A stretch of 64,000 nt of DNA from Tolypothrix sp. PCC 7910 (GTDB taxonomy: Bacteria; Cyanobacteriota; Cyanobacteriia; Cyanobacteriales; Nostocaceae). The translations under genes were made by a program, and so were the position numbers. Of the stretch, positions 1-64,000 are shown one piece after another. A model generated the notes under the pieces. That model had not been told where the DNA came from and did not search any database. It saw only the letters and a program-made list of their open reading frames with translations. Where the stretch lies: assembly GCF_011769525.1 (NCBI RefSeq), contig NZ_CP050440.1, positions 6,759,501 through 6,823,500 of the forward strand. The letters are read 5' to 3'. Every line of letters starts with the position of its first letter. The first letter of the stretch is position 1.

Positions 1-102
1 GGCGATATTACATCCTTCTTGGGCTAGGCGAATAGCTATTGCCTGACCGATACCCGAACTCGCTCCAGTAATTAAAACATTTTTACCTTTTAATCCTTTC
101 AT
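1..102 (-). CDS. SDR-family oxidoreductase, N-terminal part only
   Basis: Thirty-four N-terminal codons are present, read leftward from an ATG at 102; the gene runs off the left edge. The start of the protein shows the short-chain dehydrogenase/reductase nucleotide-binding motif TGASSGIG at about residues 12-19, inside a beta-alpha-beta Rossmann start. The family is NAD(P)-dependent oxidoreductases of about 250 residues. A glucose 1-dehydrogenase-like member is possible, but the substrate cannot be read from this fragment. The next gene on the same strand begins 124 bp upstream. Confidence 0.85.
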   Translation of the reverse strand, partial: MKGLKGKNVLITGASSGIGQAIAIRLAQEGCNIA

Positions 103-225
103 AGTAATTCTTCCTTTTACAGAGATTCCTATTAACTGAAAAACGCCGTCATCATAGGATGGACAGTACTTAAATTTCGTATCCACCCTACAAAAACTGC
201 TGTAAAACTCAAGAATTGTTGCTAC

Positions 226-843
226 TTATCGCAGGTTAGCAGGAACATTTTCCGGAACTACCCAGAGGTAAATAGTTTTACCGTCTACTTCCTGAACTTG
301 TTGGGGTTTCCAATCGCCCATATCAAAAGCGTGAGAAACAATGCGAGTACCTGGTTTAAGTTCTTGTAATAACTTGGGTCTGAGTTTTAAATTGATATCT
401 GGTAGTAAATAGAGGGTAACTACCGAGGCTTTGCTTAAATCTGTTTGAAATAGATCTTGTTGGCGGAACTCAACGCGATCGCCTACTTTAGCGCTTTGGA
501 GATTTTGTTTTGCTTCTTGCACACGTTGCGGATCGATATCTATACCAACGCCACGCGCCCCATATTTTTGTGCTGCGGTAATGGGGATTCTGCCATCGCC
601 GCTGCCTAAGTCATAAATAAAATCGTTACTATTCACTTTTGCTAGTTTTAACATCGCATCCACTACAGGCTGTGGAGTTGGTACATAAGGTACATCAGGT
701 TGAACTTGTTGTACTGGGGTAGTAGTAGGAGTAGATGTTTGGGCATCTGCTTCAAAATCCCGTACTGAAGAACATCCCGCAACACCCAAGCTAGCAACGC
801 TAACACTGGCGATCAGTAAAAGCACAATTCTTTGTAAGTTCAT
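226..843 (-). CDS. Lipoprotein with class I SAM-methyltransferase fold
   Basis: The product has 205 residues. An ATG six codons further upstream (861) is also open, but the ATG at 843 has a strong Shine-Dalgarno TAAGGAG seven bases before it, so I use that start. The N-terminus is a lipoprotein signal: hydrophobic stretch, then lipobox VAGC and Ser/Thr/Pro-rich linker. The rest carries the SAM-binding motif DLGSGDGR and an acidic residue in GIDIDP, typical of class I methyltransferases. Export is odd for a SAM-dependent enzyme. It may be a fold reused for another ligand, or act on the cytosolic side. The substrate is unknown. The neighbours give no pathway clue. Confidence 0.85.
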   Translation of the reverse strand: MNLQRIVLLLIASVSVASLGVAGCSSVRDFEADAQTSTPTTTPVQQVQPDVPYVPTPQPVVDAMLKLAKVNSNDFIYDLGSGDGRIPITAAQKYGARGVGIDIDPQRVQEAKQNLQSAKVGDRVEFRQQDLFQTDLSKASVVTLYLLPDINLKLRPKLLQELKPGTRIVSHAFDMGDWKPQQVQEVDGKTIYLWVVPENVPANLR

Positions 844-997
844 AATTTTCTCCTTAGTCAATTGTTAGTTATTCCAGCAAAACAATAGATAAAAAATGAA
901 AATTTTATTCGGAAGTGAAGTCAAAACCTGGCAGATTGATTGAGTAGTAATTTGGAGTTAATAGACAAATTTCCACAATAATTTTCCCCCTGCCTCT

Positions 998-2416
998 TCA
1001 TCGCCAGTCTCTTAGCGAACGTTGTCGGTAGTTATTCCATAACAACAAGGGAATACCTGCCCCTACCACTAAAACCCCAGCTATTGCCCCTATGCCTGTA
1101 TACGCCAAGCTGGAGTAAAGCAAGTAGCCACAAATAATGCAGAACAGCAAGGGAATCCAAGGATAAAATGGCACTTGGAAAGGTCGGTTTATTTGAGCAT
1201 CTCGTTTGCGTAAAACAAATAGTGAAATCGCCGACAGTAGGAAAAAGAACCAAAATACTGGTGCGGTGTATTCCACCATTGTTTCAAAACCATTGCGGGT
1301 AATTGTGCCTAAAAACACCAGTGAAAGAGCGATCGCACCTTGCATTAATAAGGCTTGAGTAGGCGTTTCCTTTTGTTGTTGCCAACCTCCCATAAAGGAA
1401 AACATCGAGAAATCCTGCCCTAAGGCATAATTACTGCGTGCACCTGTCAAAATGGTGGCGTTAATTGCTCCTAGAGTACAAATAGCTACTAGAACACTCA
1501 GGAATAAAGCTCCAGATGTACCCACACTCCGATCCATTAAAGAGGCGGCGACAGCTTCAGACTTTGCCATTCCTGTTAATCCTAAGCCTCGAAGGTACGC
1601 CAAATTGATTAGCAGGTAAATAGTGGTGATGATGCCGATACTCCAAACTAGCGATCGCACCATATTGCGCCGTCTATCTTTAATTTCCGCTGAGATATAA
1701 GCCGCTTCATTCCATCCCCCAAAAGATAGTAAGACAAATACCATTGCCAATCCCCAGTTTGTTGAAGTTGGGGAAGTGCTAGCAGTTGGGAGATTTGTGG
1801 GGTTGTTAGCAGAAACGCCGATCATCACCACCAAGAGCAAACCCAGTATTTTAGCGGCGGTTAGCCAGTTTTGCGTCCATTTACCAGGGTATAAACCGAG
1901 AATGTTCAAACCTGTTAGCACGATAATTGCGATCGCTGCATAAATGGAAGAAGAATAAGGCCCTAATAACCATAACCCAGAGAAATAGTCTCCAAAAACA
2001 AACGCCAACAAAACAATGGAACCAGTCTGAATCACTGTCATTCTGGCCCAGGCAAACAGAAAAGCAACCGAACGCCCAAAAGCACGTTTTAAGTAATAGT
2101 AAGTTCCCCCAACATCAGGGTAAGTTGTTGCTAATTCTGCATAGCATAATGCCCCAACTAAAGAAACCGCACCACCAAGTAACCACAGCAGTAACACATT
2201 AATATCGCTACCTGCATTGGCTGCTACAAATGCTGGAGTTTGAAAAATTCCTGCACCGATGACAATCCCCACAATTAGAGCAACAGCATCTAATAAAGCT
2301 AATGATTGTTTTGGTGCTGCAACTGAGGCTATAGCGTTACGTTCTTGTAAATTGCTGTAGTTTTGTCGTCTATTCACATCAGTTCCCACGAATTGTAATT
2401 TGAGCTTAAGCAACAC
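998..2416 (-). CDS. APC-family amino acid permease
   Basis: This is an inner-membrane transporter of up to 472 residues with about twelve predicted hydrophobic helices. The first helix contains GIVIGAGIFQTP, the glycine-rich signature of amino acid/polyamine/organocation permeases that lines the substrate site. The family imports or exchanges amino acids; specificity cannot be assigned. The longest frame starts with GTG at 2416. There is no ATG before the first helix, and an internal GTG at 2377 follows a GGGA sequence, so the true start may be about 13 codons later. It appears monocistronic. Confidence 0.9.
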   Translation of the reverse strand: MLLKLKLQFVGTDVNRRQNYSNLQERNAIASVAAPKQSLALLDAVALIVGIVIGAGIFQTPAFVAANAGSDINVLLLWLLGGAVSLVGALCYAELATTYPDVGGTYYYLKRAFGRSVAFLFAWARMTVIQTGSIVLLAFVFGDYFSGLWLLGPYSSSIYAAIAIIVLTGLNILGLYPGKWTQNWLTAAKILGLLLVVMIGVSANNPTNLPTASTSPTSTNWGLAMVFVLLSFGGWNEAAYISAEIKDRRRNMVRSLVWSIGIITTIYLLINLAYLRGLGLTGMAKSEAVAASLMDRSVGTSGALFLSVLVAICTLGAINATILTGARSNYALGQDFSMFSFMGGWQQQKETPTQALLMQGAIALSLVFLGTITRNGFETMVEYTAPVFWFFFLLSAISLFVLRKRDAQINRPFQVPFYPWIPLLFCIICGYLLYSSLAYTGIGAIAGVLVVGAGIPLLLWNNYRQRSLRDWR

Positions 2417-2809
2417 TTAGCAGTACGATTCAACGAGCGCTGTTGCCAAAATTAAGCCGAGGAATAATGTTTATTCATAAGATAATTACTTTTGAACTCT
2501 GCATTTCTTTGAGTTTGGCAAAAAAATGTGATTCAAAAGTGACGGCGATATCAATAATTCTTAGGGAAATGTGAAAATGGTAATGGTTAAAGTTTTTCAC
2601 TTTTTCCCTTTAACCTTTCACCTTTTCCCCCTTAAAAACTCTATCCTCTGCAGTATTGACAATAAGCCATATAGAACTCATATTTGTTTTTTGAAGTTCA
2701 CGTAGTAGGATGCGTTAGCGCTAGCGTAACGCATACTTGCCAAAGCTTTTTGTGCTTTACGGCTTACCGAACTGAGATTTTTCAGACATCAACTCGGATT
2801 CCTGTAGCT
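2417..2809. other. Gene-free stretch with palindromic repeats
   Basis: This 393-bp AT-rich gap lies upstream of the permease and downstream of the histidine kinase gene. It holds a pyrimidine-rich tract near 2590-2630 with repeated CACTTTTTCCC/CCTTT motifs and one copy of the GATGCGTTAGCG palindrome at 2709-2734. I see no ORF with a convincing ribosome binding site. Confidence 0.6.
2709..2734. repeat. GATGCGTTAGCG-type palindrome, copy 1
   Basis: An interrupted inverted repeat in which TGCGTTA pairs with TAACGCA around a GC-rich loop. The same palindrome occurs at 5126-5150, 20239-20264, 38567-38596 and 38625-38654, always between genes. It is a dispersed short hairpin repeat of the kind common in Nostocales genomes. 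Confidence 0.8.
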
Positions 2810-4075
2810 TCACTCTAAGGGTAGAAAAATTTGAAAATTTGACCCCTGTCCGACTATACTAGAAACCTGAATATGCCCCCCATGAGCAGCAACAATTTGT
2901 TGAGCGATCGCTAATCCTAATCCAAACCCACCTGTTTTCCGAGAACGTTCTTTGCTGACGCGATAAAATCGCTCAAAAATATTTGGTAAATCGCTTCGTG
3001 AAATACCAATCCCATTATCTGCAACTACAATTACAGCTAGACGATGTTGTGTAAATAACCGTAACCTGACTTCACCACCAGCAGGAGTATATTTACAAGC
3101 ATTATTGACTAAATTAGTTACTGCTTGACACAGCAAGTCAGCATTCCCATAAACATTTACACTATCTATAGTTAATTCGCTTTTGAAATTAAGATGCTGT
3201 GCAATCTCATGTTTTGCATACTCATCTGTCAACTGAATAATTAAACTTTTTAAATCAAATTTTTGTAAATTTTCCTCAGATAATCTACCTTCATGACGTG
3301 CTAAAAACAGTAAATTATCTACCAAAGTACTCATTGACTTGGCAATATCAACTATTTTCTGAAAGCGCTGCCGCTGTGCTGCTAAATTATGAGTAGTAGA
3401 CAATGAACCATACTGAGCATTACTAATTACTGCTGCCAATGGAGAACGCAGTTCATGGGAAGCATCTGCTGTAAAGCGCATCAGTTGGGAGTAACTGTAG
3501 CGAATCGGTTGCATTGCTAATCCTCCCAACCACCAGCCTGTTAGTGCAATTACTCCTAGAGTTGTTGGTACTGCGATCGCTAATACTAACCGCAACTGAG
3601 CCAAATTATCTTCTAGAGATGTCATTGGTATCGCTGCTTGTAAATAACCAATTAACAATTCCTCTTGGTAAACCGGCAAAGTTACTTGACGCAGCCACAC
3701 TTGAGCATTTTCAGTTTCTAGTGTCTGAAAGCCATTGGCAATTGGTATTTGCTGTTTGGGAAAATCACCAAAAAATTGTACTAATTGCTTTTGCTCATCA
3801 TACCAACGCACATAAACAAATTGGCTATCTGGTGGAAGTTGTGCACGACTTCCCAATAAGGGCACATTTTCTAAATCTACTTTCCGTTGATTATTGTTAA
3901 ATTTATATTTAACATTAGCTGCCATTACTGTTGTTTTTTTATAAATTAATCTATCAAGTTCCTCAAGTTCATCTTTAACTTCCATAAAATAAACTAACGC
4001 CGCAAATACTATTAAAATACTACCCATTGCGAGAGTAAACCAAGTTGCAATATTGCGACGGCTACGATTAAACAT
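2810..4075 (-). CDS. Membrane sensor histidine kinase
   Basis: The product has 421 residues. The open frame extends 17 codons further, but that extension (reading as PNAPCPI) is a translated heptamer repeat tract, so I start at the ATG at 4075. One N-terminal TM helix (about 14-32) and a second (about 164-186) bracket a sensor region of about 130 residues. HisKA follows with phospho-acceptor His in ASHELRSP (about 207), then HATPase with N, G1 (DNGIGI), F and G2 (GFGLGLA) boxes. It should autophosphorylate and pass phosphate to the OmpR-type regulator encoded upstream on the same strand (4290-4976). The signal is unknown. A MITE-like repeat separates the two genes. Confidence 0.93.
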   Translation of the reverse strand: MFNRSRRNIATWFTLAMGSILIVFAALVYFMEVKDELEELDRLIYKKTTVMAANVKYKFNNNQRKVDLENVPLLGSRAQLPPDSQFVYVRWYDEQKQLVQFFGDFPKQQIPIANGFQTLETENAQVWLRQVTLPVYQEELLIGYLQAAIPMTSLEDNLAQLRLVLAIAVPTTLGVIALTGWWLGGLAMQPIRYSYSQLMRFTADASHELRSPLAAVISNAQYGSLSTTHNLAAQRQRFQKIVDIAKSMSTLVDNLLFLARHEGRLSEENLQKFDLKSLIIQLTDEYAKHEIAQHLNFKSELTIDSVNVYGNADLLCQAVTNLVNNACKYTPAGGEVRLRLFTQHRLAVIVVADNGIGISRSDLPNIFERFYRVSKERSRKTGGFGLGLAIAQQIVAAHGGHIQVSSIVGQGSNFQIFLPLE

Positions 4076-4149
4076 AATTGCAATTGGGCATGGGGCATTG
4101 GGAATTGGGCATGGGCGAAAAGGCAAATAACAAAAAATACGCTTTAAAT

Positions 4150-4284
4150 AATAAGTAAGTCGGTGGAAATAAACTAAACTATGTTAAGAAATCCAAATAG
4201 GTTTAAAACCCTTACCAATAACAAATGACCAATGACAAATAACAGCCTCAGCCAGTTATCTTTAATTTCGCCGACTTACTTATT
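4150..4284. repeat. MITE-like element, family 1, copy 1
   Basis: A 135-bp segment bounded by inverted repeats: the left end AATAAGTAAGTCGGTG matches the complement of the right end (CGCCGACTTACTTATT) at all but one base. It has no coding capacity. A near full-length relative lies at 62337-62468 and a left half at 10829-10890; the interior text (CAGCCTCAGCCAGTTATCTTT) is also shared with the 62-kb copy. This is the signature of a non-autonomous mobile repeat. It sits between the regulator and kinase genes of a two-component pair, so it may affect read-through. Confidence 0.8.
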
Positions 4285-4289
4285 TTTTT

Positions 4290-4976
4290 TTAACCCGTTA
4301 CTGTTTCAGGTGATTTTAAACTGTATCCCATACCGTAAACAGTTTTAATCCAATCTCCTGCACCAATCATTTGTAATCTATGCCGCAATTTACGTATTAG
4401 CACAGTTAAAGCATTACTTTCGGGTTCTGCACCCCATTCCCACAACGCTTGTTCAATTTGGTCACGGGTTAAAATTTGATTGGGATGACGCATTAAATAT
4501 TCCAGTAATTGAGCTTCGCGGTGAGATAACTCTACAGTCTGAGAACCGCGCTCAAGAATTAAGCTATTTAAATGTAATTGTAAATCTGATACAGATAACG
4601 AATCTCCTTGCCAAGAAGGAACTCGTCTTCCTAATGCGCGTACTCGCGCTAATAATTCTATCAAATCCGCTGGTTTTACCAAATAATCATCGGCTCCTGC
4701 ATCTAAACCCATGACTTTATCAACTGTAGTATCCTTAGCCGTAAGCATGAGTACAGGTGCATTTTTACCAGCACTTCGATACTGCTGACAAAGACTCAAA
4801 CCACTAATATTTGGTAACATCCAATCTAAAATCAATAGATCATAATCTTTGTGCGCCAATAACCACTGAGCTGTTTCGCCATCTTCAACACCATCAACGG
4901 TATATCCAGCTTCGGTTAAAATCCCTTGTAATGGTTCTAACTGTTCAAGGTCATCTTCTACAAGTAAGATTCGCAT
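4290..4976 (-). CDS. OmpR-family response regulator
   Basis: The product is a 228-residue cytoplasmic transcription factor. The receiver domain (1-115) has the acidic pair at 8-9, phospho-acceptor Asp51 in LILDWMLPN, Thr79 and Lys101. The C-terminal winged-helix domain (about 130-225) includes VLIRKLRHRL, the DNA-recognition region of the OmpR/PhoB class. It is the first gene of a unit with the histidine kinase at 2810-4075, its probable cognate partner. Target genes cannot be inferred from the window. The ATG start matches the family N-terminus (MRILLVEDD). Confidence 0.95.
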   Translation of the reverse strand: MRILLVEDDLEQLEPLQGILTEAGYTVDGVEDGETAQWLLAHKDYDLLILDWMLPNISGLSLCQQYRSAGKNAPVLMLTAKDTTVDKVMGLDAGADDYLVKPADLIELLARVRALGRRVPSWQGDSLSVSDLQLHLNSLILERGSQTVELSHREAQLLEYLMRHPNQILTRDQIEQALWEWGAEPESNALTVLIRKLRHRLQMIGAGDWIKTVYGMGYSLKSPETVTG

Positions 4977-5125
4977 ATATCCGTTGGGTGAAATCTATTG
5001 AGGTCAATTTCTTCTGTGAAAATCATAAAAAAGGCTCAAGTGCTTTACATCTTCCGATAGTGATAAAGTAAATTAATTCTTAATGTTGATATTTAATGTT
5101 AAGTATAAAATTTTGCTTGTATAAG

Positions 5126-5150
5126 ATGCGTTAGCGATAGCGTAACGCAT
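5126..5150. repeat. GATGCGTTAGCG-type palindrome, copy 2
   Basis: Interrupted palindrome ATGCGTTAGCG/ATAGCGTAACGCAT in the gap before the single-TM protein gene. It belongs to the family listed at 2709. Confidence 0.8.
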
Positions 5151-5251
5151 TCTACTACTTCAAAAATCAAATATGAGTCCTATACACGTAATATACGGTG
5201 GCTGATAAAAATTAGATTTGTTGTTGATTCAGTTTAATTTTGAATTTCAAA

Positions 5252-5839
5252 ATGCCAAAATTTCCGGTCAAATACTTACTAGTTATAGTGCCTCTGGTAA
5301 TTATTGGTATCGCTTTTTGGTTGTTTAGTGGTGTAACAACCAAGCAGTTATTGCGGCGCAGCTACGGAACAGTAGATCAACTAGAAGCTGATACCAGACC
5401 ACAAGTGCATTTAAAGTTAAATTTAACAGTAGTTGCCACAGAAATTGACAAAGAGCCAAGTTTTACTCAAGTTGAAGTCAAAACAGAAGCCTCTAACTAT
5501 AAGAAATTAGAGTTTGAATTATCGCATCAAGCATTAACAAAAGAAGAAGCCATAATTGCACAAAAACTGGGTTTAGCTAATTCATCAGCTAAAAAGTTTA
5601 ACGGTAAGAAGCAAATTTTGATAGAACTACCAGTTATTTTGCGAGTTATGAAAGCTGAAATTGATCAAGCAAATAATTTAACTGAGGTTGAAGTTAGCAC
5701 TACTAATTCTATTCTTACCAAGTTTAACTTAGAGTTTACCTCTATAGATATTGACCAGGTAGAGAAAATGATTGCCCAAGAATTAGGCTTATCTTTAGCA
5801 GAAGTCAAGAAATTAATCCGTTATCGAATTACAAAATAA
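5252..5839 (+). CDS. Single-TM membrane-anchored protein, unknown
   Basis: The product has 195 residues from the ATG at 5252; a TTG four codons upstream is open but has no better ribosome site. One TM helix (about 6-26) is followed by about 165 residues rich in Lys, Glu and Thr with alternating beta-strand-like segments. Two related halves are visible: each contains a phrase of the type I-A-Q-(K/E)-L-G-L near a Ser/Ala-rich turn (ALTKEEAIIAQKLGL and VEKMIAQELGL), which suggests an internal duplication. I do not recognise a family. It is probably anchored with the C-terminal region outside the cytoplasm. It stands alone on the plus strand. Confidence 0.7.
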   Translation: MPKFPVKYLLVIVPLVIIGIAFWLFSGVTTKQLLRRSYGTVDQLEADTRPQVHLKLNLTVVATEIDKEPSFTQVEVKTEASNYKKLEFELSHQALTKEEAIIAQKLGLANSSAKKFNGKKQILIELPVILRVMKAEIDQANNLTEVEVSTTNSILTKFNLEFTSIDIDQVEKMIAQELGLSLAEVKKLIRYRITK

Positions 5840-6366
5840 ATACTGTTTTTTGCTGCCAAATTAAGTGCAGAAGTAGTACTCTGTCAATTTTGAATTGAAG
5901 AATAAAGACGCTTAGAGGTTATTTATAAAGTAAAAATAAAATTTCTGTAGGGGAGCCAGTCGTGTGGGCGGGTTCCCCGACTTGAGCGAACTGGCGTTGT
6001 GTTAGGCGCATATTTTCGATATTATTTGCCACGAAATAACTATCCTAGCGCCTAACACACCGTCGCATGGGTGGTACGTTACGGCTAAATTTCATTGTCT
6101 CTTTGCCCCAAATCCTTTCATAGCCGTAACACACCCTACTTTAGAAAAGTTTATTTAGGACTTGCTGAAAAGATAAGTGCAATTGCGGCATAATTTTTAT
6201 TAAAAGGTAATAATTTACACATTTTAGCATTAGGCGATTTCTATAAAAAAATTACCCAAAGGTTAAGATAGTGTTTTTGACCTTTTTATGTCTTAATTGA
6301 TAAATTTCCTTGGTTGAAAGTTATCAATTAAATATGGTCGGATAAAATACTTGATTAAATATAAAC
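5840..6366. other. Gene-free stretch with three hairpins
   Basis: This 527-bp gap contains a GGGGAGCCAGT...ACTGGCGTTGTG repeat (5949-6002), a long hairpin whose arms are TGTTAGGCGC and GCGCCTAACA (about 6000-6059), and a GTTACGGCTA/TAGCCGTAAC hairpin (about 6080-6132). The final 200 bp are AT-rich and presumably hold the promoter of the large fusion gene. No ORF is supported. Confidence 0.6.
5949..6002. repeat. GGGGAGCCAGT/ACTGGCGTTGTG repeat, copy 1
   Basis: An imperfect palindrome with ends GGGGAGCCAGT and ACTGGCGTTGTG and a central GGTTCCCC. Variants of the same text occur at 25202-25292, 37006-37052, 44592-44639 and 47205-47259 in either orientation. It is a dispersed intergenic repeat and would form a strong hairpin if transcribed. 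Confidence 0.75.
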
Positions 6367-9300
6367 ATGAATTATATAAATGTTTTTACGGTAATACCTG
6401 CTTATAATGCAGTGACAACTATAGCCGAAACACTAAAATCGCTGCAGTCACAAACTTATACAAATTGGGAAGCAATAGTAGTTAATGATGGCTCTACCGA
6501 CGAAACAGAAGCGATCGCACTCCAATTTGCCAGCGAAGATAGCCGTATTCGTGTAATCAGCCAGCCAAATCAAGGAGTATGCGCTGCCCGAAATACAGGC
6601 ATTGGTTTAGCTAATTGCGACTGGCTGCTATTTCTGGATGCAGATGATTGGTTAGCACCACAATATATGGAAAAGATGACAAATGCGATCGCGGCTGATT
6701 CTACTCTCGATGTAGTTCACTGCGGATGGAGTCGTGTTGCGCCTAATGGTACTCTAGTAGCCGATAAATTTGGGTCTGACTCAACAGATTTGTTTCCGAT
6801 TCTGTCACAGCAGTGTCCTTTCGCTGTCCATGCCTGCATTGTTCGCAAACAACTTGTAGATGCAGTTGGTGGATTCGATACTTCCCTCATCACCTGTGAA
6901 GAATGGGATTTGTGGCAACGAATCGCCCGCACTGGCGCACGTTTCGGTGCAGTTAAAGAGGTAATGGCTTTTTATCGTATGCGCCCAGGTTCTCTTTCAA
7001 GAGATGGAAATCAATTCTTTGCTGACGCTATGCGGGTACTCACCCAAGGGTACTATCCTGACCCACGAGTACCAAAACCCTTGCCCCAGTATGCACAAGG
7101 TCAGCCACAAGAAACTCTTCCCAGAGCCAGGCTACATTTGTCAAGTTGGCTGGCGGGACTGTTCCTGGGTCAAGGTGAAGATGCTAGACATTTACTCAAG
7201 TTGTTAGGGGATGACTGCGACCCAGGACTTAACCCCTATTGGGTTGCAGACAATATTTTTGAGTCGGCTTTACTGCTTAACTGCCAATTACCAAGTGCTT
7301 GGATCGCAATCTGGCCTGGTATTGCAGAAACTATCAAAAACTTCTTACTGGCACTAGAGGAGCGATCGCAAGCAGCCGGATTAGCTCGTCGTACAAGTAA
7401 TATTTTAGAACGGATGGTGTTGCAACACGCCCAGATAACTGAGCCAATAACTATAGGTATAACTCATGCAGTTAACTTAGAGTTAACTGAGCTGATTGAA
7501 AATATATCTCTGCCTGAATCCGTTGAGCGTCTTTACTGCGTCGTACAGATGGCAGGATGCGAACTAGGTAGATTGGAATTACCTGTGTGTGATGGGTTAG
7601 TAACTAGTTGGGTAATTAAGGATGCGATCGCATCTCAATTTGCTTGGTCAATCCTTGGCCGATTTTTTCAGCAGACAATATATTCTCCAAGTGAGCAAAA
7701 TTCTCATGACCAAATTGGCTGGACTACATTTTTACAGCAGCTTTGGGGACTACCCGATTGGACAGGCGATCGCTTTTATGATGCAGATTTCGCTGCTGTT
7801 GCTGCTGCTAGAACACAAGCCAAATCCGGCTCCTTGGTTGTAGAAATTAGTGAAGAACTAACTGATATAGAAGTGACACTTCCAGAGTTGGAAGTGATAT
7901 TTACAGTTGGTGGTGTAGCGTTGGGAGTGATAACTATTCCAGTTAAAAACAATTTAGTTACAGCCCAAACCTTAAGAGTTGCACTGACTACATTTGGTGG
8001 ATTTGAACTATGCTGTGCTTGTGTGCGGGAAGGATTGATAGGTCAGTCGTTAAACAACCCAACACCATTACGTTGTCGTTTGGCAGAGGCAGCCAGGAGC
8101 AAATCTCAATTACCACAATGGTTTGCTGCCCCTGGTTTTGGTGCATTGATTGAAAATCAGTTGGTATCTGACAAAACATTAGTCCTCAGTTGCCGTCAAG
8201 ATTTTCATGGAAGCCCCCAAAGACGCGCGATAATGCCGAAAGCAAATGCGCTGGAGTTATTGCAAATGGCTCAGGTTACTGGAGAGGGTGTAATACAAAT
8301 GCCTATTTCTGGACAAATACCAGAGCGAATTATATATGCACCAGAAGCGCTGAGCTTTTCGTCTGGGCATCCGATTATCTCCACAATAGTACCAACCACA
8401 GATATTCAGACAAACTATCAATATGGTCGCGAGCATTTTGAAACTCTGTTTTCTAAGCAACCTGATCCTTGGAAATACACCAGTCCTTACGAACAGACTA
8501 AATATGAACAAACTCTGTCTTTATTGCCTTCTAAACGAATTAGTAGAGCCTTAGAACTTGCCTGCGCCGAAGGACATTTTACTGTGCAATTGGCACCTTG
8601 TGTTGATAGTTTAATTGCTGCTGATATATCTCAAATTGCAATTGAGCGAACTGCACAACGATGTAGCCACCTAAAAAATATCAGTTACCAACAATTAGAT
8701 TTGACTAAAGATGTACTACCACAAAACTTAGAACTAATTGTTTGTAGCGAGGTTCTGTATTATATCGGTGGTTTGGAGCAACTGAAAGCAGTTGCTGACA
8801 AATTTGTTGATGCTTTACAGCCAGGAGGTTATTTGCTCATGGCTCATGCCCATCAAATTATTGATGAACCAGATAAACCTGGCTTTGATTGGGGCTTAAG
8901 CTTTGGCGCAAAAGCCATCAGTGACACTTTTAATAGCATTGCTTCATTACGCTTGGTGAAGGAAATTCGCACACCCTTTTACCGTGTACAATTATTCCAA
9001 CGTCAACCACGCTTCAATTTTCTCTGGTATCGCCAAAATCCAAAAATAGTTACACTAACTCAGCAGCCTACAGCTTTACCCACAGAGGTAGAATCTTCTG
9101 CCCGGTGGAATGGTGTTAAAGCTTCAGAAAATATCGAAGTGCGCTCTGTTACTACCAAAAGATTACCAATTCTTATGTATCACCGGATCGCACCAACAGG
9201 TAGCAAGAAAATGGAGGGTTACAGAGTCACGCCAGAAGCTTTTGAGCAACAATTACGATATCTGCGAGATGCTGGTTTTTATAGTGTGGCATGGGAACAA

Positions 9301-9852
9301 TGGCATTGGGCAATGGCAACAAGACAACCACTGCCAGGCCAAGCGATCGCTATTACTTTTGATGATGGCTATTTAGATTTTTACGAATATGCTTGGCCTT
9401 TACTAAAAAAATATGGTTTCACTGCAACTGTATTTTTAGTTGCAGAATATGTAGGAAATTATAATATTTGGGACAAAGCTTACGAGGAGGAACTACCTCT
9501 TTTAGGCTGGCGCGAAATTCGCCAACTACAAGATGAAGGCGTTGTGTTCGGTTCTCATTCTGCAACCCACAAACCCCTCACATCATTATCTCCTACAGAG
9601 ATTGTTGACGAAGCAGCGCGATCGCGTATTTTACTAACGCGAGGTTTAAGAATGCCAGTTAATCTCTTCGCCTACCCTTACGGCGATAGTGACCCTGTGG
9701 TCGAGCATTTAATTGGCGCTTGTGGTTATAAATTTGGTCTATCTTGTCGTTCAGGATTAAGTCAGTTAATAGATAAGCCGCTTGCCTTACCCCGCATTGA
9801 GGTGATGGGTTCAGATAGTTTACAGGAATTTGTAGCTAAACTCAGTGCATGA
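6367..9852 (+). CDS. GT2 glycosyltransferase / NodS-like methyltransferase / NodB-like deacetylase fusion
   Basis: The product is one polypeptide of 1161 residues. Residues 1 to about 230 are a GT-A family 2 glycosyltransferase: VIPAYNA near the start, NDGSTDE at 40-46, the metal/nucleotide DAD at 91-93 and EEWDLW at 178-183. A poorly recognised linker of about 450 residues follows. Residues about 690-870 are a SAM methyltransferase resembling NodS (DPWKYTSPYE, then motif I LELACAEGHF near 730). Residues about 930-1160 are a polysaccharide deacetylase (NodB fold) with TFDDG near 997, the zinc motif SHSATH near 1061 and FAYPYGD. The combination fits building and N-modifying an amino-sugar glycan. 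It appears monocistronic; the substrate is not determined. The start is an ATG with no clear SD. Confidence 0.9.
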   Translation: MNYINVFTVIPAYNAVTTIAETLKSLQSQTYTNWEAIVVNDGSTDETEAIALQFASEDSRIRVISQPNQGVCAARNTGIGLANCDWLLFLDADDWLAPQYMEKMTNAIAADSTLDVVHCGWSRVAPNGTLVADKFGSDSTDLFPILSQQCPFAVHACIVRKQLVDAVGGFDTSLITCEEWDLWQRIARTGARFGAVKEVMAFYRMRPGSLSRDGNQFFADAMRVLTQGYYPDPRVPKPLPQYAQGQPQETLPRARLHLSSWLAGLFLGQGEDARHLLKLLGDDCDPGLNPYWVADNIFESALLLNCQLPSAWIAIWPGIAETIKNFLLALEERSQAAGLARRTSNILERMVLQHAQITEPITIGITHAVNLELTELIENISLPESVERLYCVVQMAGCELGRLELPVCDGLVTSWVIKDAIASQFAWSILGRFFQQTIYSPSEQNSHDQIGWTTFLQQLWGLPDWTGDRFYDADFAAVAAARTQAKSGSLVVEISEELTDIEVTLPELEVIFTVGGVALGVITIPVKNNLVTAQTLRVALTTFGGFELCCACVREGLIGQSLNNPTPLRCRLAEAARSKSQLPQWFAAPGFGALIENQLVSDKTLVLSCRQDFHGSPQRRAIMPKANALELLQMAQVTGEGVIQMPISGQIPERIIYAPEALSFSSGHPIISTIVPTTDIQTNYQYGREHFETLFSKQPDPWKYTSPYEQTKYEQTLSLLPSKRISRALELACAEGHFTVQLAPCVDSLIAADISQIAIERTAQRCSHLKNISYQQLDLTKDVLPQNLELIVCSEVLYYIGGLEQLKAVADKFVDALQPGGYLLMAHAHQIIDEPDKPGFDWGLSFGAKAISDTFNSIASLRLVKEIRTPFYRVQLFQRQPRFNFLWYRQNPKIVTLTQQPTALPTEVESSARWNGVKASENIEVRSVTTKRLPILMYHRIAPTGSKKMEGYRVTPEAFEQQLRYLRDAGFYSVAWEQWHWAMATRQPLPGQAIAITFDDGYLDFYEYAWPLLKKYGFTATVFLVAEYVGNYNIWDKAYEEELPLLGWREIRQLQDEGVVFGSHSATHKPLTSLSPTEIVDEAARSRILLTRGLRMPVNLFAYPYGDSDPVVEHLIGACGYKFGLSCRSGLSQLIDKPLALPRIEVMGSDSLQEFVAKLSA

Positions 9853-10160
9853 GAGCCCTCCGGAACCTTGCAAATGCAACCATAAGCGCGATGCCTGACG
9901 ACAAGCCACTGCGTGTCTACGCTTGACTAAATTTCCTCATCCTTTGATATCCAACTTTAGGTGGAGATAGTTTGATTGATGCTTATCTTTTGGCAATCCG
10001 AACTTTCTGCCGATAGCTTTCCCTGGGTGAATTTCCTACTATAAACACATGAAGTGAAACGAAAAGCGCAGCGGAAATAACCAAGATAAAACAAATTATA
10101 TCCTGGTTAAAACCATCTGCTAAATCCTCAATAATTACACAATTCACAAGGAATAAAATT
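9853..10160. other. Gene-free leader of the CTB-type peptide gene
   Basis: This 308-bp gap holds no ORF with a ribosome site. It ends in AAGGAATAAAATT directly before the ATG at 10161, a good Shine-Dalgarno for the peptide gene. The promoter presumably lies here. Confidence 0.5.
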
Positions 10161-10418
10161 ATGTCTAACGAAATTAAGAATATTGCGGCTATTGAACTTT
10201 CTGAAGATGAATTAGATAACGTTGCTGGTGGTTTTGGTGATATCGTTCTTGGTGGCGGTCAAAATCTCGGTTTATTTACCAACAGCACCTTTGAGCAAAA
10301 AAATCTAGCAGTAGGTCAACAAACAATCGCAGGCCCTGGTGGTGCTGGTACTACCACCTTGGTTAATGCTCAAGATATCTTCAGCAGTGCAGGACAAGGA
10401 CTATTTGCTGGTAACTAG
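10161..10418 (+). CDS. CTB-type double-glycine peptide (putative bacteriocin precursor)
   Basis: The product is an 85-residue precursor. The first 24 residues form a leader ending ELSEDELDNVAGG, the pattern used by double-glycine leader peptidases (C39-type ABC transporters) and of the cyanobacterial 'CTB' bacteriocin-like family. Cleavage after Gly24 would release a 61-residue core rich in Gly, Ala, Thr and Asn, without Cys or Trp. AAGGA lies eight bases before the ATG. A Rho-independent terminator follows at 10541. No peptidase-transporter, maturase or second peptide lies next to it, so export would need a transporter encoded elsewhere. Bacteriocin activity is an inference from the family name; signalling or adhesion roles are equally open. 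Confidence 0.8.
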   Translation: MSNEIKNIAAIELSEDELDNVAGGFGDIVLGGGQNLGLFTNSTFEQKNLAVGQQTIAGPGGAGTTTLVNAQDIFSSAGQGLFAGN

Positions 10419-10540
10419 AAATATAGCAGGATGAATTATATCAATTTTGATTATTTTTCTAATTCATCCCTAACAAAAATCAAATTTAAAATCACATATA
10501 ACTTGATTAACGATAATGTGATTTTGAGAAAGTTCTGACT

Positions 10541-10575
10541 AACCCTTCTTATAAATTAAGAAGGGTTTTAATATT
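10541..10575 (+). terminator. Rho-independent terminator of the CTB-type peptide gene
   Basis: Perfect 10-bp stem AACCCTTCTT/AAGAAGGGTT around a 7-base loop, followed by a T-rich run. It lies 122 bp after the stop codon. A weaker hairpin (AAATCACAT/ATGTGATTT, 10488-10524) precedes it. Confidence 0.85.
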
Positions 10576-10587
10576 TTTAATCACCTG

Positions 10588-10682
10588 ATACCAATTTGAA
10601 AAAAGAATGCGACAGATATACAGAGCAAAAGCCCTGTCATGTCTAGATTCTTAATTTTGAATTTTGAATTTTGAATTGGTAT
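10588..10682. repeat. ATACCAATT-bounded repeat, copy 1
   Basis: A 95-bp element with ends ATACCAATTTGAAAA and TTTTGAATTGGTAT, plus an inner AAGAATGCGACAGAT motif. Copies with the same ends lie at 14862-14964 and 25155-25333. It includes a short TTTTGAATTTTGAATT tandem. It is non-coding and MITE-like. Confidence 0.7.
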
Positions 10683-10828
10683 GAGTTGGGCAAAAATTAG
10701 TGTTTTTAGCGTCGTTTCTTAAGCTCCCACTTTTTATATTCCTAACTCACCCTGATTTTGTATTTTCCTCTGCTTCAAGTGACAAATCAGGGTTAAGCGT
10801 CTTTATCCTTCAATTCAAAGTTGACATA

Positions 10829-10890
10829 GTAAGTAAGTCGGTGGGAAAAAACAAAACTAAGTTAAGAAAAGTAAACAAAGCTATAACCCT
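10829..10890. repeat. MITE-like element, family 1, left half
   Basis: It begins AGTAAGTAAGTCGGTGGGAAA and continues with AACTAAGTTAAGAAA, matching the left half of the elements at 4150 and 62337. The right inverted repeat is absent; the text switches to a different GC-rich repeat (about 10895-11010), so this copy is truncated. Confidence 0.65.
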
Positions 10891-11121
10891 CTTCCCTCCT
10901 GCCTAGCCTGCGGCAACGCTTACGCGAACTGCCACCTGCCCTTCGGGTTCGCCACTTGCTTTATGCCGGGGAACCCGTCCACTGCAGTGGCTCACCTCCT
11001 GCCTTGTCATAGCAATAATTTTTAACACTGAGCTACTTAGTAGCGGCAGAAACCAATTTTAATTTGATTTGGGAATTGATAATTGAGAATTACCAGAATT
11101 TTATCAGTGCTGGTTTTGGTG

Positions 11122-11421
11122 CTATGCCACCAAATAATAACGACGAATATCTGGTGGTGCAGCCACCAAACTTTGCAGTTTTGCTGCTGCTGCTTGCAAA
11201 TGGGTTGAATTTAAATGAGTATCCAAAGCATCGTTAGAAGCCCATTCCTCTACAAAAGTAAAATCTGTAGGATCGTTCTGGTTTTGCAAAAGTTCATACT
11301 TGATAGCACCTGCTTCTTGTCGGGTTGGTTCAATTAATTCCAACAGAACTGCTTTAATTTCTTCTATTTTGTCAGGTAAAGCAGTTATATGGGCAACAAC
11401 GCGAATAGTTTGGGTAGTCAT
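11122..11421 (-). CDS. Antibiotic biosynthesis monooxygenase (ABM) domain protein
   Basis: The product has 99 residues, a full-length single ferredoxin-like alpha+beta domain of the ABM/quinol-monooxygenase class (YgiN type). The pattern RVVAHITALPDK at the start, E-x-G-A-I-K-Y-E-L in the middle and FVEEWAS is characteristic. Such proteins are cytoplasmic dimers that oxidise quinol-like compounds or degrade haem, often with unknown substrates. It lies 60 bp downstream of mtnB on the same strand and may be transcribed with the methionine salvage genes, though a functional link is not evident. Confidence 0.85.
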   Translation of the reverse strand: MTTQTIRVVAHITALPDKIEEIKAVLLELIEPTRQEAGAIKYELLQNQNDPTDFTFVEEWASNDALDTHLNSTHLQAAAAKLQSLVAAPPDIRRYYLVA

Positions 11422-11481
11422 TTGGTTTTTGGTGTTGGGTATTGGGTGTTTGCGGTTTGAGGTTTGAGGTTTGAGATTTTT

Positions 11482-12126
11482 TTATTTGTTCCCTTTTCCT
11501 CCGCTATTTATCATACGATCGGTAACTATGTAGCGAAAGATGTATTCTAATATCTCAATATAATTACGGCCTGCCGTGGGAGAAGATGCCCAAGTTGTGA
11601 CACCATGATCTCGAATCAGGAGGGCTGGTATTTGCACAAAATTAGCTGTGAAGCGCTGTTCAATTTCTGAAGCAATGCGTGTAACTTGTAAATGATTGGC
11701 AAATATGGGTAAGAAACAACAGGGGTTTTCTTGGTAAACTCCTAAACCTTTAAGCATTTCTAATGGCGGTAAGGGGAGATTATCTTCTAAGACAAAGCGA
11801 GAAACTAAATTAGACTCAACAGAATGGACGTGATAACAGGCTTGTGCTTCTGGGAAGAGGGTATAGATTATTTGGTGAATAGCAGTTTCCGCTGAAGGCT
11901 GTAAATCTGTTGAGGCTTTTTCTAAGCTACCATCTGGATAAACACGAACAAAATCGCTGGCTAATAATTCTCCTTTAGACTTACCGCTAGCTGTAATCCA
12001 GAAGCTACCATCAGGGAGGCGAATCGAAAGATTACCCGCCGTGCCCACCATCCAACCTTGTTGGTAAAAGCTGCGGGCAGTATCGATGAGTTGAATACGG
12101 GCATCGTCTATGATTTGACTAGTCAT
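11482..12126 (-). CDS. mtnB: Methylthioribulose-1-phosphate dehydratase
   Basis: The product has 214 residues, of the class II aldolase/adducin fold. It removes water from 5-methylthioribulose 1-phosphate in the methionine salvage pathway. The zinc site is visible as the His pair in YHVHS (99 and 101) plus a C-terminal His in RDHGVTTWA; Glu80 precedes them in the usual place. The phosphate-binding GTAGNLS lies at 28-34. It is the last of three salvage genes in order mtnD, mtnX, mtnB on the minus strand, nine bases after mtnX, so the genes are probably co-transcribed. Confidence 0.93.
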   Translation of the reverse strand: MTSQIIDDARIQLIDTARSFYQQGWMVGTAGNLSIRLPDGSFWITASGKSKGELLASDFVRVYPDGSLEKASTDLQPSAETAIHQIIYTLFPEAQACYHVHSVESNLVSRFVLEDNLPLPPLEMLKGLGVYQENPCCFLPIFANHLQVTRIASEIEQRFTANFVQIPALLIRDHGVTTWASSPTAGRNYIEILEYIFRYIVTDRMINSGGKGNK

Positions 12127-12135
12127 AGAATGGGC

Positions 12136-12765
12136 TTACTTCCATAATTGCGCGAGATAGCCGCTAATTTGAGAGAAATCATGCCAAGGAATGTAGGATT
12201 TTTGATGTTCATCTAGATATTCTGCCAGGCGATCGCGCGCAAAAACTAGATCAGCTTCCAGTGCCATATTTAAATCAGTCAGCGAGTCACCGATCGCAAT
12301 TTTCTGATCTGCCGGATATTTTGCCATAACTTGCACTTTGGCAATCAGTTCTGTTCCTCCTTCATATTCAGAATGGACTTTTAAAAAATTATCGCTAGTT
12401 TCCACATCCACCGCATGGATTGCATGAACTCGCTGCACTAGGTTATCTAAAACAGTTTCCACCATTCCCCGCAATCCCCCCGAAACTACAACCAAGGGAA
12501 CTCCTTGAAACTCTAGAAAATCTAAAAGTCTGACAAAACCCGCGCGCATCGGCTGGTTTTGAGTAAATTTTAAAATTTCAATGTAGCGTGTAGAAGGAAT
12601 TGATTCGAGGATTTTCCTGACTCCTTCCCGCAGTGTTACCTGTCTTGTATACATTTCAGGAAGTAATTTTGCAGATAGTTTTGGTGCAAACTTTTTCAAA
12701 ACTGCAACAAAGGTTTCTTCTGCTGTAATTGTGCCATCAAAGTCGCAAAAGACAATTCGCCTCAC
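12136..12765 (-). CDS. mtnX: 2-hydroxy-3-keto-5-methylthiopentenyl-1-phosphate phosphatase
   Basis: The product is a 209-residue HAD-superfamily phosphatase with motif I FCDFDGTIT, a Ser in VVVSGG (motif II) and GDSLTDLNMA (motif IV). It dephosphorylates the enol/keto intermediate of methionine salvage between the MtnW and MtnD steps. The start is GTG at 12765, preceded by GGAG five bases upstream; an overlapping ATG is out of frame. It sits between mtnD (36 bp) and mtnB (9 bp). The alternative would be a ThrH/SerB-like phosphatase, but the neighbours support MtnX. Confidence 0.9.
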   Translation of the reverse strand: MRRIVFCDFDGTITAEETFVAVLKKFAPKLSAKLLPEMYTRQVTLREGVRKILESIPSTRYIEILKFTQNQPMRAGFVRLLDFLEFQGVPLVVVSGGLRGMVETVLDNLVQRVHAIHAVDVETSDNFLKVHSEYEGGTELIAKVQVMAKYPADQKIAIGDSLTDLNMALEADLVFARDRLAEYLDEHQKSYIPWHDFSQISGYLAQLWK

Positions 12766-12801
12766 ATCCTCTCCTCTTAAGTCTAGATTTCTCTGCCTTT
12801 T

Positions 12802-13353
12802 TCAGGCTACAGCCTGAGGAATGCGAATTTCTCTAGCTGTGTACTTAGGAACCCAGCCTTCAGTACTAATAAAATAGCGTACTGCTTTGACTCGATTTTT
12901 TGGAGTTAGATGAAACCAGTGTTCGGTTTTAGCTGGTACATTAATGTATTCTTCTGGTTGCACTGTCAGTTCTACTTGGCTACCATCAGGACGTACAAAA
13001 CCAAAAACCGCTTCCCCATCAATGATGTAGCGAACTTCATCATCTGCATGGGTATGGATGCTGGCAAACTTTGCCATCAAATCATCAAGATTAGGAATTC
13101 CAGGATGTAAGACAACCAAATCTCGGGATTGATAACCTGCTGTTTGTTGCAACTCCTCAAAATAGCCATCTAAAGCTTGAAGTACTTGTTCTTTCTCATC
13201 CTCGTTGAGGCTATCTTGTGCTAATAAACGATGTAATTCTGGATTTTTGCCAACATTCCAGTGATTGAGTTGAATATTGAGTGATGCCAATTCGCGTGTA
13301 ATATCTGCAATATTCTGATATTCGGTATTGTTTTCTAATCTGAGAATTGCCAT
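12802..13353 (-). CDS. mtnD: Acireductone dioxygenase
   Basis: The product is a 183-residue cupin. The metal ligands of the acireductone dioxygenase family are in place: His100, His102, Glu106 (in HTHADDEVRY) and His145 (in KTEHWFH). It converts acireductone to the keto acid precursor of methionine (Fe form) or to methylthiopropionate and CO (Ni form). AAGGGG lies before the ATG. It is the first gene of the mtnD-mtnX-mtnB unit. The other pathway genes (mtnA, mtnP, mtnW) are not in this window. Confidence 0.95.
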   Translation of the reverse strand: MAILRLENNTEYQNIADITRELASLNIQLNHWNVGKNPELHRLLAQDSLNEDEKEQVLQALDGYFEELQQTAGYQSRDLVVLHPGIPNLDDLMAKFASIHTHADDEVRYIIDGEAVFGFVRPDGSQVELTVQPEEYINVPAKTEHWFHLTPKNRVKAVRYFISTEGWVPKYTAREIRIPQAVA

Positions 13354-13479
13354 AAATACCCCTTCTACAAGACAATTACATCGTATTTGTACTTGTTCCG
13401 TTTCATTTGAACTATATAACAGTGTAGCCGAATGTTTCTTAGTAATTCTAGTAGTTTGGCTTTGCTATAAACAACCTAA

Positions 13480-13725
13480 TTATTTAATTTTTAGTTCTTT
13501 CTTAGAACGTTTTAATTGTTTCCACAACAGATGAATTTGATGATAAGCTTCTTCTGGAGAGAGTTTGCCACCTGTTTGTAGGTCACAAATATAACTCACA
13601 CGTTGAGAAAATTCTTGGAGTGTAGCATTAAAAGCTAGATATTCTGGTTGAAACTGACCGTAATAAGAATTACGCGGATATAAGAAATCGCATAGTTCGG
13701 AGAGGAAATTAGATTCTTGTTGCAT
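13480..13725 (-). CDS. Small conserved protein, unknown
   Basis: The product has 81 residues, soluble, with no signal or TM. The sequence has the feel of a small helical cyanobacterial family: FLYPRNSYYGQF, LQEFSQRVSYICDL and SPEEAYHQIHLLWKQLKRSK. It may correspond to a DUF listed for cyanobacteria (DUF7219 is my guess, from memory only). It lies 126 bp upstream of mtnD on the same strand, a gap large enough for separate promoters. The function is not known. Confidence 0.7.
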   Translation of the reverse strand: MQQESNFLSELCDFLYPRNSYYGQFQPEYLAFNATLQEFSQRVSYICDLQTGGKLSPEEAYHQIHLLWKQLKRSKKELKIK

Positions 13726-13936
13726 ATCAGTTTACCTTGCTTATTAATTGGCTAGTGCAATCATTTCAGGTATAGAAGAAAAGTAGTAGGTAGGCAAAAA
13801 TTACCCATCTACTACTGGCAGAGGTTAGGAGAAAGCTTCCAATTTTATGATAGGGTGAGCCATTTTTCTATCAGCATAATTTCATTGAAATAAAATTTTC
13901 ATTATTTGAGTTAATAATTAATAGCTTGATAATGAT

Positions 13937-14081
13937 AGGACTTACGCAAGTGTCATATTTTTTTCGTTTGGGTTTGTCCAGGGTCAAATGTCAAGAATCC
14001 AAAAAACCTAAATTTTTGACCCTTGACTCTTGACTCTTGACTCTTATCCCAGAGGATCACTGTGCCAGTTGCGTAAGTCCT
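13937..14081. repeat. AGGACTTACGCAA-bounded MITE-like element
   Basis: A 145-bp element with perfect 13-bp inverted ends, AGGACTTACGCAA and TTGCGTAAGTCCT. Inside is a short tandem of TTGACTC (three to four units). It is non-coding. Another segment ending TTGCGTAAGTCCT lies at 52883-53008. The structure is that of a non-autonomous transposable repeat. Confidence 0.8.
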
Positions 14082-14299
14082 GAATGATTATTCCCAAATT
14101 TTAAGAAAGGTAGCAGATGAATATCCTTATCCATCTGCTAGGTAGAAACGGAGGTATAAACTTGGCTAAATAATGTCATGATCTAATTATGTTAACTGCT
14201 TACACCAGAACGAATGAAGCAGAAAGTAACTAAGGGCTAGAGGCTAGGGCTAATTTACTAAACTTGTTTACTCAGCCAACAGGCAGAAGTTTTTTGAAG

Positions 14300-14416
14300 C
14301 TAGCTATTCTCAGCTAGTAGCCATTGTTGTAGGTGGGAATTAACCATAATGTTTGCATCAATGATTTTAATTAACTCCGGTAAACCGATAGACATAGTGT
14401 ATTTATGTTGGTTCAT
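14300..14416 (-). CDS. Candidate 38-residue ORF
   Basis: An ATG at 14416 opens a 38-codon frame ending at 14300. The peptide begins MNQHKYTMSIGLPEL and ends LQQWLLAENS, with a plausible amphipathic helix. No good Shine-Dalgarno precedes it, so support is weak: composition and lack of rare codons only. Confidence 0.25.
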   Translation of the reverse strand: MNQHKYTMSIGLPELIKIIDANIMVNSHLQQWLLAENS

Positions 14417-14544
14417 GAATTATCTCACATGATGCTATATGAGGCAAGGGTTTTTGAACAACAAAATTTTATCTATCAATGCATAAAACCTCATGTACTT
14501 GCTGAGGTATTAGTATATTTATTGCTAATTGAGGACTAATATTT

Positions 14545-14862
14545 ATGCTATATCACTTAGATTTCCATGTAGAGTACCCTGATGAAATGTCTCAGGCAGA
14601 ACTTTTTAAAATTTGGGCTGAGGAAGCAGATGCGGCTTTAAAAGCTAAACAGGCGGGTGTAGTTGTCGATTTATGGAAGTGTGTTGGCGTGCGGCGTGTG
14701 ATTGCAATTGTTGATGTTCCTACTCCTGATTTGGTAGATCAAATTCTCTTGGATTTACCAATCATGCAGAAACTTGGTCACTCCGTACAAGTTCACGTAA
14801 CTCCTCTACGGAAATATGAGGACTTTGCTGATGATGTGAAAGCTCGTTTGGATAGAAAGTAA
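14545..14862 (+). CDS. Muconolactone isomerase-like protein
   Basis: The product has 105 residues, matching the muconolactone delta-isomerase family in length and N-terminal pattern (MLYHLDFHVEYP, then AxxLFxxWxxEAxAAL). In beta-ketoadipate pathways the enzyme isomerises muconolactone, but no other catechol-pathway gene is present here and cyanobacteria usually lack that route. The real substrate is therefore open. GAGG precedes the ATG. The stop codon forms the first bases of the following ATACCAA repeat. Confidence 0.8.
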   Translation: MLYHLDFHVEYPDEMSQAELFKIWAEEADAALKAKQAGVVVDLWKCVGVRRVIAIVDVPTPDLVDQILLDLPIMQKLGHSVQVHVTPLRKYEDFADDVKARLDRK

Positions 14863-14964
14863 TACCAAATCCAATCATATTTGCAACACATCAATGTATT
14901 CTAGAGGGCATAGCAGTGCCATGCCCCTACATACAATCTGTCGCATTCTTTTTTAAATTGGTAT
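14862..14964. repeat. ATACCAATT-bounded repeat, copy 2
   Basis: It fills almost the whole gap between the convergent muconolactone-isomerase-like and GH43 genes. The ends are ATACCAAATCCAAT and TTTTTTAAATTGGTAT, with the shared inner motif ATCTGTCGCATTCTT and a GGGCATAGCAGTGCCATGCCC hairpin. It may act as a bidirectional terminator. Confidence 0.7.
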
Positions 14965-14968
14965 TACT

Positions 14969-15970
14969 TTATTGGCTAGATTTACTAGGAATATTCTGTG
15001 GTGTCCAAGTAGGGCCTGCACAACGCGGCCCTTCTGGTGTCCAGATGAGTTTATCTAAACACATTTGCCGTGCTGTCATGTTTTTTGTCCAAGCATGGTA
15101 GACGATGTATTCACTTTCACCATCTGGAGCCAGAACTATTGAGTTGTGTCCAGGGCCAATAACATAGTCGGGTACAGACTTCAAAACTCTTGGCCCTGTT
15201 TCATTTCCGGTTTCAGAATAAGGCCCCATGACACTGTCAGCAACTCCATAATCGACACCGTAATTTTCAGTTTCCCAGCGTCCACCACTATAAAAGCAGT
15301 AGTATCGACCTTGATGTTTGCGAACACAAGGCCCTTCTAAGGTATGCCAATCAAAAATTTCCCCATACATTAAACGATTAGCGAGAAACCTCTGCCAATC
15401 TAAACGCGCGCGTAAGACAACTTTGCCGTCACCGGAAAGTTTTGTCATATTGTGCAGTTTGTCTACAAATAGTGCTGTACCAGCACGCACACCCGCTTCA
15501 GTGTCGAGAAAATCACGGGCGTAAAATAGATACCATTGCCCATCGTCGTCGCGGAATGGGTGGGGGTCAATAGCGAAGGGACATGATTGAGGATTAATTA
15601 GTGGTTCACCAATATCTTGATATGGCCCCAAAGGGTTATCACTAATAGCAACACGCAGTTGATGGTTTTTATCTTCGTGTCCTACAGAGTAATAAAGATA
15701 AAAATTACCATCGTAATAAGCAACCTCAGGTGCCCAAAAATTATTACCAAGGGCGGGGTCTGGCCGCAATAATGCGTTGCTCACAAAATGCCAATTAACG
15801 AAGTCAAAGGAGCGTAAAAACGGAAAAACCAATGTTTTATTAGGTATTTCGTCAACCTTTCCTTGCGCCTCTGCTGGGCCAGTTGCGATCGCATAATATA
15901 CGCCCTGGTGTTCCCAAACAAAAGGATCGGCAAAATAGCCTTGATATACCGGATTTGTGTAGGTTAGCAT
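14969..15970 (-). CDS. Glycoside hydrolase family 43
   Basis: The product is a 333-residue five-bladed beta-propeller glycosidase. The catalytic residues expected for GH43 are visible: base Asp15 in YFADPF, pKa-modulating Asp135 in FAIDPH and acid Glu212 in LEGP. WAPEV (79-83) is also typical. GH43 enzymes cleave arabinofuranosyl or xylosyl linkages. No signal peptide is seen, so it would act in the cytoplasm or on imported oligosaccharides. No transporter or sugar-catabolic gene lies next to it. Confidence 0.92.
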   Translation of the reverse strand: MLTYTNPVYQGYFADPFVWEHQGVYYAIATGPAEAQGKVDEIPNKTLVFPFLRSFDFVNWHFVSNALLRPDPALGNNFWAPEVAYYDGNFYLYYSVGHEDKNHQLRVAISDNPLGPYQDIGEPLINPQSCPFAIDPHPFRDDDGQWYLFYARDFLDTEAGVRAGTALFVDKLHNMTKLSGDGKVVLRARLDWQRFLANRLMYGEIFDWHTLEGPCVRKHQGRYYCFYSGGRWETENYGVDYGVADSVMGPYSETGNETGPRVLKSVPDYVIGPGHNSIVLAPDGESEYIVYHAWTKNMTARQMCLDKLIWTPEGPRCAGPTWTPQNIPSKSSQ

Positions 15971-16203
15971 CTCGGTGAAGTTTTAAGCCGTGCCAGACAA
16001 CAAATCTTCCCTAATTTTCTGGTGCTGAACCTCTATCTTTGTGCTGGTTATAGCAATTTTGGATTAGAGAACTTCAATATTAAGCTGCTTCCCTAGCGGA
16101 CAAGATGCCTGTTCTACAAGAGTCATAGCATTTTGAAAAAATAATGCGATAGATGAGAAGGGGCATAATCAAATTGTTATGCCCTTAATTTTCACTGTGT
16201 TTA

Positions 16204-17013
16204 TTAGTACTTGAAATTGACGTAGGTTTCCGCTTTTTCTTGTGGTAATTGGTCTACTACTTGACACCGCACAAGGTTTCTTAAGTTCTCCGGTAGGCTG
16301 TCATAGTAATCTCTTTCCAGAGTTAAATCGACTTTTGGTGTATGCAACCAATGCATAGCATAGCCCATAACTACCATTGGTCTTGGTTGGTTGGTGCGAT
16401 TTGGTGAACCTCGGTGTAGTGCTAATGGTGAGCGAATTGTCACGTCGCCTGGTTGCATATAAAAAGATTCCATAGGAATTTCACCCGTGCTAATCTTTCT
16501 CAGTCCTTCTTCACGTGGGAGAAGATGGGTACCACGTGCCATTTGAAATGGGCCGTTTTCTGGTGTGACTTCCACCAGTGGGAAGTTGACTGCTAAAGCA
16601 TAGAGAGGAGTAACGATGTTATCCGAGAATAAAGGACGAAAGTCTCGGTGGGTTTCTTGATAGTCTGAACCTTGGAATGGGACATCAACACCCATCTGCA
16701 CCATAACGTATTCTTGATAAAATACGCGCTCTAAAATACCCATAATTACGGGATTAGCAAAAACCGAGCGATTAGCAAACGGTGTCACCCAAGGCAATGT
16801 TAAATAGTAGCGGGAATTTTCCCGGGGAGCTAAACCACCAGGCTGATTTTGACGATCTCGGAATAATTTCTCAAAAGCTTCTGCCCATTCGCCAATTAGT
16901 TGTTGATCAAAAAGACCACGAATTATACAAATGCCATCTCGGTTCAGTTCTTCCACAAATCTGTCTAGATCGGTAACTGTATAGTTAACGTTACCGCCTA
17001 TGCTTTGAATCAT
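16204..17013 (-). CDS. Phytanoyl-CoA dioxygenase-family protein
   Basis: The product has 269 residues. Longer frames start at TTG 17049 or ATG 17031, but the ATG at 17013 has AGAGGA seven bases upstream. It is a non-haem Fe(II)/2-oxoglutarate oxygenase with the double-stranded beta-helix: HxD is His122/Asp124 in QETHRDF and the distal His is about 200 in LALHRGSPNRT, followed by the Arg that binds 2-oxoglutarate. PhyH-family members hydroxylate lipids or small metabolites; the substrate is unknown here. It is on the same strand as the GH43 gene, 233 bp away, and probably independent. Confidence 0.9.
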   Translation of the reverse strand: MIQSIGGNVNYTVTDLDRFVEELNRDGICIIRGLFDQQLIGEWAEAFEKLFRDRQNQPGGLAPRENSRYYLTLPWVTPFANRSVFANPVIMGILERVFYQEYVMVQMGVDVPFQGSDYQETHRDFRPLFSDNIVTPLYALAVNFPLVEVTPENGPFQMARGTHLLPREEGLRKISTGEIPMESFYMQPGDVTIRSPLALHRGSPNRTNQPRPMVVMGYAMHWLHTPKVDLTLERDYYDSLPENLRNLVRCQVVDQLPQEKAETYVNFKY

Positions 17014-18064
17014 TTTATTATCCTCTGACATTAAAAGTACTAGGGTCAAATTAAAATTTGGCTCTTAACAAGATTTTTTGTAATCGCTTGTTGATAATAG
17101 CGTAATCATTTCAAAATCAGCTTGGTATTTTTGGCAATATTCACTTGTAAAAATACCTATTAAAACTTACGAGCAATATGTTATTAAGCCAGGATACAGT
17201 GAACAATATGATTGTCAATAAATCAAGATTAATTGCTCAGTATTTTGGCGCAAATTATGAGATTTTGTGGCTTATTTTTGTGAAAATATACACCTATCTT
17301 TTGCTGTAGCTGTTATACAAAGGTATACGCTATAAGTAGTGTATTGATATAGAAGTAGTTACATAACTATGTCAAATGTGACAACCTGTGAATAATTATT
17401 AAATAATTTTTGCAAGTTTATAAAATAGCACAATTTAACCTAAAAATAAGCCTAGTGACTTTCTCAGAGAGCAAAAATCAAAGTGCGTATAAGCAAGTGC
17501 TTGTAAATTGAGGCGACATTTAAGATTAGTTACATAATTGATATTTTCCTGCGATGAAACTAAAGAAGCAGGAAAAGCAGAAACACTTCTAACTGGACAG
17601 CTAAAAAGCTTAAATCTAACGCATAGCATTTACAAAAAAGAATGCTACAAATACATGAGATAGAAGTCCTAAGCTTTCTACTCTGAGAAACGATTGATGT
17701 ATTGCAGATATTTTTTGCATTGGTAGAAAATCGAAAATTGCAGTAAAGTGCGATCGCCTGTATACAGAATTACTCCATCCTCACAAGTTCCTCAAATTTG
17801 TTACATACCCTTTCTATAGAACTAAAAATAGGGGTTACACTCTCGAAACCAGGATAAAGGCACTATTACTTAGCTTTTTGCTGAAACACTTGGCAATTAT
17901 GGCAGATGGTTAGCACCTGGCATTTTGACATCCTGAGCAAACTCCCTCCCAGTTTATGAGCCATAATTCTGCTGCTGTATGGACTGGTGAGATGAAGCCA
18001 GTTAAACCGTATTTTTGATTGGTTAGATTTATTTCCTGAAGGGGAGTGTTTAAATTTAAATTGT
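17014..18064. other. Long AT-rich divergent intergenic region
   Basis: A gap of about 1050 bp between the divergent PhyH-like and phosphofructokinase genes. Open frames in it are short, lack ribosome sites and have unlikely composition. I see no conserved repeat from the other families here. It must hold two divergent promoters. A GTA-N7-TAC near 17310 is one base short of the NtcA consensus spacing, so it was not called. Confidence 0.5.
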
Positions 18065-19171
18065 ATGAAAACACAAAAACGTTTAGGTATTCTTACTAGT
18101 GGTGGCGACTGTCCGGGACTGAATACAGTAATTCGTGCAGTTGTCAGCAATGCAACTCTCACCTATGACTGGCAGGTGTTGGGTATTCCTTATGCAACAA
18201 AGGGTTTGCTAGAAACGAAGGCGATTCCTCTGTCTCTGCACTGTTTAGATTTGCGGGGTATTGATCCTTTACTGAGCATGGGTGGTACTATTCTCGGTAG
18301 TATCAACCAAGGCGATACTATGACTCAGGTTGATGATATTTTGGCTGGCTACCAAGCATTAGAATTGGATGCTTTAATTGGGATTGGTGGTGATGGTAGT
18401 TTAGCAATTCTCAACGAACTCAGTAAAAAGGGAAATTGGCAATTTATTGGTATTCCCAAAACTATAGATAATGATGTGGCTTTAACAGAACGAGTAGTAG
18501 GGTTTGATACTGCAGTTAATACAGTTGTTGATGCACTCAATCGTCTTACATACACCGCAGCCAGTCACGATCGCGTGATGATTGTGGAAGTAATGGGACG
18601 CACAGCTGGTCATTTAGCGTTACATTCTGGGATTGCAGGTGGTGCAGATGTCATCTTGATACCAGAGATTCCCTACACGATTAAAGATGTCTGCGACCAT
18701 CTCAGGCTATTACGCAATCGCTGGGGACGCAGATTTGCAATTATTGTGGTGGCAGAAGGTGCTAAAACAGCAATAGACTTCTCTTATGCATCCTGTGGAC
18801 AACCTACTTGTGGTATTGGTCAGCAGATTGCGGAAGAAATTCGCAGCTACAGCCAACAGCACATTGATATTCGGGTTTCCGTTCTCGGACATATCCAAAG
18901 AGGCGGAATTCCCTCGGCTTTAGATAGATTAATTGCCACAGCCTTTGGTAAAGCCGCAGTAGATTTAGTTGCTGACGGACAATCGGGACAAATGGTGGCT
19001 TGGCAAAACAATGAAGTTGTGGCGTTTCCTTTAGAAACAGTTTTGAGTCAAAGTCCTGCACTTGTAGACCCAAATAATTATCTGGTGCAAACGGCGCGAT
19101 CGCTTGGTATTTATATTGGTAATCCGACAATTCAACCTGTAGAAGAATCACCGTATTTAAGTTGTTGCTAA
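18065..19171 (+). CDS. pfkA: 6-phosphofructokinase
   Basis: The product has 368 residues of the PfkA fold, cytoplasmic, phosphorylating fructose 6-phosphate in glycolysis. Visible motifs are the phosphate loop TSGGDCPGLN (11-20), GGDG (108-111), catalytic PKTIDND (131-137), substrate-binding MGRTAGH and GGADVILIPE, and QRGG. Gly in GGDG points to ATP as donor, whereas Lys in PKTIDND is more often seen in pyrophosphate-type or mixed enzymes. The phosphoryl donor is therefore not settled from sequence. It is monocistronic with a hairpin 20 bp downstream. Confidence 0.93.
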   Translation: MKTQKRLGILTSGGDCPGLNTVIRAVVSNATLTYDWQVLGIPYATKGLLETKAIPLSLHCLDLRGIDPLLSMGGTILGSINQGDTMTQVDDILAGYQALELDALIGIGGDGSLAILNELSKKGNWQFIGIPKTIDNDVALTERVVGFDTAVNTVVDALNRLTYTAASHDRVMIVEVMGRTAGHLALHSGIAGGADVILIPEIPYTIKDVCDHLRLLRNRWGRRFAIIVVAEGAKTAIDFSYASCGQPTCGIGQQIAEEIRSYSQQHIDIRVSVLGHIQRGGIPSALDRLIATAFGKAAVDLVADGQSGQMVAWQNNEVVAFPLETVLSQSPALVDPNNYLVQTARSLGIYIGNPTIQPVEESPYLSCC

Positions 19172-19190
19172 GGCTACTTTCCATGAATTA

Positions 19191-19224
19191 GGGTGGGAGT
19201 AAAATATATTTTAGTACCCACCCC
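19191..19224 (+). terminator. Hairpin after pfkA
   Basis: Arms GGGTGGG...TAAAATAT and ATATTTTA...CCCACCC form a long, slightly bulged stem about 20 bp after the stop codon. There is no T-run afterwards, so it is either a weak terminator or an mRNA 3'-end stabiliser. Confidence 0.5.
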
Positions 19225-19302
19225 AAATAATTTGCTAGATACTTATCCTGCACAACAAAGATAAATAACTTGTAATTAAGAATTGGGAATTACAAAGTAC
19301 TT

Positions 19303-20112
19303 CTATTTATTATTTGCGGAATTTGCTTTACATAAATTTTGAGCGATGTCTTTACGAATCTGCTGCAATTCTTGAGAGGGTTCTGGTACGGAGTAAGCTT
19401 GTTGCAAAGCATCTGACCATAGCTGAAGATTAGCAAAATGCTTAGCTTTAGCTAAAGCGATCGCTTCTTTTGTTGCGCCTTTGGTTTGAAGCTGTTGTTC
19501 TAGGGTTTGTAATTCTGCGGTAATGCGATCGCGCTTTTGCGCTTCCATCACTTGAAATGATACAGACGGAAAGGGATTGTCACCACGATACACTATCCAC
19601 TCATAGGTTTGACCGGGTTGTAGTTTTGCACCTGCGTAAGTTGTAATCTGCTGATTTTCTACAATAGGTTGATTCCACAAATCATCGGTGTCGCTACCAG
19701 AGGCGCGTACTATAATGGTTTGGATTTGACCTTGCCACACAAATAAAGGGCGATCGCTCCAAATTTGGGTAGTTTCATTGGCTATCCCAGGGGAGATGGG
19801 ACAAAAATTGTTAACTCCGCGTGCAGCTGAACGTCGGCGTTGGCGCTGGAATAAGGTATTAAGATTAAATACATCTTGCCAAGAAGCTATTTGGTAAGTT
19901 TCTCTACTGAATGCTGTTTCGGGAGAAATTACTACAGTCGGAATACTGACTATGCTTGATGCGGCTGCTAATAATAGACAAGATTTAATTGCTGAAAGCT
20001 TATGAGTATTTTTTAGTTTAGGAGTAAGCTTAGTAATAGCTGAAGTAGCTATGTTTGGGTAAATATTTTCAGCAATTACTAATAAATTAGGTAGCAAATT
20101 TCTGTAAGGCAT
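19303..20112 (-). CDS. Membrane-anchored or exported protein, unknown
   Basis: The product has 269 residues from ATG 20112; the GTG one codon upstream is also possible because AGGAGG lies seven bases before it. A hydrophobic segment at about 42-62 (SCLLLAAASSIVS) suggests an uncleaved anchor or a late signal peptide. The mature part contains IWSDRPLFVWQG, LQPGQTYEWIVY and a C-terminal helical region (ELQTLEQQLQTKGATKEA). This resembles extracytoplasmic cyanobacterial proteins of the DUF928 type, which often accompany CHAT or adhesin genes, but the match is not certain. The function is unknown. Confidence 0.75.
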   Translation of the reverse strand: MPYRNLLPNLLVIAENIYPNIATSAITKLTPKLKNTHKLSAIKSCLLLAAASSIVSIPTVVISPETAFSRETYQIASWQDVFNLNTLFQRQRRRSAARGVNNFCPISPGIANETTQIWSDRPLFVWQGQIQTIIVRASGSDTDDLWNQPIVENQQITTYAGAKLQPGQTYEWIVYRGDNPFPSVSFQVMEAQKRDRITAELQTLEQQLQTKGATKEAIALAKAKHFANLQLWSDALQQAYSVPEPSQELQQIRKDIAQNLCKANSANNK

Positions 20113-20458
20113 CACAATATTTCCTCCTCAATACAGGTAAATATCAATCCCAAACACAAATCAAGGCAATTCTATTAATCTCTATAGGAATCCGATTTGA
20201 TTCTTGAAAAAACCTCAGCAATAAAATTTTTACCAGCGGTGCGTTACGCTATCGCTAACGCAACCTACCAGCCACCAACAAAATTGAGCATTATAGCTCA
20301 TAATATCGGTTTGTATGTTGACGTTTACTTCGTCAAAAGTGTGTCCGATTTTTACAAAAATTTAGTTACTGCGTCATCTAATAGTATAATATTTATACAT
20401 ATTTCTCCTGCTTATTGTTAATATACTTCGGTTCATGGAGAAACAGAGCAAGGGAAAC
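20113..20458. other. Gene-free stretch
   Basis: A gap of 346 bp between two minus-strand genes. It carries copy 3 of the TGCGTTA palindrome. A short plus-strand frame covers the palindrome but has no ribosome site and is not accepted. Confidence 0.5.
20239..20264. repeat. GATGCGTTAGCG-type palindrome, copy 3
   Basis: GGTGCGTTACGCTATCGCTAACGCAACC, the family palindrome in reverse orientation, in the gap upstream of the exported-protein gene. Confidence 0.75.
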
Positions 20459-21073
20459 TCAATTTTTAGCAACCTGGAAAGAGCGTAGTACTTCACGATA
20501 ACAGACAAACCAAAAATAAAGTGTAACGTTCAATCCACTTAATAATTTAGGAGTACCTTCTAATAAGCTAGGAGTGCCATTACCGCTTAAATGTAGTGAA
20601 TCAACTGTAATGGCGATAAATAATAAAACTATACCAGCCGCAAGTATGATATATGGCGTTGATTTTATTTCTTTTCTAAAAGCTAGTCCGTAGAAGATAG
20701 CAAAAATCGCATATATACATATAGTTACTAGCTTAGGAATACCAAATGAGCCAATAATTATATGAATGCGATAGATTTCGTTAATTAAAAACCCAGCAGT
20801 TAGAATAGCAGAATAAAGAATAAACTTGTTATTTTTATTATTAGGTTTAATTTGTTTGAGTAAGCTAAAGCTAAACGCACAAACTACGGGTGGAATACAA
20901 CATAAGATTTGAAAACTATGTGTTAACAATCCTGCACCGGGATATTCTGGGGCGGGAGGTGGTAAGAATAACCCTCCGACTGGGACATCAAATACTTTAT
21001 TATAAATACTTAAAGCAATAATCAATACTAAACAAAAGCTATTAAACCCAACAATAGTTTTTGAGAGTGACAT
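20459..21073 (-). CDS. Multi-pass membrane protein, unknown
   Basis: The product has 204 residues with about six hydrophobic segments (near 8-24, 50-70, 83-100, 115-132, 140-158 and 178-196), separated by short loops including a Pro-rich one (LFLPPPAPEYPG). No family motif is recognised. It is conserved-looking in composition and has a clean ATG start. The position between an exported-protein gene and a pentapeptide-repeat gene gives no function. Confidence 0.7.
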   Translation of the reverse strand: MSLSKTIVGFNSFCLVLIIALSIYNKVFDVPVGGLFLPPPAPEYPGAGLLTHSFQILCCIPPVVCAFSFSLLKQIKPNNKNNKFILYSAILTAGFLINEIYRIHIIIGSFGIPKLVTICIYAIFAIFYGLAFRKEIKSTPYIILAAGIVLLFIAITVDSLHLSGNGTPSLLEGTPKLLSGLNVTLYFWFVCYREVLRSFQVAKN

Positions 21074-21324
21074 ATATAGTAATAATTTGAGCCGGGAACA
21101 TCAAAAGATTATTGCTAAGACAGATATCAGTTTATTTGATGGTGAAGGTGAAAGGAAAAGGACTCAAGGTGTTTGTTTCCCCCTCACCTTTTCGCCTTTC
21201 CTTTTTCCCTACAACCGAACTATTGAGATGGATATCTGATCTACACTCTCTATATACAATTGCGGGTGAATATTTTTCTGATAGATATTCTTTAATTTCT
21301 AATTCTTTATTGAAAATTCATAAT

Positions 21325-22110
21325 TTAGAGAATTGCTTCTTCAATATTGGCACCGTTGAGATTCGCACCTTTGAGGTTAGCACCTATAAAATTAGCGCCT
21401 CTAAGATTGGCTCCGGCGAGGTTAGCACCTTTGAGGTTAGCAGCTGCTAAATTTGCTCCTTGTAAATCAGCTTCGCTCAAATTAGCCTGAAACATATATG
21501 CGCTACCCAGGTGAGCCTTGCTGAGATTCGCTTTGCTGAGATTAGCTTTGTAAAGGTAAGCGCCAATAACTTCAGCTTCATGGAGATTGGCTTCGCTGAG
21601 GTCAGTAGCAATTAAGTTAGCTTCAATGAGGTTAGCAAAACATAAGTTAGCACGGATGAGCTTGGCTGAACCTAAATCGGCATCTTTTAAATTAGCATTA
21701 GTTAAATCGGCTCCAATAAGATTAGCATTTGCGATCGCAGCACCGCGAAGATTTGCCTCGCTCAAATCGCAACCAATCAGGTTAGCATGGCTGAGATCTG
21801 CTTGTGTCAGGTTAGCACCACTGAAGTGAGCAACGCTGCAGTTAGCTGCACTCAGGTTAGCTTCGATTAGCTTGGCATTTTCCAGGTTAGCACTACTCAA
21901 CTCAGCACCACTAAGGTTGGCGCGCACCAGTAAAGCATTACTTAAATCTGCTCTAGCCAAATTTACCCCTGCAAGGTTTGCACCCCTGAGGTTATCGCCA
22001 GAGAGGTTTGCACTACTGAGATCTGGTTCAATTTGCTCATTTTGATTGCGCCATTCCAGCCAAATAACTGCACCAGCTTTCAGTAAAGCTAAATGCTCTC
22101 GATTCGCCAT
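21325..22110 (-). CDS. Pentapeptide-repeat protein
   Basis: The product has 261 residues. A longer frame begins at 22167, inside ccmP, but the ATG at 22110 has AAAGGAG at normal distance. After about 30 residues the whole protein is A(N/D)LxX pentapeptide repeats, roughly 45 units, predicting a right-handed quadrilateral beta-helix. The function of such proteins is usually unknown. Its ribosome site overlaps the ccmP stop codon, so translation is probably coupled to ccmP. That links it to carboxysome-related expression at least in timing. Confidence 0.93.
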   Translation of the reverse strand: MANREHLALLKAGAVIWLEWRNQNEQIEPDLSSANLSGDNLRGANLAGVNLARADLSNALLVRANLSGAELSSANLENAKLIEANLSAANCSVAHFSGANLTQADLSHANLIGCDLSEANLRGAAIANANLIGADLTNANLKDADLGSAKLIRANLCFANLIEANLIATDLSEANLHEAEVIGAYLYKANLSKANLSKAHLGSAYMFQANLSEADLQGANLAAANLKGANLAGANLRGANFIGANLKGANLNGANIEEAIL

Positions 22111-22120
22111 TGTTGCTCCT

Positions 22121-22759
22121 TTATTCCTGACGACCCTGGGGATTTGTCCGACCTGTAACGTTTTCAATTGCAGCTAATGCGCCAGCTGCACCTGCAAGAA
22201 TATCTCTTTCTTGTCCGCCTAAGTATAATCTGCCAAAGCTACCAACAGCTTGCACTTCTAGGATATTAATCGCTGCGGCTTTCTCGGCTTCATTCGCCGC
22301 CAGCGCCGCATAAGCAGCCGGCTCAACTTCTAAAACATAGAGAGTTTGACCAGCTAATAAAAGTTGTCCCCGGCGGGTGCGATTAATTAGTTGGGTTTGG
22401 TATGCATCTATATTGCGGATAATTTGGCTAGAAACAACCCGCGGCTTAATACATTCTTCTCTTCTTACACCTAAAGCTGCCAAAATTGCTTGACCTGCCG
22501 ATCGCGTTTCTCCTTGCGAGCTAGAATGAACTTCTAAAAGGCCATAAAGTCTTTCAACCACCTGTACTCCCGGACGCACAGAAGCAGACTTCAAGGCGAT
22601 ATCGGTAATTTTATTAATCTCAATCCCCGGAGAAATTTCCACCCACAACGATGTATCCCCAGGTAATGGTAAGAAACCTTGAGCTACTGTTCCCATATAT
22701 GCTGCATGTTGAGGTTGCAGGTTGTCGAGAAATACGAAACTGCGTAGTTCTATTCCCAA
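22121..22759 (-). CDS. ccmP: Carboxysome shell protein CcmP (tandem BMC)
   Basis: The product has 212 residues made of two bacterial-microcompartment domains (about 1-100 and 105-212). The opening [16 protein letters not shown], the later [29 protein letters not shown] and [17 protein letters not shown] match the beta-carboxysome protein CcmP, which forms stacked trimers with a gated pore. No ATG is in frame near the start; TTG at 22759 (reading MGIELRS) has GGAG nine bases upstream and gives the usual family length. A TTG five codons earlier has no SD. It is followed after 10 bp by the pentapeptide-repeat gene. Confidence 0.88.
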
Positions 22760-22953
22760 GGTTTTGCGCTCCAATCATGGGGGTAAATGTAATCTGTTGC
22801 AATATATGAGTGTGATATTAATACGGGATTGGAGTCAACCCCTGCGGGGAATTCAAAATTCATAAATTGTCCCTCATCAGAAAAACCCAAAACCAAACAT
22901 CAAAATCTTTCTTTCCCATGCCCAATGCCCCATGCCCCATGCCCTTTATGCTG

Positions 22954-24942
22954 CTAAACTATATGCGCCAAGACTTGCGATTTACCCAATTCGCTGACTA
23001 AACGGTGTGCTTGGTGTTTGTAGAGGGGAAATTGTAACGTTGCTGGTAGTTGTTTCATCAGGGTTCTGGCTGTTTGCATATCGCAACCGGAAACTCGCGC
23101 CATGACTGCTGCGCCTTCAAAGGCGGCTTCTGGGGAAAAAGCTGATTCTACACGGACTAGCAATTGGGGAGGTGCTAAACTTCCTCGTTCCACTCGCTGT
23201 AATCCTGCAATAGTTGCTAAAACAATTAGGCGATCGCCTACCGCCAATCTAATATCATCTGAGGGCATGAACTTAGGGATTTGCTGGTTAGCTTTGACGT
23301 GGAGAATCGGTACTATGCCATAACCATAAGCAATTTCCCCTAGCAATTTGCCATTGAGGGTATCATTAGTTTCGATTTGATATTCTGTGACTAATGTAGT
23401 TTGGTTGTTGAGGCGAAACAAATTCAGGACATTTTCGCCAAACGCCGCCGCCACAAATGCTTCCGCAGCTAGAGCATAAACACCTAAAACTCTAGCATAA
23501 GGTAGTAATTTCGCGACATTCTCGCTAAAACGGGGGTCTAAAGTACGAATTACTAAATTAGCTGTAGGATTGCTAGCATGGGTCATTAATGCAATTTCTA
23601 AGTTTGCTACCTCATCATCAGTAACAACAAGGACGCTTTTAGCTGTATTTAAATTAACTTTACTGAGAGCATTTTTGATATTGCCCTGAATTAATGGCAT
23701 TGTAGATAATATCCCAGGGTCAATTTCATTAGCACTCACACCTACTAACGGTTGCTTGAGTTCTTGCAATAACTGAGCTACACGTTGACCGACTCTACCC
23801 AACCCAATTAATACTACATGGTCTGCTTTGGGGATTGGCAGACGACGCTGGGAAAATTGAAATTTAGCAGCTAATACTCGTTCTGTCATCACAGCGTAGA
23901 GAATACCGACAAATACTGTACCCGCTACAGTTTGACTGATGCTAAATAAATGCAACCACCAAGGAATTTTAAAGGGTAATTGTAGCTGTCCAAATAAATT
24001 GTCATAGCCGCCAATACTCAAAACTAAAGAGACATTCAGCGCATCTTGAAAACTGATTTGGGGATATTGCAATTTATAGAGTAAAGTTCCACATAAAAAC
24101 AGACTTACCATAAACATCCCGCCAACCAAAACTACACGGCGGATTTGGCTACTATCTTCCCAAAACTGCATCAGCACATTGCGGATATTTTGCCACTTCA
24201 TCGCAGTCATCATAGTAGGCAAAAATTGCTGGCGACTGCTAGCAGGTTGTATTGAGCGAGTTGCTAGGGGATCGTTGACTTCAATATAAGCAACCGTATC
24301 GCCTGGCAATATCTGAGTATTTGGTTCCCATTTGTGAAATGCTTGAGGTAGGGTGTTTCCAGCTTTAGCATGAGCTAAAATCCGGCGATGGGCTGTATTA
24401 ATTTCTGATAATAGGGAATGTTTAGCCCAAGGATGGGAAGCATCTATCTGTGTTCTAAATACTCTCAGCAAATGATTTTCTAAGGTGAAAAAGCTTCTGG
24501 TTTCGCTGCTTAAGGCTGCAAGAGCAAAGCTTTTAGCTGGTAATTGCGTAGCTTCAAAGGCGACAAAATTACCCAGATTGTGACTGAGTAACTCATTGAG
24601 ATTTTCCTGCGCGGAACGAATAACTAAGCGAATTTGAGGATTAAGCGATCGCGCGGCAAAAGCAGCAGCTATATTCACACGCTCATTACTAGTTACAATC
24701 AGAATGGCTCGACAATTTTTAATTCTTGCTTGCTCTAATATCTTTGGTTGGCGACAATCACCAATTATTAAATCATCTACTAAATCCGGTAAGTCGGGAA
24801 TTTCCCAGCGTTGATTAGTGGCAATTTCAATAGCATTTACTTTTGCGCCAAACTCTTTAAGCACAGATACGCAATATTGCCCTAAGTTTCCTAGCCCACA
24901 CACTAAAAAGAAGTTGGCATCTATCGTGGTATTCTGTCCCAT
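22954..24942 (-). CDS. RCK-channel-RCK protein (TrkA-N domains, K+ channel-like core)
   Basis: The product has 662 residues. An N-terminal RCK/TrkA-N Rossmann domain (CGLGNLG at 15-21) is followed by a TrkA-C-like region, then a two-TM channel core (TM about 268-290, pore 296-318, TM about 326-352), a second TrkA-N domain (IGLGRVG at 379-385) and a final TrkA-C region. Such proteins control potassium flux in response to nucleotides. The filter position reads SIGGYDN (309-315), not TVGYGD, so potassium selectivity is doubtful. The order RCK-pore-RCK is seen in some cyanobacterial channels and resembles half of a POLLUX/CASTOR plan. It is monocistronic. Confidence 0.85.
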   Translation of the reverse strand: MGQNTTIDANFFLVCGLGNLGQYCVSVLKEFGAKVNAIEIATNQRWEIPDLPDLVDDLIIGDCRQPKILEQARIKNCRAILIVTSNERVNIAAAFAARSLNPQIRLVIRSAQENLNELLSHNLGNFVAFEATQLPAKSFALAALSSETRSFFTLENHLLRVFRTQIDASHPWAKHSLLSEINTAHRRILAHAKAGNTLPQAFHKWEPNTQILPGDTVAYIEVNDPLATRSIQPASSRQQFLPTMMTAMKWQNIRNVLMQFWEDSSQIRRVVLVGGMFMVSLFLCGTLLYKLQYPQISFQDALNVSLVLSIGGYDNLFGQLQLPFKIPWWLHLFSISQTVAGTVFVGILYAVMTERVLAAKFQFSQRRLPIPKADHVVLIGLGRVGQRVAQLLQELKQPLVGVSANEIDPGILSTMPLIQGNIKNALSKVNLNTAKSVLVVTDDEVANLEIALMTHASNPTANLVIRTLDPRFSENVAKLLPYARVLGVYALAAEAFVAAAFGENVLNLFRLNNQTTLVTEYQIETNDTLNGKLLGEIAYGYGIVPILHVKANQQIPKFMPSDDIRLAVGDRLIVLATIAGLQRVERGSLAPPQLLVRVESAFSPEAAFEGAAVMARVSGCDMQTARTLMKQLPATLQFPLYKHQAHRLVSELGKSQVLAHIV

Positions 24943-25460
24943 AATTAATGTTGTTTAATTCTAGGATATAGCTCAATATGCTTGGGTTAAGCTCATTAGC
25001 GATTATTTGTCACTGATTAAAAAAGCGAAATCAATTGGGGGATTCTCCCCCAAACCCCCGATTGGGTGACGGTTGCGTCCCCCAAACCCCCTCCAAAATT
25101 ATTGTTCGGTTTTTTGTTTAGTAACTAGTTTTTTAGTTTTTTTATCAATACCTTATACCAATTCATGAAATTACTGATATAAATTACTTCCTCTGCTCAC
25201 GCCAGTTGCTACAACAGAGGGAACCTCAATGGACAGTTTGCTCAAGTCGGGGAACCCGCTCACGCAACTGTCCTCCGCAAGGCACTGGCTCCTCTGCTTG
25301 CCTATGCGTATCATTTTTAAAGTGAAATGGTATGAGCTTGGCAAAAATTTGAGCTAATAAAATAGGCTCAGGCTTTTGAGGAAGGATTTTTAACATTTCA
25401 TGGACGTGTGGTTGTCAGAGACAATGACTCTACTACGAAAGGCCCTAACTCTTAATATTC
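24943..25460. other. Repeat-rich gene-free stretch
   Basis: A gap of 518 bp. It contains a C-run motif (CCCCCAAACCCCC repeats, 25038-25092) and an ATACCAATT-bounded element (25155-25333) with a GCCAGTTGCTAC repeat nested inside. No gene is supported. Confidence 0.6.
25155..25333. repeat. ATACCAATT-bounded repeat, copy 3, with nested GCCAGT repeat
   Basis: The ends are ATACCAATTCAT and AAATGGTAT. The interior carries the CGCCAGTTGCTACAAC...GCACTGGCTCC palindrome at about 25198-25292, so one repeat has inserted into, or recombined with, another. Confidence 0.6.
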
Positions 25461-28400
25461 TTATTTTGACAACGGTATTGAGATACAAAACTCGCTTCCT
25501 TGTCCGATCGCAGATTGCACCTCTAGCTTGCCGTTATGTTTCTCTACAACAATTTGTCGGGCGATCGCCAATCCTAATCCGGTTCCTTTGCCTACTGCTT
25601 TGGTGGTAAACAAATGATCAAAGATTTTGGCTTGTACTGCCTGACTCATTCCCTTGCCATTGTCTCGAATCCGAATTAACACCTGATTCGCAACCTGTTC
25701 TGTAGAAATGGTGATTTGCTGAGGATGGGCTGTGAGTGTTTCAACAGAATTGGTTTGGGCAACTTCATCAAACATATCAATGGCGTTAGCCAGGATATTC
25801 AGAAATACCTGATTGAGTTGTCCGGGGAAACATTCCACAGCTGGCAATTCGCCATAGTTTTGAGCAACTTGAATTGCCGGACGAAATTCATTGGCTTTGA
25901 GACGATACTTGAGGATCAATAACGTGCTATCCAGACCTTCATGCAGATTGGCACTGACTTTATGTTCTGTATCAGCACGAGAAAAAGTCCGCAGGCTAGT
26001 GCTGATATTTTTGATGCGATTAGTCGCCCCTGCCATCGATTCCAGCAGCTTGGGTAAGTCATCAATCAGGTAGTCAAGATCAATATCTTCTGCATTGTCT
26101 TGAATCGATGGGACAGGATTGGGATAGTTTTGTTGATAGAGCGCGAGATGATTGAGCAAATCTTGCACATAGTCTTTGCCATTTTTGATACTGCCATTGA
26201 GAAAACCAATGGGATTATTGATTTCGTGGGCAATGCCTGCAACCAGATTGCCCAAGGATGCCATTTTTTCACTTTGGACAATTTGCAGTTGGGATTGCTC
26301 TAGCTGTTGGGCATAGGTTTGGGCTTGTTGATAAAGGCGGGCATTTTCGAGAGAAATGGCGGCTTCAGTGCAGAGGAAGTTGAGTACAAGGATGCGATCG
26401 CTGGTAAACACGCCACGAGTTGTCTGATTTTCCAGATACAAAATGCCAACTAAATTACCCTGACGCAGAATTGGTATACACAGCACACTCTGGGGTTGAT
26501 GGTAATGCAAATACTCACCCACCACCGGCAGATCAGTCTTTAGCGCATCTACAACAACGGTGGTCATCGTATTTTTAACATACTGGATGAGTTTGACAGG
26601 AACCCTGTTGTTGTTTTCCAGGGAAGCAACTTGCAGAGTTGTTTGTTCAAGATCGGCGATCACTCGAACTTGCCATTGCCCATGCGGGCAAAGTATCAGC
26701 GCACATTTGTCTGCGCCAGAGTTTTGCAGCATGGTTTGGGTGAGGATGCTCAGCAATTCATCCAGATCAATTGTGCTGGAAAGAATTTGACAGGTTTGCA
26801 GCAAGGTGGCGAAATCGAGTGTGGTGTTGATACTACTGCTGGCAGAACTCTTGCTGTTGGTAGCGGGGTGTAAATAGTTAGGAGCCGAGATGGTAGCCAA
26901 AGTTTCTAAAATCGTTTGTTGGCTATGTTGGGCTTGCAAAATCGGGCGTAACAGTTGGGGATAGCGTTGCTCTAGATCATTGACTTTGGCGTTAGCTCCC
27001 CAACGGGCATAGCAGTAGTAAGCTTCTTGCAGGTAGCTGGCTGCAATTTTTTCCTTGCCCCACTCCAGGTAAAATTTAGCTGCAAGTTCGTTGGCTAAGG
27101 CTTCTTCTTGGAGGTAGCCGTTGATTTTAGCAAGAGAAATAGCGCGATCAAACAGTTCAATTGCTTGTGCTTTGTCTCCCGATAAAATGCTTAAAATCGC
27201 ATTCACTAAAGCGTACTTATGAGCAAAGTTTTCCGGGCAACTCGCTGCCCATAAACTCAGTTGCGATTGATTTGATTTAACTTTTTGGATATAACTATTG
27301 TCTAAACCAAGAGAATGTGTCCGACAATATTCAGCTATAGCAATAGATTGATAAAAATTGATAGCGGCGACTTGATATTTTCCCGTAATAGTGCCAACAA
27401 GGTCTTCAGCCCCCCTAGCTGCTTCTACTGCTTCTGCATAACGCCCGTAAAAACATAAGACCTGAGTTTTTAGCAGCAAATAGTGACAAATTGCATAGTC
27501 GCTATTGTTGCTCTTGCATACCTCAAGATGCTGCTGCTCAGTTGGGAGATTTTCTGTACGATTAGCTGTCAGATCAGGGAGCAAAATTTTTAATCCAGAG
27601 ATGACATCTACGGCAAGTTGATAGTTGAGTTTCTTGGCAGAAAATTCTAAATATTCAGGAAGATTTTGCTGAACTTCTAATACGCTGTCTCCTGCATAAA
27701 AAGAATTGAGCAGCTTATACATCAAAAGATTACCGGAGAAAACCATCTCCCCAGATTGTAGTCCAGCGACTAATCCTTGATCAAAAATAGGTAGTGAGGA
27801 ACGTAAGGGACGCACCCAGGAAAGGAGATTATTTCCTAGCATATAGCAAGCTTTGCAGAGATTATCTGCTTGTCTGAATCGTTTGGCTAAACTTTCTGCA
27901 AGTACTCCAAATTCATAACCAGATTGGTAGTCACTGTGATAATATCCCAGATACATTCCATAGGCTGAATATCCGTTTCCAGATTCACCTATCACGCCAA
28001 AGTTGAGAGATACTGAAACCATCGATAATGCAACGACAAAGTATAGCTCTGGCTTTTGTAGAACATAAACGGGTACGATTAAATTATTCAGGATTTTGAT
28101 AATCAAGCGTTTATCTGGAGCAGTTGTTTCTGGTTCATTTACCAACTGCTCTGGCTGACGATTCGCCAATTTAATTTGAATCTCACGTTGGTAAGATTCA
28201 AGTTTTTTTGATAAATCGATTTCTGATAAATCAAAATTCAAGCAAGATAATGCCTTTTGTCCATACTCAAGTGCTTGGAGGTACTTTCCTTGCAATGTGA
28301 ACATTTGAATTGCCAGGTTAAAGGCTTCAGCTCTTTCAATTGGTTGTCTGGCAAAGCTAGATATTGTTTCAATAATTGCCATAGAAGATGAGAAATCTCC

Positions 28401-30869
28401 AGACAAATATTTAGCTTCTGCCAAATTAAAATAAACTTCTAAAGACTTTTCATAGCATTGCTGCCAGCTATCTGGAGGTAATAAACTTTCAGCCATTGTA
28501 AAGTAGTTGACAGCAACTCCATAGGCAGTAGACTCCTTAGCCCTTTTTCCGGCAATAAAGTTTAGCTGTAGAAGTTCTGAATGTTCTTCCTGGCTGCGAT
28601 GAAGTTCAAAGCCCTTATTTAAGTGATTGACGAGCGCAAAAATTTTGCTACCTTGTTCTTCTAGGGAAACATTAGCCAGCAAAAGTTTGCCAATTTGAAA
28701 GTGAGTTGATTGTCTCAACGTCTCAGGAATGAGAGAATAAGCCGCTTGCTGGACGCGATCGTGTAGAAATCTGTAGGATACAGCAATATTCTGTTGATCT
28801 GTTTGGATCTCGTGGCTTTGGAAAAACTTGTAGGTTTCAGAAATGGGAATAATCAAGCCTTCTTGCAACGCTCTCCACAATGCAGTTGCGGCTTCGGTTT
28901 GGGATTGTTCAGAAACGATCGCCAGGGTATTCAAATCAAATTGATTTCCCACACAAGCTGCTAATTTCAGCACATGTTGGGTTTCTGGTGGCAATTTTTG
29001 CAACTGCCGCGCCATGAATTGCACTACATCATCGGTGATCACCACGGTACTGATTTGAGCGATGTTACATTCCCAATAGCGCCGATCCTGATTGAAGGTA
29101 ATGTGACCTTCTGTATGTATTGCTTTGAGGAATTGGGTGATGAAAAAGGGATTGCCTTGGGTTTGGCGCTCAATTAACTCAGTCAGCGGTTGAACCAGTT
29201 CAGTCGAACAAGCTAAGGTATCTCCAACGAGATGACTCATGTCTTGCAAGGTGAGCGGTAATAGCGTGATCGTATTAACCGTTTTCTGAGCTTTTTTGAG
29301 TTCTTCTACAGTCAAAATGAAGGGATGAACGGGCGAGACTTCATTATCCCGATAAGCACCCAGCATCAGCAGATAACCATTGTCATTCATCAGCAGTTTG
29401 ACCAACTGCAGCGAGGCGGAATCTGCCCACTGAAGATCATCTAGGAAGATTACCAAGGGATGCTGTGGAGTGGTAAAGACCTCAATAAACTTTTGGAATA
29501 GCAGGTTAAATCGGTTTTGGACGGCGCTGCCTGACAATTCGGGAGCTGCAGGCTGTTTACCAATGATCTGCTCCAATTCTGGAATCACGTCGATCAGGAC
29601 TTGTCCGTTATCACCCACGGCTGTAAGAATTTGGTTTTTCCACTGTTTTAAGGCGGCATCTGATTCAGACAGCAATTGTCCCATCAGATCTCGCAATGCC
29701 TGGACAAAGGCTGAGAGGGGAATGTTGCGATTGAATTGGTCGTACTTGCCTTTGATAAAATAGCCCCGTTGCCGGACAATCGGCTTATGCACTTCATTAA
29801 CAACTGCTGTTTTACCAATACCAGAAAATCCCGCCACCAGCATGAGTTCTGATTTGCCATTGGCGACGCGATCAAAGGCTGCTAATAACTGCTGAATTTC
29901 TGCTTCACGACCGTACAGTTTTTCGGGAATCAAGAAGCGATCGCTTAAATCCCGCTGCCCTAATCTAAAGTCAGCAATATTTCCTGTGTCTTTCCATTCA
30001 TTCAAACAGTGTTCGAGGTCGTGCTTGAGTCCGATCGCACTTTGATAGCGGTCTTCCGCATTCTTCGCCATCAGTTTGAACACAATCTCCGAGAGCATTG
30101 GCGGCACTGACGGATTCAGATCATGTACTTGGGCGGGGCGCTTCGCCAGATGACAGTAGATTAACTCCATTGGGTCATCTGATGGAAATGGCAACTGCCC
30201 AGTTAACAACTGATACAACGTTACGCCCAGCGCATAGAAGTCGGCGCGATAATCAATCCCACGATTCATCCGCCCTGTTTGTTCGGGAGCCAAATAAGTC
30301 AGGGTTCCTTCCAACTGTTTTGGGTTCTGGATTTCCTGAGTTTCCCTGGGCAACAGAGAGGCGATGCTAAAGTCAATCAGCTTGACCTGTTTTGAGTCGG
30401 GATGAATCAGAATATTGGCGGGTTTAATGTCTTTGTGGACAATCCGATGTTGGTGCAGCTCATGTAAAATTGCGGCGATTTGAACCGCGATCGCCAGCAC
30501 TTCAATTACTTCCAGGGGGCGCTGATGGGCATAGTGATTGAGCGAAATCCCCCCAAAATCTTCCATCACTAGAGCATAGCCATTCCCCAGAGGTTCCAGA
30601 CTCAAGGGCTGAATAACTCCCGTTACGGGTTGGTGTTCTTTGTGAGCATCGGTGATGCCCCGCAGGAGTGTAAACTGGTTGCGAAACTGTACCAATTCGC
30701 TGAAGCTGGGGTACTCTCGCCGCAACACTTTAATCACCACTGGACGCTGTTGAGCCGTTTGTATCGCTCGATAAACTTCGGTGCGAGAACCCTGATATAT
30801 TTGCTCGATGAGGGTGTAACCAGGGAGGTGGAACGGCGGCTGAGACAGCGAGTCAGTGATGGAGAGCAT
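25461..30869 (-). CDS. Ser/Thr kinase / AAA ATPase / GAF / histidine kinase hybrid
   Basis: The product has 1802 residues. Residues 15-275 are a Hanks-type kinase: the Lys in VVIKVL, HKD at 145-147 in place of HRD, and DFS at 166-168 in place of DFG. Residues about 315-680 are an ATPase: Walker A GFSGIGKT at 347-354 and Walker B LVIFLDDLQWAD near 470. About 650 helical, TPR-like residues follow, then a GAF domain (about 1340-1490), a HisKA region with HEINNPIGF (His about 1548) and a HATPase (DNGKGM, GTGLGLA). This matches the large cyanobacterial HstK-type hybrids, presumed sensors joining Ser/Thr and two-component signalling. It is cytoplasmic; no response regulator adjoins it. Confidence 0.93.
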   Translation of the reverse strand: MLSITDSLSQPPFHLPGYTLIEQIYQGSRTEVYRAIQTAQQRPVVIKVLRREYPSFSELVQFRNQFTLLRGITDAHKEHQPVTGVIQPLSLEPLGNGYALVMEDFGGISLNHYAHQRPLEVIEVLAIAVQIAAILHELHQHRIVHKDIKPANILIHPDSKQVKLIDFSIASLLPRETQEIQNPKQLEGTLTYLAPEQTGRMNRGIDYRADFYALGVTLYQLLTGQLPFPSDDPMELIYCHLAKRPAQVHDLNPSVPPMLSEIVFKLMAKNAEDRYQSAIGLKHDLEHCLNEWKDTGNIADFRLGQRDLSDRFLIPEKLYGREAEIQQLLAAFDRVANGKSELMLVAGFSGIGKTAVVNEVHKPIVRQRGYFIKGKYDQFNRNIPLSAFVQALRDLMGQLLSESDAALKQWKNQILTAVGDNGQVLIDVIPELEQIIGKQPAAPELSGSAVQNRFNLLFQKFIEVFTTPQHPLVIFLDDLQWADSASLQLVKLLMNDNGYLLMLGAYRDNEVSPVHPFILTVEELKKAQKTVNTITLLPLTLQDMSHLVGDTLACSTELVQPLTELIERQTQGNPFFITQFLKAIHTEGHITFNQDRRYWECNIAQISTVVITDDVVQFMARQLQKLPPETQHVLKLAACVGNQFDLNTLAIVSEQSQTEAATALWRALQEGLIIPISETYKFFQSHEIQTDQQNIAVSYRFLHDRVQQAAYSLIPETLRQSTHFQIGKLLLANVSLEEQGSKIFALVNHLNKGFELHRSQEEHSELLQLNFIAGKRAKESTAYGVAVNYFTMAESLLPPDSWQQCYEKSLEVYFNLAEAKYLSGDFSSSMAIIETISSFARQPIERAEAFNLAIQMFTLQGKYLQALEYGQKALSCLNFDLSEIDLSKKLESYQREIQIKLANRQPEQLVNEPETTAPDKRLIIKILNNLIVPVYVLQKPELYFVVALSMVSVSLNFGVIGESGNGYSAYGMYLGYYHSDYQSGYEFGVLAESLAKRFRQADNLCKACYMLGNNLLSWVRPLRSSLPIFDQGLVAGLQSGEMVFSGNLLMYKLLNSFYAGDSVLEVQQNLPEYLEFSAKKLNYQLAVDVISGLKILLPDLTANRTENLPTEQQHLEVCKSNNSDYAICHYLLLKTQVLCFYGRYAEAVEAARGAEDLVGTITGKYQVAAINFYQSIAIAEYCRTHSLGLDNSYIQKVKSNQSQLSLWAASCPENFAHKYALVNAILSILSGDKAQAIELFDRAISLAKINGYLQEEALANELAAKFYLEWGKEKIAASYLQEAYYCYARWGANAKVNDLEQRYPQLLRPILQAQHSQQTILETLATISAPNYLHPATNSKSSASSSINTTLDFATLLQTCQILSSTIDLDELLSILTQTMLQNSGADKCALILCPHGQWQVRVIADLEQTTLQVASLENNNRVPVKLIQYVKNTMTTVVVDALKTDLPVVGEYLHYHQPQSVLCIPILRQGNLVGILYLENQTTRGVFTSDRILVLNFLCTEAAISLENARLYQQAQTYAQQLEQSQLQIVQSEKMASLGNLVAGIAHEINNPIGFLNGSIKNGKDYVQDLLNHLALYQQNYPNPVPSIQDNAEDIDLDYLIDDLPKLLESMAGATNRIKNISTSLRTFSRADTEHKVSANLHEGLDSTLLILKYRLKANEFRPAIQVAQNYGELPAVECFPGQLNQVFLNILANAIDMFDEVAQTNSVETLTAHPQQITISTEQVANQVLIRIRDNGKGMSQAVQAKIFDHLFTTKAVGKGTGLGLAIARQIVVEKHNGKLEVQSAIGQGSEFCISIPLSK

Positions 30870-31083
30870 AGAGCTTGGTGAGAGGAATTTTTTGGATTAC
30901 ATCTAAGATTCCCAAATAGTTCTAGGATTGAACAATAATGCTCACTGGCAATCCTGCAGGTAACGTAAGTAGTAAGCTGTTACGCATTTAAATTGTATAT
31001 TTCGCACTCACGTTCTCGAAGAGTAAGCGTTCCCGCAGGCTAGGGAGGATCGATTAGTGCCTAAAATCATAGCCAACCACTTT

Positions 31084-32448
31084 TCAAATAACCGCTAACA
31101 GCGCTTGCTTAAAATCTGCTGCACTTTTAAAATAAATCTCCGGCTTCTCTACTAACGCCAAATCAATCACCTCTGCTAACTTGGGTGGAATACTTGCGTC
31201 ACGTTGGCGAATGGGGACAGGATCATTTTGCAATACTGCCAAAAATGGATCATTACCACTAAAATTACGTGGATAAGCTCCTGTCAACATATTATAAAGA
31301 CAAGCCGCAGTTGCCCAAATATCTACATCTGGTTGCACATATTTAAAATTGAGCAATTGCTGTCTGGGAACAAATACAGGAGTTCCGGCTTTAGTTCCTG
31401 TCATAGTTTGACCACTTAAACCAGCTAAATCAAATGCTTTTGCTAAACCGTAATCTCCGATTTTGGCGGTGAGTTTACCATCATTGTAGGTGAGGAAAAT
31501 ATTACTTGGTTTTAAATCGCGGTGAACTAATCCCCTACCTTTACCAAAGCCGCCATCTTTTAATTTCACATAAGGGATTTCTGCATTGTGGCTATATTCC
31601 AAACCGTTGAGAACTTGCAGAATAATTGGGACAGCAATATCAACAGTTAATTTCCCACCTTGTTGTTGCATTAAATCCCAAACTGTACCGCCAGAGCAAT
31701 ATTCCATTGTAAAAAAGAAGATGCCTTCAAAAAAGCCATAATCGATAACTTGTACTACATTGGGATGTTGCAAAGCTTTCGTATTTTCTGTTTCTCGTAA
31801 AAACCTTTGGACAGCGTTTTCATTGGCTGCGATCGCAGGTAACATGACTTTCAAAGCAATAAATTTACCAGAATCATGATGCTGTGCTAAATAAACCTCA
31901 CCAAAACCACCTGTTCCTAATATTTTGATGAGATTGTAACCGCGGATAACTCGCAAATTATCATTACCATCTACCGCTAAACCTAGCCAGCGTTTAATTA
32001 CTGCTAAAAAGTTTGGTGTTTGGCTGAAATCTTGATCAGTTTTAACTGTTTGGGCAACAAAGTTAGGAATAAGAATTTCTTCAGGATTATCAATATTAAG
32101 CGTAAAAATAGTATTGCCGAGTTTAATGTCATCTCCTGATTGCAAATCATATTCTGGAAATGTTAATTTTGCTGCTTCTTCTGGCGTTTGATGGGGTTGA
32201 CGCTGACCGATTTTTTCACTGTTGACGTAAGTACCATTTTTGCTGCCAAAATCTCGAATCCGAATTGCTGGCGGGTTAATATCTAACAGACAATGAAAGC
32301 GCGAGATAGTCCGGTGTTCTTCATCATTTGGTAGTTGGATATTGCATTCATTGCTTCTACCGATAATACAGATAGTGCGCGCATCAAAAGTATATTGTCT
32401 ACCGGGAAGTTTGCCTTGAGTAATCGTGAGGGTAACTTGAGCAGGCAT
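31084..32448 (-). CDS. FHA-domain Ser/Thr protein kinase
   Basis: The product has 454 residues. The FHA domain (about 25-100) shows GRSNECNIQL, the Ser/His pair in ISRFH and DFGSKNGTYVN, so it should bind phosphothreonine. The kinase domain (about 170-452) has GTGGFGEVY, Lys in ALKVM and HRDLKPSN. Two signatures deviate: the DFG position reads DYG, and the APE region after the activation loop reads VPRQQL. Both occur in related cyanobacterial kinases, but they bear on activation. It lies between the hybrid kinase and xisHI on the same strand, with gaps over 200 bp. Confidence 0.92.
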   Translation of the reverse strand: MPAQVTLTITQGKLPGRQYTFDARTICIIGRSNECNIQLPNDEEHRTISRFHCLLDINPPAIRIRDFGSKNGTYVNSEKIGQRQPHQTPEEAAKLTFPEYDLQSGDDIKLGNTIFTLNIDNPEEILIPNFVAQTVKTDQDFSQTPNFLAVIKRWLGLAVDGNDNLRVIRGYNLIKILGTGGFGEVYLAQHHDSGKFIALKVMLPAIAANENAVQRFLRETENTKALQHPNVVQVIDYGFFEGIFFFTMEYCSGGTVWDLMQQQGGKLTVDIAVPIILQVLNGLEYSHNAEIPYVKLKDGGFGKGRGLVHRDLKPSNIFLTYNDGKLTAKIGDYGLAKAFDLAGLSGQTMTGTKAGTPVFVPRQQLLNFKYVQPDVDIWATAACLYNMLTGAYPRNFSGNDPFLAVLQNDPVPIRQRDASIPPKLAEVIDLALVEKPEIYFKSAADFKQALLAVI

Positions 32449-32535
32449 TTATATTATATTGTTGAATATTTATACAAGTATATTTTATGTTGAGTTTCAT
32501 TCCTAAACCCAACATAAAATTCTAAATATATATTG

Positions 32536-32570
32536 ATGTAGGGTGTGTTGTCGCGCAGCGCAACGCACCT
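32536..32570. repeat. GTTGTCGCGCAGCGCAACGCACC repeat
   Basis: The text GTTGTCGCGCAGCGCAACGC followed by ACC recurs in reverse complement at about 44569-44594. It is a short GC-rich hairpin repeat next to a GTAGGGTGTGTT tag that also flanks other palindromes in the window. Confidence 0.6.
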
Positions 32571-32673
32571 TTGATTTTTTACTCCCAGCAGCAATTAACG
32601 CTGCAGTACCCTCAGCAATAACACACTCTAAGTTTTAGACTATATGATAAAAAATTAAAATCAATACAAGAAT

Positions 32674-33009
32674 TTAAGACACAGCAAAACCCGTATATTG
32701 TCGTAATTCTTCTGGATGGAAAGCTAATACAATATCTTCTTTAGGAACACCAGCATCTATCAATGCTTGTGCTAACGGTTCAGAACAACCATCATATTGA
32801 ATCCAAACTTTTTCACCAATAATATCAAGATGTACAGTACAGCCATGTACGCGCCGCACACCATCCCAGCCTACTTGTACAACTTGATAACGGTCATTTT
32901 CTATATCAATAATTGGTAAAGGATCAATATTACCGTGATAAGGTTTATGCTTTGCGTATTCATGGATTATTTGTCTGACAATTTCCCGATATTTAGTTAA
33001 TTTATCCAT
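32674..33009 (-). CDS. xisI: XisI-family protein
   Basis: The product has 111 residues from ATG 33009. It matches the XisI family: MDKLTKYREIVRQII start, YQVVQVGWDGVRRVHGC, then IWIQYDGCSEP-like text and a C-terminal VLAFHPEELRQYTGF. XisI was named as a factor controlling fdxN-element excision in Anabaena, where it works with XisH. Its frame overlaps the end of xisH by 13 bp, so the pair is translationally coupled. No excision element or recombinase is present in this window, so the name does not prove that role here. Confidence 0.9.
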   Translation of the reverse strand: MDKLTKYREIVRQIIHEYAKHKPYHGNIDPLPIIDIENDRYQVVQVGWDGVRRVHGCTVHLDIIGEKVWIQYDGCSEPLAQALIDAGVPKEDIVLAFHPEELRQYTGFAVS

Positions 33010-33416
33010 TGCCAAACCCTCTCAGTTTTTTCGTCAAATACAATAAGTTTTATCTGTATTCGGTTGACAATTAGCTGACCTAAGCGTTCTGAAAAAATCC
33101 CCTCATAAACTCGTTTGGCGACAGCTAAATACAGTATACGTTCTGGCTCTAATTCTAATAGTATAGTGCGATAAATATCATACTGACCAACTGCTTCTTG
33201 CAGGTCGCTTACAGGCGAAGGACTGATAAAGCTTTTAATTTCAACTGCTATCTTTTGATTTTCTTTTTCTGCTGCAATGGTACTGCGTTCTGCACCTAAA
33301 TCTATATATAAATCTCTACCACCGTAACCTAAATATAAAGGGTCATCAGTAATTTTCCAGCCATCTGCTATTAAGGCTTGAATAACTATATTGTGGTATA
33401 TATCCCTAGCAGGCAT
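32997..33416 (-). CDS. xisH: XisH-family protein, PD-(D/E)XK-like
   Basis: The product has 139 residues from ATG 33416; nine extra codons upstream are open but the family starts MPARDIYH. The sequence carries an endonuclease-like core: Asp39 in DLYIDLGAE and Glu59-x-Lys61 in AVEIKSF, with Gln78 further on. These fit a PD-(D/E)XK active site. With XisI it forms a small two-gene module that occurs in many copies in Nostocales. A role in DNA processing or as a nuclease-antidote type pair is possible; neither is proven. Confidence 0.9.
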   Translation of the reverse strand: MPARDIYHNIVIQALIADGWKITDDPLYLGYGGRDLYIDLGAERSTIAAEKENQKIAVEIKSFISPSPVSDLQEAVGQYDIYRTILLELEPERILYLAVAKRVYEGIFSERLGQLIVNRIQIKLIVFDEKTERVWQWIN

Positions 33417-33585
33417 GATTGAGACAGTGTTAAGACAATGCAATTTTAGGATTTGCGATAGCTATTAACTACAAAATTATAACCCCCATAGGGAGAATAC
33501 CCAGTGCCAGATATCGGAAAGCTACAACCCGCAAGGCTTTGTGGAAAATGATGGGTTTATAAATCTTAAAAATTCTCTGTAAGCA

Positions 33586-34905
33586 CTATATATTACACTT
33601 TACAAGTCTCGACGCAAGAGAAGAGACACCACCCACTCCACTTGTATCGAGAATCCCCGACCAAGGCCCAACCAAATTTAACACCTCCCAAGGGAGGTGT
33701 GCTACTGGTGCTGTGAGGTCAAAAGTCAGGTGTTCGTAGTACATCCAATTTCCGTCCTTTATCCAGCCAACTGAGTTACCGAAGGCATCCCAAATTTTCT
33801 CGTTATATTCTCTGGTTCCACCCAGACTTTGATAAATGCGCTTTTGCACAGAAAAGCCAAAGCGACCATTGCTGTATTTTAGCCATAACTGGTCTATTGT
33901 GCGGAGGTCTTCGCAAGGAAAGTTATCAAGATGTTCATCATAAAGCCAGCCTTCTTTTTCTCTCTTCGCTACAGCTAGCATGACTCGCGCTGTTTCTTCA
34001 TCCGCATCTTGCCACTTTCCCGCTGCGAGTAAGTCACGTAGTGTTTTGTAGTCCATCCCCACAGCAGATGTGAGGCTGTCAACTTCCAATTTGGGATTAA
34101 CTAATTCTAACCATTCCCTTACTGTCTGCGGGCGTTCTTCCACTAACAACGCCATCCCTTTGAGAATCGCTTCATTTACCCTATCGCTAATCGCTGAATT
34201 AAATTGCTTTGGCGGGTGCAAAGGTATACCAGTTTTGCGATAATTAGCTGGTAAAGGAACTTCCGAAGTTAGCAAACTATACAAAGTCGCGGCTAAAGCA
34301 TAAACATCTGTGTAAGCACCAAAAGTTCCCCGTCTTTCATACTGTTCAATGGGTGCATAACCTTCAGTTTTGGCATTCGTCATGCTACCAGTTTTCCCAC
34401 CTTGAAACTCACGGGCTAGCCCAAAGTCAATTAATACGGCTTCTTGTGTACTCCGTCGCAATAAAATATTATTGGGCTTGATATCTCGATGTAAAAATCC
34501 TTTAGCGTGCACATATTCTAAAGCTTGTCCAATTTGGTTAATGTAGCGTAAAGCTTCTTGTTCTGATAACTGTCCGCGTTCATCTATATATTTAGCTAAA
34601 TCTTGCCCATCAATATATTCCATTACCATTCCCCAAAGTTCACCTTCTTTGATGACTTCGTTAACTTTCACAATATGGGGATGACTACATTGGGCTAAAC
34701 GTAGGGCTTCGTTGACAAATTTCACCTGTTGTAAATCAAAGTCTGCTTTTGATTGTTGGATGTAATTCAGGGTTTTGATGACAAATAATTTACCTGTGGT
34801 TTGTTCAATAACGCTGTAAGTTATGCCGAAACCACCGCCACCAAGGACTTTTTGCACAATAAAGCGTCCGTTTTGCAGTGATTGATTGGTTGTCCAAAGT
34901 AGCAT
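33586..34905 (-). CDS. Ser/Thr protein kinase with C-terminal GUN4 domain
   Basis: The product has 439 residues. Residues about 12-275 are a kinase with GGGGFGITY, VIKTL, HRDIKPNN and DFGLARE motifs, all canonical. Residues about 285-425 form a GUN4 domain (MDYKTLRDLLAAGKWQDAD, then CEDLRTIDQLWLKYS and GRFGFSVQKRIY). GUN4 binds porphyrins such as protoporphyrin IX and activates Mg-chelatase when free-standing. Fused to a kinase it could sense tetrapyrroles, an inference. It has no TM segment. It is the first gene of the minus-strand block containing xisHI and the FHA kinase. Confidence 0.93.
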   Translation of the reverse strand: MLLWTTNQSLQNGRFIVQKVLGGGGFGITYSVIEQTTGKLFVIKTLNYIQQSKADFDLQQVKFVNEALRLAQCSHPHIVKVNEVIKEGELWGMVMEYIDGQDLAKYIDERGQLSEQEALRYINQIGQALEYVHAKGFLHRDIKPNNILLRRSTQEAVLIDFGLAREFQGGKTGSMTNAKTEGYAPIEQYERRGTFGAYTDVYALAATLYSLLTSEVPLPANYRKTGIPLHPPKQFNSAISDRVNEAILKGMALLVEERPQTVREWLELVNPKLEVDSLTSAVGMDYKTLRDLLAAGKWQDADEETARVMLAVAKREKEGWLYDEHLDNFPCEDLRTIDQLWLKYSNGRFGFSVQKRIYQSLGGTREYNEKIWDAFGNSVGWIKDGNWMYYEHLTFDLTAPVAHLPWEVLNLVGPWSGILDTSGVGGVSSLASRLVKCNI

Positions 34906-35105
34906 AGGTGGATTTGGTACAGTTTAGGGCTGTTTTTTACGTGGTATTGTAGCGTTATTCTATTATGCGTGGAATTTCTATTTTTGGGTATATCGATATA
35001 CGGCTGATATTCTAGATGGATACCTGTGGCTGCGTTGCATATTTACAGGATAATTTGTCTAATGCAGAGATGTAGATAGAATCATTGACTCAACGCTGTG
35101 GCAAA

Positions 35106-35206
35106 GGTGCGTTACGGCAAAATGTAGATGTACGTGGGGTTGCAAAGATTTTTGCTGCCGTAACACACCCTACGTTTATCACAATATGGGGGAGCGATCG
35201 CACTTT
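35106..35206. repeat. 101-bp direct repeat, copy 1
   Basis: It begins GGTGCGTTACGGCA and ends GGAGCGATCGCACTTT. A copy with few differences lies at 35246-35346, a 140-bp offset. Each copy is itself a hairpin: GTTACGGCA pairs with TGCCGTAAC. An HIP1 site closes each copy. Confidence 0.85.
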
Positions 35207-35245
35207 ATATTGATGGTATGACGCTTTTTTTGAGATATTTTAGCA

Positions 35246-35346
35246 GGTGCGTTACGGCAGAATCTAGATATACGTGGGGTTGCAAAGATTTTCGTTGCCG
35301 TAACACACCCTACGTTTATCACAATATAAGGGAGCGATCGCACTTT
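35246..35346. repeat. 101-bp direct repeat, copy 2
   Basis: Second copy of the block at 35106. The differences are scattered single bases, mostly in the loop. The 39 bp between copies are not repeated. Confidence 0.85.
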
Positions 35347-35363
35347 GAAAAGCAGCTTTGGTT

Positions 35364-35615
35364 ATGAACGCTACCTCATCCATAGAGAACCTTAACTCAT
35401 TGGTGACCAAAGGGTTAAGGTTATTTATGAACGCTACCTCATCCATAGAGAAGCTTAACTCATTGGTGACCAAGGGGTTAGGGTTGTTTATCAACGCTAC
35501 CTCATCCATAGAGAAGCTTAACTCATTGGTGACTAAGGGGTTAGGGTTGTCTATCAATGAGATCTCCTTCGTTGAGAACCTTACCTCATTGGTAACCAAG
35601 CAGATAAATCTGGTT
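35364..35615. repeat. 63-bp tandem repeat, four units
   Basis: Units start at 35364, 35427, 35490 and 35553. The first three are nearly identical (AACGCTACCTCATCCATAGA...), the fourth diverges. The 63-bp period equals 21 codons, so frames stay open across all units on both strands. On the minus strand the unit reads NPNPLVTNELSFSMDEVALI; on the plus strand NATSSIEKLNSLVTKGLGLF. Confidence 0.9.
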
Positions 35616-35659
35616 TTGTGTATGTTAATTCTCAAAGGTGATTTGAAGCCAAAGGTGCA

Positions 35660-35690
35660 GATCCCCGACTTTTCCAAAAAGTCGGGGATC
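35660..35690 (-). terminator. Perfect hairpin after bioF
   Basis: GATCCCCGACTTTT and AAAAGTCGGGGATC form a 14-bp perfect stem with a 3-base loop, three bases beyond the bioF stop. There is no long T-run, so it could be a terminator or a dispersed palindrome placed at the gene end. Confidence 0.6.
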
Positions 35691-35693
35691 TAA

Positions 35694-36875
35694 TTACTGC
35701 TGATTCCGAATTACAAATTCTCCCAATGCTGCTACCAGCTGATCAATATGCGTTGCTTGATGGGTTGCCATTGCAGATATGCGAATGCGACTGGTGGGGA
35801 CGGTGGGGGGACGAATGGCTGGGGCAAAAATCCCCGCCTCTTGTAAAGCTTTACCTACTGCTAATGCGGCTGCGGCGCTGGGCAATTGAAAACATAATAT
35901 AGGTGATGCTGAAGGTAGTAATTTTAATTGAGCTACCTGTGTTTGCATTAACTTTTTTAAATAATCGACATTCGCCCATAATTGAGTGCGGCGTTGTGGT
36001 TCTTGTTGTACTATCTCAATTGCGGCTAAGGCGGCGGCTGTGTCTGCGGGTGAAAGGGCTGTGGTGTAAATCCAAGTAGGGGCGCGATTGCGTAAAAAGT
36101 CAATTAGGGTGGCACTCCCAGCAACATATCCGCCTAAACTACCTAAAGCTTTACTCAATGTGCCAATTTGAATTAATTGCTTACCTGTACAATCAAAGTG
36201 TTCTACACACCCTGCGCCAGTTTTACCTAGTACGCCAGTGGCGTGAGCTTCATCGACTAGCAGCATACAGCTAAATTCATCAGCTAAATCTAATAGTTCA
36301 GGTAAGGGACATAAATCGCCATCCATACTAAAAACGCTATCGGTGAGGATTAAACAGCGTCGGTAATTTTGTCTATTTTCAATTAAGTGATTTTTTAAAG
36401 CTGTGACATCACAGTGGGCATATTCAATTACTACCGCACCACTGAGAATTGCGCCATTTTTCAGGCTGGAGTGATTGTACTGGTCAGATAAAATTAAATC
36501 GCGCTTACCTACTAAAGCTGCGATCGCACCTAAATTGGCTAAATACCCGGAACTAAATACTATAGCATCTTCTGTTTGTTTTAAAGATGCGATCGCACTT
36601 TCTAATTGTCTATGTAATTCTCGATGTCCGCTAAGTAATCGAGAACCTGTGCTTCCTGTCCCAAATTCTTGAGTAGCTGCAACCCCGGCTTCAATTAATC
36701 GTCGATCCCCGGCTAATCCTAAATAGTCATTGCTGGCAAAATTAATTACTTCTCGCCCCCCTAGTAACACAGTAGCACCGGGAGTTCCTTGGATTGTTTG
36801 TACTGAGCGATACCAATCTGCCTTACGAATAGTTGTTAAAGACTGCTCTAGCCAAGCATAAGGATCTGTCGCCAT
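35694..36875 (-). CDS. bioF: 8-amino-7-oxononanoate synthase (BioF-like)
   Basis: The product has 393 residues from ATG 36875; a GTG three codons upstream is also open. It is a fold-type I PLP enzyme of the alpha-oxoamine synthase family, joining pimeloyl thioester and alanine in biotin synthesis. Visible motifs are [18 protein letters not shown], the [11 protein letters not shown]sp/His pair and PLP lysine in [13 protein letters not shown]. Its length is normal. The close alternative is glycine C-acetyltransferase (Kbl) or another oxoamine synthase; BioF is favoured by overall pattern. No other bio gene lies nearby. Confidence 0.85.
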
Positions 36876-37005
36876 ATTTAACACTCAGTACGTCTAACTA
36901 ACACATTTTAAGCTCCTTATATAGCAAGGCTTTTAGCCAACAGGAAAAATGCGTTTGTTTAATTGGTTGCGAGGGGATGTAATACTTTTGACTTTTGACT
37001 TTTGA

Positions 37006-37052
37006 ACGCCAGTTGCTACAAGTCGGCAAAGCCGCCCAACGCACTGGCTCCT
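37006..37052. repeat. GCCAGTTGCTAC/GCACTGGCTCC repeat
   Basis: AACGCCAGTTGCTACAAG ... CCAACGCACTGGCTCC in the bioF-ruvA gap. It is the same family as the 5949 element, reverse orientation. Confidence 0.7.
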
Positions 37053-37081
37053 TTTGACTTCCCCTCTGGGGTGCTCACAGT

Positions 37082-37717
37082 TTAGCACTCAGCTTGACTG
37101 CTCAGATGTGCGATCGCTTGTTTAATCCAGTCTTCCACATAAGCGTCTTTGGGCAGTCCAATGTCTTCGCCAACGACGTGCAAGGCGTGGCTAACTTCGT
37201 GGGGTGTATAACCCAAAGCAAAGAGAGTCATTTGCACTTCTTCGAGAATACCTGGTGCTGGCCCGCCTGTGGCGACGAAGAAACCAGCTGATTTACGCCA
37301 TTCGATTAGTTTGCTTTTCAGTTCTAAACAAATGCGTTCAGCGGTTTTCTTGCCAACACCAGGGGCTTGAATGAGAATTTGGATATTGGCAGCGATAATT
37401 GCTTGGACTAAATCGGGTAATTCCAAGGTGTCTAATAAAGTAATCGCTAACGCTGCACCAATACCACTGACGCTTTGCAAGTGCCGAAATAAGTCCCGTT
37501 CTGCTGGGGAAGCAAAGCCATACAGTAAGGGTACTTCTTCCCGGACTTGATAGTGGGTAAAGATTTGCACCACTCCTCCCGACTCTGGTAAAGACTTAGT
37601 CAGTCGTTGGGGAATTTGCAAATCATACCCAATGTTATTGACCTCAAGGGTCAAGATGACGCGATTACTTCCAACTGTTTGAACACCAGCAACGATACCT
37701 TTGAGATAACTAATCAT
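37082..37717 (-). CDS. ruvA: Holliday junction branch migration protein RuvA
   Basis: The product has 211 residues from ATG 37717; sixteen further codons upstream are open but lie within the preceding gene. It is a DNA-binding subunit that loads RuvB on Holliday junctions. The N-terminal OB-fold begins [10 protein letters not shown], helix-hairpin-helix motifs follow ([13 protein letters not shown] and [14 protein letters not shown]), and a C-terminal domain III contacts RuvB. The start overlaps the stop of the upstream phosphatase gene as ATGA, so the two are translationally coupled. ruvB and ruvC are not here. Confidence 0.95.
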
Positions 37718-38463
37718 TCTAAAAATCCAAAATATTTTAGTCCTTCCAGAATGCCACCTGCACAAAAATCTTGTGCGAGGTAACGGTGATCAGCGGGATA
37801 CTCATTGTGCCACTGAAGTAACTCAGGGCGCGCATTCCCGACAATAATCCCCCGTTCGTTGCCTACAGCGAATAAAGCAATATCATTACCTGAATCACCA
37901 CAGACAACAGTTTGTTCGGCTGCAAATTTCCACTTTTGACGTAAAAATTGCATTGCCTGACCTTTATCGCTGGAAAGGGGAACAATGTCAAGATCAATTC
38001 CACTGCTGTAGATTAACTTTATCTGTAAATTATATTTTTGCAACTGTAGCTCAAGTTGCGATAAAATACCAGGTGCTACTGCTTGTTCTAAGAAAAAGCT
38101 GACTTTAAAGGGACGCTGTTCGGAATCTGGTTGCAAAATTAACTCAGGATATTTTTCAGTTACCGATAATACTACATCGCGCTCCCAATTAGGCGAGAGA
38201 ATTTCTGACCAACCAGCATCAGGGGTATCACTACCATCGAGGTAAATTTCCGTACCCACAGATAAGACGAGGGCATCTGGTTGCATTAAGTTTTTTTCAA
38301 TTTGCAATTCTCGATATAATTTTGGCGATCGCCCTGTCGCATAGACAATTTTAGTACCGTATGCTTGGCGATGTTGCTCTAGGCGATCGCTTAATTCTAC
38401 AAGTGCTTCATCATTGCCGACAAAGGTATGGTCTAAGTCAGTGACAAATAAAAAACGGCTCAC
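37714..38463 (-). CDS. spp: Sucrose-phosphate phosphatase
   Basis: The product is a 249-residue HAD-family (Cof-type cap) enzyme that removes phosphate from sucrose 6-phosphate, the last step of sucrose synthesis. Motif I is VTDLDHT (nucleophile Asp9, acid Asp11), motif II YATGRSP, motif III Lys in SSDKG, motif [12 protein letters not shown] start at 38463 with AAGGAG just upstream. In cyanobacteria sucrose serves salt and drought tolerance and carbon supply to heterocysts. The overlap with ruvA seems a chance operon. Mannosylglycerate phosphatase-like enzymes are a less likely reading. Confidence 0.85.
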
Positions 38464-38566
38464 AGCAACTCCTTAGGTTAGATTTTCCACCAACAACTAA
38501 GCTAAAACATAAGGGACTGTGAAGGAAAAAATATCTATCGCTTTCTATAATTTTTGCGCTGACGTA

Positions 38567-38596
38567 GGATGCGTTAGCGATCAGCGTAACGCATCC
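38567..38596. repeat. GATGCGTTAGCG-type palindrome, copy 4
   Basis: GGATGCGTTAGCG...CGTAACGCATCC. The flanks GACGTA and AGCCTC are repeated around copy 5, showing duplication of a larger unit. Confidence 0.85.
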
Positions 38597-38624
38597 AGCC
38601 TCAACGCAATTTAGCACCGACGTA

Positions 38625-38654
38625 GGATGCGTTAGCGATTAGCGTAACGCATCC
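38625..38654. repeat. GATGCGTTAGCG-type palindrome, copy 5
   Basis: It is identical to copy 4 except for one loop base (ATT in place of ATC), 58 bp further on. Confidence 0.85.
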
Positions 38655-38694
38655 AGCCTCTGTTAAGAATTTTTCGCTATGATTTCGGGATGAT

Positions 38695-38815
38695 GCAGAC
38701 GCGATGAATCGTTTGTGCCGCAGACGCGATGAATCGTTTGTGCCGCAGACGCGATGAATCGTTTGTGCCGCAGACGCGATGAATCGTTTGTGCCGCAGAC
38801 GCGATGAATCGCGTC
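38695..38815. repeat. 25-bp tandem repeat, four full units plus one partial
   Basis: Unit GCAGACGCGATGAATCG plus TTTGTGCC, starting at 38695, 38720, 38745 and 38770; a fifth, partial unit from 38795 ends in a perfect GACGCGAT/ATCGCGTC hairpin. The units abut without spacers, so it is a minisatellite and not a CRISPR array. Confidence 0.9.
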
Positions 38816-38836
38816 TCTACAAGATTTAAAGGTCAA

Positions 38837-40348
38837 CTATCCCAAAAACAACTTGTAGGCGGGGTTCTTGTTTTCATCCCAATACTGGTAACCAAGAGTA
38901 TCTAGAAATGCTTGCCACTCTGCCATCTCTTGCGGTGGAACTTGAATACCGACGACAATTTTTCCGTAGTCTGCCCCATTATTACGGTAGTGGAACATAC
39001 TAATATTCCAGTTAGGACTCATAGAACCGACGAATTTCATTAACGCCCCAGGGCGTTCGGGGAATTCAAAGCGGTAAAGTAGTTCATGTTCTGCTAGGGG
39101 CGAATGTCCGCCTACCATGTGGCGTAGATGCAGTTTTGTCAGTTCGTCGTCGGTGAGGTCGATGGTTTGAAAGCCGCAACCTTCAAAGGTTTCTCGCATC
39201 TTTACCGCATCGGCGCGGTTTTGAACTTGCAAGCCCACAAAAATATGTGCTTCTTGTTCACTAGCAATGCGATAGTTAAACTCAGTTAAATTACGATTGC
39301 CGATACATTCACAAAATTTCCGCAGACTCCCCCGTTCTTCGGGAATGGTAACTGCAAAAATAGCTTCGCGGCGTTCCCCCAGTTCAGCGCGTTCAGCGAC
39401 AAAGCGCAAACGGTCGAAGTTCATGTTCGCACCACAGGCGACAGCTACTAAGGTTTGTCCTTCAATTTGCTCTCGTTCCGCGTAGGCTTTGGCAGCTGCG
39501 ATCGCCAATGCCCCCGCAGGTTCTAAAATGGAACGGGTATCTTCAAATACATCTTTAATAGCGGCACAGGTATCATCGGTATCTACCAAGATGATTTCAT
39601 CTACATATTGCTGACACAAGTGAAAGGTTTCTTCTCCCACTTCCCGCACTGCTACGCCATCAGCAAATAAACCCACTTGGGGTAATCTCACCCGATGTCC
39701 AGCTTTCAGCGATTGACTCATCGCGTCTGCATCCACAGGTTCTACGCCAATTATCTTGATTTCTGGACGCAAGCGCTTTACATAAGCCGCAATCCCCGCA
39801 ATTAATCCGCCACCACCAATCGCCACAAAAATTGCATGGATAGGTTGTTGATATTGCCGTAAAATTTCCATGCCGATGGTTCCTTGTCCGGCTATGACAT
39901 CGGGATCATCAAAGGGGTGAATGAAGGTAAGTCCCTTTTCAGCTTCTAGTTGTCGCGCATAAGCATAAGCATCATCATAGGTATTACCATGTAACACCAC
40001 GTGCCCACCCCTAGCTTTGACTGCATCCACCTTTACCTGGGGTGTAGTTACTGGCATCACAATAATAGCTTGCGTTCCCAAGCGGCTAGCAGATAAAGCG
40101 ACTCCTTGGGCATGGTTTCCCGCAGACGCAGCAATCACACCTTGCTTTAATAAATCTGGTGGCAGGTTTACCATCTTGTTATAAGCGCCACGCAGCTTAA
40201 AAGAAAATACTGATTGCATATCTTCTCGCTTCAGCAATAGCTTATTGTTCAGTCTGCGAGACAGATTCGGCGCATACTCTAAAGGTGTTTCCTGGGCAAC
40301 ATCATATACACGGGCAGTGAGAATTTGAACCAGGTAGTCACAATACAT
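38837..40348 (-). CDS. ilvA: Threonine ammonia-lyase, biosynthetic
   Basis: The product has 503 residues from ATG 40348 (a TTG three codons upstream is open). It is a PLP enzyme that converts threonine to 2-oxobutanoate, first step of isoleucine synthesis. The catalytic domain (1 to about 320) shows the PLP lysine in SFKLRGAYNKM, SAGNHAQGVA and GGGGLIAG. The C-terminal part (about 325-500) holds two ACT-like regulatory domains (NLTEFNYRI, ERPGALMKFV), as expected for the isoleucine-inhibited form. The length is normal. It stands alone. Confidence 0.96.
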   Translation of the reverse strand: MYCDYLVQILTARVYDVAQETPLEYAPNLSRRLNNKLLLKREDMQSVFSFKLRGAYNKMVNLPPDLLKQGVIAASAGNHAQGVALSASRLGTQAIIVMPVTTPQVKVDAVKARGGHVVLHGNTYDDAYAYARQLEAEKGLTFIHPFDDPDVIAGQGTIGMEILRQYQQPIHAIFVAIGGGGLIAGIAAYVKRLRPEIKIIGVEPVDADAMSQSLKAGHRVRLPQVGLFADGVAVREVGEETFHLCQQYVDEIILVDTDDTCAAIKDVFEDTRSILEPAGALAIAAAKAYAEREQIEGQTLVAVACGANMNFDRLRFVAERAELGERREAIFAVTIPEERGSLRKFCECIGNRNLTEFNYRIASEQEAHIFVGLQVQNRADAVKMRETFEGCGFQTIDLTDDELTKLHLRHMVGGHSPLAEHELLYRFEFPERPGALMKFVGSMSPNWNISMFHYRNNGADYGKIVVGIQVPPQEMAEWQAFLDTLGYQYWDENKNPAYKLFLG

Positions 40349-40938
40349 GAGCGTCAAGGGGGTAGCAGATGCCGGATGGAGAATAATTGTACGCTAATTT
40401 TGGGGCATTGGGCATGGGGCATTGGGCATTGATGAGGCTTTTAGATTTGGTGGTGAGTGTTTGATAGTTGTGAATGAATTAGGATTTATGCCAATTGAAA
40501 CCAAGAATGCGATAAATGGGTAGGGGCAAGGCAATGCCTTGCCCTCAGAAACGATTTCGGTATCGCCTTGATTGCCCTGAAGAATGATTTCGGTATCGGC
40601 AACATGATTTGAATTGATACGACGCATTGGCAATGGGGTTGATGGTAAATATATCCGCGCTATAAAGGGTTTGGCAGTGCCAAACCCCTACGGTTTATTG
40701 GTATTTTTTGATTGATTTGCAATTTAGTGAATTTATTTACCTCAAAACTGCATAACCCCCAACCTGCTGAGAACTATATAACAATGAGTCATCAAACAAT
40801 GCTGGTGTTGCGGTTAAATTATGCCAAAATTTAGTTCAATTTACTAATTATTTAGTATATTTCTTGATCAAATGGCTTAATGTAATTACTTAAGCTCCAT
40901 ACTTCCCTTGTCTTTAACTTTATAGTTCATCCTTCAGT
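40349..40938. other. Gene-free divergent region
   Basis: About 590 bp between divergent ilvA and the CHAT gene. It has a GGGCATTGGGGCATGGG heptamer tract (40397-40430), two GGCAAGGCAATGCCTTGCC / GGCAGTGCCAAACCCC hairpin-type repeats near 40525-40690 and ATTGGTAT ends related to the ATACCAATT family. A 79-codon frame here consists of translated repeat and is rejected. Confidence 0.6.
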
Positions 40939-43614
40939 ATGCGCTTTGCCAACATTGGTCTGAGTTTCCTCGCCCTCATTATCGCTACTGCGTCCACACC
41001 AATAACTTTCAGGCTTTGGGCCTCACCAGGAGAGTTACGAGTACTGGCGCAAACACCAGCCGACCGCAAAGCCGAAGCAGATAGATTGTTTGAGCAAGGT
41101 AATGAGCAATATCAAACCAGTCAATTTGAAGCAGCATTAAAATCTTGGCAACAAGCACTAATTATCTATCGCCAAATCAAAGACCGTAAAGGGGAAGGAC
41201 AATCTCTGGGCAATCTGGGAATTGCCTACTTTAACTTAGGAGACTATACCAAAGCTATTGACTACCAGCAGCAGAGATTGGAGATCGCCAGAGCAATCAA
41301 AGACCGCCAAGGGGAAGGTCACTCTCTGGGCAATCTGGGAAATGCTTACAATGCCCTAGGAGAATACACCAAAGCCATCGATTACTACCAGCAGAGTTTG
41401 GCAATCGCCAGGGAAATCAAAGACCGTCAAGGGGAGGGTGCTGCTCTGGGCAATCTGGGAAATGCTTATGATGCCCTAGGAGACTACACCAAAGCCATTG
41501 ACTACCAGCAACAGAGATTGGAGATCGCCAGAGCAATCAAAGACCGTAAAGGGGAGGGACAATCTCTAGGTAATTTGGGAAATGCTTACTATGTCCTAGG
41601 AGACTACTCCAAAGCCATTAATTACTACTCAAAAAGATTGGCGATCGCTCTTGAAATCAAAGACCGTAAAGGAGAAGGAAATGCTCTGGGCAATTTGGGA
41701 AATGCTTACAATGCTCTAGGAGAATACACTAAAGCCATTGACTACCACTCAAAAAGATTAGCAATTGCTCTTGAAATCAAAGACCGTCATGGGCAGGGAC
41801 AATCTTTGGGAAATCTGGGCAATGCTTACTATGCCTTAGGAGACTACACCAAAGCTATTGACTACCACTCAAAAAGATTGGCCATCGCTCTTGAAATCAA
41901 AGACCGTTTAGGGGAGGGAAATGCTCTGGGAAATCTGGGCAATGCTTACCATGCCCTAGGAGACTACACTAAAGCCATTGACTACCACTCAAAAAGATTG
42001 GCGATCGTCAGGGAAATCAAAGACCGTTTAGGGGAGGGAAATGCTTTGGGAAATCTGGGCAATGCTTATAGTGCCCTAGGAGAATACACCAAAGCCATTG
42101 ATTACCACTCAAAAAGTTTGGCGATCGCTCTTGAAATTAAAGACCGTAAAGGAGAAGGAAATGCTCTGAACAATCTAGGTTTCGCTTACCAAAAATCCGG
42201 CAATCTCAAAGTAGCAGAAACAACCCTACGTACTGGGATTGAAGTCTGGGAATCTTTTAGGGAAAGGCTGGGTGAAAATGATAGCTACAAAGTCTCAATT
42301 TTTGAAGAACAAGCTCGCACCTACCGCCAACTACAACAAGTCCTGATTGCTCTCAATAAAACCAATGAGGCTTTAGAAATTTCTGAACGCGGTCGTTCTC
42401 GGGCGTTTGTGGAATTATTAACTACACGCTTGTCTAACAATACTGCTCCTCAGCCCTCAGAAAAACCGACAATATCCCTATTGCAACAAATCGCCAAACA
42501 ACAAAACGCTACCCTGGTTGAATATTCAATTGTTTATGATGATTTTAAGATTCAGGGTAAGCGAGAAATCAAAGAATTAGAACTTTACATTTGGGTAATC
42601 AAACCCACAGGTGAAGTCACTTTCCGCAAAGCTGACCTCAAACCTTTATGGCAAAAAGAAAATACAACTTTAGCTCAATTAGTCACCCAAAGCCGCGAGT
42701 CAATTAGTGTCAGAGGTCGGGGTATTACAGTAACTCACAACCCCAATCGAGCCAAAGTAAAACAACGCTTTCAAAAGCTGCACGAATTATTAATTAATCC
42801 CATCGCCGACCTCCTACCGAAAAACCCTGATGAGCGAGTGACGTTTATACCGCAATCATCTTTATTCCTTGTCCCCTTCGCCGCTTTACAAGATGATCAA
42901 GGTAAATATTTAATTGAAAAACACACTATCCTCACTGCCCCAGCAATTCAGGTTTTAGATTTAACTCGTCAACAACGGCAACGAGTTTTGGGTAATCAAG
43001 CGCTAGTTATGGGCAATCCTACCATGCCCAGCGTTCCCCCCAAAGTCGGCGAAGCACCCCAACAATTACCGGACTTACCAGGTGCGGAAACAGAAGCTAA
43101 AGAAATATCCCAACTTTTGAACACCAAAGCCATCACAGGTAAAGATGCGACTAAAGCGGCTTTTGTGCAAAGATTACCGCAAGCGAGATTTATTCATCTT
43201 GCTACCCACGGCTTACTTGATGATTTTAAAGGCTTAGGTGTCCCCGGTGCTGTGGCTCTTGCCCCTAATGGTAAAGATAACGGCTTACTAACTGCCAATG
43301 AAATCATAGATTTAAAAATTAACGCCGAATTAGTTGTTTTAAGCGCTTGCGATACCGCTCAAGGTAAGCTCACAGGCGATGGTGTAATTGGTTTATCTCG
43401 CGCTTTAATTTCTGCGGGTGCGCCAAGTGTGATTGTCACATTATGGTCAATTCCCGATAGTCCTTCCGCATTATTAATGGGAGAATTTTACCGCCAGTTA
43501 CAGAAAAATCCTGATAAAGCTCAAGCACTGCGCCAAGCGATGTTGACAACGATGAAACAGCATCCTAGTCCTAGCGCTTGGGCTGCATTTACTTTGATTG
43601 GCGAGGCGAAGTAA
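40939..43614 (+). CDS. Secreted TPR protein with CHAT peptidase domain
   Basis: The product has 891 residues. An N-terminal hydrophobic segment (about 4-20) looks like a signal or anchor. One TPR at about 50-80 is followed by eight near-identical 40-residue repeats (81-400) of the type KDRxGEGxxLGNLGNAYxALG, then one degenerate unit. The C-terminal CHAT domain (about 600-890) has a caspase-like dyad: His757 in ATHGL and Cys804 in LSACDTA. Bacterial CHAT proteins are cysteine proteases or scaffolds; some act in programmed death, others have no known target. No cognate substrate gene adjoins. The MtfA-like peptidase gene follows after 58 bp. Confidence 0.92.
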   Translation: MRFANIGLSFLALIIATASTPITFRLWASPGELRVLAQTPADRKAEADRLFEQGNEQYQTSQFEAALKSWQQALIIYRQIKDRKGEGQSLGNLGIAYFNLGDYTKAIDYQQQRLEIARAIKDRQGEGHSLGNLGNAYNALGEYTKAIDYYQQSLAIAREIKDRQGEGAALGNLGNAYDALGDYTKAIDYQQQRLEIARAIKDRKGEGQSLGNLGNAYYVLGDYSKAINYYSKRLAIALEIKDRKGEGNALGNLGNAYNALGEYTKAIDYHSKRLAIALEIKDRHGQGQSLGNLGNAYYALGDYTKAIDYHSKRLAIALEIKDRLGEGNALGNLGNAYHALGDYTKAIDYHSKRLAIVREIKDRLGEGNALGNLGNAYSALGEYTKAIDYHSKSLAIALEIKDRKGEGNALNNLGFAYQKSGNLKVAETTLRTGIEVWESFRERLGENDSYKVSIFEEQARTYRQLQQVLIALNKTNEALEISERGRSRAFVELLTTRLSNNTAPQPSEKPTISLLQQIAKQQNATLVEYSIVYDDFKIQGKREIKELELYIWVIKPTGEVTFRKADLKPLWQKENTTLAQLVTQSRESISVRGRGITVTHNPNRAKVKQRFQKLHELLINPIADLLPKNPDERVTFIPQSSLFLVPFAALQDDQGKYLIEKHTILTAPAIQVLDLTRQQRQRVLGNQALVMGNPTMPSVPPKVGEAPQQLPDLPGAETEAKEISQLLNTKAITGKDATKAAFVQRLPQARFIHLATHGLLDDFKGLGVPGAVALAPNGKDNGLLTANEIIDLKINAELVVLSACDTAQGKLTGDGVIGLSRALISAGAPSVIVTLWSIPDSPSALLMGEFYRQLQKNPDKAQALRQAMLTTMKQHPSPSAWAAFTLIGEAK
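41179..42138 (+). repeat. Eight 120-bp coding tandem repeats (TPR units)
   Basis: The period is exactly 120 bp. Units are highly similar at nucleotide level, especially 4 to 8, which share ACTCAAAAAGATTGGCGATCGC-like text in pieces. This signals recent duplication or gene conversion and likely copy-number variation between strains. Confidence 0.9.
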
Positions 43615-43672
43615 TTTTATGCGGGTAAAGTATAGTGTTGTGCGATCGCAATCCTATTAATTCTCAAAACCC

Positions 43673-44503
43673 ATGATACCAGCAATAATTGCCTTTCTCA
43701 TTATTGGCATAACTATCACGGCAATTTTAATCAGTCCCCTGTTAATTAAACAGCGCCGCAAACGTTTAAAATCTCGAACTTTTCCACCACTATGGAATGC
43801 CATTATTGAAAATAACCTGCCGATTTATCTCCACCTCTCGCCCCCAGAACGCAGACGGCTACAAGGACATATTCAAGTATTCTTAACTGAGAAACAATTC
43901 ATTGGCTGTAAGGGATTACAAGTCACAGAAGAAATGAAATTAACTATTGCATCTGTGGCTTGTTTGTTATTACTCAATGAACGAGGCGAATACTTCTCAA
44001 AATTGCGTTCAATTTTAGTTTATCCCAGCACTTATTTAGTAACTGAAACCGTCGCTACTGGAGAGTATGTAGTCGAAGAAAGGCGAGAAGCCAGATTAGG
44101 TGAATCTTGGAGTCGTGATCAAGTCGTACTTTCTTGGGAACAGGTGCAACAAGACACTCAAAACTGGCAAGATGGGCATAATGTGGTGCTGCATGAATTT
44201 GCCCATCAATTAGATCAAGAAGATGGTAAAGCTGAGGGTGTACCTATTTTGCCTAATAAATCAGATTACCCAGTTTGGGCGCAGGTAATGACTGCAGAAT
44301 ATCAACAACTCTGCAATGATGTGCAGCAAGGCGTAAAAACTGTAATTGATAGCTATGGTGCAACTAATCCCGCCGAGTTTTTCGCCGTCGCCACAGAAAC
44401 CTTTTTTGAAAAGCCTCATCAGTTGTTAAATCAGCATCCGCGATTGTATGAGTTACTCCAACGTTATTATCAAATTAATCCTCGACAATGGGTTGATAAA
44501 TAA
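43673..44503 (+). CDS. mtfA: MtfA-like zinc peptidase
   Basis: The product has 276 residues. One N-terminal TM helix (about 3-25) precedes the catalytic domain. The zinc motif HEFAHQLD is at 174-181, followed by the distal Glu in NPAEFFAVATETFFE, the pattern of the M90 peptidase family (MtfA/DUF980). In Escherichia coli MtfA binds the repressor Mlc and has aminopeptidase activity; Mlc is not expected in cyanobacteria, so the role here is open. The TM anchor differs from the soluble E. coli protein. It probably shares a transcript with the CHAT gene. Confidence 0.87.
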   Translation: MIPAIIAFLIIGITITAILISPLLIKQRRKRLKSRTFPPLWNAIIENNLPIYLHLSPPERRRLQGHIQVFLTEKQFIGCKGLQVTEEMKLTIASVACLLLLNERGEYFSKLRSILVYPSTYLVTETVATGEYVVEERREARLGESWSRDQVVLSWEQVQQDTQNWQDGHNVVLHEFAHQLDQEDGKAEGVPILPNKSDYPVWAQVMTAEYQQLCNDVQQGVKTVIDSYGATNPAEFFAVATETFFEKPHQLLNQHPRLYELLQRYYQINPRQWVDK

Positions 44504-44568
44504 AGATTTAAGGTAGGGTGTATTATTGCTGAGGGTATGACACCTTAAACCTTTGATCATGCGTCGGT

Positions 44569-44639
44569 GCGTTGCGCTGCGCGACAACACAACGCCAGTT
44601 GCTACAACGGAGGGAACCTCCGCAACGCACTGGCTCCCC
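44569..44639. repeat. Composite repeat: GGTGCGTTGCGC hairpin plus GCCAGTTGCTAC element
   Basis: The first part is the reverse complement of the 32536 repeat; the second (44592-44639) is the CGCCAGTTGCTACAAC...GCACTGGCTCC family. Both lie in the convergent gap between mtfA and the phosphorylase gene. Confidence 0.7.
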
Positions 44640-44644
44640 TACTT

Positions 44645-45436
44645 TTATTCTTTTCTCTCATAACTCAGAACTGTTTGGGCTGCATTTATAGCAGTTGCGA
44701 TCGCATTCTCAATGGCAATATCTTTCTTGGGGAAGATAATATTTTCAGAAACAGTACGTTGAGCAACTACAGCGCACACAGCAGCAGCAGCAAATGGGTA
44801 AACTCCTGCCATCTTAAATAGTGTGCCGCATTCCATTTCATAGTTCAAGATATTTAGATGGCGATATTCTGCGGTAATTCCCTGTAGCGATCGCATTAAA
44901 TATGGATTGGCTGAATCCATGCGTTCTTGCCCTTCATAAAAGGTATCTACTGAAGCAGTAATTCCTAGATGATGCTCAAAGCCTAATTTTTGTGCCGCTT
45001 TGACTAAAGCGACTGTGAGAAAGGGATCGGCTGCGGCTGGATACTCGATAGGTGCAATATCATTAGCTGCACCTTGGCGACATAATGCTGCATTGCTAAT
45101 TACAATACTACCAACGGCTACATAAGGCTGAATAGAACCACAAGTACCAACGCGAATAATTTGCCGGATTCCTACCTGTACTAATTCATTAACTACAATA
45201 CTTAAGGAAGGTGCACCCATGCCACTAGTCGCTGATAAGATAGGGCAACCATTAGCTAAATATCCTAAATAACTATTCAGCCCCCGATTATCTGATAATA
45301 ATTTCACATTTTGCAAATGAGTTTGGGCGATGACAGATGCACGTTCTGGATCGCCAGATAATAGCGCTAATGTGGGTGGTTTTGCACCCAAATCCGCTTG
45401 TTCAAAGCCAATGTGGTAAAAGCGTTTACTGCACAT
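44645..45436 (-). CDS. Nucleoside phosphorylase (uridine phosphorylase-like)
   Basis: The product is a 263-residue cytoplasmic enzyme of the PNP/UDP phosphorylase family. Visible features are the phosphate-binding SGDPERA, ATSGMGAPS and IRVGTCGSI, then the base/ribose-binding region NYEMECGTLFKMAG. It cleaves nucleosides with phosphate in salvage. The MEC motif and length favour uridine phosphorylase over MTA phosphorylase, though the substrate is not fixed. It lies 48 bp downstream of the GH3-type gene on the same strand, so the two may be co-transcribed. Confidence 0.88.
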   Translation of the reverse strand: MCSKRFYHIGFEQADLGAKPPTLALLSGDPERASVIAQTHLQNVKLLSDNRGLNSYLGYLANGCPILSATSGMGAPSLSIVVNELVQVGIRQIIRVGTCGSIQPYVAVGSIVISNAALCRQGAANDIAPIEYPAAADPFLTVALVKAAQKLGFEHHLGITASVDTFYEGQERMDSANPYLMRSLQGITAEYRHLNILNYEMECGTLFKMAGVYPFAAAAVCAVVAQRTVSENIIFPKKDIAIENAIATAINAAQTVLSYERKE

Positions 45437-45484
45437 AAGGCAACAGAGTTTAGTTCAGAATCATCTTAAATAACTAAGTAATCA

Positions 45485-47020
45485 CTATGATGATGTTCTT
45501 TGCAATTCTTGTAAAAGTTCAGCGCTAATGGGCGATGTTGCTAAAATAGGATGCTTAATACCTCCCCAAATACTTCCGCTGCGGAGACGATGTAAAGCCA
45601 ATATCTCTGGAATTTGAGGAGAAATTATCACTTGGGGCGGTGCCAGTTGACCGAGCGATCGCGCCCGCTGATAATGATATGACTGTGATAACGCCTCATC
45701 TAGTTGTTGAGCAAGGATTTCTTTTGTGGTTGTTGCATAATCGAGTAGTAAAATATACTGTGCTGGCTCAGCAAAACTGACTAAGCTTTTAAAACAGCCT
45801 TCTGGTAAATTCATGCTATGCAAAGCATCATGGACAAAGTTGGATTGCAACTTCTCCCCCACCAAGTCGCTGACAGCTTGATGTCTTCCCAGAAACTCTA
45901 AACAGGGGGTTTGGCGATAGTAATGTGTCACCCGGATGCGATCGCCTATGCGATAACGATACAAACCGCCTTTCTGGGACAATATTATTGTGTATTTTTC
46001 TCCCTGTTGGAGTTCGTGTAAACGATACACCGAACCGTTATCATCCTCAAACTCAAAAAACACTTCATCCAAAACCGGAACATAACCCCCAGCAGCAATT
46101 AAGGGAATCGTCATCGGTGCTTCGGTGGCTAGCAGTCCCTTACCTTGAACTAATACCCCCGGAAACTGTGATCGCAACCCTTTAGCTTGATCGGCGGCGT
46201 TGGCGCTATCCCAACAAGAAATCAGCTTTAAATGTGGCCATAGTTGCGTCCAAGGTATTGGATTTACGCCCAAAATTTGCAGGCGATGTCTACGACGGGC
46301 TACGCCTACGCGTGATATTTTGTTGTGTAATTCTTGCCGTAATAATTCCTGATTTTCTTGGATGTATTTTAAATGCACTTGCAGGAAACTCGGACTCCAA
46401 ATCGAAATAATTTCTAATTTTTCTGCCTGTAATAAAGCTAACGCTAACTGATGTTTAAATTCTTGGGCATTCTGTAGGCGATTAAGGTTATTTGGTATTA
46501 CCAACCAAGGACGTAACAACCACCGTAACCAGCCATCTAAATAATCTAAATCGTCTTGTAAAGCTGAGGCATCTGTGACATTTAATTGCGGCGATATACA
46601 AGCGTAAATTTTGCCAGTAGTAAATCTAGGGCCGTTTTTTATTAAATCATCAGCCCAGACACAAAACATTTGATTAAATGAGCGTCGCAAAGACTGAGTG
46701 TAGGGAATCCATTTTATCGCCCCACTACTACCAGAGGTTTTTTCATAAAATAAAATCGGTTCGGTAGTTAAGGGTATTTGCTGACGCTTTTTATGCCCTA
46801 AAATCCAATGTTCCAATGCATCGTAATCAACAATAGGCACATCTTGCCAATCGGCTATAGAACGAATTTTTAAGGCTTTGCCATAGTCGCTAGCAATCAG
46901 GCGATCGCAAATCTCTTGCTGCACAGATAGCTGTGTTAACTCAGGATGGGCTAATGCTTGATCAAATCGCTTATAAGCATTTGCAAAAAGCTGCCCAAAC
47001 GCTTTAATAATGGGACGCAT
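45485..47020 (-). CDS. GH3-family acyl-adenylate/amide synthetase
   Basis: The product has 511 residues, full length for the GH3 (auxin-responsive) family. The ATP-binding motif is EKTSGSSGAIKWIPYT near 92-107; a further conserved block LYRYRIGDRIRV (about 350) and FLGRHQAVSDLVGEKL follow as in plant GH3 enzymes. Plant GH3 proteins conjugate amino acids to jasmonate or auxin; bacterial members are poorly known and presumably adenylate a carboxylic acid. It is cytoplasmic, with no signal. It is followed by the nucleoside phosphorylase gene. Confidence 0.9.
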   Translation of the reverse strand: MRPIIKAFGQLFANAYKRFDQALAHPELTQLSVQQEICDRLIASDYGKALKIRSIADWQDVPIVDYDALEHWILGHKKRQQIPLTTEPILFYEKTSGSSGAIKWIPYTQSLRRSFNQMFCVWADDLIKNGPRFTTGKIYACISPQLNVTDASALQDDLDYLDGWLRWLLRPWLVIPNNLNRLQNAQEFKHQLALALLQAEKLEIISIWSPSFLQVHLKYIQENQELLRQELHNKISRVGVARRRHRLQILGVNPIPWTQLWPHLKLISCWDSANAADQAKGLRSQFPGVLVQGKGLLATEAPMTIPLIAAGGYVPVLDEVFFEFEDDNGSVYRLHELQQGEKYTIILSQKGGLYRYRIGDRIRVTHYYRQTPCLEFLGRHQAVSDLVGEKLQSNFVHDALHSMNLPEGCFKSLVSFAEPAQYILLLDYATTTKEILAQQLDEALSQSYHYQRARSLGQLAPPQVIISPQIPEILALHRLRSGSIWGGIKHPILATSPISAELLQELQRTSS

Positions 47021-47204
47021 AATAAAAATTAAAAATATAATAATTAACTCAATATTAGCGTATAAATAACTGCCTGTATCTAGCTCAAAGCAATTATTGT
47101 AAGTTTCATCGAGGCTGTGATCTACTAACTATTAATTCTTTTAACCTTGGTTTTTTAACCATATTAATTAAGAGTTAAGTAAATATTTTAAGTAAATCTT
47201 AAGT

Positions 47205-47259
47205 AGGGGAGCCACTGCGTTGCAAAGGTTCCACGCGTTATAGCAGGTGGCGTTGTGTT
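47205..47259. repeat. GGGGAGCCACT/GTGGCGTTGTG repeat
   Basis: A diverged member of the family at 5949, same orientation, in the TpsB leader region. Confidence 0.65.
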
Positions 47260-47569
47260 ACTGCTATGAAAGGATTTGACGCTTAGAAACAACCTCTAAA
47301 CATTAAAAGCAAATCTAATATTCTGGATAAGTATTTAAACTCTCGCTAAAACAGCAAGATATATGTTTATATCTATGGAAATAAAACCAAATTGTTCAAA
47401 TAAAAAATATAAGATTATTGTGCATCAATCTTAAGGAATAAATGTATAATCACAGTAAATGAGTCATCGATTCATATTTTTATTTCGTAGTTGCCTAAAT
47501 TTTTGTTAATTAGTGCAATAGATTACCTCAACCTTCATGCAACGCCATAATTTTTTTCAATTTGTTGGC

Positions 47570-47686
47570 TTAGTAGTCGCTACATTCACTCAATATATTT
47601 GGTAACAAAACAGCAATGTGAGTAGTGCGACCGCTCAGGTAATGTCCTCGCATAAAGAGCAATTCAAGTTGCTGAGATGGCGACAT
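47570..47686 (-). CDS. Candidate 38-residue ORF with ribosome site
   Basis: ATG at 47686 has AAAGGA seven bases upstream, a proper Shine-Dalgarno. The 38-codon frame begins MSPSQQLELLFMRGHYLSG and ends at 47570. No homology is recognised and the peptide has no lysine. It is divergent from TpsB. It may be real or a chance site. Confidence 0.35.
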   Translation of the reverse strand: MSPSQQLELLFMRGHYLSGRTTHIAVLLPNILSECSDY

Positions 47687-47762
47687 TATCAATTCCTTTA
47701 AGCAAAATTGCTGACTAAATATTTGAGAACGCAGACAATACCAAATAAGCTCAGAGACATTG

Positions 47763-49517
47763 ATGAACTTAAAATTGGCAACAGAAAATATAATTGGCAT
47801 GAGAAATTATGCGATCGCAAAAAATATTCTATTTGCCTTCTGGCTGTTAATGTCACCCGCGATCGCTCAAACCTCTCCCATCCCTACACAAACCAAACCA
47901 AACCCCAATATTGAAAGGTTTCCCCAACCTTTACCAATACCGCAACCGCTTCCACCCAGCCAAGAACAACCAACTATTCCAGTACCAGCGCCTACACCAA
48001 CACCAGAACAGCCAAATATTCCTATACCCGTCAGTAAAATTGAAGTTGTCGGTAGTACCATTCTTCGGGATCAGGAAATTACCTCCATTACCAAACCTTT
48101 AGAAGGACGTTCAATAACTCTCAAAGACATCCAAAGTATTGCAGACAGTATCACTCAGCTTTACTTAAATCGAGGTTATTTAACATCTAGAGCAATTGTT
48201 GCTGAACAAACAATTACTGACGGTGTAGTAAAAATTCAAGTTATCGAAGGTTCTCTGGAAAAAATAGAAATCAAAGGAACTCGTAGCCTGAATCCTGGGT
48301 ATGTGCGTAGTCGTGTGAACTTAGCAGTCGGAAAACCCCTCAGAGTCAATAAAATCGAGGAGCAACTACAACTACTCAAACAAGATCCTTTATTTACTAG
48401 TGTAGAAGCTATTCTTACACCAGGAACTAATGTAGGGCAAAGTATCTTGACAGTCCGAGTTCAAGAAGCCAATACCATTAGTGGGAATATCGGAGTAGAT
48501 AACTACTCATCTGCGGCTGTAGGTTCCCCACGTTTTGGAGGTGCAATTAGCGATCGCAACGTTAGCGGTTTAGGTGATGAATTCAGCGCTTCCTATTATC
48601 GTTCAATCACTGGCGGTTCCAATTCCTTGGACTTCAGCTATCGATTACCAGCCAATGCCATGAATGGCGCAGTGCAACTACGCTATTCTCTCAGCGATAG
48701 TAAAATTACTCAAGCTCCATTTTCCGAGTTAAATATTACAGGCGATAACCAGTTGTATGAAATCAGCTATCGTCAACCGTTGGTGAGAACACCGCGTGAG
48801 GAATTTGCTTTATCTTTAGGATTTGCATTGCAGAATGGGCGCAATACCTATATCTTTAACGGCATCCGGATGCCTATAGGTACGGGTTCTGATAGCGAAG
48901 GTAAGACTAGAACCAGGGTGCTGAAGTTCGGGCAAGATTATATTAAACGCGATGTAGAAGGTGCGTGGGCATTGCGATCGCAATTTAGTTTTGGCTTAGA
49001 TCTATTCGATGCCACTATTAACTCTGATTCTATACCCGATGGTAGTTTCTTTAGCTGGTTAGGACAAATTCAGCGAGTCCAACGCTTAGGGAGAGACAAC
49101 TTACTCATTGCCCAAGCTGATATTCAACTTACACCAGACAGCTTGCTATCTGCACAACAATTTTCCCTTGGTGGCGGACAATCTCTGCGTGGTTATCGCC
49201 AAAACGCCCGTACAGGAGACAATGGTTTTCGCATATCCCTAGAAGACAGGATAGCAATTTTACGCGATCACGCCGGATTACCAAACCTGCAACTAGCACC
49301 CTTTATCGATATGGGCGCTGTGTGGAACGCCGCCAACAATCCCAATCAGCTACCAAATCAAACCTTTTTAGCATCTGCAGGCTTAGGGTTACTGTGGGAA
49401 CCAATACCCCGCCTACTCATGCGCTGTGATTATGCATTTCCCTTCATAGATTTAAGCGATCGTACTCAGGATATGCAAGACCAAGGTTTTAGCTTTAGTG
49501 TCAACTACAGTTTTTAA
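47763..49517 (+). CDS. Two-partner secretion outer-membrane transporter (TpsB, ShlB/FhaC type)
   Basis: The product has 584 residues from ATG 47763; an alternative ATG at 47799 gives a more classical signal peptide ending MSPAIAQT. After a Pro-rich linker (about 45-85, many PQPLP/PTP units) come POTRA domains (SKIEVVGSTILRDQEI and LEKIEIKGTRSLNPGYV) and a C-terminal beta-barrel of about 340 residues. The barrel carries LGGGQSLRGYRQN, the conserved loop motif of this family, and ends FSFSVNYSF with the terminal Phe expected for outer-membrane insertion. It should export the TpsA protein encoded 146 bp downstream. Confidence 0.93.
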   Translation: MNLKLATENIIGMRNYAIAKNILFAFWLLMSPAIAQTSPIPTQTKPNPNIERFPQPLPIPQPLPPSQEQPTIPVPAPTPTPEQPNIPIPVSKIEVVGSTILRDQEITSITKPLEGRSITLKDIQSIADSITQLYLNRGYLTSRAIVAEQTITDGVVKIQVIEGSLEKIEIKGTRSLNPGYVRSRVNLAVGKPLRVNKIEEQLQLLKQDPLFTSVEAILTPGTNVGQSILTVRVQEANTISGNIGVDNYSSAAVGSPRFGGAISDRNVSGLGDEFSASYYRSITGGSNSLDFSYRLPANAMNGAVQLRYSLSDSKITQAPFSELNITGDNQLYEISYRQPLVRTPREEFALSLGFALQNGRNTYIFNGIRMPIGTGSDSEGKTRTRVLKFGQDYIKRDVEGAWALRSQFSFGLDLFDATINSDSIPDGSFFSWLGQIQRVQRLGRDNLLIAQADIQLTPDSLLSAQQFSLGGGQSLRGYRQNARTGDNGFRISLEDRIAILRDHAGLPNLQLAPFIDMGAVWNAANNPNQLPNQTFLASAGLGLLWEPIPRLLMRCDYAFPFIDLSDRTQDMQDQGFSFSVNYSF

Positions 49518-49663
49518 CCTCACTTTTCTGAAATTACTGGAGTCAGTAAATAACAGCTAAATCAACGCCATTCTCTCTACAAAACGCTGATGTGTTGGTT
49601 TAGCCTCTCCTCGACAACCATATATTTACCTAACTTCGCCACAATCAAAGTAGGAGTCCTAAA

Positions 49664-52600
49664 ATGTCACAAATTATCTTGGGAAAATCAACTAACAAAC
49701 AATATCAATTTATCCAAATAACAACTCTATGGGCTGTGAAAAATTACAAATCTTATCTATTCCTCTATATCCTCTGCGCCCTCTGTGGTTCGTTTTTTGT
49801 AGATGGAATCATCAATCAAGCTATAGGCGAAATCACACCAAATTCTGGCGATACCAATACAGTAATTAATCAAACGGATAACACTATTAATATTGAAGGT
49901 GGCACTAAAACAGGTTCAAATCTCTTCCACAGCTTTGATAAATTTGGACTCAATAAAGGTCAAATCGCTAACTTTACTTCCGACTCTTCTATTCAAAATA
50001 TTTTCGGTCGAGTGACTAGTGGTGAAGCTTCAATAATTAACGGCTTAATTCAAGTTACAGGTGGCAAATCCAACCTATTTTTAATGAATCCTGCTGGTAT
50101 TATTTTTGGTTCGAGTGCTAGCTTGAATGTTCCCGCAGCATTTACAGCTACTACAGCTAATGGTATTAGGTTAAATAATCAATGGTTGAATGCAGTTGGT
50201 ACAAATAATTATAGTAATTTCACAGGCAATCCTGATGCTTTTGCTTTCACACAATCAGGAGGAGGAATTATTAACAATAGTAATTTAATTGTTGCTTCCG
50301 GGCAAAACTTAACCTTATTAGGCGGCACAGTAATTAGTACAGGAAGAATAGAAGCAGCAGGAGGTCTAGTCAATATTTCTGCTGTACAAGGAGAAAAATT
50401 AGTTCAAATTTCTCAAGAAGGAAATTTGTTAAGTTTGGGTTTACCTGTAGATACAAAATCAGCAATTAATCCTTTGCCTTTTACGCCATTGTCATTACCT
50501 GCTTTACTTACTGGTGGAGGCTTAAAGTTAGCGGCTACTGTCGCTGTCGATCCAAGTGGAAATGTGAAGCTCAAGGATTCTGAATCTATACAAGTAGGAG
50601 AAACAAGAATAAATCCTAGTGATTTGAAAGTAGATGCTAATGGTATTTTAAGATATGTAGATTCTGATGCGCCTGTAGGTAATGGCAATATTGCAATCGA
50701 GCCTCTCGGAATTAATGTCAATAATGGTGAAGTAAAAGCCTTTAACTCTAATACGCAAATCCAAAATGGAGATGTATTAGTAACTTCTTTATATGGAAAA
50801 AATGCCACTTTAGCAGCAGACAATAACTTTATTTTTGAACCTGGTCTATTTTTTAACGAATTAACCACATCTAGCGATTTAAATATAATCGCTCAAAATA
50901 GAGTCAAAATTAGCGATGCTATTGACGATCCACAAAACACTATTAAACGAGTTGTGCAGGTAGGAGGCAATTTAAAAATCCAAGGTAATCAAGCAATTGA
51001 TATAGAATTTAGTAGCAAACCAGACTCGATTCTACAAACTGGTAGAGATTTAAGTTTAATTAGTGATGGCAAGATTATTGGTAATGCTCGTTTTGCTACC
51101 GGGGGAGATTTCTCTATTCTTAACCTATCTGGTGGTACAGGAAATTTAACCTTTGGAACGTCAAACGGCACACCTTCATATCCAATAATTAGTTCAAATG
51201 GTGATGTTAATCTTGGCAATTATACAGGCCCTTCCCTAAAGGTAGAAGCTAGAGGCAGTATCTTTGCTGAGAACATCACAATTAACGATAAAAATAGTTC
51301 TTTACAGGGGACAGATCCAGATATTTCGGTTTTAGCTAGCAGCCCATCATTAATATTACGCGCTGGCTTGCATCAATTGCGTAATAGCCCCAATGATTCA
51401 TCAGAAACACCAGCCACATCGCCAGGAAGCATTACTGTGAATGGTGATATTAACATGAAATTACCAGATGAGCAAAATCGCAACTTTGGCCCTGTGATTC
51501 TGTCTGCAAAAGGCGACATCAATGTCAAAGGAAATATTGCCGATCAAAACTTATCTTCTGGTGATAGAGGTAGCCCAGTTATATTAAATTCATCACAGGG
51601 TAACATCACAGTTGGAGATATTAAAGCTGGAAATCCTATGTTGGTGAGTGAGGGGAATATTACCGCCAAGAATATTCTGGGTGGAGCTATACTTAGTCAA
51701 ACATTTGAGCAAAACTCAAATATAGGATTTTTATTTTCTAGAACAGGCAATATTGTCTTAGATACCATCTTCATTAGGTCAGGAAGTATCGATATTAGTG
51801 CTGGTGGTATTTTTCAAGCTAAAGAAGCGATCGCTACTGATTCCCAATTTAGTGGCCCTAGTAATGTTCCAGTTAGCGTTTTAGCAGCACGTCACATCAA
51901 TATTCAGCACGGGAATAACAATTTTGAGCAAGGGATTGGTGTGGAAAGAGATCAGTCAGGAAATCCAATTTACAGACTTGTCGAAAAGGATCAGTCAGGA
52001 AATCCAATTTACAAACCGGGTGGTAGACAAGTTTTCTTCCGAGGTTATTCCTTCTCCTCAGACCCAGATGTATTATTCAGAGATAAAAATGGCAATTTAG
52101 TAGTTGTTCCAAAACCTGATGGTCAAAGTGATAGTACAGTTTTTGGCAGTAATCAGGCTGTTTTTGTTGATGAAAATGAACAGTTTGTCTCATATAGACC
52201 TATAACTGTTAACACTGTGGAATTTAATCCTTCTACAAATGCTAGCTATACTCGCGGATTAATTATTCTTCAACAAGGACAGAACGCACAACTTACTGGT
52301 GTCTATCAAGATACACGACTTGGGTCTAGCAACGGTATTAGTGTAGTTACTGCACCTCCTGTTGTGACTAATCCTGTTGTGACTAATCCTGTTGTGACTA
52401 ATCCTGTTGTGACTAATCCAAATAGTGGTACTAACTCTCCTAGCAGTAATAATAACGGCGTAGCTGGCTCTGTTGACACACAAAGCCAGTTGATTAATCA
52501 AAATTCCCCAAATGGGCCTTGTCAAGCTATAAATCAAAGCCTGAATTTAGGTCAAAAGCTAAAACAACCACGCGGAATATCTAGAGATATTCCGGATTTA

Positions 52601-52741
52601 GGTACTGCAAATACTTGTGAAGGCTCAACTGAAGGTAATATTCTGCGGATTATTCCAGATAATCGAATCCAACCTATGCCGATTAATTTAAATCCTGTAT
52701 CTCAATTAGAAATTAATCGTAGCCAGAAAATAGATTTCTAG
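49664..52741 (+). CDS. Two-partner secretion exoprotein (TpsA, filamentous haemagglutinin type)
   Basis: The product has 1025 residues. A long extended signal segment (about 25-50) is followed by the TPS domain (about 55-190) with NLFHSFDKFGLNKG, SGEASIINGLIQV and NPAGIIFGSSA, which is recognised by the TpsB POTRA domains. The rest is a beta-helix-like repeat-poor region ending in a Cys-containing tail. Two internal repeats occur: DQSGNPIY twice (about 763-785) and four copies of VVTNP (about 903-922). AGGAG lies nine bases before the ATG. It is probably a surface adhesin or secreted filament; its partner is the preceding gene. Confidence 0.92.
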   Translation: MSQIILGKSTNKQYQFIQITTLWAVKNYKSYLFLYILCALCGSFFVDGIINQAIGEITPNSGDTNTVINQTDNTINIEGGTKTGSNLFHSFDKFGLNKGQIANFTSDSSIQNIFGRVTSGEASIINGLIQVTGGKSNLFLMNPAGIIFGSSASLNVPAAFTATTANGIRLNNQWLNAVGTNNYSNFTGNPDAFAFTQSGGGIINNSNLIVASGQNLTLLGGTVISTGRIEAAGGLVNISAVQGEKLVQISQEGNLLSLGLPVDTKSAINPLPFTPLSLPALLTGGGLKLAATVAVDPSGNVKLKDSESIQVGETRINPSDLKVDANGILRYVDSDAPVGNGNIAIEPLGINVNNGEVKAFNSNTQIQNGDVLVTSLYGKNATLAADNNFIFEPGLFFNELTTSSDLNIIAQNRVKISDAIDDPQNTIKRVVQVGGNLKIQGNQAIDIEFSSKPDSILQTGRDLSLISDGKIIGNARFATGGDFSILNLSGGTGNLTFGTSNGTPSYPIISSNGDVNLGNYTGPSLKVEARGSIFAENITINDKNSSLQGTDPDISVLASSPSLILRAGLHQLRNSPNDSSETPATSPGSITVNGDINMKLPDEQNRNFGPVILSAKGDINVKGNIADQNLSSGDRGSPVILNSSQGNITVGDIKAGNPMLVSEGNITAKNILGGAILSQTFEQNSNIGFLFSRTGNIVLDTIFIRSGSIDISAGGIFQAKEAIATDSQFSGPSNVPVSVLAARHINIQHGNNNFEQGIGVERDQSGNPIYRLVEKDQSGNPIYKPGGRQVFFRGYSFSSDPDVLFRDKNGNLVVVPKPDGQSDSTVFGSNQAVFVDENEQFVSYRPITVNTVEFNPSTNASYTRGLIILQQGQNAQLTGVYQDTRLGSSNGISVVTAPPVVTNPVVTNPVVTNPVVTNPNSGTNSPSSNNNGVAGSVDTQSQLINQNSPNGPCQAINQSLNLGQKLKQPRGISRDIPDLGTANTCEGSTEGNILRIIPDNRIQPMPINLNPVSQLEINRSQKIDF
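52365..52420 (+). repeat. 15-bp coding tandem repeat (VVTNP)
   Basis: GTTGTGACTAATCCT is repeated four times in the TpsA gene (the last unit ends in CCA), giving a Val-Val-Thr-Asn-Pro linker. Identical codons in all units make slippage likely. Confidence 0.9.
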
Positions 52742-52882
52742 GCAGATTTAAAACTTAAGATTTCTTATGCAGATGTGGTAGATAATTATATCGCGAGTGT
52801 AGAGGCACGGGCAATGCCGTGCCTTTACGGGTGTACCTTAATAGTCCGGAAAATGCCATAAGTATTGCAGCTAAATATACTT

Positions 52883-53008
52883 ATGACTTACACAAAATTC
52901 ACGGAATTACGTCATTACGAGTGTAGCGACGTAATCGCCTAAAATTATGGTATTGCTTCCCTACACTACGTTTCGGTCGCAATGACGAATTTTGCTTGCG
53001 TAAGTCCT
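52883..53008. repeat. Element ending TTGCGTAAGTCCT with nested REP-like palindrome
   Basis: The right end is GAATTTTGCTTGCGTAAGTCCT; the left end ATGACTTACACAAAATTC is its diverged inverse. Inside, GTCATTACGAGTGTAGCGA pairs imperfectly with TCGGTCGCAATGAC. It fills the gap between the convergent TpsA and acyltransferase genes. Confidence 0.7.
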
Positions 53009-53012
53009 GATA

Positions 53013-54404
53013 CTATATTAAGCGGTCTAATTCAGCTTTTAAATCCTTTGTTAACTGACTTACAGCTTGTCTAGTTGCTTGGCGATCGCCTTGGGAATTG
53101 AAATAGCGATCGCTTACCGAAATTGGTTCACCGATAGTGATTTGGGCTTTTCGCCATCCTAATCGCGGACGAGCAGGCATTTTTTTGCGATCGCCAATTC
53201 GAGATAGCATATCGAAGATGACTAATAATGTTTCCGCAAATCGTTCCGCAGTTGGCTGTTCTTTAATATAGCTAGCGGTAACAGCAACAAAACTTTCTAC
53301 TAAGCGCATATGTCGCATCCGCAAATCTGCTTCCTCAGCAATCCAATCAGCTAATCCTCGTTTGAAGGGTGGTAAAGCATGAATATCAGCTATATCTTCC
53401 CGGTAAATATAACTCCAGCCTACCTCTTCCAAGCGGCGACAGCGATCAATAAAATTTCCCTGTGACTGAATATTAAAATATTGCTCAGTTACTTTTAAAC
53501 CAGTATCCATGAGGCGATGTAATCGCTCAATTATTTCTAGTTCCGGTGCATCTGGCAAATTTTGATGATAGAAACGGCGATAAAACTCTTCCATCTCGGA
53601 AATCACATATTCCGCTAGGCGACAGAGACGTTGATAGTCAATTTCTTGTGGTTGATCGCTACTCAATTGATCGACTGACTGCACTGACAAACCACTATCA
53701 ATTTCCAATTTTCTCAACAGCCGATGCAGTTTTGCCCAAGGTGGATTCATGAAGCGATACTGAAGAGAAACCGGGACAATAAAAACAGTCTGGGAACGTT
53801 GGGCTTTGAGTAAATCTTCTACACACCAAAACCCTAATTGCGCCACACCAGGTTCTAAGGGGCTAACAATCTCGCTATGACCATTATTTCCGCCTTCCGG
53901 TGCAACTGCGATCGGTATTTTGCTATTAATAAACAACTCCCGTGCTGTTTGGATAGCTTGTCTATCTAATCGCCTACCCCGACGAATTGGCAAACCTCCC
54001 ATGCGCGAAAAAAACCAACCCAACCAGTCCCCAGCCCACAAAGTCATACCGCGATCATAAAGAAAGTGGGAGTGGACGGGGTATTGCAACGCTATCCCTT
54101 TCTCTTTCGCAACCTTGGGTACAATCCGAGACAATAAATACAACATACACAGAGGATCGTCTACCTCTGGATGTCGAAACGCCAACAAAAAGCGAACTTT
54201 ACCAGCTTGAAACTGTTGATAAAGCTGGGCTAACACCTCAGCATTTTTAGCTTCAATCTCAACAATACCCGCAACTAACCAGGGGCGAGTCCGAAACCTC
54301 AGAAAAAATGGTAAAAACCACTGAGCAATCTGGAGGACAATGGGGTTCAAGCTTTGGGGGATAAATTTAAGCGGTGGTTGAACAGATTGAATCGATTTAG
54401 GCAA
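53013..54404 (-). CDS. 1-acyl-glycerol-3-phosphate acyltransferase-like (PlsC domain)
   Basis: The product has 463 residues, longer than a bare PlsC. The N-terminal acyltransferase domain (about 60-250) shows the His/Asp catalytic pair in FRHPEVDDP and the block VAPEGGNNGHS. The C-terminal 200 residues are helical and unassigned. It would acylate a glycerolipid intermediate at the membrane. The start is TTG at 54404 with GGAGG five bases upstream; no ATG is nearby. It is convergent with TpsA and divergent from the nuclease gene. Confidence 0.85.
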   Translation of the reverse strand: MPKSIQSVQPPLKFIPQSLNPIVLQIAQWFLPFFLRFRTRPWLVAGIVEIEAKNAEVLAQLYQQFQAGKVRFLLAFRHPEVDDPLCMLYLLSRIVPKVAKEKGIALQYPVHSHFLYDRGMTLWAGDWLGWFFSRMGGLPIRRGRRLDRQAIQTARELFINSKIPIAVAPEGGNNGHSEIVSPLEPGVAQLGFWCVEDLLKAQRSQTVFIVPVSLQYRFMNPPWAKLHRLLRKLEIDSGLSVQSVDQLSSDQPQEIDYQRLCRLAEYVISEMEEFYRRFYHQNLPDAPELEIIERLHRLMDTGLKVTEQYFNIQSQGNFIDRCRRLEEVGWSYIYREDIADIHALPPFKRGLADWIAEEADLRMRHMRLVESFVAVTASYIKEQPTAERFAETLLVIFDMLSRIGDRKKMPARPRLGWRKAQITIGEPISVSDRYFNSQGDRQATRQAVSQLTKDLKAELDRLI

Positions 54405-54641
54405 TTTACCCTCCAGAGTTTGCCTTGAGGAACAGTGCGATCATAGAAAATTGCGATCGCTTCCTCGATTCTGACACTTTTTCCCTTGAGCGGAGACTAT
54501 CAATCAGAAAAAGCGTTTTGTCATTTTTACCGAACTATTCTGTCAAAAATCCACTTTTTGACGATTTTTTTGCTGTCAAGGTTATCTTGGCTTCATTTCT
54601 GGGAACAATACAACTGTTGTTCATCAGAAAATTCATTAGTA

Positions 54642-55850
54642 ATGACAATAACAACAAAAGACCAAGCATTACTAGAAAAATTTATTGTTGATAATGAAGA
54701 ATTAGAAGAACTGGAATCAAAGCTCGCGCAGTTCAATATTTTTGAAGCAATCGGCGTAGTTCGTCAAGAAATACGTCACTCAAACTTTTTAGCATTCTTG
54801 TTAAATCCATCTCAAAATCACAGACTGGATGATATTTTTCTGAAGCGATTTCTTAAACGAGTATTGCTAGAGACAGATAAACCTAAAGATGAAGAGTATG
54901 CAAATATTAGCGCTGTTGATATTGATATAGCTGATTTAAAAGATGCTGAAGTTAGACGAGAGTGGCAAAATATTGATATTTTAATACAATCACCGCGTCA
55001 TCAATTAGTTTGTGCGATAGAAAACAAGGTTGATTCTGGAGAACATTCAAATCAACTACAGAGATACCGCGAAATTGTTGAGCTTGAATATAGCAATTAT
55101 CGAAAAATATTAATTTATTTAACCCCAGAAACTGATAAAGTCTCTGACGAAAATTGGAGAATATATACATATTCTAATGTAGCTGAGATAATTGATAATA
55201 TTTGCAATAATTATAAGTCTACTATTGGCACAGATGTTTATACATTAATAAATCATTATTCTATATTAATTAAGAGACATATTATGACTGATTCGGAAAT
55301 TGCAGAACTCTGCCGTAAAATATATGGTAAACATAAACAAGCTCTGGATTTAATTTTTGAACATCGTCCGGATTTACAGTTAGAAATGGCTGATAATATA
55401 ATTAAATTAGCCAGTCAATATATCACATCTAAAAAAATATTTTTAGACCGATACAGTAAAAAATACCTAGGCTTTGGTTCTCAAGAATGGCGTGATAAAA
55501 ACCTACCACTTGCGTTCCATTTTGAAAATGGTTCTGCATATCTTGTAATAAGACTACTCATTTGCCCTTACGACAATAAAAATATTCGGGAAAGAATTCA
55601 TCAAGTATCCAGAGATAATCCGCAAATTTTTAAGAAAAGTAATTGGGCAGAAAAATGGATAACTATTTATCAAAAGGAGATTTTGAATCAGAAAGATTAT
55701 GATGATGCTGATGTTGAAAAATTAATGAAAAAAGTCCAAGACTTTTGGGAAAATTTTATTAAAGATGATTTTGTAAAGATAGAAAATATCATCCATGAAA
55801 ATATAGATAAGTTAATTATCTCAGATATCTCTGTAGAGACTAAAGCATGA
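54642..55850 (+). CDS. PD-(D/E)XK nuclease-superfamily protein
   Basis: The product has 402 residues from ATG 54642. An upstream frame to 54486 is open but has low-quality coding sequence. The N-terminal RHSNFLAFLLNP (45-56) is the signature of a family of stand-alone PD-(D/E)XK proteins (PDDEXK_4-type). The active-site residues are visible: Asp112 in NIDILI, Glu127-x-Lys129 in CAIENKV and Gln138 further on. The C-terminal half is helical. No methyltransferase, helicase or toxin partner adjoins, so it is an orphan nuclease. The base composition is more AT-rich than its neighbours. Confidence 0.8.
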   Translation: MTITTKDQALLEKFIVDNEELEELESKLAQFNIFEAIGVVRQEIRHSNFLAFLLNPSQNHRLDDIFLKRFLKRVLLETDKPKDEEYANISAVDIDIADLKDAEVRREWQNIDILIQSPRHQLVCAIENKVDSGEHSNQLQRYREIVELEYSNYRKILIYLTPETDKVSDENWRIYTYSNVAEIIDNICNNYKSTIGTDVYTLINHYSILIKRHIMTDSEIAELCRKIYGKHKQALDLIFEHRPDLQLEMADNIIKLASQYITSKKIFLDRYSKKYLGFGSQEWRDKNLPLAFHFENGSAYLVIRLLICPYDNKNIRERIHQVSRDNPQIFKKSNWAEKWITIYQKEILNQKDYDDADVEKLMKKVQDFWENFIKDDFVKIENIIHENIDKLIISDISVETKA

Positions 55851-55978
55851 GAATGAGATTTAGCGATCACCTTTGTGTTGATTTGTAAAGTGCGATCGCT
55901 TAGTATAATTGAGCTTACCTTTGTGCGATCGCTCCCTACACTCCACTAAACTAGAAAGTAATATATTGGGGTAAGTTT

Positions 55979-56566
55979 ATGGACACAGCGACAATCACTT
56001 TGCCTTCTACCCTAAAATTAAAAATCGACTTGACTGATGAGCAGTTTTTCCAGATGTGTCAGAAAAACCGCAACTATCGATTTGAGCGCACGGCATCCGG
56101 GGAAGTACTAATTATGGCACCAACTGGTGGAGAAACTAGTAATCGTAACGGCAGACTTACTCAAAAGCTGTTTAATTGGGTAGATACCAATGATTTAGGA
56201 ATCGCTTTTGACTCTAATGGTGGCTTTAAATTACCCAATGGTGCAGAACGTTCCCCTGATGCTTCTTGGGTAAAAATTGAGCGTTGGAATGCTTTAACCC
56301 CAGAACAACAAGAAAAATTTGCCCCTATTTGTCCTGATTTTGTAGTTGAGTTGCGTTCCCCTAGCGATTCTCTCAAAGATTTGCAAGATAAAATGCGGGA
56401 ATATATTGAAAATGGTGCGCGACTAGGTTGGTTAATTGATCGCAAAAATCAGCGCGTGGAAATTTATCGTCCTGGAAAAGATGTGGAGATATTAGATAAT
56501 CCTGAAAGTTTATCGGGTGAAGATGTGCTACCTGGATTTGTATTGCATTTACAGCAGATTATGTAA
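55979..56566 (+). CDS. Uma2-family putative endonuclease (DUF820)
   Basis: The product has 195 residues. It matches the Uma2/DUF820 family, very abundant in filamentous cyanobacteria. The PD-(D/E)XK-like core has Asp94 in RSPDASWV and Glu124 in FVVELRSPSD; the first half contains GEVLIMAPTGGETSNRNG. The activity is presumed from the fold; the biological role is unknown, with suggestions of mobile-element or restriction origin. ATG start with GGGG/AAG just before. It lies 128 bp after the other nuclease gene on the same strand. Confidence 0.92.
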   Translation: MDTATITLPSTLKLKIDLTDEQFFQMCQKNRNYRFERTASGEVLIMAPTGGETSNRNGRLTQKLFNWVDTNDLGIAFDSNGGFKLPNGAERSPDASWVKIERWNALTPEQQEKFAPICPDFVVELRSPSDSLKDLQDKMREYIENGARLGWLIDRKNQRVEIYRPGKDVEILDNPESLSGEDVLPGFVLHLQQIM

Positions 56567-56660
56567 CTGAATTATAAATGCGATCGCAATCAAAATTTTA
56601 CGCTAAAGCAATAACGAGAATATTAAATATAGGCGCATATTAGCTGATTAATTTTGCTAT

Positions 56661-57206
56661 TTACTCTGTTAACAAAGCAAACTCAGATTTAATATTCCAA
56701 CGTCTACCGTCATGCATTAATAATGTTAACTTGTCGGCAATAAATTCAAAATACAATTGACGATGCTCAAATTCTGGCCAAGCTGCTTTAAAGTTTTGTC
56801 TTGTTAAGTCCCGAAATGCAACTGTCATGTGGGGTGCAAAAGGTCGAGTTTTACCAACCTTGTCCACAATACCCAAAGTCATTTCAACATGAGCCATTAA
56901 ATCAGCTTGCAAATTTAACAATTCTGGCGTTCTCAATACATTTATATAGATGACACGGGGTGCAAAAGCAGCAAACCCACTAAGAGTAATCGGTACTGGC
57001 TGTTTTCTCACCGCCAATTCTGCCACAGATGCTTCTAACCGTGAGGCATCGCTATTAGGCCATTTAAACGGTGGTTGCAAGGTAATGTGTGGGGGAGACT
57101 TTTGCGCGTGTTGGCTGGCATAATTATCAGCAAAATATTGCTTGATTTGGTTAGCGTAATCTTGAATATCTTGCGGTGGTAGCAGAGCAATAAAAAAGAG
57201 ATTCAT
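56661..57206 (-). CDS. 2'-5' RNA ligase / cyclic phosphodiesterase-family protein
   Basis: The product has 181 residues with the two HxT motifs of the 2H phosphoesterase superfamily: HIT at 40-42 in PPHITLQPPF and HMT at 125-127 in APHMTVAF. Family members open 2',3'-cyclic phosphates or form 2'-5' RNA bonds. It is cytoplasmic and full length. No RNA-repair partner lies near it. The upstream flank is a GGGCATGGGGCATAGGG heptamer tract. Confidence 0.85.
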   Translation of the reverse strand: MNLFFIALLPPQDIQDYANQIKQYFADNYASQHAQKSPPHITLQPPFKWPNSDASRLEASVAELAVRKQPVPITLSGFAAFAPRVIYINVLRTPELLNLQADLMAHVEMTLGIVDKVGKTRPFAPHMTVAFRDLTRQNFKAAWPEFEHRQLYFEFIADKLTLLMHDGRRWNIKSEFALLTE

Positions 57207-57414
57207 TTAAAAGAGTTCTATCGGGCATGGGGCATAGGGCATCGGGCATTGGGTAATTGGTAATTGGGTGTTTGTCATCAATTATGTCTCCCCCTGCTCC
57301 CTGCCCCCTTGCTTTTTCCAGTCTCCCTCATCCCCTTTATCCTCCTCATACCTTGCCCTCTATCTACCATCCCTACTAAATTACGATACAGAAAATTCCC
57401 GAGGTCGCAAGCAA

Positions 57415-57681
57415 ATGCCAACTTTTGTGAAGATTGAAGAAGGTACAGTTGATAAACCTACCTTTGATCAGTATGTACCTGCCCATAAAGCTTATGTTCA
57501 GGATTTAATCGCCAAAGGACACAAAGCCAAGACTGGTTATTGGGCAGAACTGGGAGGTGGGATGATGCTATTTGAGGCAGAATCGATGGCGGAAGCCCAA
57601 GCGATTGTAGCCCTTGACCCATTGGTAAAAAATGGCTGTGTGAAATATCAGTTACACGAATGGCGAATTGTTATGGAATAA
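57415..57681 (+). CDS. YciI-family protein
   Basis: The product has 88 residues from ATG 57415, with GAGG ten bases before. A longer frame from 57268 is rejected because its first 49 codons have non-coding character. It is a single YciI-like ferredoxin fold (VKIEEGTVDKPTFDQYVPAHKAY cut in pieces: DQYVPAHKAYV then GGMMLFEAES and DPLVKNGCV). The function of YciI proteins is largely unknown; a His/Asp pair suggests catalysis. It is followed by the SRP RNA gene. Confidence 0.8.
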   Translation: MPTFVKIEEGTVDKPTFDQYVPAHKAYVQDLIAKGHKAKTGYWAELGGGMMLFEAESMAEAQAIVALDPLVKNGCVKYQLHEWRIVME

Positions 57682-57719
57682 CATTAAATTACTGAATTTT
57701 AATGTTATGATAATTTCTA

Positions 57720-57816
57720 GACCTGGACCTATGCGACTTCAACGCCCAAATCTTGTCAGGACCGGAAGGTAGCAGCAATACGGGATGCTTGTGGTAGGCG
57801 TAGTCTCCGGGTCGCC
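57720..57816 (+). ncRNA. ffs: Signal recognition particle RNA (small bacterial type)
   Basis: A segment of about 97 nt containing the SRP Alu-less hairpin with the universal tetraloop region GTCAGGACCGGAAGGTAGCAG at about 57755-57775 (given in part: GGACCGGAAGGTAGCAGC). The ends pair: GACCTGGA (57720-57727) with TCCGGGTC (57806-57813). A TATGAT -10-like box lies eight bases upstream and a T-run (CTATTTTT) follows. It forms the RNA core of the particle that delivers nascent membrane proteins with Ffh. It is 25 bp upstream of the phasin-like gene. Confidence 0.93.
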
Positions 57817-57841
57817 CTATTTTTAGGAGCGTTCAGCAGCA

Positions 57842-58234
57842 ATGGCTGGTTTTGGAGATATTGTTCAAAAAGCTTTTTACCTCGGTGTTGGGTTAGCTTC
57901 TTACGCAGGTGAGAAAGCAGGGGGAAAATTAGCCGAAGTGCGATCGCAAGTCCAAAAACTGGCAGATGAAATGGTGGCACGGGGCGAAATGAACACGGAT
58001 GAAGCCCGTCGCTTTGTCGAAGATATGATGAAGCAAGCTCAACAGTCGCCAACATCTGGTGTGGATACAGAAAAAACCCCACCTGCTGAACCCCGTCGCA
58101 TTGAGATTTTAGAAGACGATGAAGAGCCAACAGTGAAAAACACTGCAACCTCTGCAACTAATGATGTAGATGCATTGCGCGATCAAGTCTTAGAATTGCA
58201 AGAAGAATTAAAACGGCTGCAACGTGACGAGTAA
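57842..58234 (+). CDS. Phasin-like coiled-coil protein
   Basis: The product has 130 residues, highly helical and charged. Residues 1-75 (FYLGVGLASYAGEKAG, LADEMVARGEMNTDEARRFVEDMM) resemble the phasin/PhaI-type N-terminal helices found in cyanobacteria. A disordered Pro/Glu linker follows, then a C-terminal leucine-zipper-like coil (DQVLELQEELKRLQ). Phasins coat polyhydroxyalkanoate granules; no PHA gene is nearby, so this is family resemblance only. AGGAGC precedes the start. It could be transcribed by read-through from ffs. Confidence 0.75.
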   Translation: MAGFGDIVQKAFYLGVGLASYAGEKAGGKLAEVRSQVQKLADEMVARGEMNTDEARRFVEDMMKQAQQSPTSGVDTEKTPPAEPRRIEILEDDEEPTVKNTATSATNDVDALRDQVLELQEELKRLQRDE

Positions 58235-58369
58235 CACTAACTAGTAATAGTTTAGTAACAACGCAAAACATAGCAATTTTTTGAATATACTTGGCCTAGG
58301 GTATAGTCTATTGCTTCCAGTAAAGTCGTACTGAATGCTCTATTTATAGCCAGAAAAGGCGTAAAGTTT

Positions 58370-58762
58370 ATGGACAAGTGGCAAAAAGATTTGATTGACA
58401 TCATTGAAACCGTAGCTGTTGAAGTAGAGCAGTTTTTCCTAGGAATGAGTGAAATGGTAGACTCTTTTCTGGAACTGACAGAAGAAATTACAGAACAAGT
58501 ACAGACAACAATTGCCACTGAGGTTGACCAGTATTTACATGACTTGGCTGAACCCATGATGGAAGTTTATTGGGAACTAGAAGATGTCATGGCAGATGTA
58601 GATCCAGGTTTTCCTTATCCAATGGAAGCCACACCAGAAAAAAATCCCGCTTGCATCGGTTGCACTAACTACCACGGTCAAGTTTATGGTGGTAATTTGT
58701 TAGTTTGTGCCATGCATCCCCAAGGCTGGGATGATAATAATTGTCCAGACTGGGAGCAGTAA
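58370..58762 (+). CDS. Conserved cyanobacterial protein with C-terminal Cys cluster
   Basis: The product has 130 residues. The first 75 are an acidic amphipathic helix region (EVEQFFLGMSEMVDSFLEL...). The C-terminal 45 carry four Cys in CIGC, LVCAMH and NNCPDWE, with YHGQVYGGN between, a likely metal or Fe-S site of compact size. No named family is recognised, though the Cys tail looks well conserved. ATG start; the gene stands 135 bp after the phasin-like one and 91 bp before queF. Confidence 0.75.
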   Translation: MDKWQKDLIDIIETVAVEVEQFFLGMSEMVDSFLELTEEITEQVQTTIATEVDQYLHDLAEPMMEVYWELEDVMADVDPGFPYPMEATPEKNPACIGCTNYHGQVYGGNLLVCAMHPQGWDDNNCPDWEQ

Positions 58763-58853
58763 TGAGGATGAGGGATATAAGGGGGATAAGGAAGCAGAGG
58801 AAAAATTCCAATTACCTATTACCCATGACCAAATAACAAATGACAAATGACAA

Positions 58854-59249
58854 ATGACAAATAACACTACAGAAATGAAGTATGGCGAACGCGAGATTGC
58901 GGAAGGACAGCTGATTACATTTCCGAATCCGCGTGTGGGTAGAAGATATGACATTAATATTACGTTGCCGGAATTTACCTGTAAATGTCCGTTTTCGGGT
59001 TATCCGGATTTTGCCACAATTTATATTAGCTATATCCCTGATGAGCGCGTAGTGGAATTGAAAGCACTCAAGCTTTACATCAACAGTTACCGCGATCGTT
59101 ATATTTCCCACGAAGAATCTGCTAATCAAATTCTTGATGATTTTGTTGCAGCTTGCGATCCTTTAGAAGCCACAGTTAAAGCAGATTTTACTCCTCGTGG
59201 GAATGTGCATACAGTAGTGGAAGTGCGTCATCAAAAGCTAGCGAAGTAA
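58854..59249 (+). CDS. queF: preQ1 synthase (7-cyano-7-deazaguanine reductase)
   Basis: The product has 131 residues, the short unimodular QueF type. It reduces the nitrile preQ0 to preQ1 with NADPH in queuosine synthesis. Catalytic Cys45 lies in CKCPFSGYPDF, and the QueF motif ELKALKLY is at 68-75 with SYRDR after it; Glu88 and His86 sit in ISHEESA. The assigned ATG lies inside an AAATGAC heptamer tract; ATG 58875 (MKYGERE) is an alternative start. It ends convergent to a pstS remnant. Confidence 0.95.
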   Translation: MTNNTTEMKYGEREIAEGQLITFPNPRVGRRYDINITLPEFTCKCPFSGYPDFATIYISYIPDERVVELKALKLYINSYRDRYISHEESANQILDDFVAACDPLEATVKADFTPRGNVHTVVEVRHQKLAK

Positions 59250-59256
59250 TATCTTT

Positions 59257-59536
59257 TAGTGAGATATTTTCTTTGCTGCTGACTGCACCTGAACTACAAC
59301 TTTTTGAGACAACGGAATATATCCCAGTTCTAAACTAGACTTTAGTCCTTCAGTCAAGCCCAATTCACAAAATTCTTTAGCACTTGGGCTTTGGCTGAAT
59401 CTTGATATTTTTGATAAGTTAACAGCCAAGTATAAGTGACAATTGGGTAGGACTGAGCATGTGTAGGATCGGCAATAAAAGCAATCAATGTATCTGTGGG
59501 AAATTTTACCGATTCTAAAGTTTTAGCTACTGATCC
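59257..59536 (-). pseudogene. Remnant of a phosphate-binding protein gene (pstS-like C-terminus)
   Basis: Read leftward, the frame gives GSVAKTLESVKFPTDTLIAF, then DPTHAQSYPIVTYTWLLTYQ and AKAQVLKNFVNW, the conserved C-terminal part of PstS phosphate-binding proteins. The frame then hits a stop (GCT TGA); a one-base shift restores LTEGLKSSLELGYIPLSQKV and a natural stop at 59257. The N-terminal two thirds are missing. It is therefore a truncated, frameshifted relic. No pstCAB genes are nearby. Confidence 0.75.
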
Positions 59537-59658
59537 CTTTTCTGAGGAAGAAGATGATGAAGATATTTTTCAAGAAGGTGAGGAAGTCAAAGATTAAGCT
59601 GTGATATTGAGGGCGATTGTAGAATTTGAACCGCTCTCAGCAATCCCCACTATCAACT

Positions 59659-60681
59659 ATGCAATTTGCAGATTTTTGGTATATTGTCGCACTCAGCGAG
59701 CAACTACCACCAAACAAGGTATTAGCAAGAACTGTTTTAGGCGAGTGGCTAGCAATATTTCGTAGTGAAGATGGACAACCTGTGGCGTTGCGCGATCGCT
59801 GTTTGCATCGCAGTAGTCGTCTATCAACTGGTAAAGTATGTGCAGCTGCTTTGCAATGTCCTTATCATGGTTGGGTATACGATAAAAATGGCAAGGTGAT
59901 TGCAGTTCCGGCTGAGGGAGAAGATTTCAAACCCTCCCAGCAGCGTCAAGCCAAGCGGTACGCCACCAAAGAACAGGATGGATATATATATGTGCGGTTA
60001 GCAGAGACTCCCAGCGAAGAGTTTCAGCCATTTTCTATGCCACATTATGGAGAAGCTGGTTGGGAAACGGTGCGGGTAATTAACCGTTTTGCTAACAATG
60101 TTACTAATTGTGCAGAGAATTTTATTGATATTCCCCACACAGCTTTTGTGCATCCTGGTGTATTCCGTACCTCTCGCCAACAAAAGCTAGAAATGACTGT
60201 GGAAAGGGAAAATGGCGCAGTTTTAGTAGAGTATAGCAATGAAACCAGTAATTTAGGCTGGTATAGCCGTTTTCTTAATGGTGAAAGTGCAGAGATTCAA
60301 CATTGCGATCGCTTTTATATGCCCAATATTACTTCTGTGGAATATCAAATGGGGCGCAATCGCCATTTGTTCATTACTAGTCAATCTATCCCAGAAACTG
60401 ATAATTCCACTCTGGTTTATACAGATGTCACCTATAACTATGGCATCTGGAACAAGCTAGCACGTCCGTTTGTGTGGTGGACGGCTCAACATATTATTAG
60501 CCAGGATATTAAAATTTTAGGTATTCAGGGGGAGGCGATCGCAAAATACGGCACACAATTTTTTAATACACCTGCGGACACAATTCATGTGTTTGTCGAG
60601 TCAATTAGAACAGCAATTTCTCGTGGAGAAGATCCGCGATTATTACCTAATCAATCTGTAAAGGTAACATTTTGGGTTTAA
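59659..60681 (+). CDS. Rieske-type aromatic ring-hydroxylating oxygenase
   Basis: The product has 340 residues from ATG 59659; a TTG 11 codons upstream is open but neither has a clear SD. The Rieske centre is Cys48-x-His50 and Cys67-x2-His70 (CLH...CPYHGW). The mononuclear iron site is in ENFIDIPHTAFVH with two His and the bridging Asp. It belongs to the oxygenase class that includes chlorophyll a oxygenase/PaO-like and bacterial VanA-type enzymes. The next two genes on the same strand encode a membrane hydroxylase and an acyltransferase, suggesting a shared lipid or terpenoid product, an inference. Confidence 0.92.
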   Translation: MQFADFWYIVALSEQLPPNKVLARTVLGEWLAIFRSEDGQPVALRDRCLHRSSRLSTGKVCAAALQCPYHGWVYDKNGKVIAVPAEGEDFKPSQQRQAKRYATKEQDGYIYVRLAETPSEEFQPFSMPHYGEAGWETVRVINRFANNVTNCAENFIDIPHTAFVHPGVFRTSRQQKLEMTVERENGAVLVEYSNETSNLGWYSRFLNGESAEIQHCDRFYMPNITSVEYQMGRNRHLFITSQSIPETDNSTLVYTDVTYNYGIWNKLARPFVWWTAQHIISQDIKILGIQGEAIAKYGTQFFNTPADTIHVFVESIRTAISRGEDPRLLPNQSVKVTFWV

Positions 60682-60726
60682 TCATAATTTGTAATTAATA
60701 TAGCTATTTTTTATTGAATAATTAAT

Positions 60727-61473
60727 ATGCATCAATTGGCACAAATTATAATTTTTATTACATTTATTGGTTTGGTTTGTTGGACAATTAATAATCAAGT
60801 CTGCAGAACTCAATTACAAATCAAAAGTCGTGAAGATTGGCTTTTAGATGGTGTGGGCTTAATGATTCAAGGAATTATGATTCCTTTATTACAGGCTACT
60901 GTAGTTTATGGGATTTATCATCAATTATTCCCCCAATTACAGGGAAATTTTAAAATAGCGCCTATCTTAGCTTTTATTATTAGTTTTATCTTAGTTGATT
61001 ATTTATATTATTGGAATCATCGTTTATTACATAGTAAATTTCTGTGGCAAGTACATCAGGTACACCATACTGTTACGCAAATGGATGTATTAGGTACTTC
61101 TCGTAATACGCTGTGGACAAGTTTGTTAATAATTTATTTATGGATACACACTTTATTTTTGTATCTTCTAGCCGATCCAACAGCTTATTTGCTAGGGGTT
61201 AGTCTGACTTCTGCTCTGGATTTATGGCGGCATAGCCGCTTGATGATTGATGAAAATAGCTGGCTATATCAATTTGTATTCCCCTGGTTAATATTACCCC
61301 AGGATCATGCATGGCATCATTGCAGCGAAGTTTTTAATTGTAATTATGGTGCTAACTTGAAATTGTGGGATAAGTTACATAAAACTTATTATGAAAGCAA
61401 AGATTTACCATCAGTAATTGGAATTTCTACTTCTTTAACCTTAAGGCAAAAACTTTTATTTCCATTTTCATGA
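60727..61473 (+). CDS. Fatty acid/sterol hydroxylase-superfamily membrane protein
   Basis: The product has 248 residues with about four to five TM segments. The three His clusters of the di-iron hydroxylase superfamily are present: HRLLH and HQVHH near 98-114 and DHAWHH near 197. These enzymes insert hydroxyl groups or double bonds in sterols, fatty acids or carotenoids at the membrane. It starts 45 bp after the Rieske gene, so both are probably in one transcript. The substrate is unknown. Confidence 0.9.
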   Translation: MHQLAQIIIFITFIGLVCWTINNQVCRTQLQIKSREDWLLDGVGLMIQGIMIPLLQATVVYGIYHQLFPQLQGNFKIAPILAFIISFILVDYLYYWNHRLLHSKFLWQVHQVHHTVTQMDVLGTSRNTLWTSLLIIYLWIHTLFLYLLADPTAYLLGVSLTSALDLWRHSRLMIDENSWLYQFVFPWLILPQDHAWHHCSEVFNCNYGANLKLWDKLHKTYYESKDLPSVIGISTSLTLRQKLLFPFS

Positions 61474-61494
61474 TTCAGCAGATTACAAGTTGCT

Positions 61495-61625
61495 AAGGTA
61501 CAGATAATTGTAAGGGCAAGGCAGTGCCTTGCCCCTACCCGCTTACTTCATTTATCTGAAATTTCTGTATTTACAAAAAAGGTATGAGCATATCTCTTTC
61601 TATGCCCAATGCCCCATGCCCTCTG
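61495..61625. repeat. GGCAAGGCAGTGCCTTGCC hairpin and CCCAATGCCCCATG tract
   Basis: The gap before the acyltransferase gene holds a perfect-looking GGCAAGGC/GCCTTGCC hairpin (about 61513-61532), related to text near 40527, and an ATGCCCAATGCCCC heptamer tract (61601-61621). The tract creates in-frame ATGs that are not the real start. Confidence 0.6.
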
Positions 61626-61635
61626 CCCTATTTAT

Positions 61636-62247
61636 ATGACATTTTTAAGTACAATTCTTTTATTTTTTCCTACTCTGATATTACTACTAACTGGGGCGGC
61701 AATATTCTACCTCGCTTATTCACCCAGTGTCTTGAGTATTATGGCAGTGTTCATTTCTATTTATGGATTACCTGTGCTAGTTTACCGCTTACATCAATGG
61801 GTGTATCCTGTGCAGGAAGGTATTAGTTATTTACGCGGTAACTCATATAGTCCTTGGTGGGGTAGCCATCAAATTCAGGCGATTTATATTGCAATTCCAG
61901 TTTTAGAAGCAATATTACGATTGATTCCAGGCGCTTTTTCGTTATGGTTGCGATTGTGGGGAGCTAAAGTAGGTCGGGATGTTTATTGGACACCAGGATT
62001 AGAGATTGCCGATCGCGGTTTAATAGAAATAGGCGATCGCGTAGTTATGGGACATCGTGTCACTATTTCTTCCCATATAATCAAGCCCCGCAAGCAAAAT
62101 TTAATGTTGTATGTCAAGAAAGTCAAAATTGGTAATGATGTGTTTGTGGGGGCTGGATCTACTCTCTCAGCTGGTGTAGTCATTGGGGATGGTACATTCC
62201 TAGCTATAGCTACAAACCTTTATCCTAACCAGAAGGTACATAATTAG
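61636..62247 (+). CDS. Left-handed beta-helix acyltransferase with TM segments
   Basis: The product has 203 residues from ATG 61636; ATG 61609 lies in a repeat tract and is rejected. Two or three TM segments occupy about 1-60. The rest carries hexapeptide repeats (IADRGLIEIGDRVVMGHRV, IGNDVFVGAGSTLSAGVVIGD in pieces), forming the LbetaH coil of acetyl/acyltransferases of the WcaF/NodL or carnitine-type classes. It is the third gene of the collinear set with the Rieske oxygenase and hydroxylase and may acylate their product. A membrane anchor on such an enzyme is less common. Confidence 0.87.
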   Translation: MTFLSTILLFFPTLILLLTGAAIFYLAYSPSVLSIMAVFISIYGLPVLVYRLHQWVYPVQEGISYLRGNSYSPWWGSHQIQAIYIAIPVLEAILRLIPGAFSLWLRLWGAKVGRDVYWTPGLEIADRGLIEIGDRVVMGHRVTISSHIIKPRKQNLMLYVKKVKIGNDVFVGAGSTLSAGVVIGDGTFLAIATNLYPNQKVHN

Positions 62248-62336
62248 GGACTTCCAACTTAAAGAACATACTATGGCTTTTTTGGCAGGGAGCAGGGGGA
62301 GAAAGAAAATAAGCTGATGCAGATCTAAATTGCACC

Positions 62337-62468
62337 TAAGATAAGTCAGTGGAAATAAACCAAACTATGTTAAGGAACGTAAATAGGCTTGAAATCCTTA
62401 CCAATGACCAATAACTAAGGACAAATGACAGCCTCAGCCAGTTATCTTTTATTTCGCCGACCTACTTA
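62337..62468. repeat. MITE-like element, family 1, copy 2
   Basis: A 132-bp element with ends TAAGATAAGTCAGTGGAAATAAA (in parts) and TTTATTTCGCCGACCTACTTA, closely matching the copy at 4150-4284 along its full length, including AACTATGTTAAG and GACAGCCTCAGCCAGTTATC. Confidence 0.8.
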
Positions 62469-62550
62469 CATCTTGTTTGGGTAAAGTTAGAAAACATCAC
62501 GGCACAACAAACTACAGTCTGTTACAATTCAGAGCTGCGGCATTCGCTTT

Positions 62551-62610
62551 CAGTCTTAGCGTTTACTGCCCAAAAAGCCCTTCAAACCTTTATTCGGGAG
62601 CCTAAGACTG
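62551..62610 (+). promoter_or_regulatory. Hairpin in 5' leader of the DEAD-box helicase gene
   Basis: CAGTCTTAG (62551-62559) pairs perfectly with CTAAGACTG (62602-62610), and flanking CGCTT/AAGCG can extend the fold. It lies 43 bp before the start codon. Cold-induced cyanobacterial helicase genes have long structured leaders, so a role in temperature control is plausible, but it is only inferred. Confidence 0.4.
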
Positions 62611-62652
62611 ACGCTGCCACAAGCGACAGGCCGATGTTAATTATGGAGTTCT

Positions 62653-64000
62653 ATGTCTTTTTCTACTCTCGGCTTGTCCAATGAAATTATTCGTGCTGTC
62701 ACCGAGCTTGGGTACACCAAACCCACGCCTATCCAGATGCAGGCTATTCCTGCGGTCTTATCGGGTAGCGATTTACTAGCTGGTGCCCAAACAGGGACGG
62801 GAAAAACCGCCAGCTTTACCCTACCGCTGCTGCATCGGTTGTCGTCCGATCAGAGCTTGAGAAGCACAGCTAATGGGCGATCGCCAATTCGAGCACTGAT
62901 TCTTACGCCAACTCGCGAACTCGCTGCACAGGTGGAGGAGAGCGTGCGTGACTACGGCAAGTATCTGAAACTGAACTCAATGGTCATGTTCGGCGGAGTC
63001 AGCATTAGTCAGCAAAAACGGCGTTTAAACAGCCACGTGGATATTCTAGTTGCTACCCCAGGACGACTGCTAGACCATGTGCAGCAGGGTACGGTGAACC
63101 TGTCACAGATTGAGGTGTTAGTACTGGATGAAGCAGACCGGATGCTTGATATGGGGTTCATTCGGGATATTCGCCGTATTATCGCGCTTTTGCCCAAACA
63201 AAGACAAAATTTACTATTTTTTGCCACCTTCTCAGAAAAAATTAAGGAACTCGCCGCTGGGCTACTCAATCGCCCGAAGATGATCGAGGTAGCACGCCGC
63301 AACGTTACCGCCGAAACAGTAATCCAAAAAGTATATAAGGTAGAACGTGATAGGAAGCGGCAATTACTTGCTAACCTCATACGCCAAGGGAATTGGTACC
63401 AAGTTCTAGTATTCACACGCACTAAGTATGGTGCCGATCGCCTAGTGAAGCAGTTGGGCGATGAGCGGATTCAAGCACTAGCCATCCACGGTAATAAGAG
63501 CCAATCGGCCCGTACCCATGCTCTAGAGAAGTTCAAGAACGGCAATTTACAGGTATTAGTAGCAACCGACATTGCAGCGCGAGGTCTTGACATCAGCGAA
63601 CTGCCCCATGTGGTCAACTTCGATTTGCCATTCGTCCCAGAAGATTATGTTCATCGCATTGGTCGTACTGGTCGCGCTGGTGCGTCAGGTGAAGCGGTAT
63701 CCCTAGTTTGCGTTGATGAGTACCATCTGTTAGCAGATATTGAAAAACTAATTGAGCAACGTTTGCCCTTTGAAGTAGTTGCTGGCTTTGGAACTAGCCC
63801 CCACACTCAGCCCCAAGCAGTTCCCGATGGACGCAATCACAAACCCAGCCCTAACGGTGGTAAGCGTCCGACTCGTTCTAAACCTAAATCTTCACCAGAG
63901 AAATCAGTTAAACAAGGGACACCACGAACTGTAGCTGGTGGTAAAAAATCCGGTGGTAGTTCTTCCGCATCACGTCGTTCGGCAAAACGCTCACGCAGAT
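62653..64000 (+). CDS. DEAD-box RNA helicase (RhlE-like), partial at right edge
   Basis: At least 449 residues; the gene continues past the window. GGAG lies five bases before the ATG. Motifs: Q-motif GYTKPTPIQ, Walker A AQTGTGKT (45-52), PTREL, TPGR, DEAD (159-162), motif III reading FAT (190-192) where SAT is canonical, RGLD and HRIGRTGR. A basic Ser/Lys/Arg-rich tail begins near residue 400. It unwinds RNA duplexes in the cytoplasm; similar cyanobacterial helicases (CrhC/CrhR group) respond to cold. The Ser-to-Phe change in motif III may weaken coupling of ATP hydrolysis to unwinding. Confidence 0.93.

Follow-up and report, generated by a model that had tools for sequence, protein, structure and literature searches.

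One gene of the window, the 64,000-nt stretch of Tolypothrix sp. PCC 7910 DNA that was analysed, encodes three enzyme domains in a single chain, in the order GT2 glycosyltransferase, helical domain, module A, module B, third conserved segment, NodS-like methyltransferase (MT) and CE4 deacetylase (Table 1). All three Pfam matches lay far above their cut-offs, confirming the original prediction that a GT2, a NodS-like MT and a CE4 enzyme are fused in one polypeptide. The longest ORF on the opposite strand of the gene was 84 aa. A search for the same domain order, which had been proposed as a check, returned 13 further full-length proteins from other genomes (50–67% identity to the window protein; n = 14 proteins of the GT2–MT–CE4 plan including it), so that the fusion is no assembly accident. 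In a 15-row alignment, Pfam recognised GT2 and CE4 in 15/15 rows and NodS in 14/15, the sole NodS-less row being a 981-aa paralogue in G091. The cyanobacterial three-enzyme protein is real and a member of a small family; we found no described protein of this plan in the open PMC literature. Within the window the gene stands alone, the presumed exporter cluster lying ∼398 kb away. Rfam gave no match at E ≤ 0.1 in positions 9853–11500, and upstream promoter-like sites (3 found, 2.1 expected) and terminator-like sites (1 vs 0.5) were near chance. The full-length AlphaFold2 model was too weak (mean pLDDT 66, pTM 0.45) to be used for the domain arrangement.

Table 1. Features of the three-enzyme gene (positions in the window)
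Feature	Position	Strand	Basis
Whole gene, 1161 aa	6367..9852	+	Single ATG-to-stop ORF; 13 further same-plan proteins
GT2 glycosyltransferase domain, aa 1–235	6367..7071	+	Pfam; motifs DGSTD, FLDADDW, CEEWDLW
Helical domain of linker, aa ∼240–354	7084..7428	+	AlphaFold2 model of the linker alone
Module A, aa 366–438, strands then helices	7462..7680	+	Homologous to N-termini of exporter-cluster glycosyltransferases
Module B, aa 487–562, second module copy	7825..8052	+	Homology to module A
Third conserved linker segment, aa ∼600–660	8164..8346	+	Alignment of 12 homologues
NodS-like class I SAM methyltransferase, aa ∼691–895	8437..9051	+	Pfam, NCBIfam, motifs
CE4 polysaccharide deacetylase, PgaB/IcaB-like, aa 928–1161 and stop codon	9148..9852	+	Pfam, profiles, solved structures
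CE4 motif TFDDG, aa 997–1001, intact	9355..9369	+	Motif check
CE4 motif HSATH (HxxxH), aa 1064–1068, intact	9556..9570	+	Motif check

The GT2 domain matched PF00535 with 122 bits (aa 9–118), far above the Pfam cut-off, and its best solved matches were chondroitin synthase (2z87), GalT1 (5hea) and PglI (9jma). GT2 glycosyltransferases carry a DXD-type motif; here, the FLDADDW and C-E-(D/E)-W-D motifs were kept in all 14 full-plan proteins, and the DGS loop varied in two of them (G091 and G556). NodC, a processive chitin-oligomer synthase, has a QxxRW motif and membrane helices. The QxxRW motif is absent from our protein, and the sole hydropathy peak (2.05 over 19 residues, aa 508–526) falls on two predicted beta strands, so that no membrane helix is evident from the prediction. 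The earlier suggestion that the protein could polymerise an amino-sugar chain is therefore unsupported. The NodC score (TIGR04242) was only 28.8 bits against a cut-off of 550.

For the MT domain, Pfam NodS (PF05401) gave 82.6 bits over aa 699–863 (gathering cut-off 24). The NCBIfam NodS model NF041650 scored best among the models listed, but its 93.7 bits were far below the cut-off of 300. The nearest solved structures were NodS, on whose structure we found nothing in the open PMC literature, and then phosphoethanolamine N-methyltransferases. The motifs DPWKY, LELACAEG and SEVLYY were kept in 14/14 full-plan proteins, with conservative changes in some. In the CE4 domain, Polysacc_deac_1 (PF01522) matched aa 988–1123 with 90 bits, and the Asp-Asp and HxxxH metal-site motifs, a hallmark of the family, were both present. 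The nearest named profiles were those of the poly-GlcNAc N-deacetylases PgaB (97 bits, cut-off 322) and IcaB (54 bits, cut-off 248), in line with the nearest solved structures (6dq3, 4wcj and 3vus). The domain nevertheless differs from PgaB and IcaB in lying far below their cut-offs and in being fused to GT2 and MT domains. Both enzymes act outside the cytoplasm, as do most solved CE4 relatives.

Taken together, the three domains represent the same reaction classes as rhizobial NodC, NodB and NodS, and the best MT match is NodS itself, as would be expected of a condensed Nod-factor pathway, in which a chitin-like oligosaccharide signal is polymerised and then deacetylated and N-methylated by one protein. 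In detail, the Nod analogy of the original prediction was not supported: the CE4 domain scored 16 bits against NodB (TIGR04243; E 0.0066, cut-off 240) compared with 97 against PgaB, and the GT2 domain scored 105 bits against PRK10073, far more than against NodC. Unlike the separate rhizobial proteins, the enzymes here form one polypeptide, and relatives of the gene adjoin exporter and glycosyltransferase genes in polysaccharide-export clusters. Related speculation in print concerns homologues of NodB and NodC that are separate proteins in Nostoc (PMC6963936), but NodS, fusion and trifunctional do not occur in the main text of that paper. We regard a Nod-factor pathway as extremely improbable and rejected a Nod-factor synthase on the grounds of the PgaB/IcaB-like CE4, the GT2 unlike NodC and the export-gene partners.

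The presence of the MT domain tracked the state of the CE4 metal site among the relatives. The D-D and HxxxH motifs were intact in 14/14 proteins with MT and in 0/27 CE4-bearing relatives without it (25 sulfotransferase-headed, one GT2-headed and one fragment), all of which had lost metal ligands; on the tree, this link needs only two changes, one of them in a long-branch row of unsure place, and the well-supported branches alone force only one. The 26 sulfotransferase-type proteins include a headless 412-aa fragment (L171). In family f2, whose relatives are sulfotransferase-headed, 30 genomes had a linker match and proteins from 26 of them were analysed; G458, G462, G476 and G475 (contig end) were left out, as were further copies in G464 and G474. 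The pattern favours a sequence in which the acetyl group is removed first and the resulting amine is then methylated, strengthening the earlier inference that the protein deacetylates and methylates an amino sugar, and the joint loss predicts a specific product, namely an N-methylated amino sugar. The proposed order of steps would match that of rhizobial Nod factors, since a study of one Rhizobium describes N-methylation only on Nod-factor chains that had been deacetylated first (PMC5080398).

Alternatively, the CE4 domain could remove an O-acetyl or other acyl group and the MT domain could methylate a hydroxyl. The CE4 and MT superfamilies both hold O-acting members, and the weaker MT family matches included O-methyltransferases, for example BioC (29 bits). 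Furthermore, a 2015 review reports methylation and acetylation of cyanobacterial polysaccharides in general terms (PMC4390846). We nonetheless consider such chemistry unlikely: among named families, the highest scores belong to N-deacetylases (PgaB and IcaB) and an N-methyltransferase (NodS), and one shared amine is the simplest account of two activities that are lost jointly. The broken-CE4 relatives are still 51–59% identical to the window CE4 domain, which might suggest that the protein is chiefly a scaffold whose modules matter while its catalytic domains are being lost. This is very unlikely for the full-plan proteins, in which the MT, CE4 and both GT2 motifs are kept throughout, the DGS loop being the exception. 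Loss of catalytic residues in homologues, named in the original prediction as a finding that would speak against it, was thus seen in the CE4 domain of every relative without MT but of no full-plan protein.

The roughly 450-residue linker, previously described as having no assigned role, proved to contain two copies of a module of ∼70 residues that also starts many glycosyltransferases of ABC-exporter clusters. Profile–profile comparison with 23 of these glycosyltransferase N-termini gave E-values of 2.7e-12 for unit A (profile built from 10 of 12 rows, the other two having a large insert) and 6.1e-10 for unit B, while 120 column-shuffled controls reached a probability of 5.1 at most. In the 8.8-Mb genome of the window, the module profile found four matches at E ≤ 0.001, two in this gene and two in glycosyltransferases of the distant Wzm/Wzt cluster; all four units had helped to build the profile, so the weight of this search is that nothing else matches. 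Pfam (E ≤ 10) and PDB sequences returned nothing for the linker. Modelled alone (mean pLDDT 80, pTM 0.76), it gave no significant Foldseek match and middling VIA-align rows, mostly for the helical part, which does not establish that the fold is new. The third conserved segment follows a family pattern of RRA.(L/M)P and YAPE in the alignment of 12 homologues. The shared module, for which Pfam has no model, offers a handle for finding partner enzymes.

Of 386 genomes of the phylum (best four candidates per genome scored), 14 had the Wzt-type ATPase at E ≤ 1e-120 and nine had the linker protein, all nine being among these 14; the module-bearing G011 and G013 had no ATPase at the threshold used. 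The same-genus G003 and G004 have the exporter cluster and lack the three-enzyme protein, which is therefore dispensable there. Locally, Nostoc sp. 106C and G091 have the Wzt-type ATPase immediately before the gene, and in T09 (L050 and L052, counted once except in the counts over 583 ORFs) the gene follows it at a distance of ∼3.2 kb. No Wzt was found nearby in the other 11 of 14 cases (the fetched stretches of 10 loci, and the window). Nine of these 10 loci instead have an ABC transporter resembling HepA, the heterocyst formation transporter; it is probably a paralogue, since L144 scored 583 bits against a HepA cut-off of 725, and the other eight are 64–99% identical to L144 by BLAST. The second glycosyltransferase of most of these loci did not match the module profile at E 0.01. 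The remaining stretch, from G625, showed neither exporter type and no module-bearing glycosyltransferase.

We therefore favour, with a probability of roughly 60% and judging from sequence, a cytoplasmic multi-domain enzyme that tailors an ABC-exported cyanobacterial surface polysaccharide. The product is most likely an N-methylated amino sugar on the exported glycan rather than a plant-signalling Nod factor. The GT2 domain would transfer one sugar, probably an N-acetylamino sugar, to a lipid-linked glycan, CE4 would strip its N-acetyl group and the NodS-like domain would methylate the amine so freed. The two linker modules may serve to dock the enzyme on glycosyltransferases that have a copy of this module. 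The sequences themselves show the architecture, the intact motifs, the module homology, the genomic association and the joint occurrence of MT and CE4 metal site, whereas the cytoplasmic location, the sugar and its linkage, the choice of amine over hydroxyl, the order of steps and the roles in docking and capping are inferred. Several observations weigh against this reading: the isolation of the gene in the window, the G625 stretch with neither exporter type nor a module-bearing glycosyltransferase, the few tree changes behind the MT/CE4 link, the exporter clusters of G003 and G004 that do without the protein, the module-bearing G011 and G013 with no ATPase at the threshold used, the weaker O-methyltransferase matches and the action of most solved CE4 relatives outside the cytoplasm. 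According to the 2015 review, experimental studies of cyanobacterial surface-glycan biosynthesis and export are few (PMC4390846), and with this Nod-like fusion, ideas on how such glycans are built and marked in cyanobacteria can be put to the test.

In the Nostoc and G091 clusters, with their Wzt_C-bearing ATPase, the modified sugar may serve as a terminal cap that permits export. Narrowed further, the favoured reading would make the protein a WbdD-like chain terminator, with the N-methylated terminal sugar stopping polymerisation and being read by Wzt_C, and with the sulfotransferase-headed relatives making a sulfate cap. WbdD has a coiled-coil ruler, and terminator chemistry is reportedly covered by Mann et al. 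(2019), who may already list related clusters. Wzt_C was indeed found in all 14 exporter ATPases scanned (5 + 9), and two papers describe multi-domain terminators coupled to Wzt carbohydrate-binding domains in known systems (PMC3482155, PMC11231755). Like WbdD, described there as a kinase and methyltransferase (PMC3482155), the protein is multi-domain and in some genomes sits beside Wzm/Wzt with a carbohydrate-binding domain, but its chemistry differs. The scarcity of nearby Wzt weakens the idea, as do the HepA-like transporters found in its place and the same-genus strains without the enzyme, and we consider a cap possible but improbable, its role here being putative.

A broader modular family of cap writers is a doubtful extension: the docking module would recruit interchangeable heads, either GT2, MT and a live deacetylase or a sulfotransferase on a dead deacetylase scaffold, to an ABC-exporter glycan machine, and the mark for export would be an N-methylamino sugar in the first case and a sulfate in the second. 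Our searches of the open PMC literature for exopolysaccharide or Wzt with sulfotransferase returned only off-subject papers. In the sulfate clade (family f2), a point in favour of the cap reading is that 10 of the 11 exporter ATPases scanned include a fused sulfotransferase domain of their own (L055 and nine of nine others), the exception being L057 of G157.

The fusion gene runs uninterrupted from its ATG to its stop codon as a single frame of 1161 codons, and all three enzyme domains exceed their Pfam cut-offs (see table), which bears out the original prediction of three enzymes in one chain. The motifs expected for each enzyme were found in the glycosyltransferase (GT2; DGSTD, FLDADDW and CEEWDLW), methyltransferase (MT; LELACAEG and SEVLYY) and polysaccharide deacetylase (CE4; TFDDG, HSATH and YPYGD) domains, and QxxRW was absent from the 1161-residue protein. 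Hydropathy over 19 residues peaks at 2.05 (residues 508–526), above the customary threshold of 1.6. Because an AlphaFold2 model of the linker predicts these residues as two beta strands within its second module, the protein probably has no membrane helix.

Coordinates of the features discussed (aa, residues of the fusion protein; C1, genome of the window; L055 and L151, stretches read around relatives)
Feature	Position	Strand	Basis
Fusion gene	window 6367-9852	+	open frame
GT2 domain	aa 9-118		Pfam, well above cut-off
NodS-type methyltransferase domain	aa 699-863		Pfam, well above cut-off
CE4 polysaccharide deacetylase domain	aa 988-1123		Pfam, well above cut-off
Cluster of Wzm-like permease and Wzt-like ATPase with Wzt_C domain, holding both module-bearing glycosyltransferases	C1:6355768-6367996
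Module-bearing glycosyltransferases	C1:6361156 and 6364719		module profile match
Bacteriocin-like array	C1:6377832-6379633
Wzt_C ATPase with C-terminal sulfotransferase fusion; equivalents elsewhere in family f2	L055:11193-13262	-	Pfam
G439 protein	L151:8291-10849	+
CTB-family bacteriocin precursor	window 10161-10418	+	NCBIfam NF038167
Spacer with recurring stretches	window 10585-11040
Candidate two-partner secretion pair	window 47760-52741	+

The proposed parallel with NodC, NodS and NodB survived only for the methyltransferase, which is NodS-like, yet below the NCBI cut-off for NodS; the GT2 domain is not NodC-like and the CE4 domain is closer to PgaB/IcaB than to NodB. The speculation that cyanobacteria make Nod factors, raised from separate NodB and NodC homologues (PMC6963936, in part), is unsupported for the fusion protein.

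The linker, previously described as having no assigned role, is not featureless; Pfam listed no model for its module. Modelled by itself on a 30-row alignment (pLDDT 80, pTM 0.76), it is predicted to form a helical domain plus units A and B, which resemble each other and consist of strands followed by helices. Profiles built from linker proteins only (10 rows for A, 12 for B) were run against 322 ORFs from family loci (sequence E up to 1): unit A matched 13 linker proteins, 25 glycosyltransferases and one other protein (E 0.48), and unit B 13 linker proteins and 20 glycosyltransferases, nearly always within the first ∼75 residues of the latter. In profile–profile comparisons with 23 N-terminal or internal glycosyltransferase units, A reached a probability of 97.6 (E 2.7e-12) and B 96.6 (E 6.1e-10), and A against B reached 79 (E 1.6e-5); the maxima of 40 column shuffles per comparison were 0.9, 3.4 and 5.1. 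A combined profile (A3, E ≤ 0.01) matched 83 of 583 ORFs (43 linker and 40 GT2 proteins) and left 36 further GT2-like proteins without the module, counts that are not genome-wide rates because the loci were selected for the linker-protein family. Across the window's whole genome (E ≤ 0.001), four units matched, two in the fusion protein and two in glycosyltransferases; since all four belong to the profile, the informative result is that nothing further matched.

Among 39 genomes, own included, the full protein occurred in two others of the same genus (67–68% identity); of the named genomes scanned, Nostoc sp. 106C and T09 have it, and 3 of 8 genus genomes, own included, carry it. Linker searches were positive in 9 of 386 genomes of a phylum sample, 13 of 217 in the window's family, 30 of 61 in family f2 and 2 of 42 in family f28. 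At the loci read, the full plan GT2–linker–MT–CE4 was present in 14 proteins (window, T09, 106C, G091, G556, G619, G653, G537, G534, G538, G533, G532, G613 and G625). A sulfotransferase replaces GT2 and the MT is missing in 25 relatives (assigned by BLAST; Pfam gave Sulfotransfer_3 for all 5 that were scanned), and one 412-residue fragment is of this type. A G091 paralogue (981 residues) is GT2–linker–CE4, and the G439 protein (852 residues) has GT2 between two module pairs, without MT or CE4.

In the alignment, all 14 MT-bearing proteins keep the CE4 D-D and HxxxH motifs intact, and all 27 CE4-bearing proteins without MT have lost one or more metal ligands: 26 f2 proteins have TFDGG, with the first His changed to M or L, and the G091 paralogue retains TFDD with that His replaced by R. 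On the CE4 tree (41 rows) the link requires two changes, so it amounts to about two events rather than 41 cases; starred branches by themselves force one, and the second is the paralogue, a long-branch row of unsure placement. Most simply read, the deacetylase would be useful mainly as a source of amine for the MT to methylate, as NodB supplies amine to NodS (PMC5080398, in part).

The window's fusion gene lies ∼398 kb from the Wzm/Wzt cluster of the same genome. The gene starts 240–280 bases past the exporter ATPase in 106C and about 420 bases past it in G091, and two ORFs separate them in T09. An ATPase orthologue (E ≤ 1e-120) was found in 14 of the 386 phylum genomes, including all nine linker genomes, an association owed in part to clade history, as seven of the nine belong to a single family. 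Among the 39 genomes, all eight with the ATPase fall within the ten with the module; in G011 and G013 the module has a single weak match per genome, and the ATPase is absent at E ≤ 1e-120. G003 and G004 have the cluster and lack the enzyme. Wzt was absent from the stretches read at all ten further full-plan loci, nine of which have a HepA-like ABC transporter (583 bits against a cut-off of 725 for the one that was scanned; others by BLAST) and at least one module-bearing glycosyltransferase close by; neither was found in the stretch read for the tenth, G625.

Taken together, these data fit an enzyme that tailors ABC-exported glycans and that the common module may hold to partner glycosyltransferases by docking. 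In other systems, a carbohydrate-binding domain on the ATPase reads a terminal mark (PMC11231755, in part; WbdD, PMC3482155, in part), and in Wzt clusters the fusion protein could make a mark of this kind; that 11 of 14 full-plan genes have no nearby Wzt argues against a cap as a general rule. If terminal-mark reading holds, the f2 clade would write sulfate instead, since its linker protein has a sulfotransferase head and its exporter ATPase a sulfotransferase domain of its own (10 of 11 scanned by Pfam; exception G157, L057).

Just downstream of the fusion gene lies an 85-residue bacteriocin precursor (68 bits against a cut-off of 32). Among the matches listed, similar DNA is arrayed at other places in the genome, once at a distance of about 10 kb from the exporter cluster, and short stretches of a nearby spacer recur at many places in all eight genus genomes. 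Further along the window, neighbouring ORFs of 585 and 1025 residues resemble a two-partner secretion pair.
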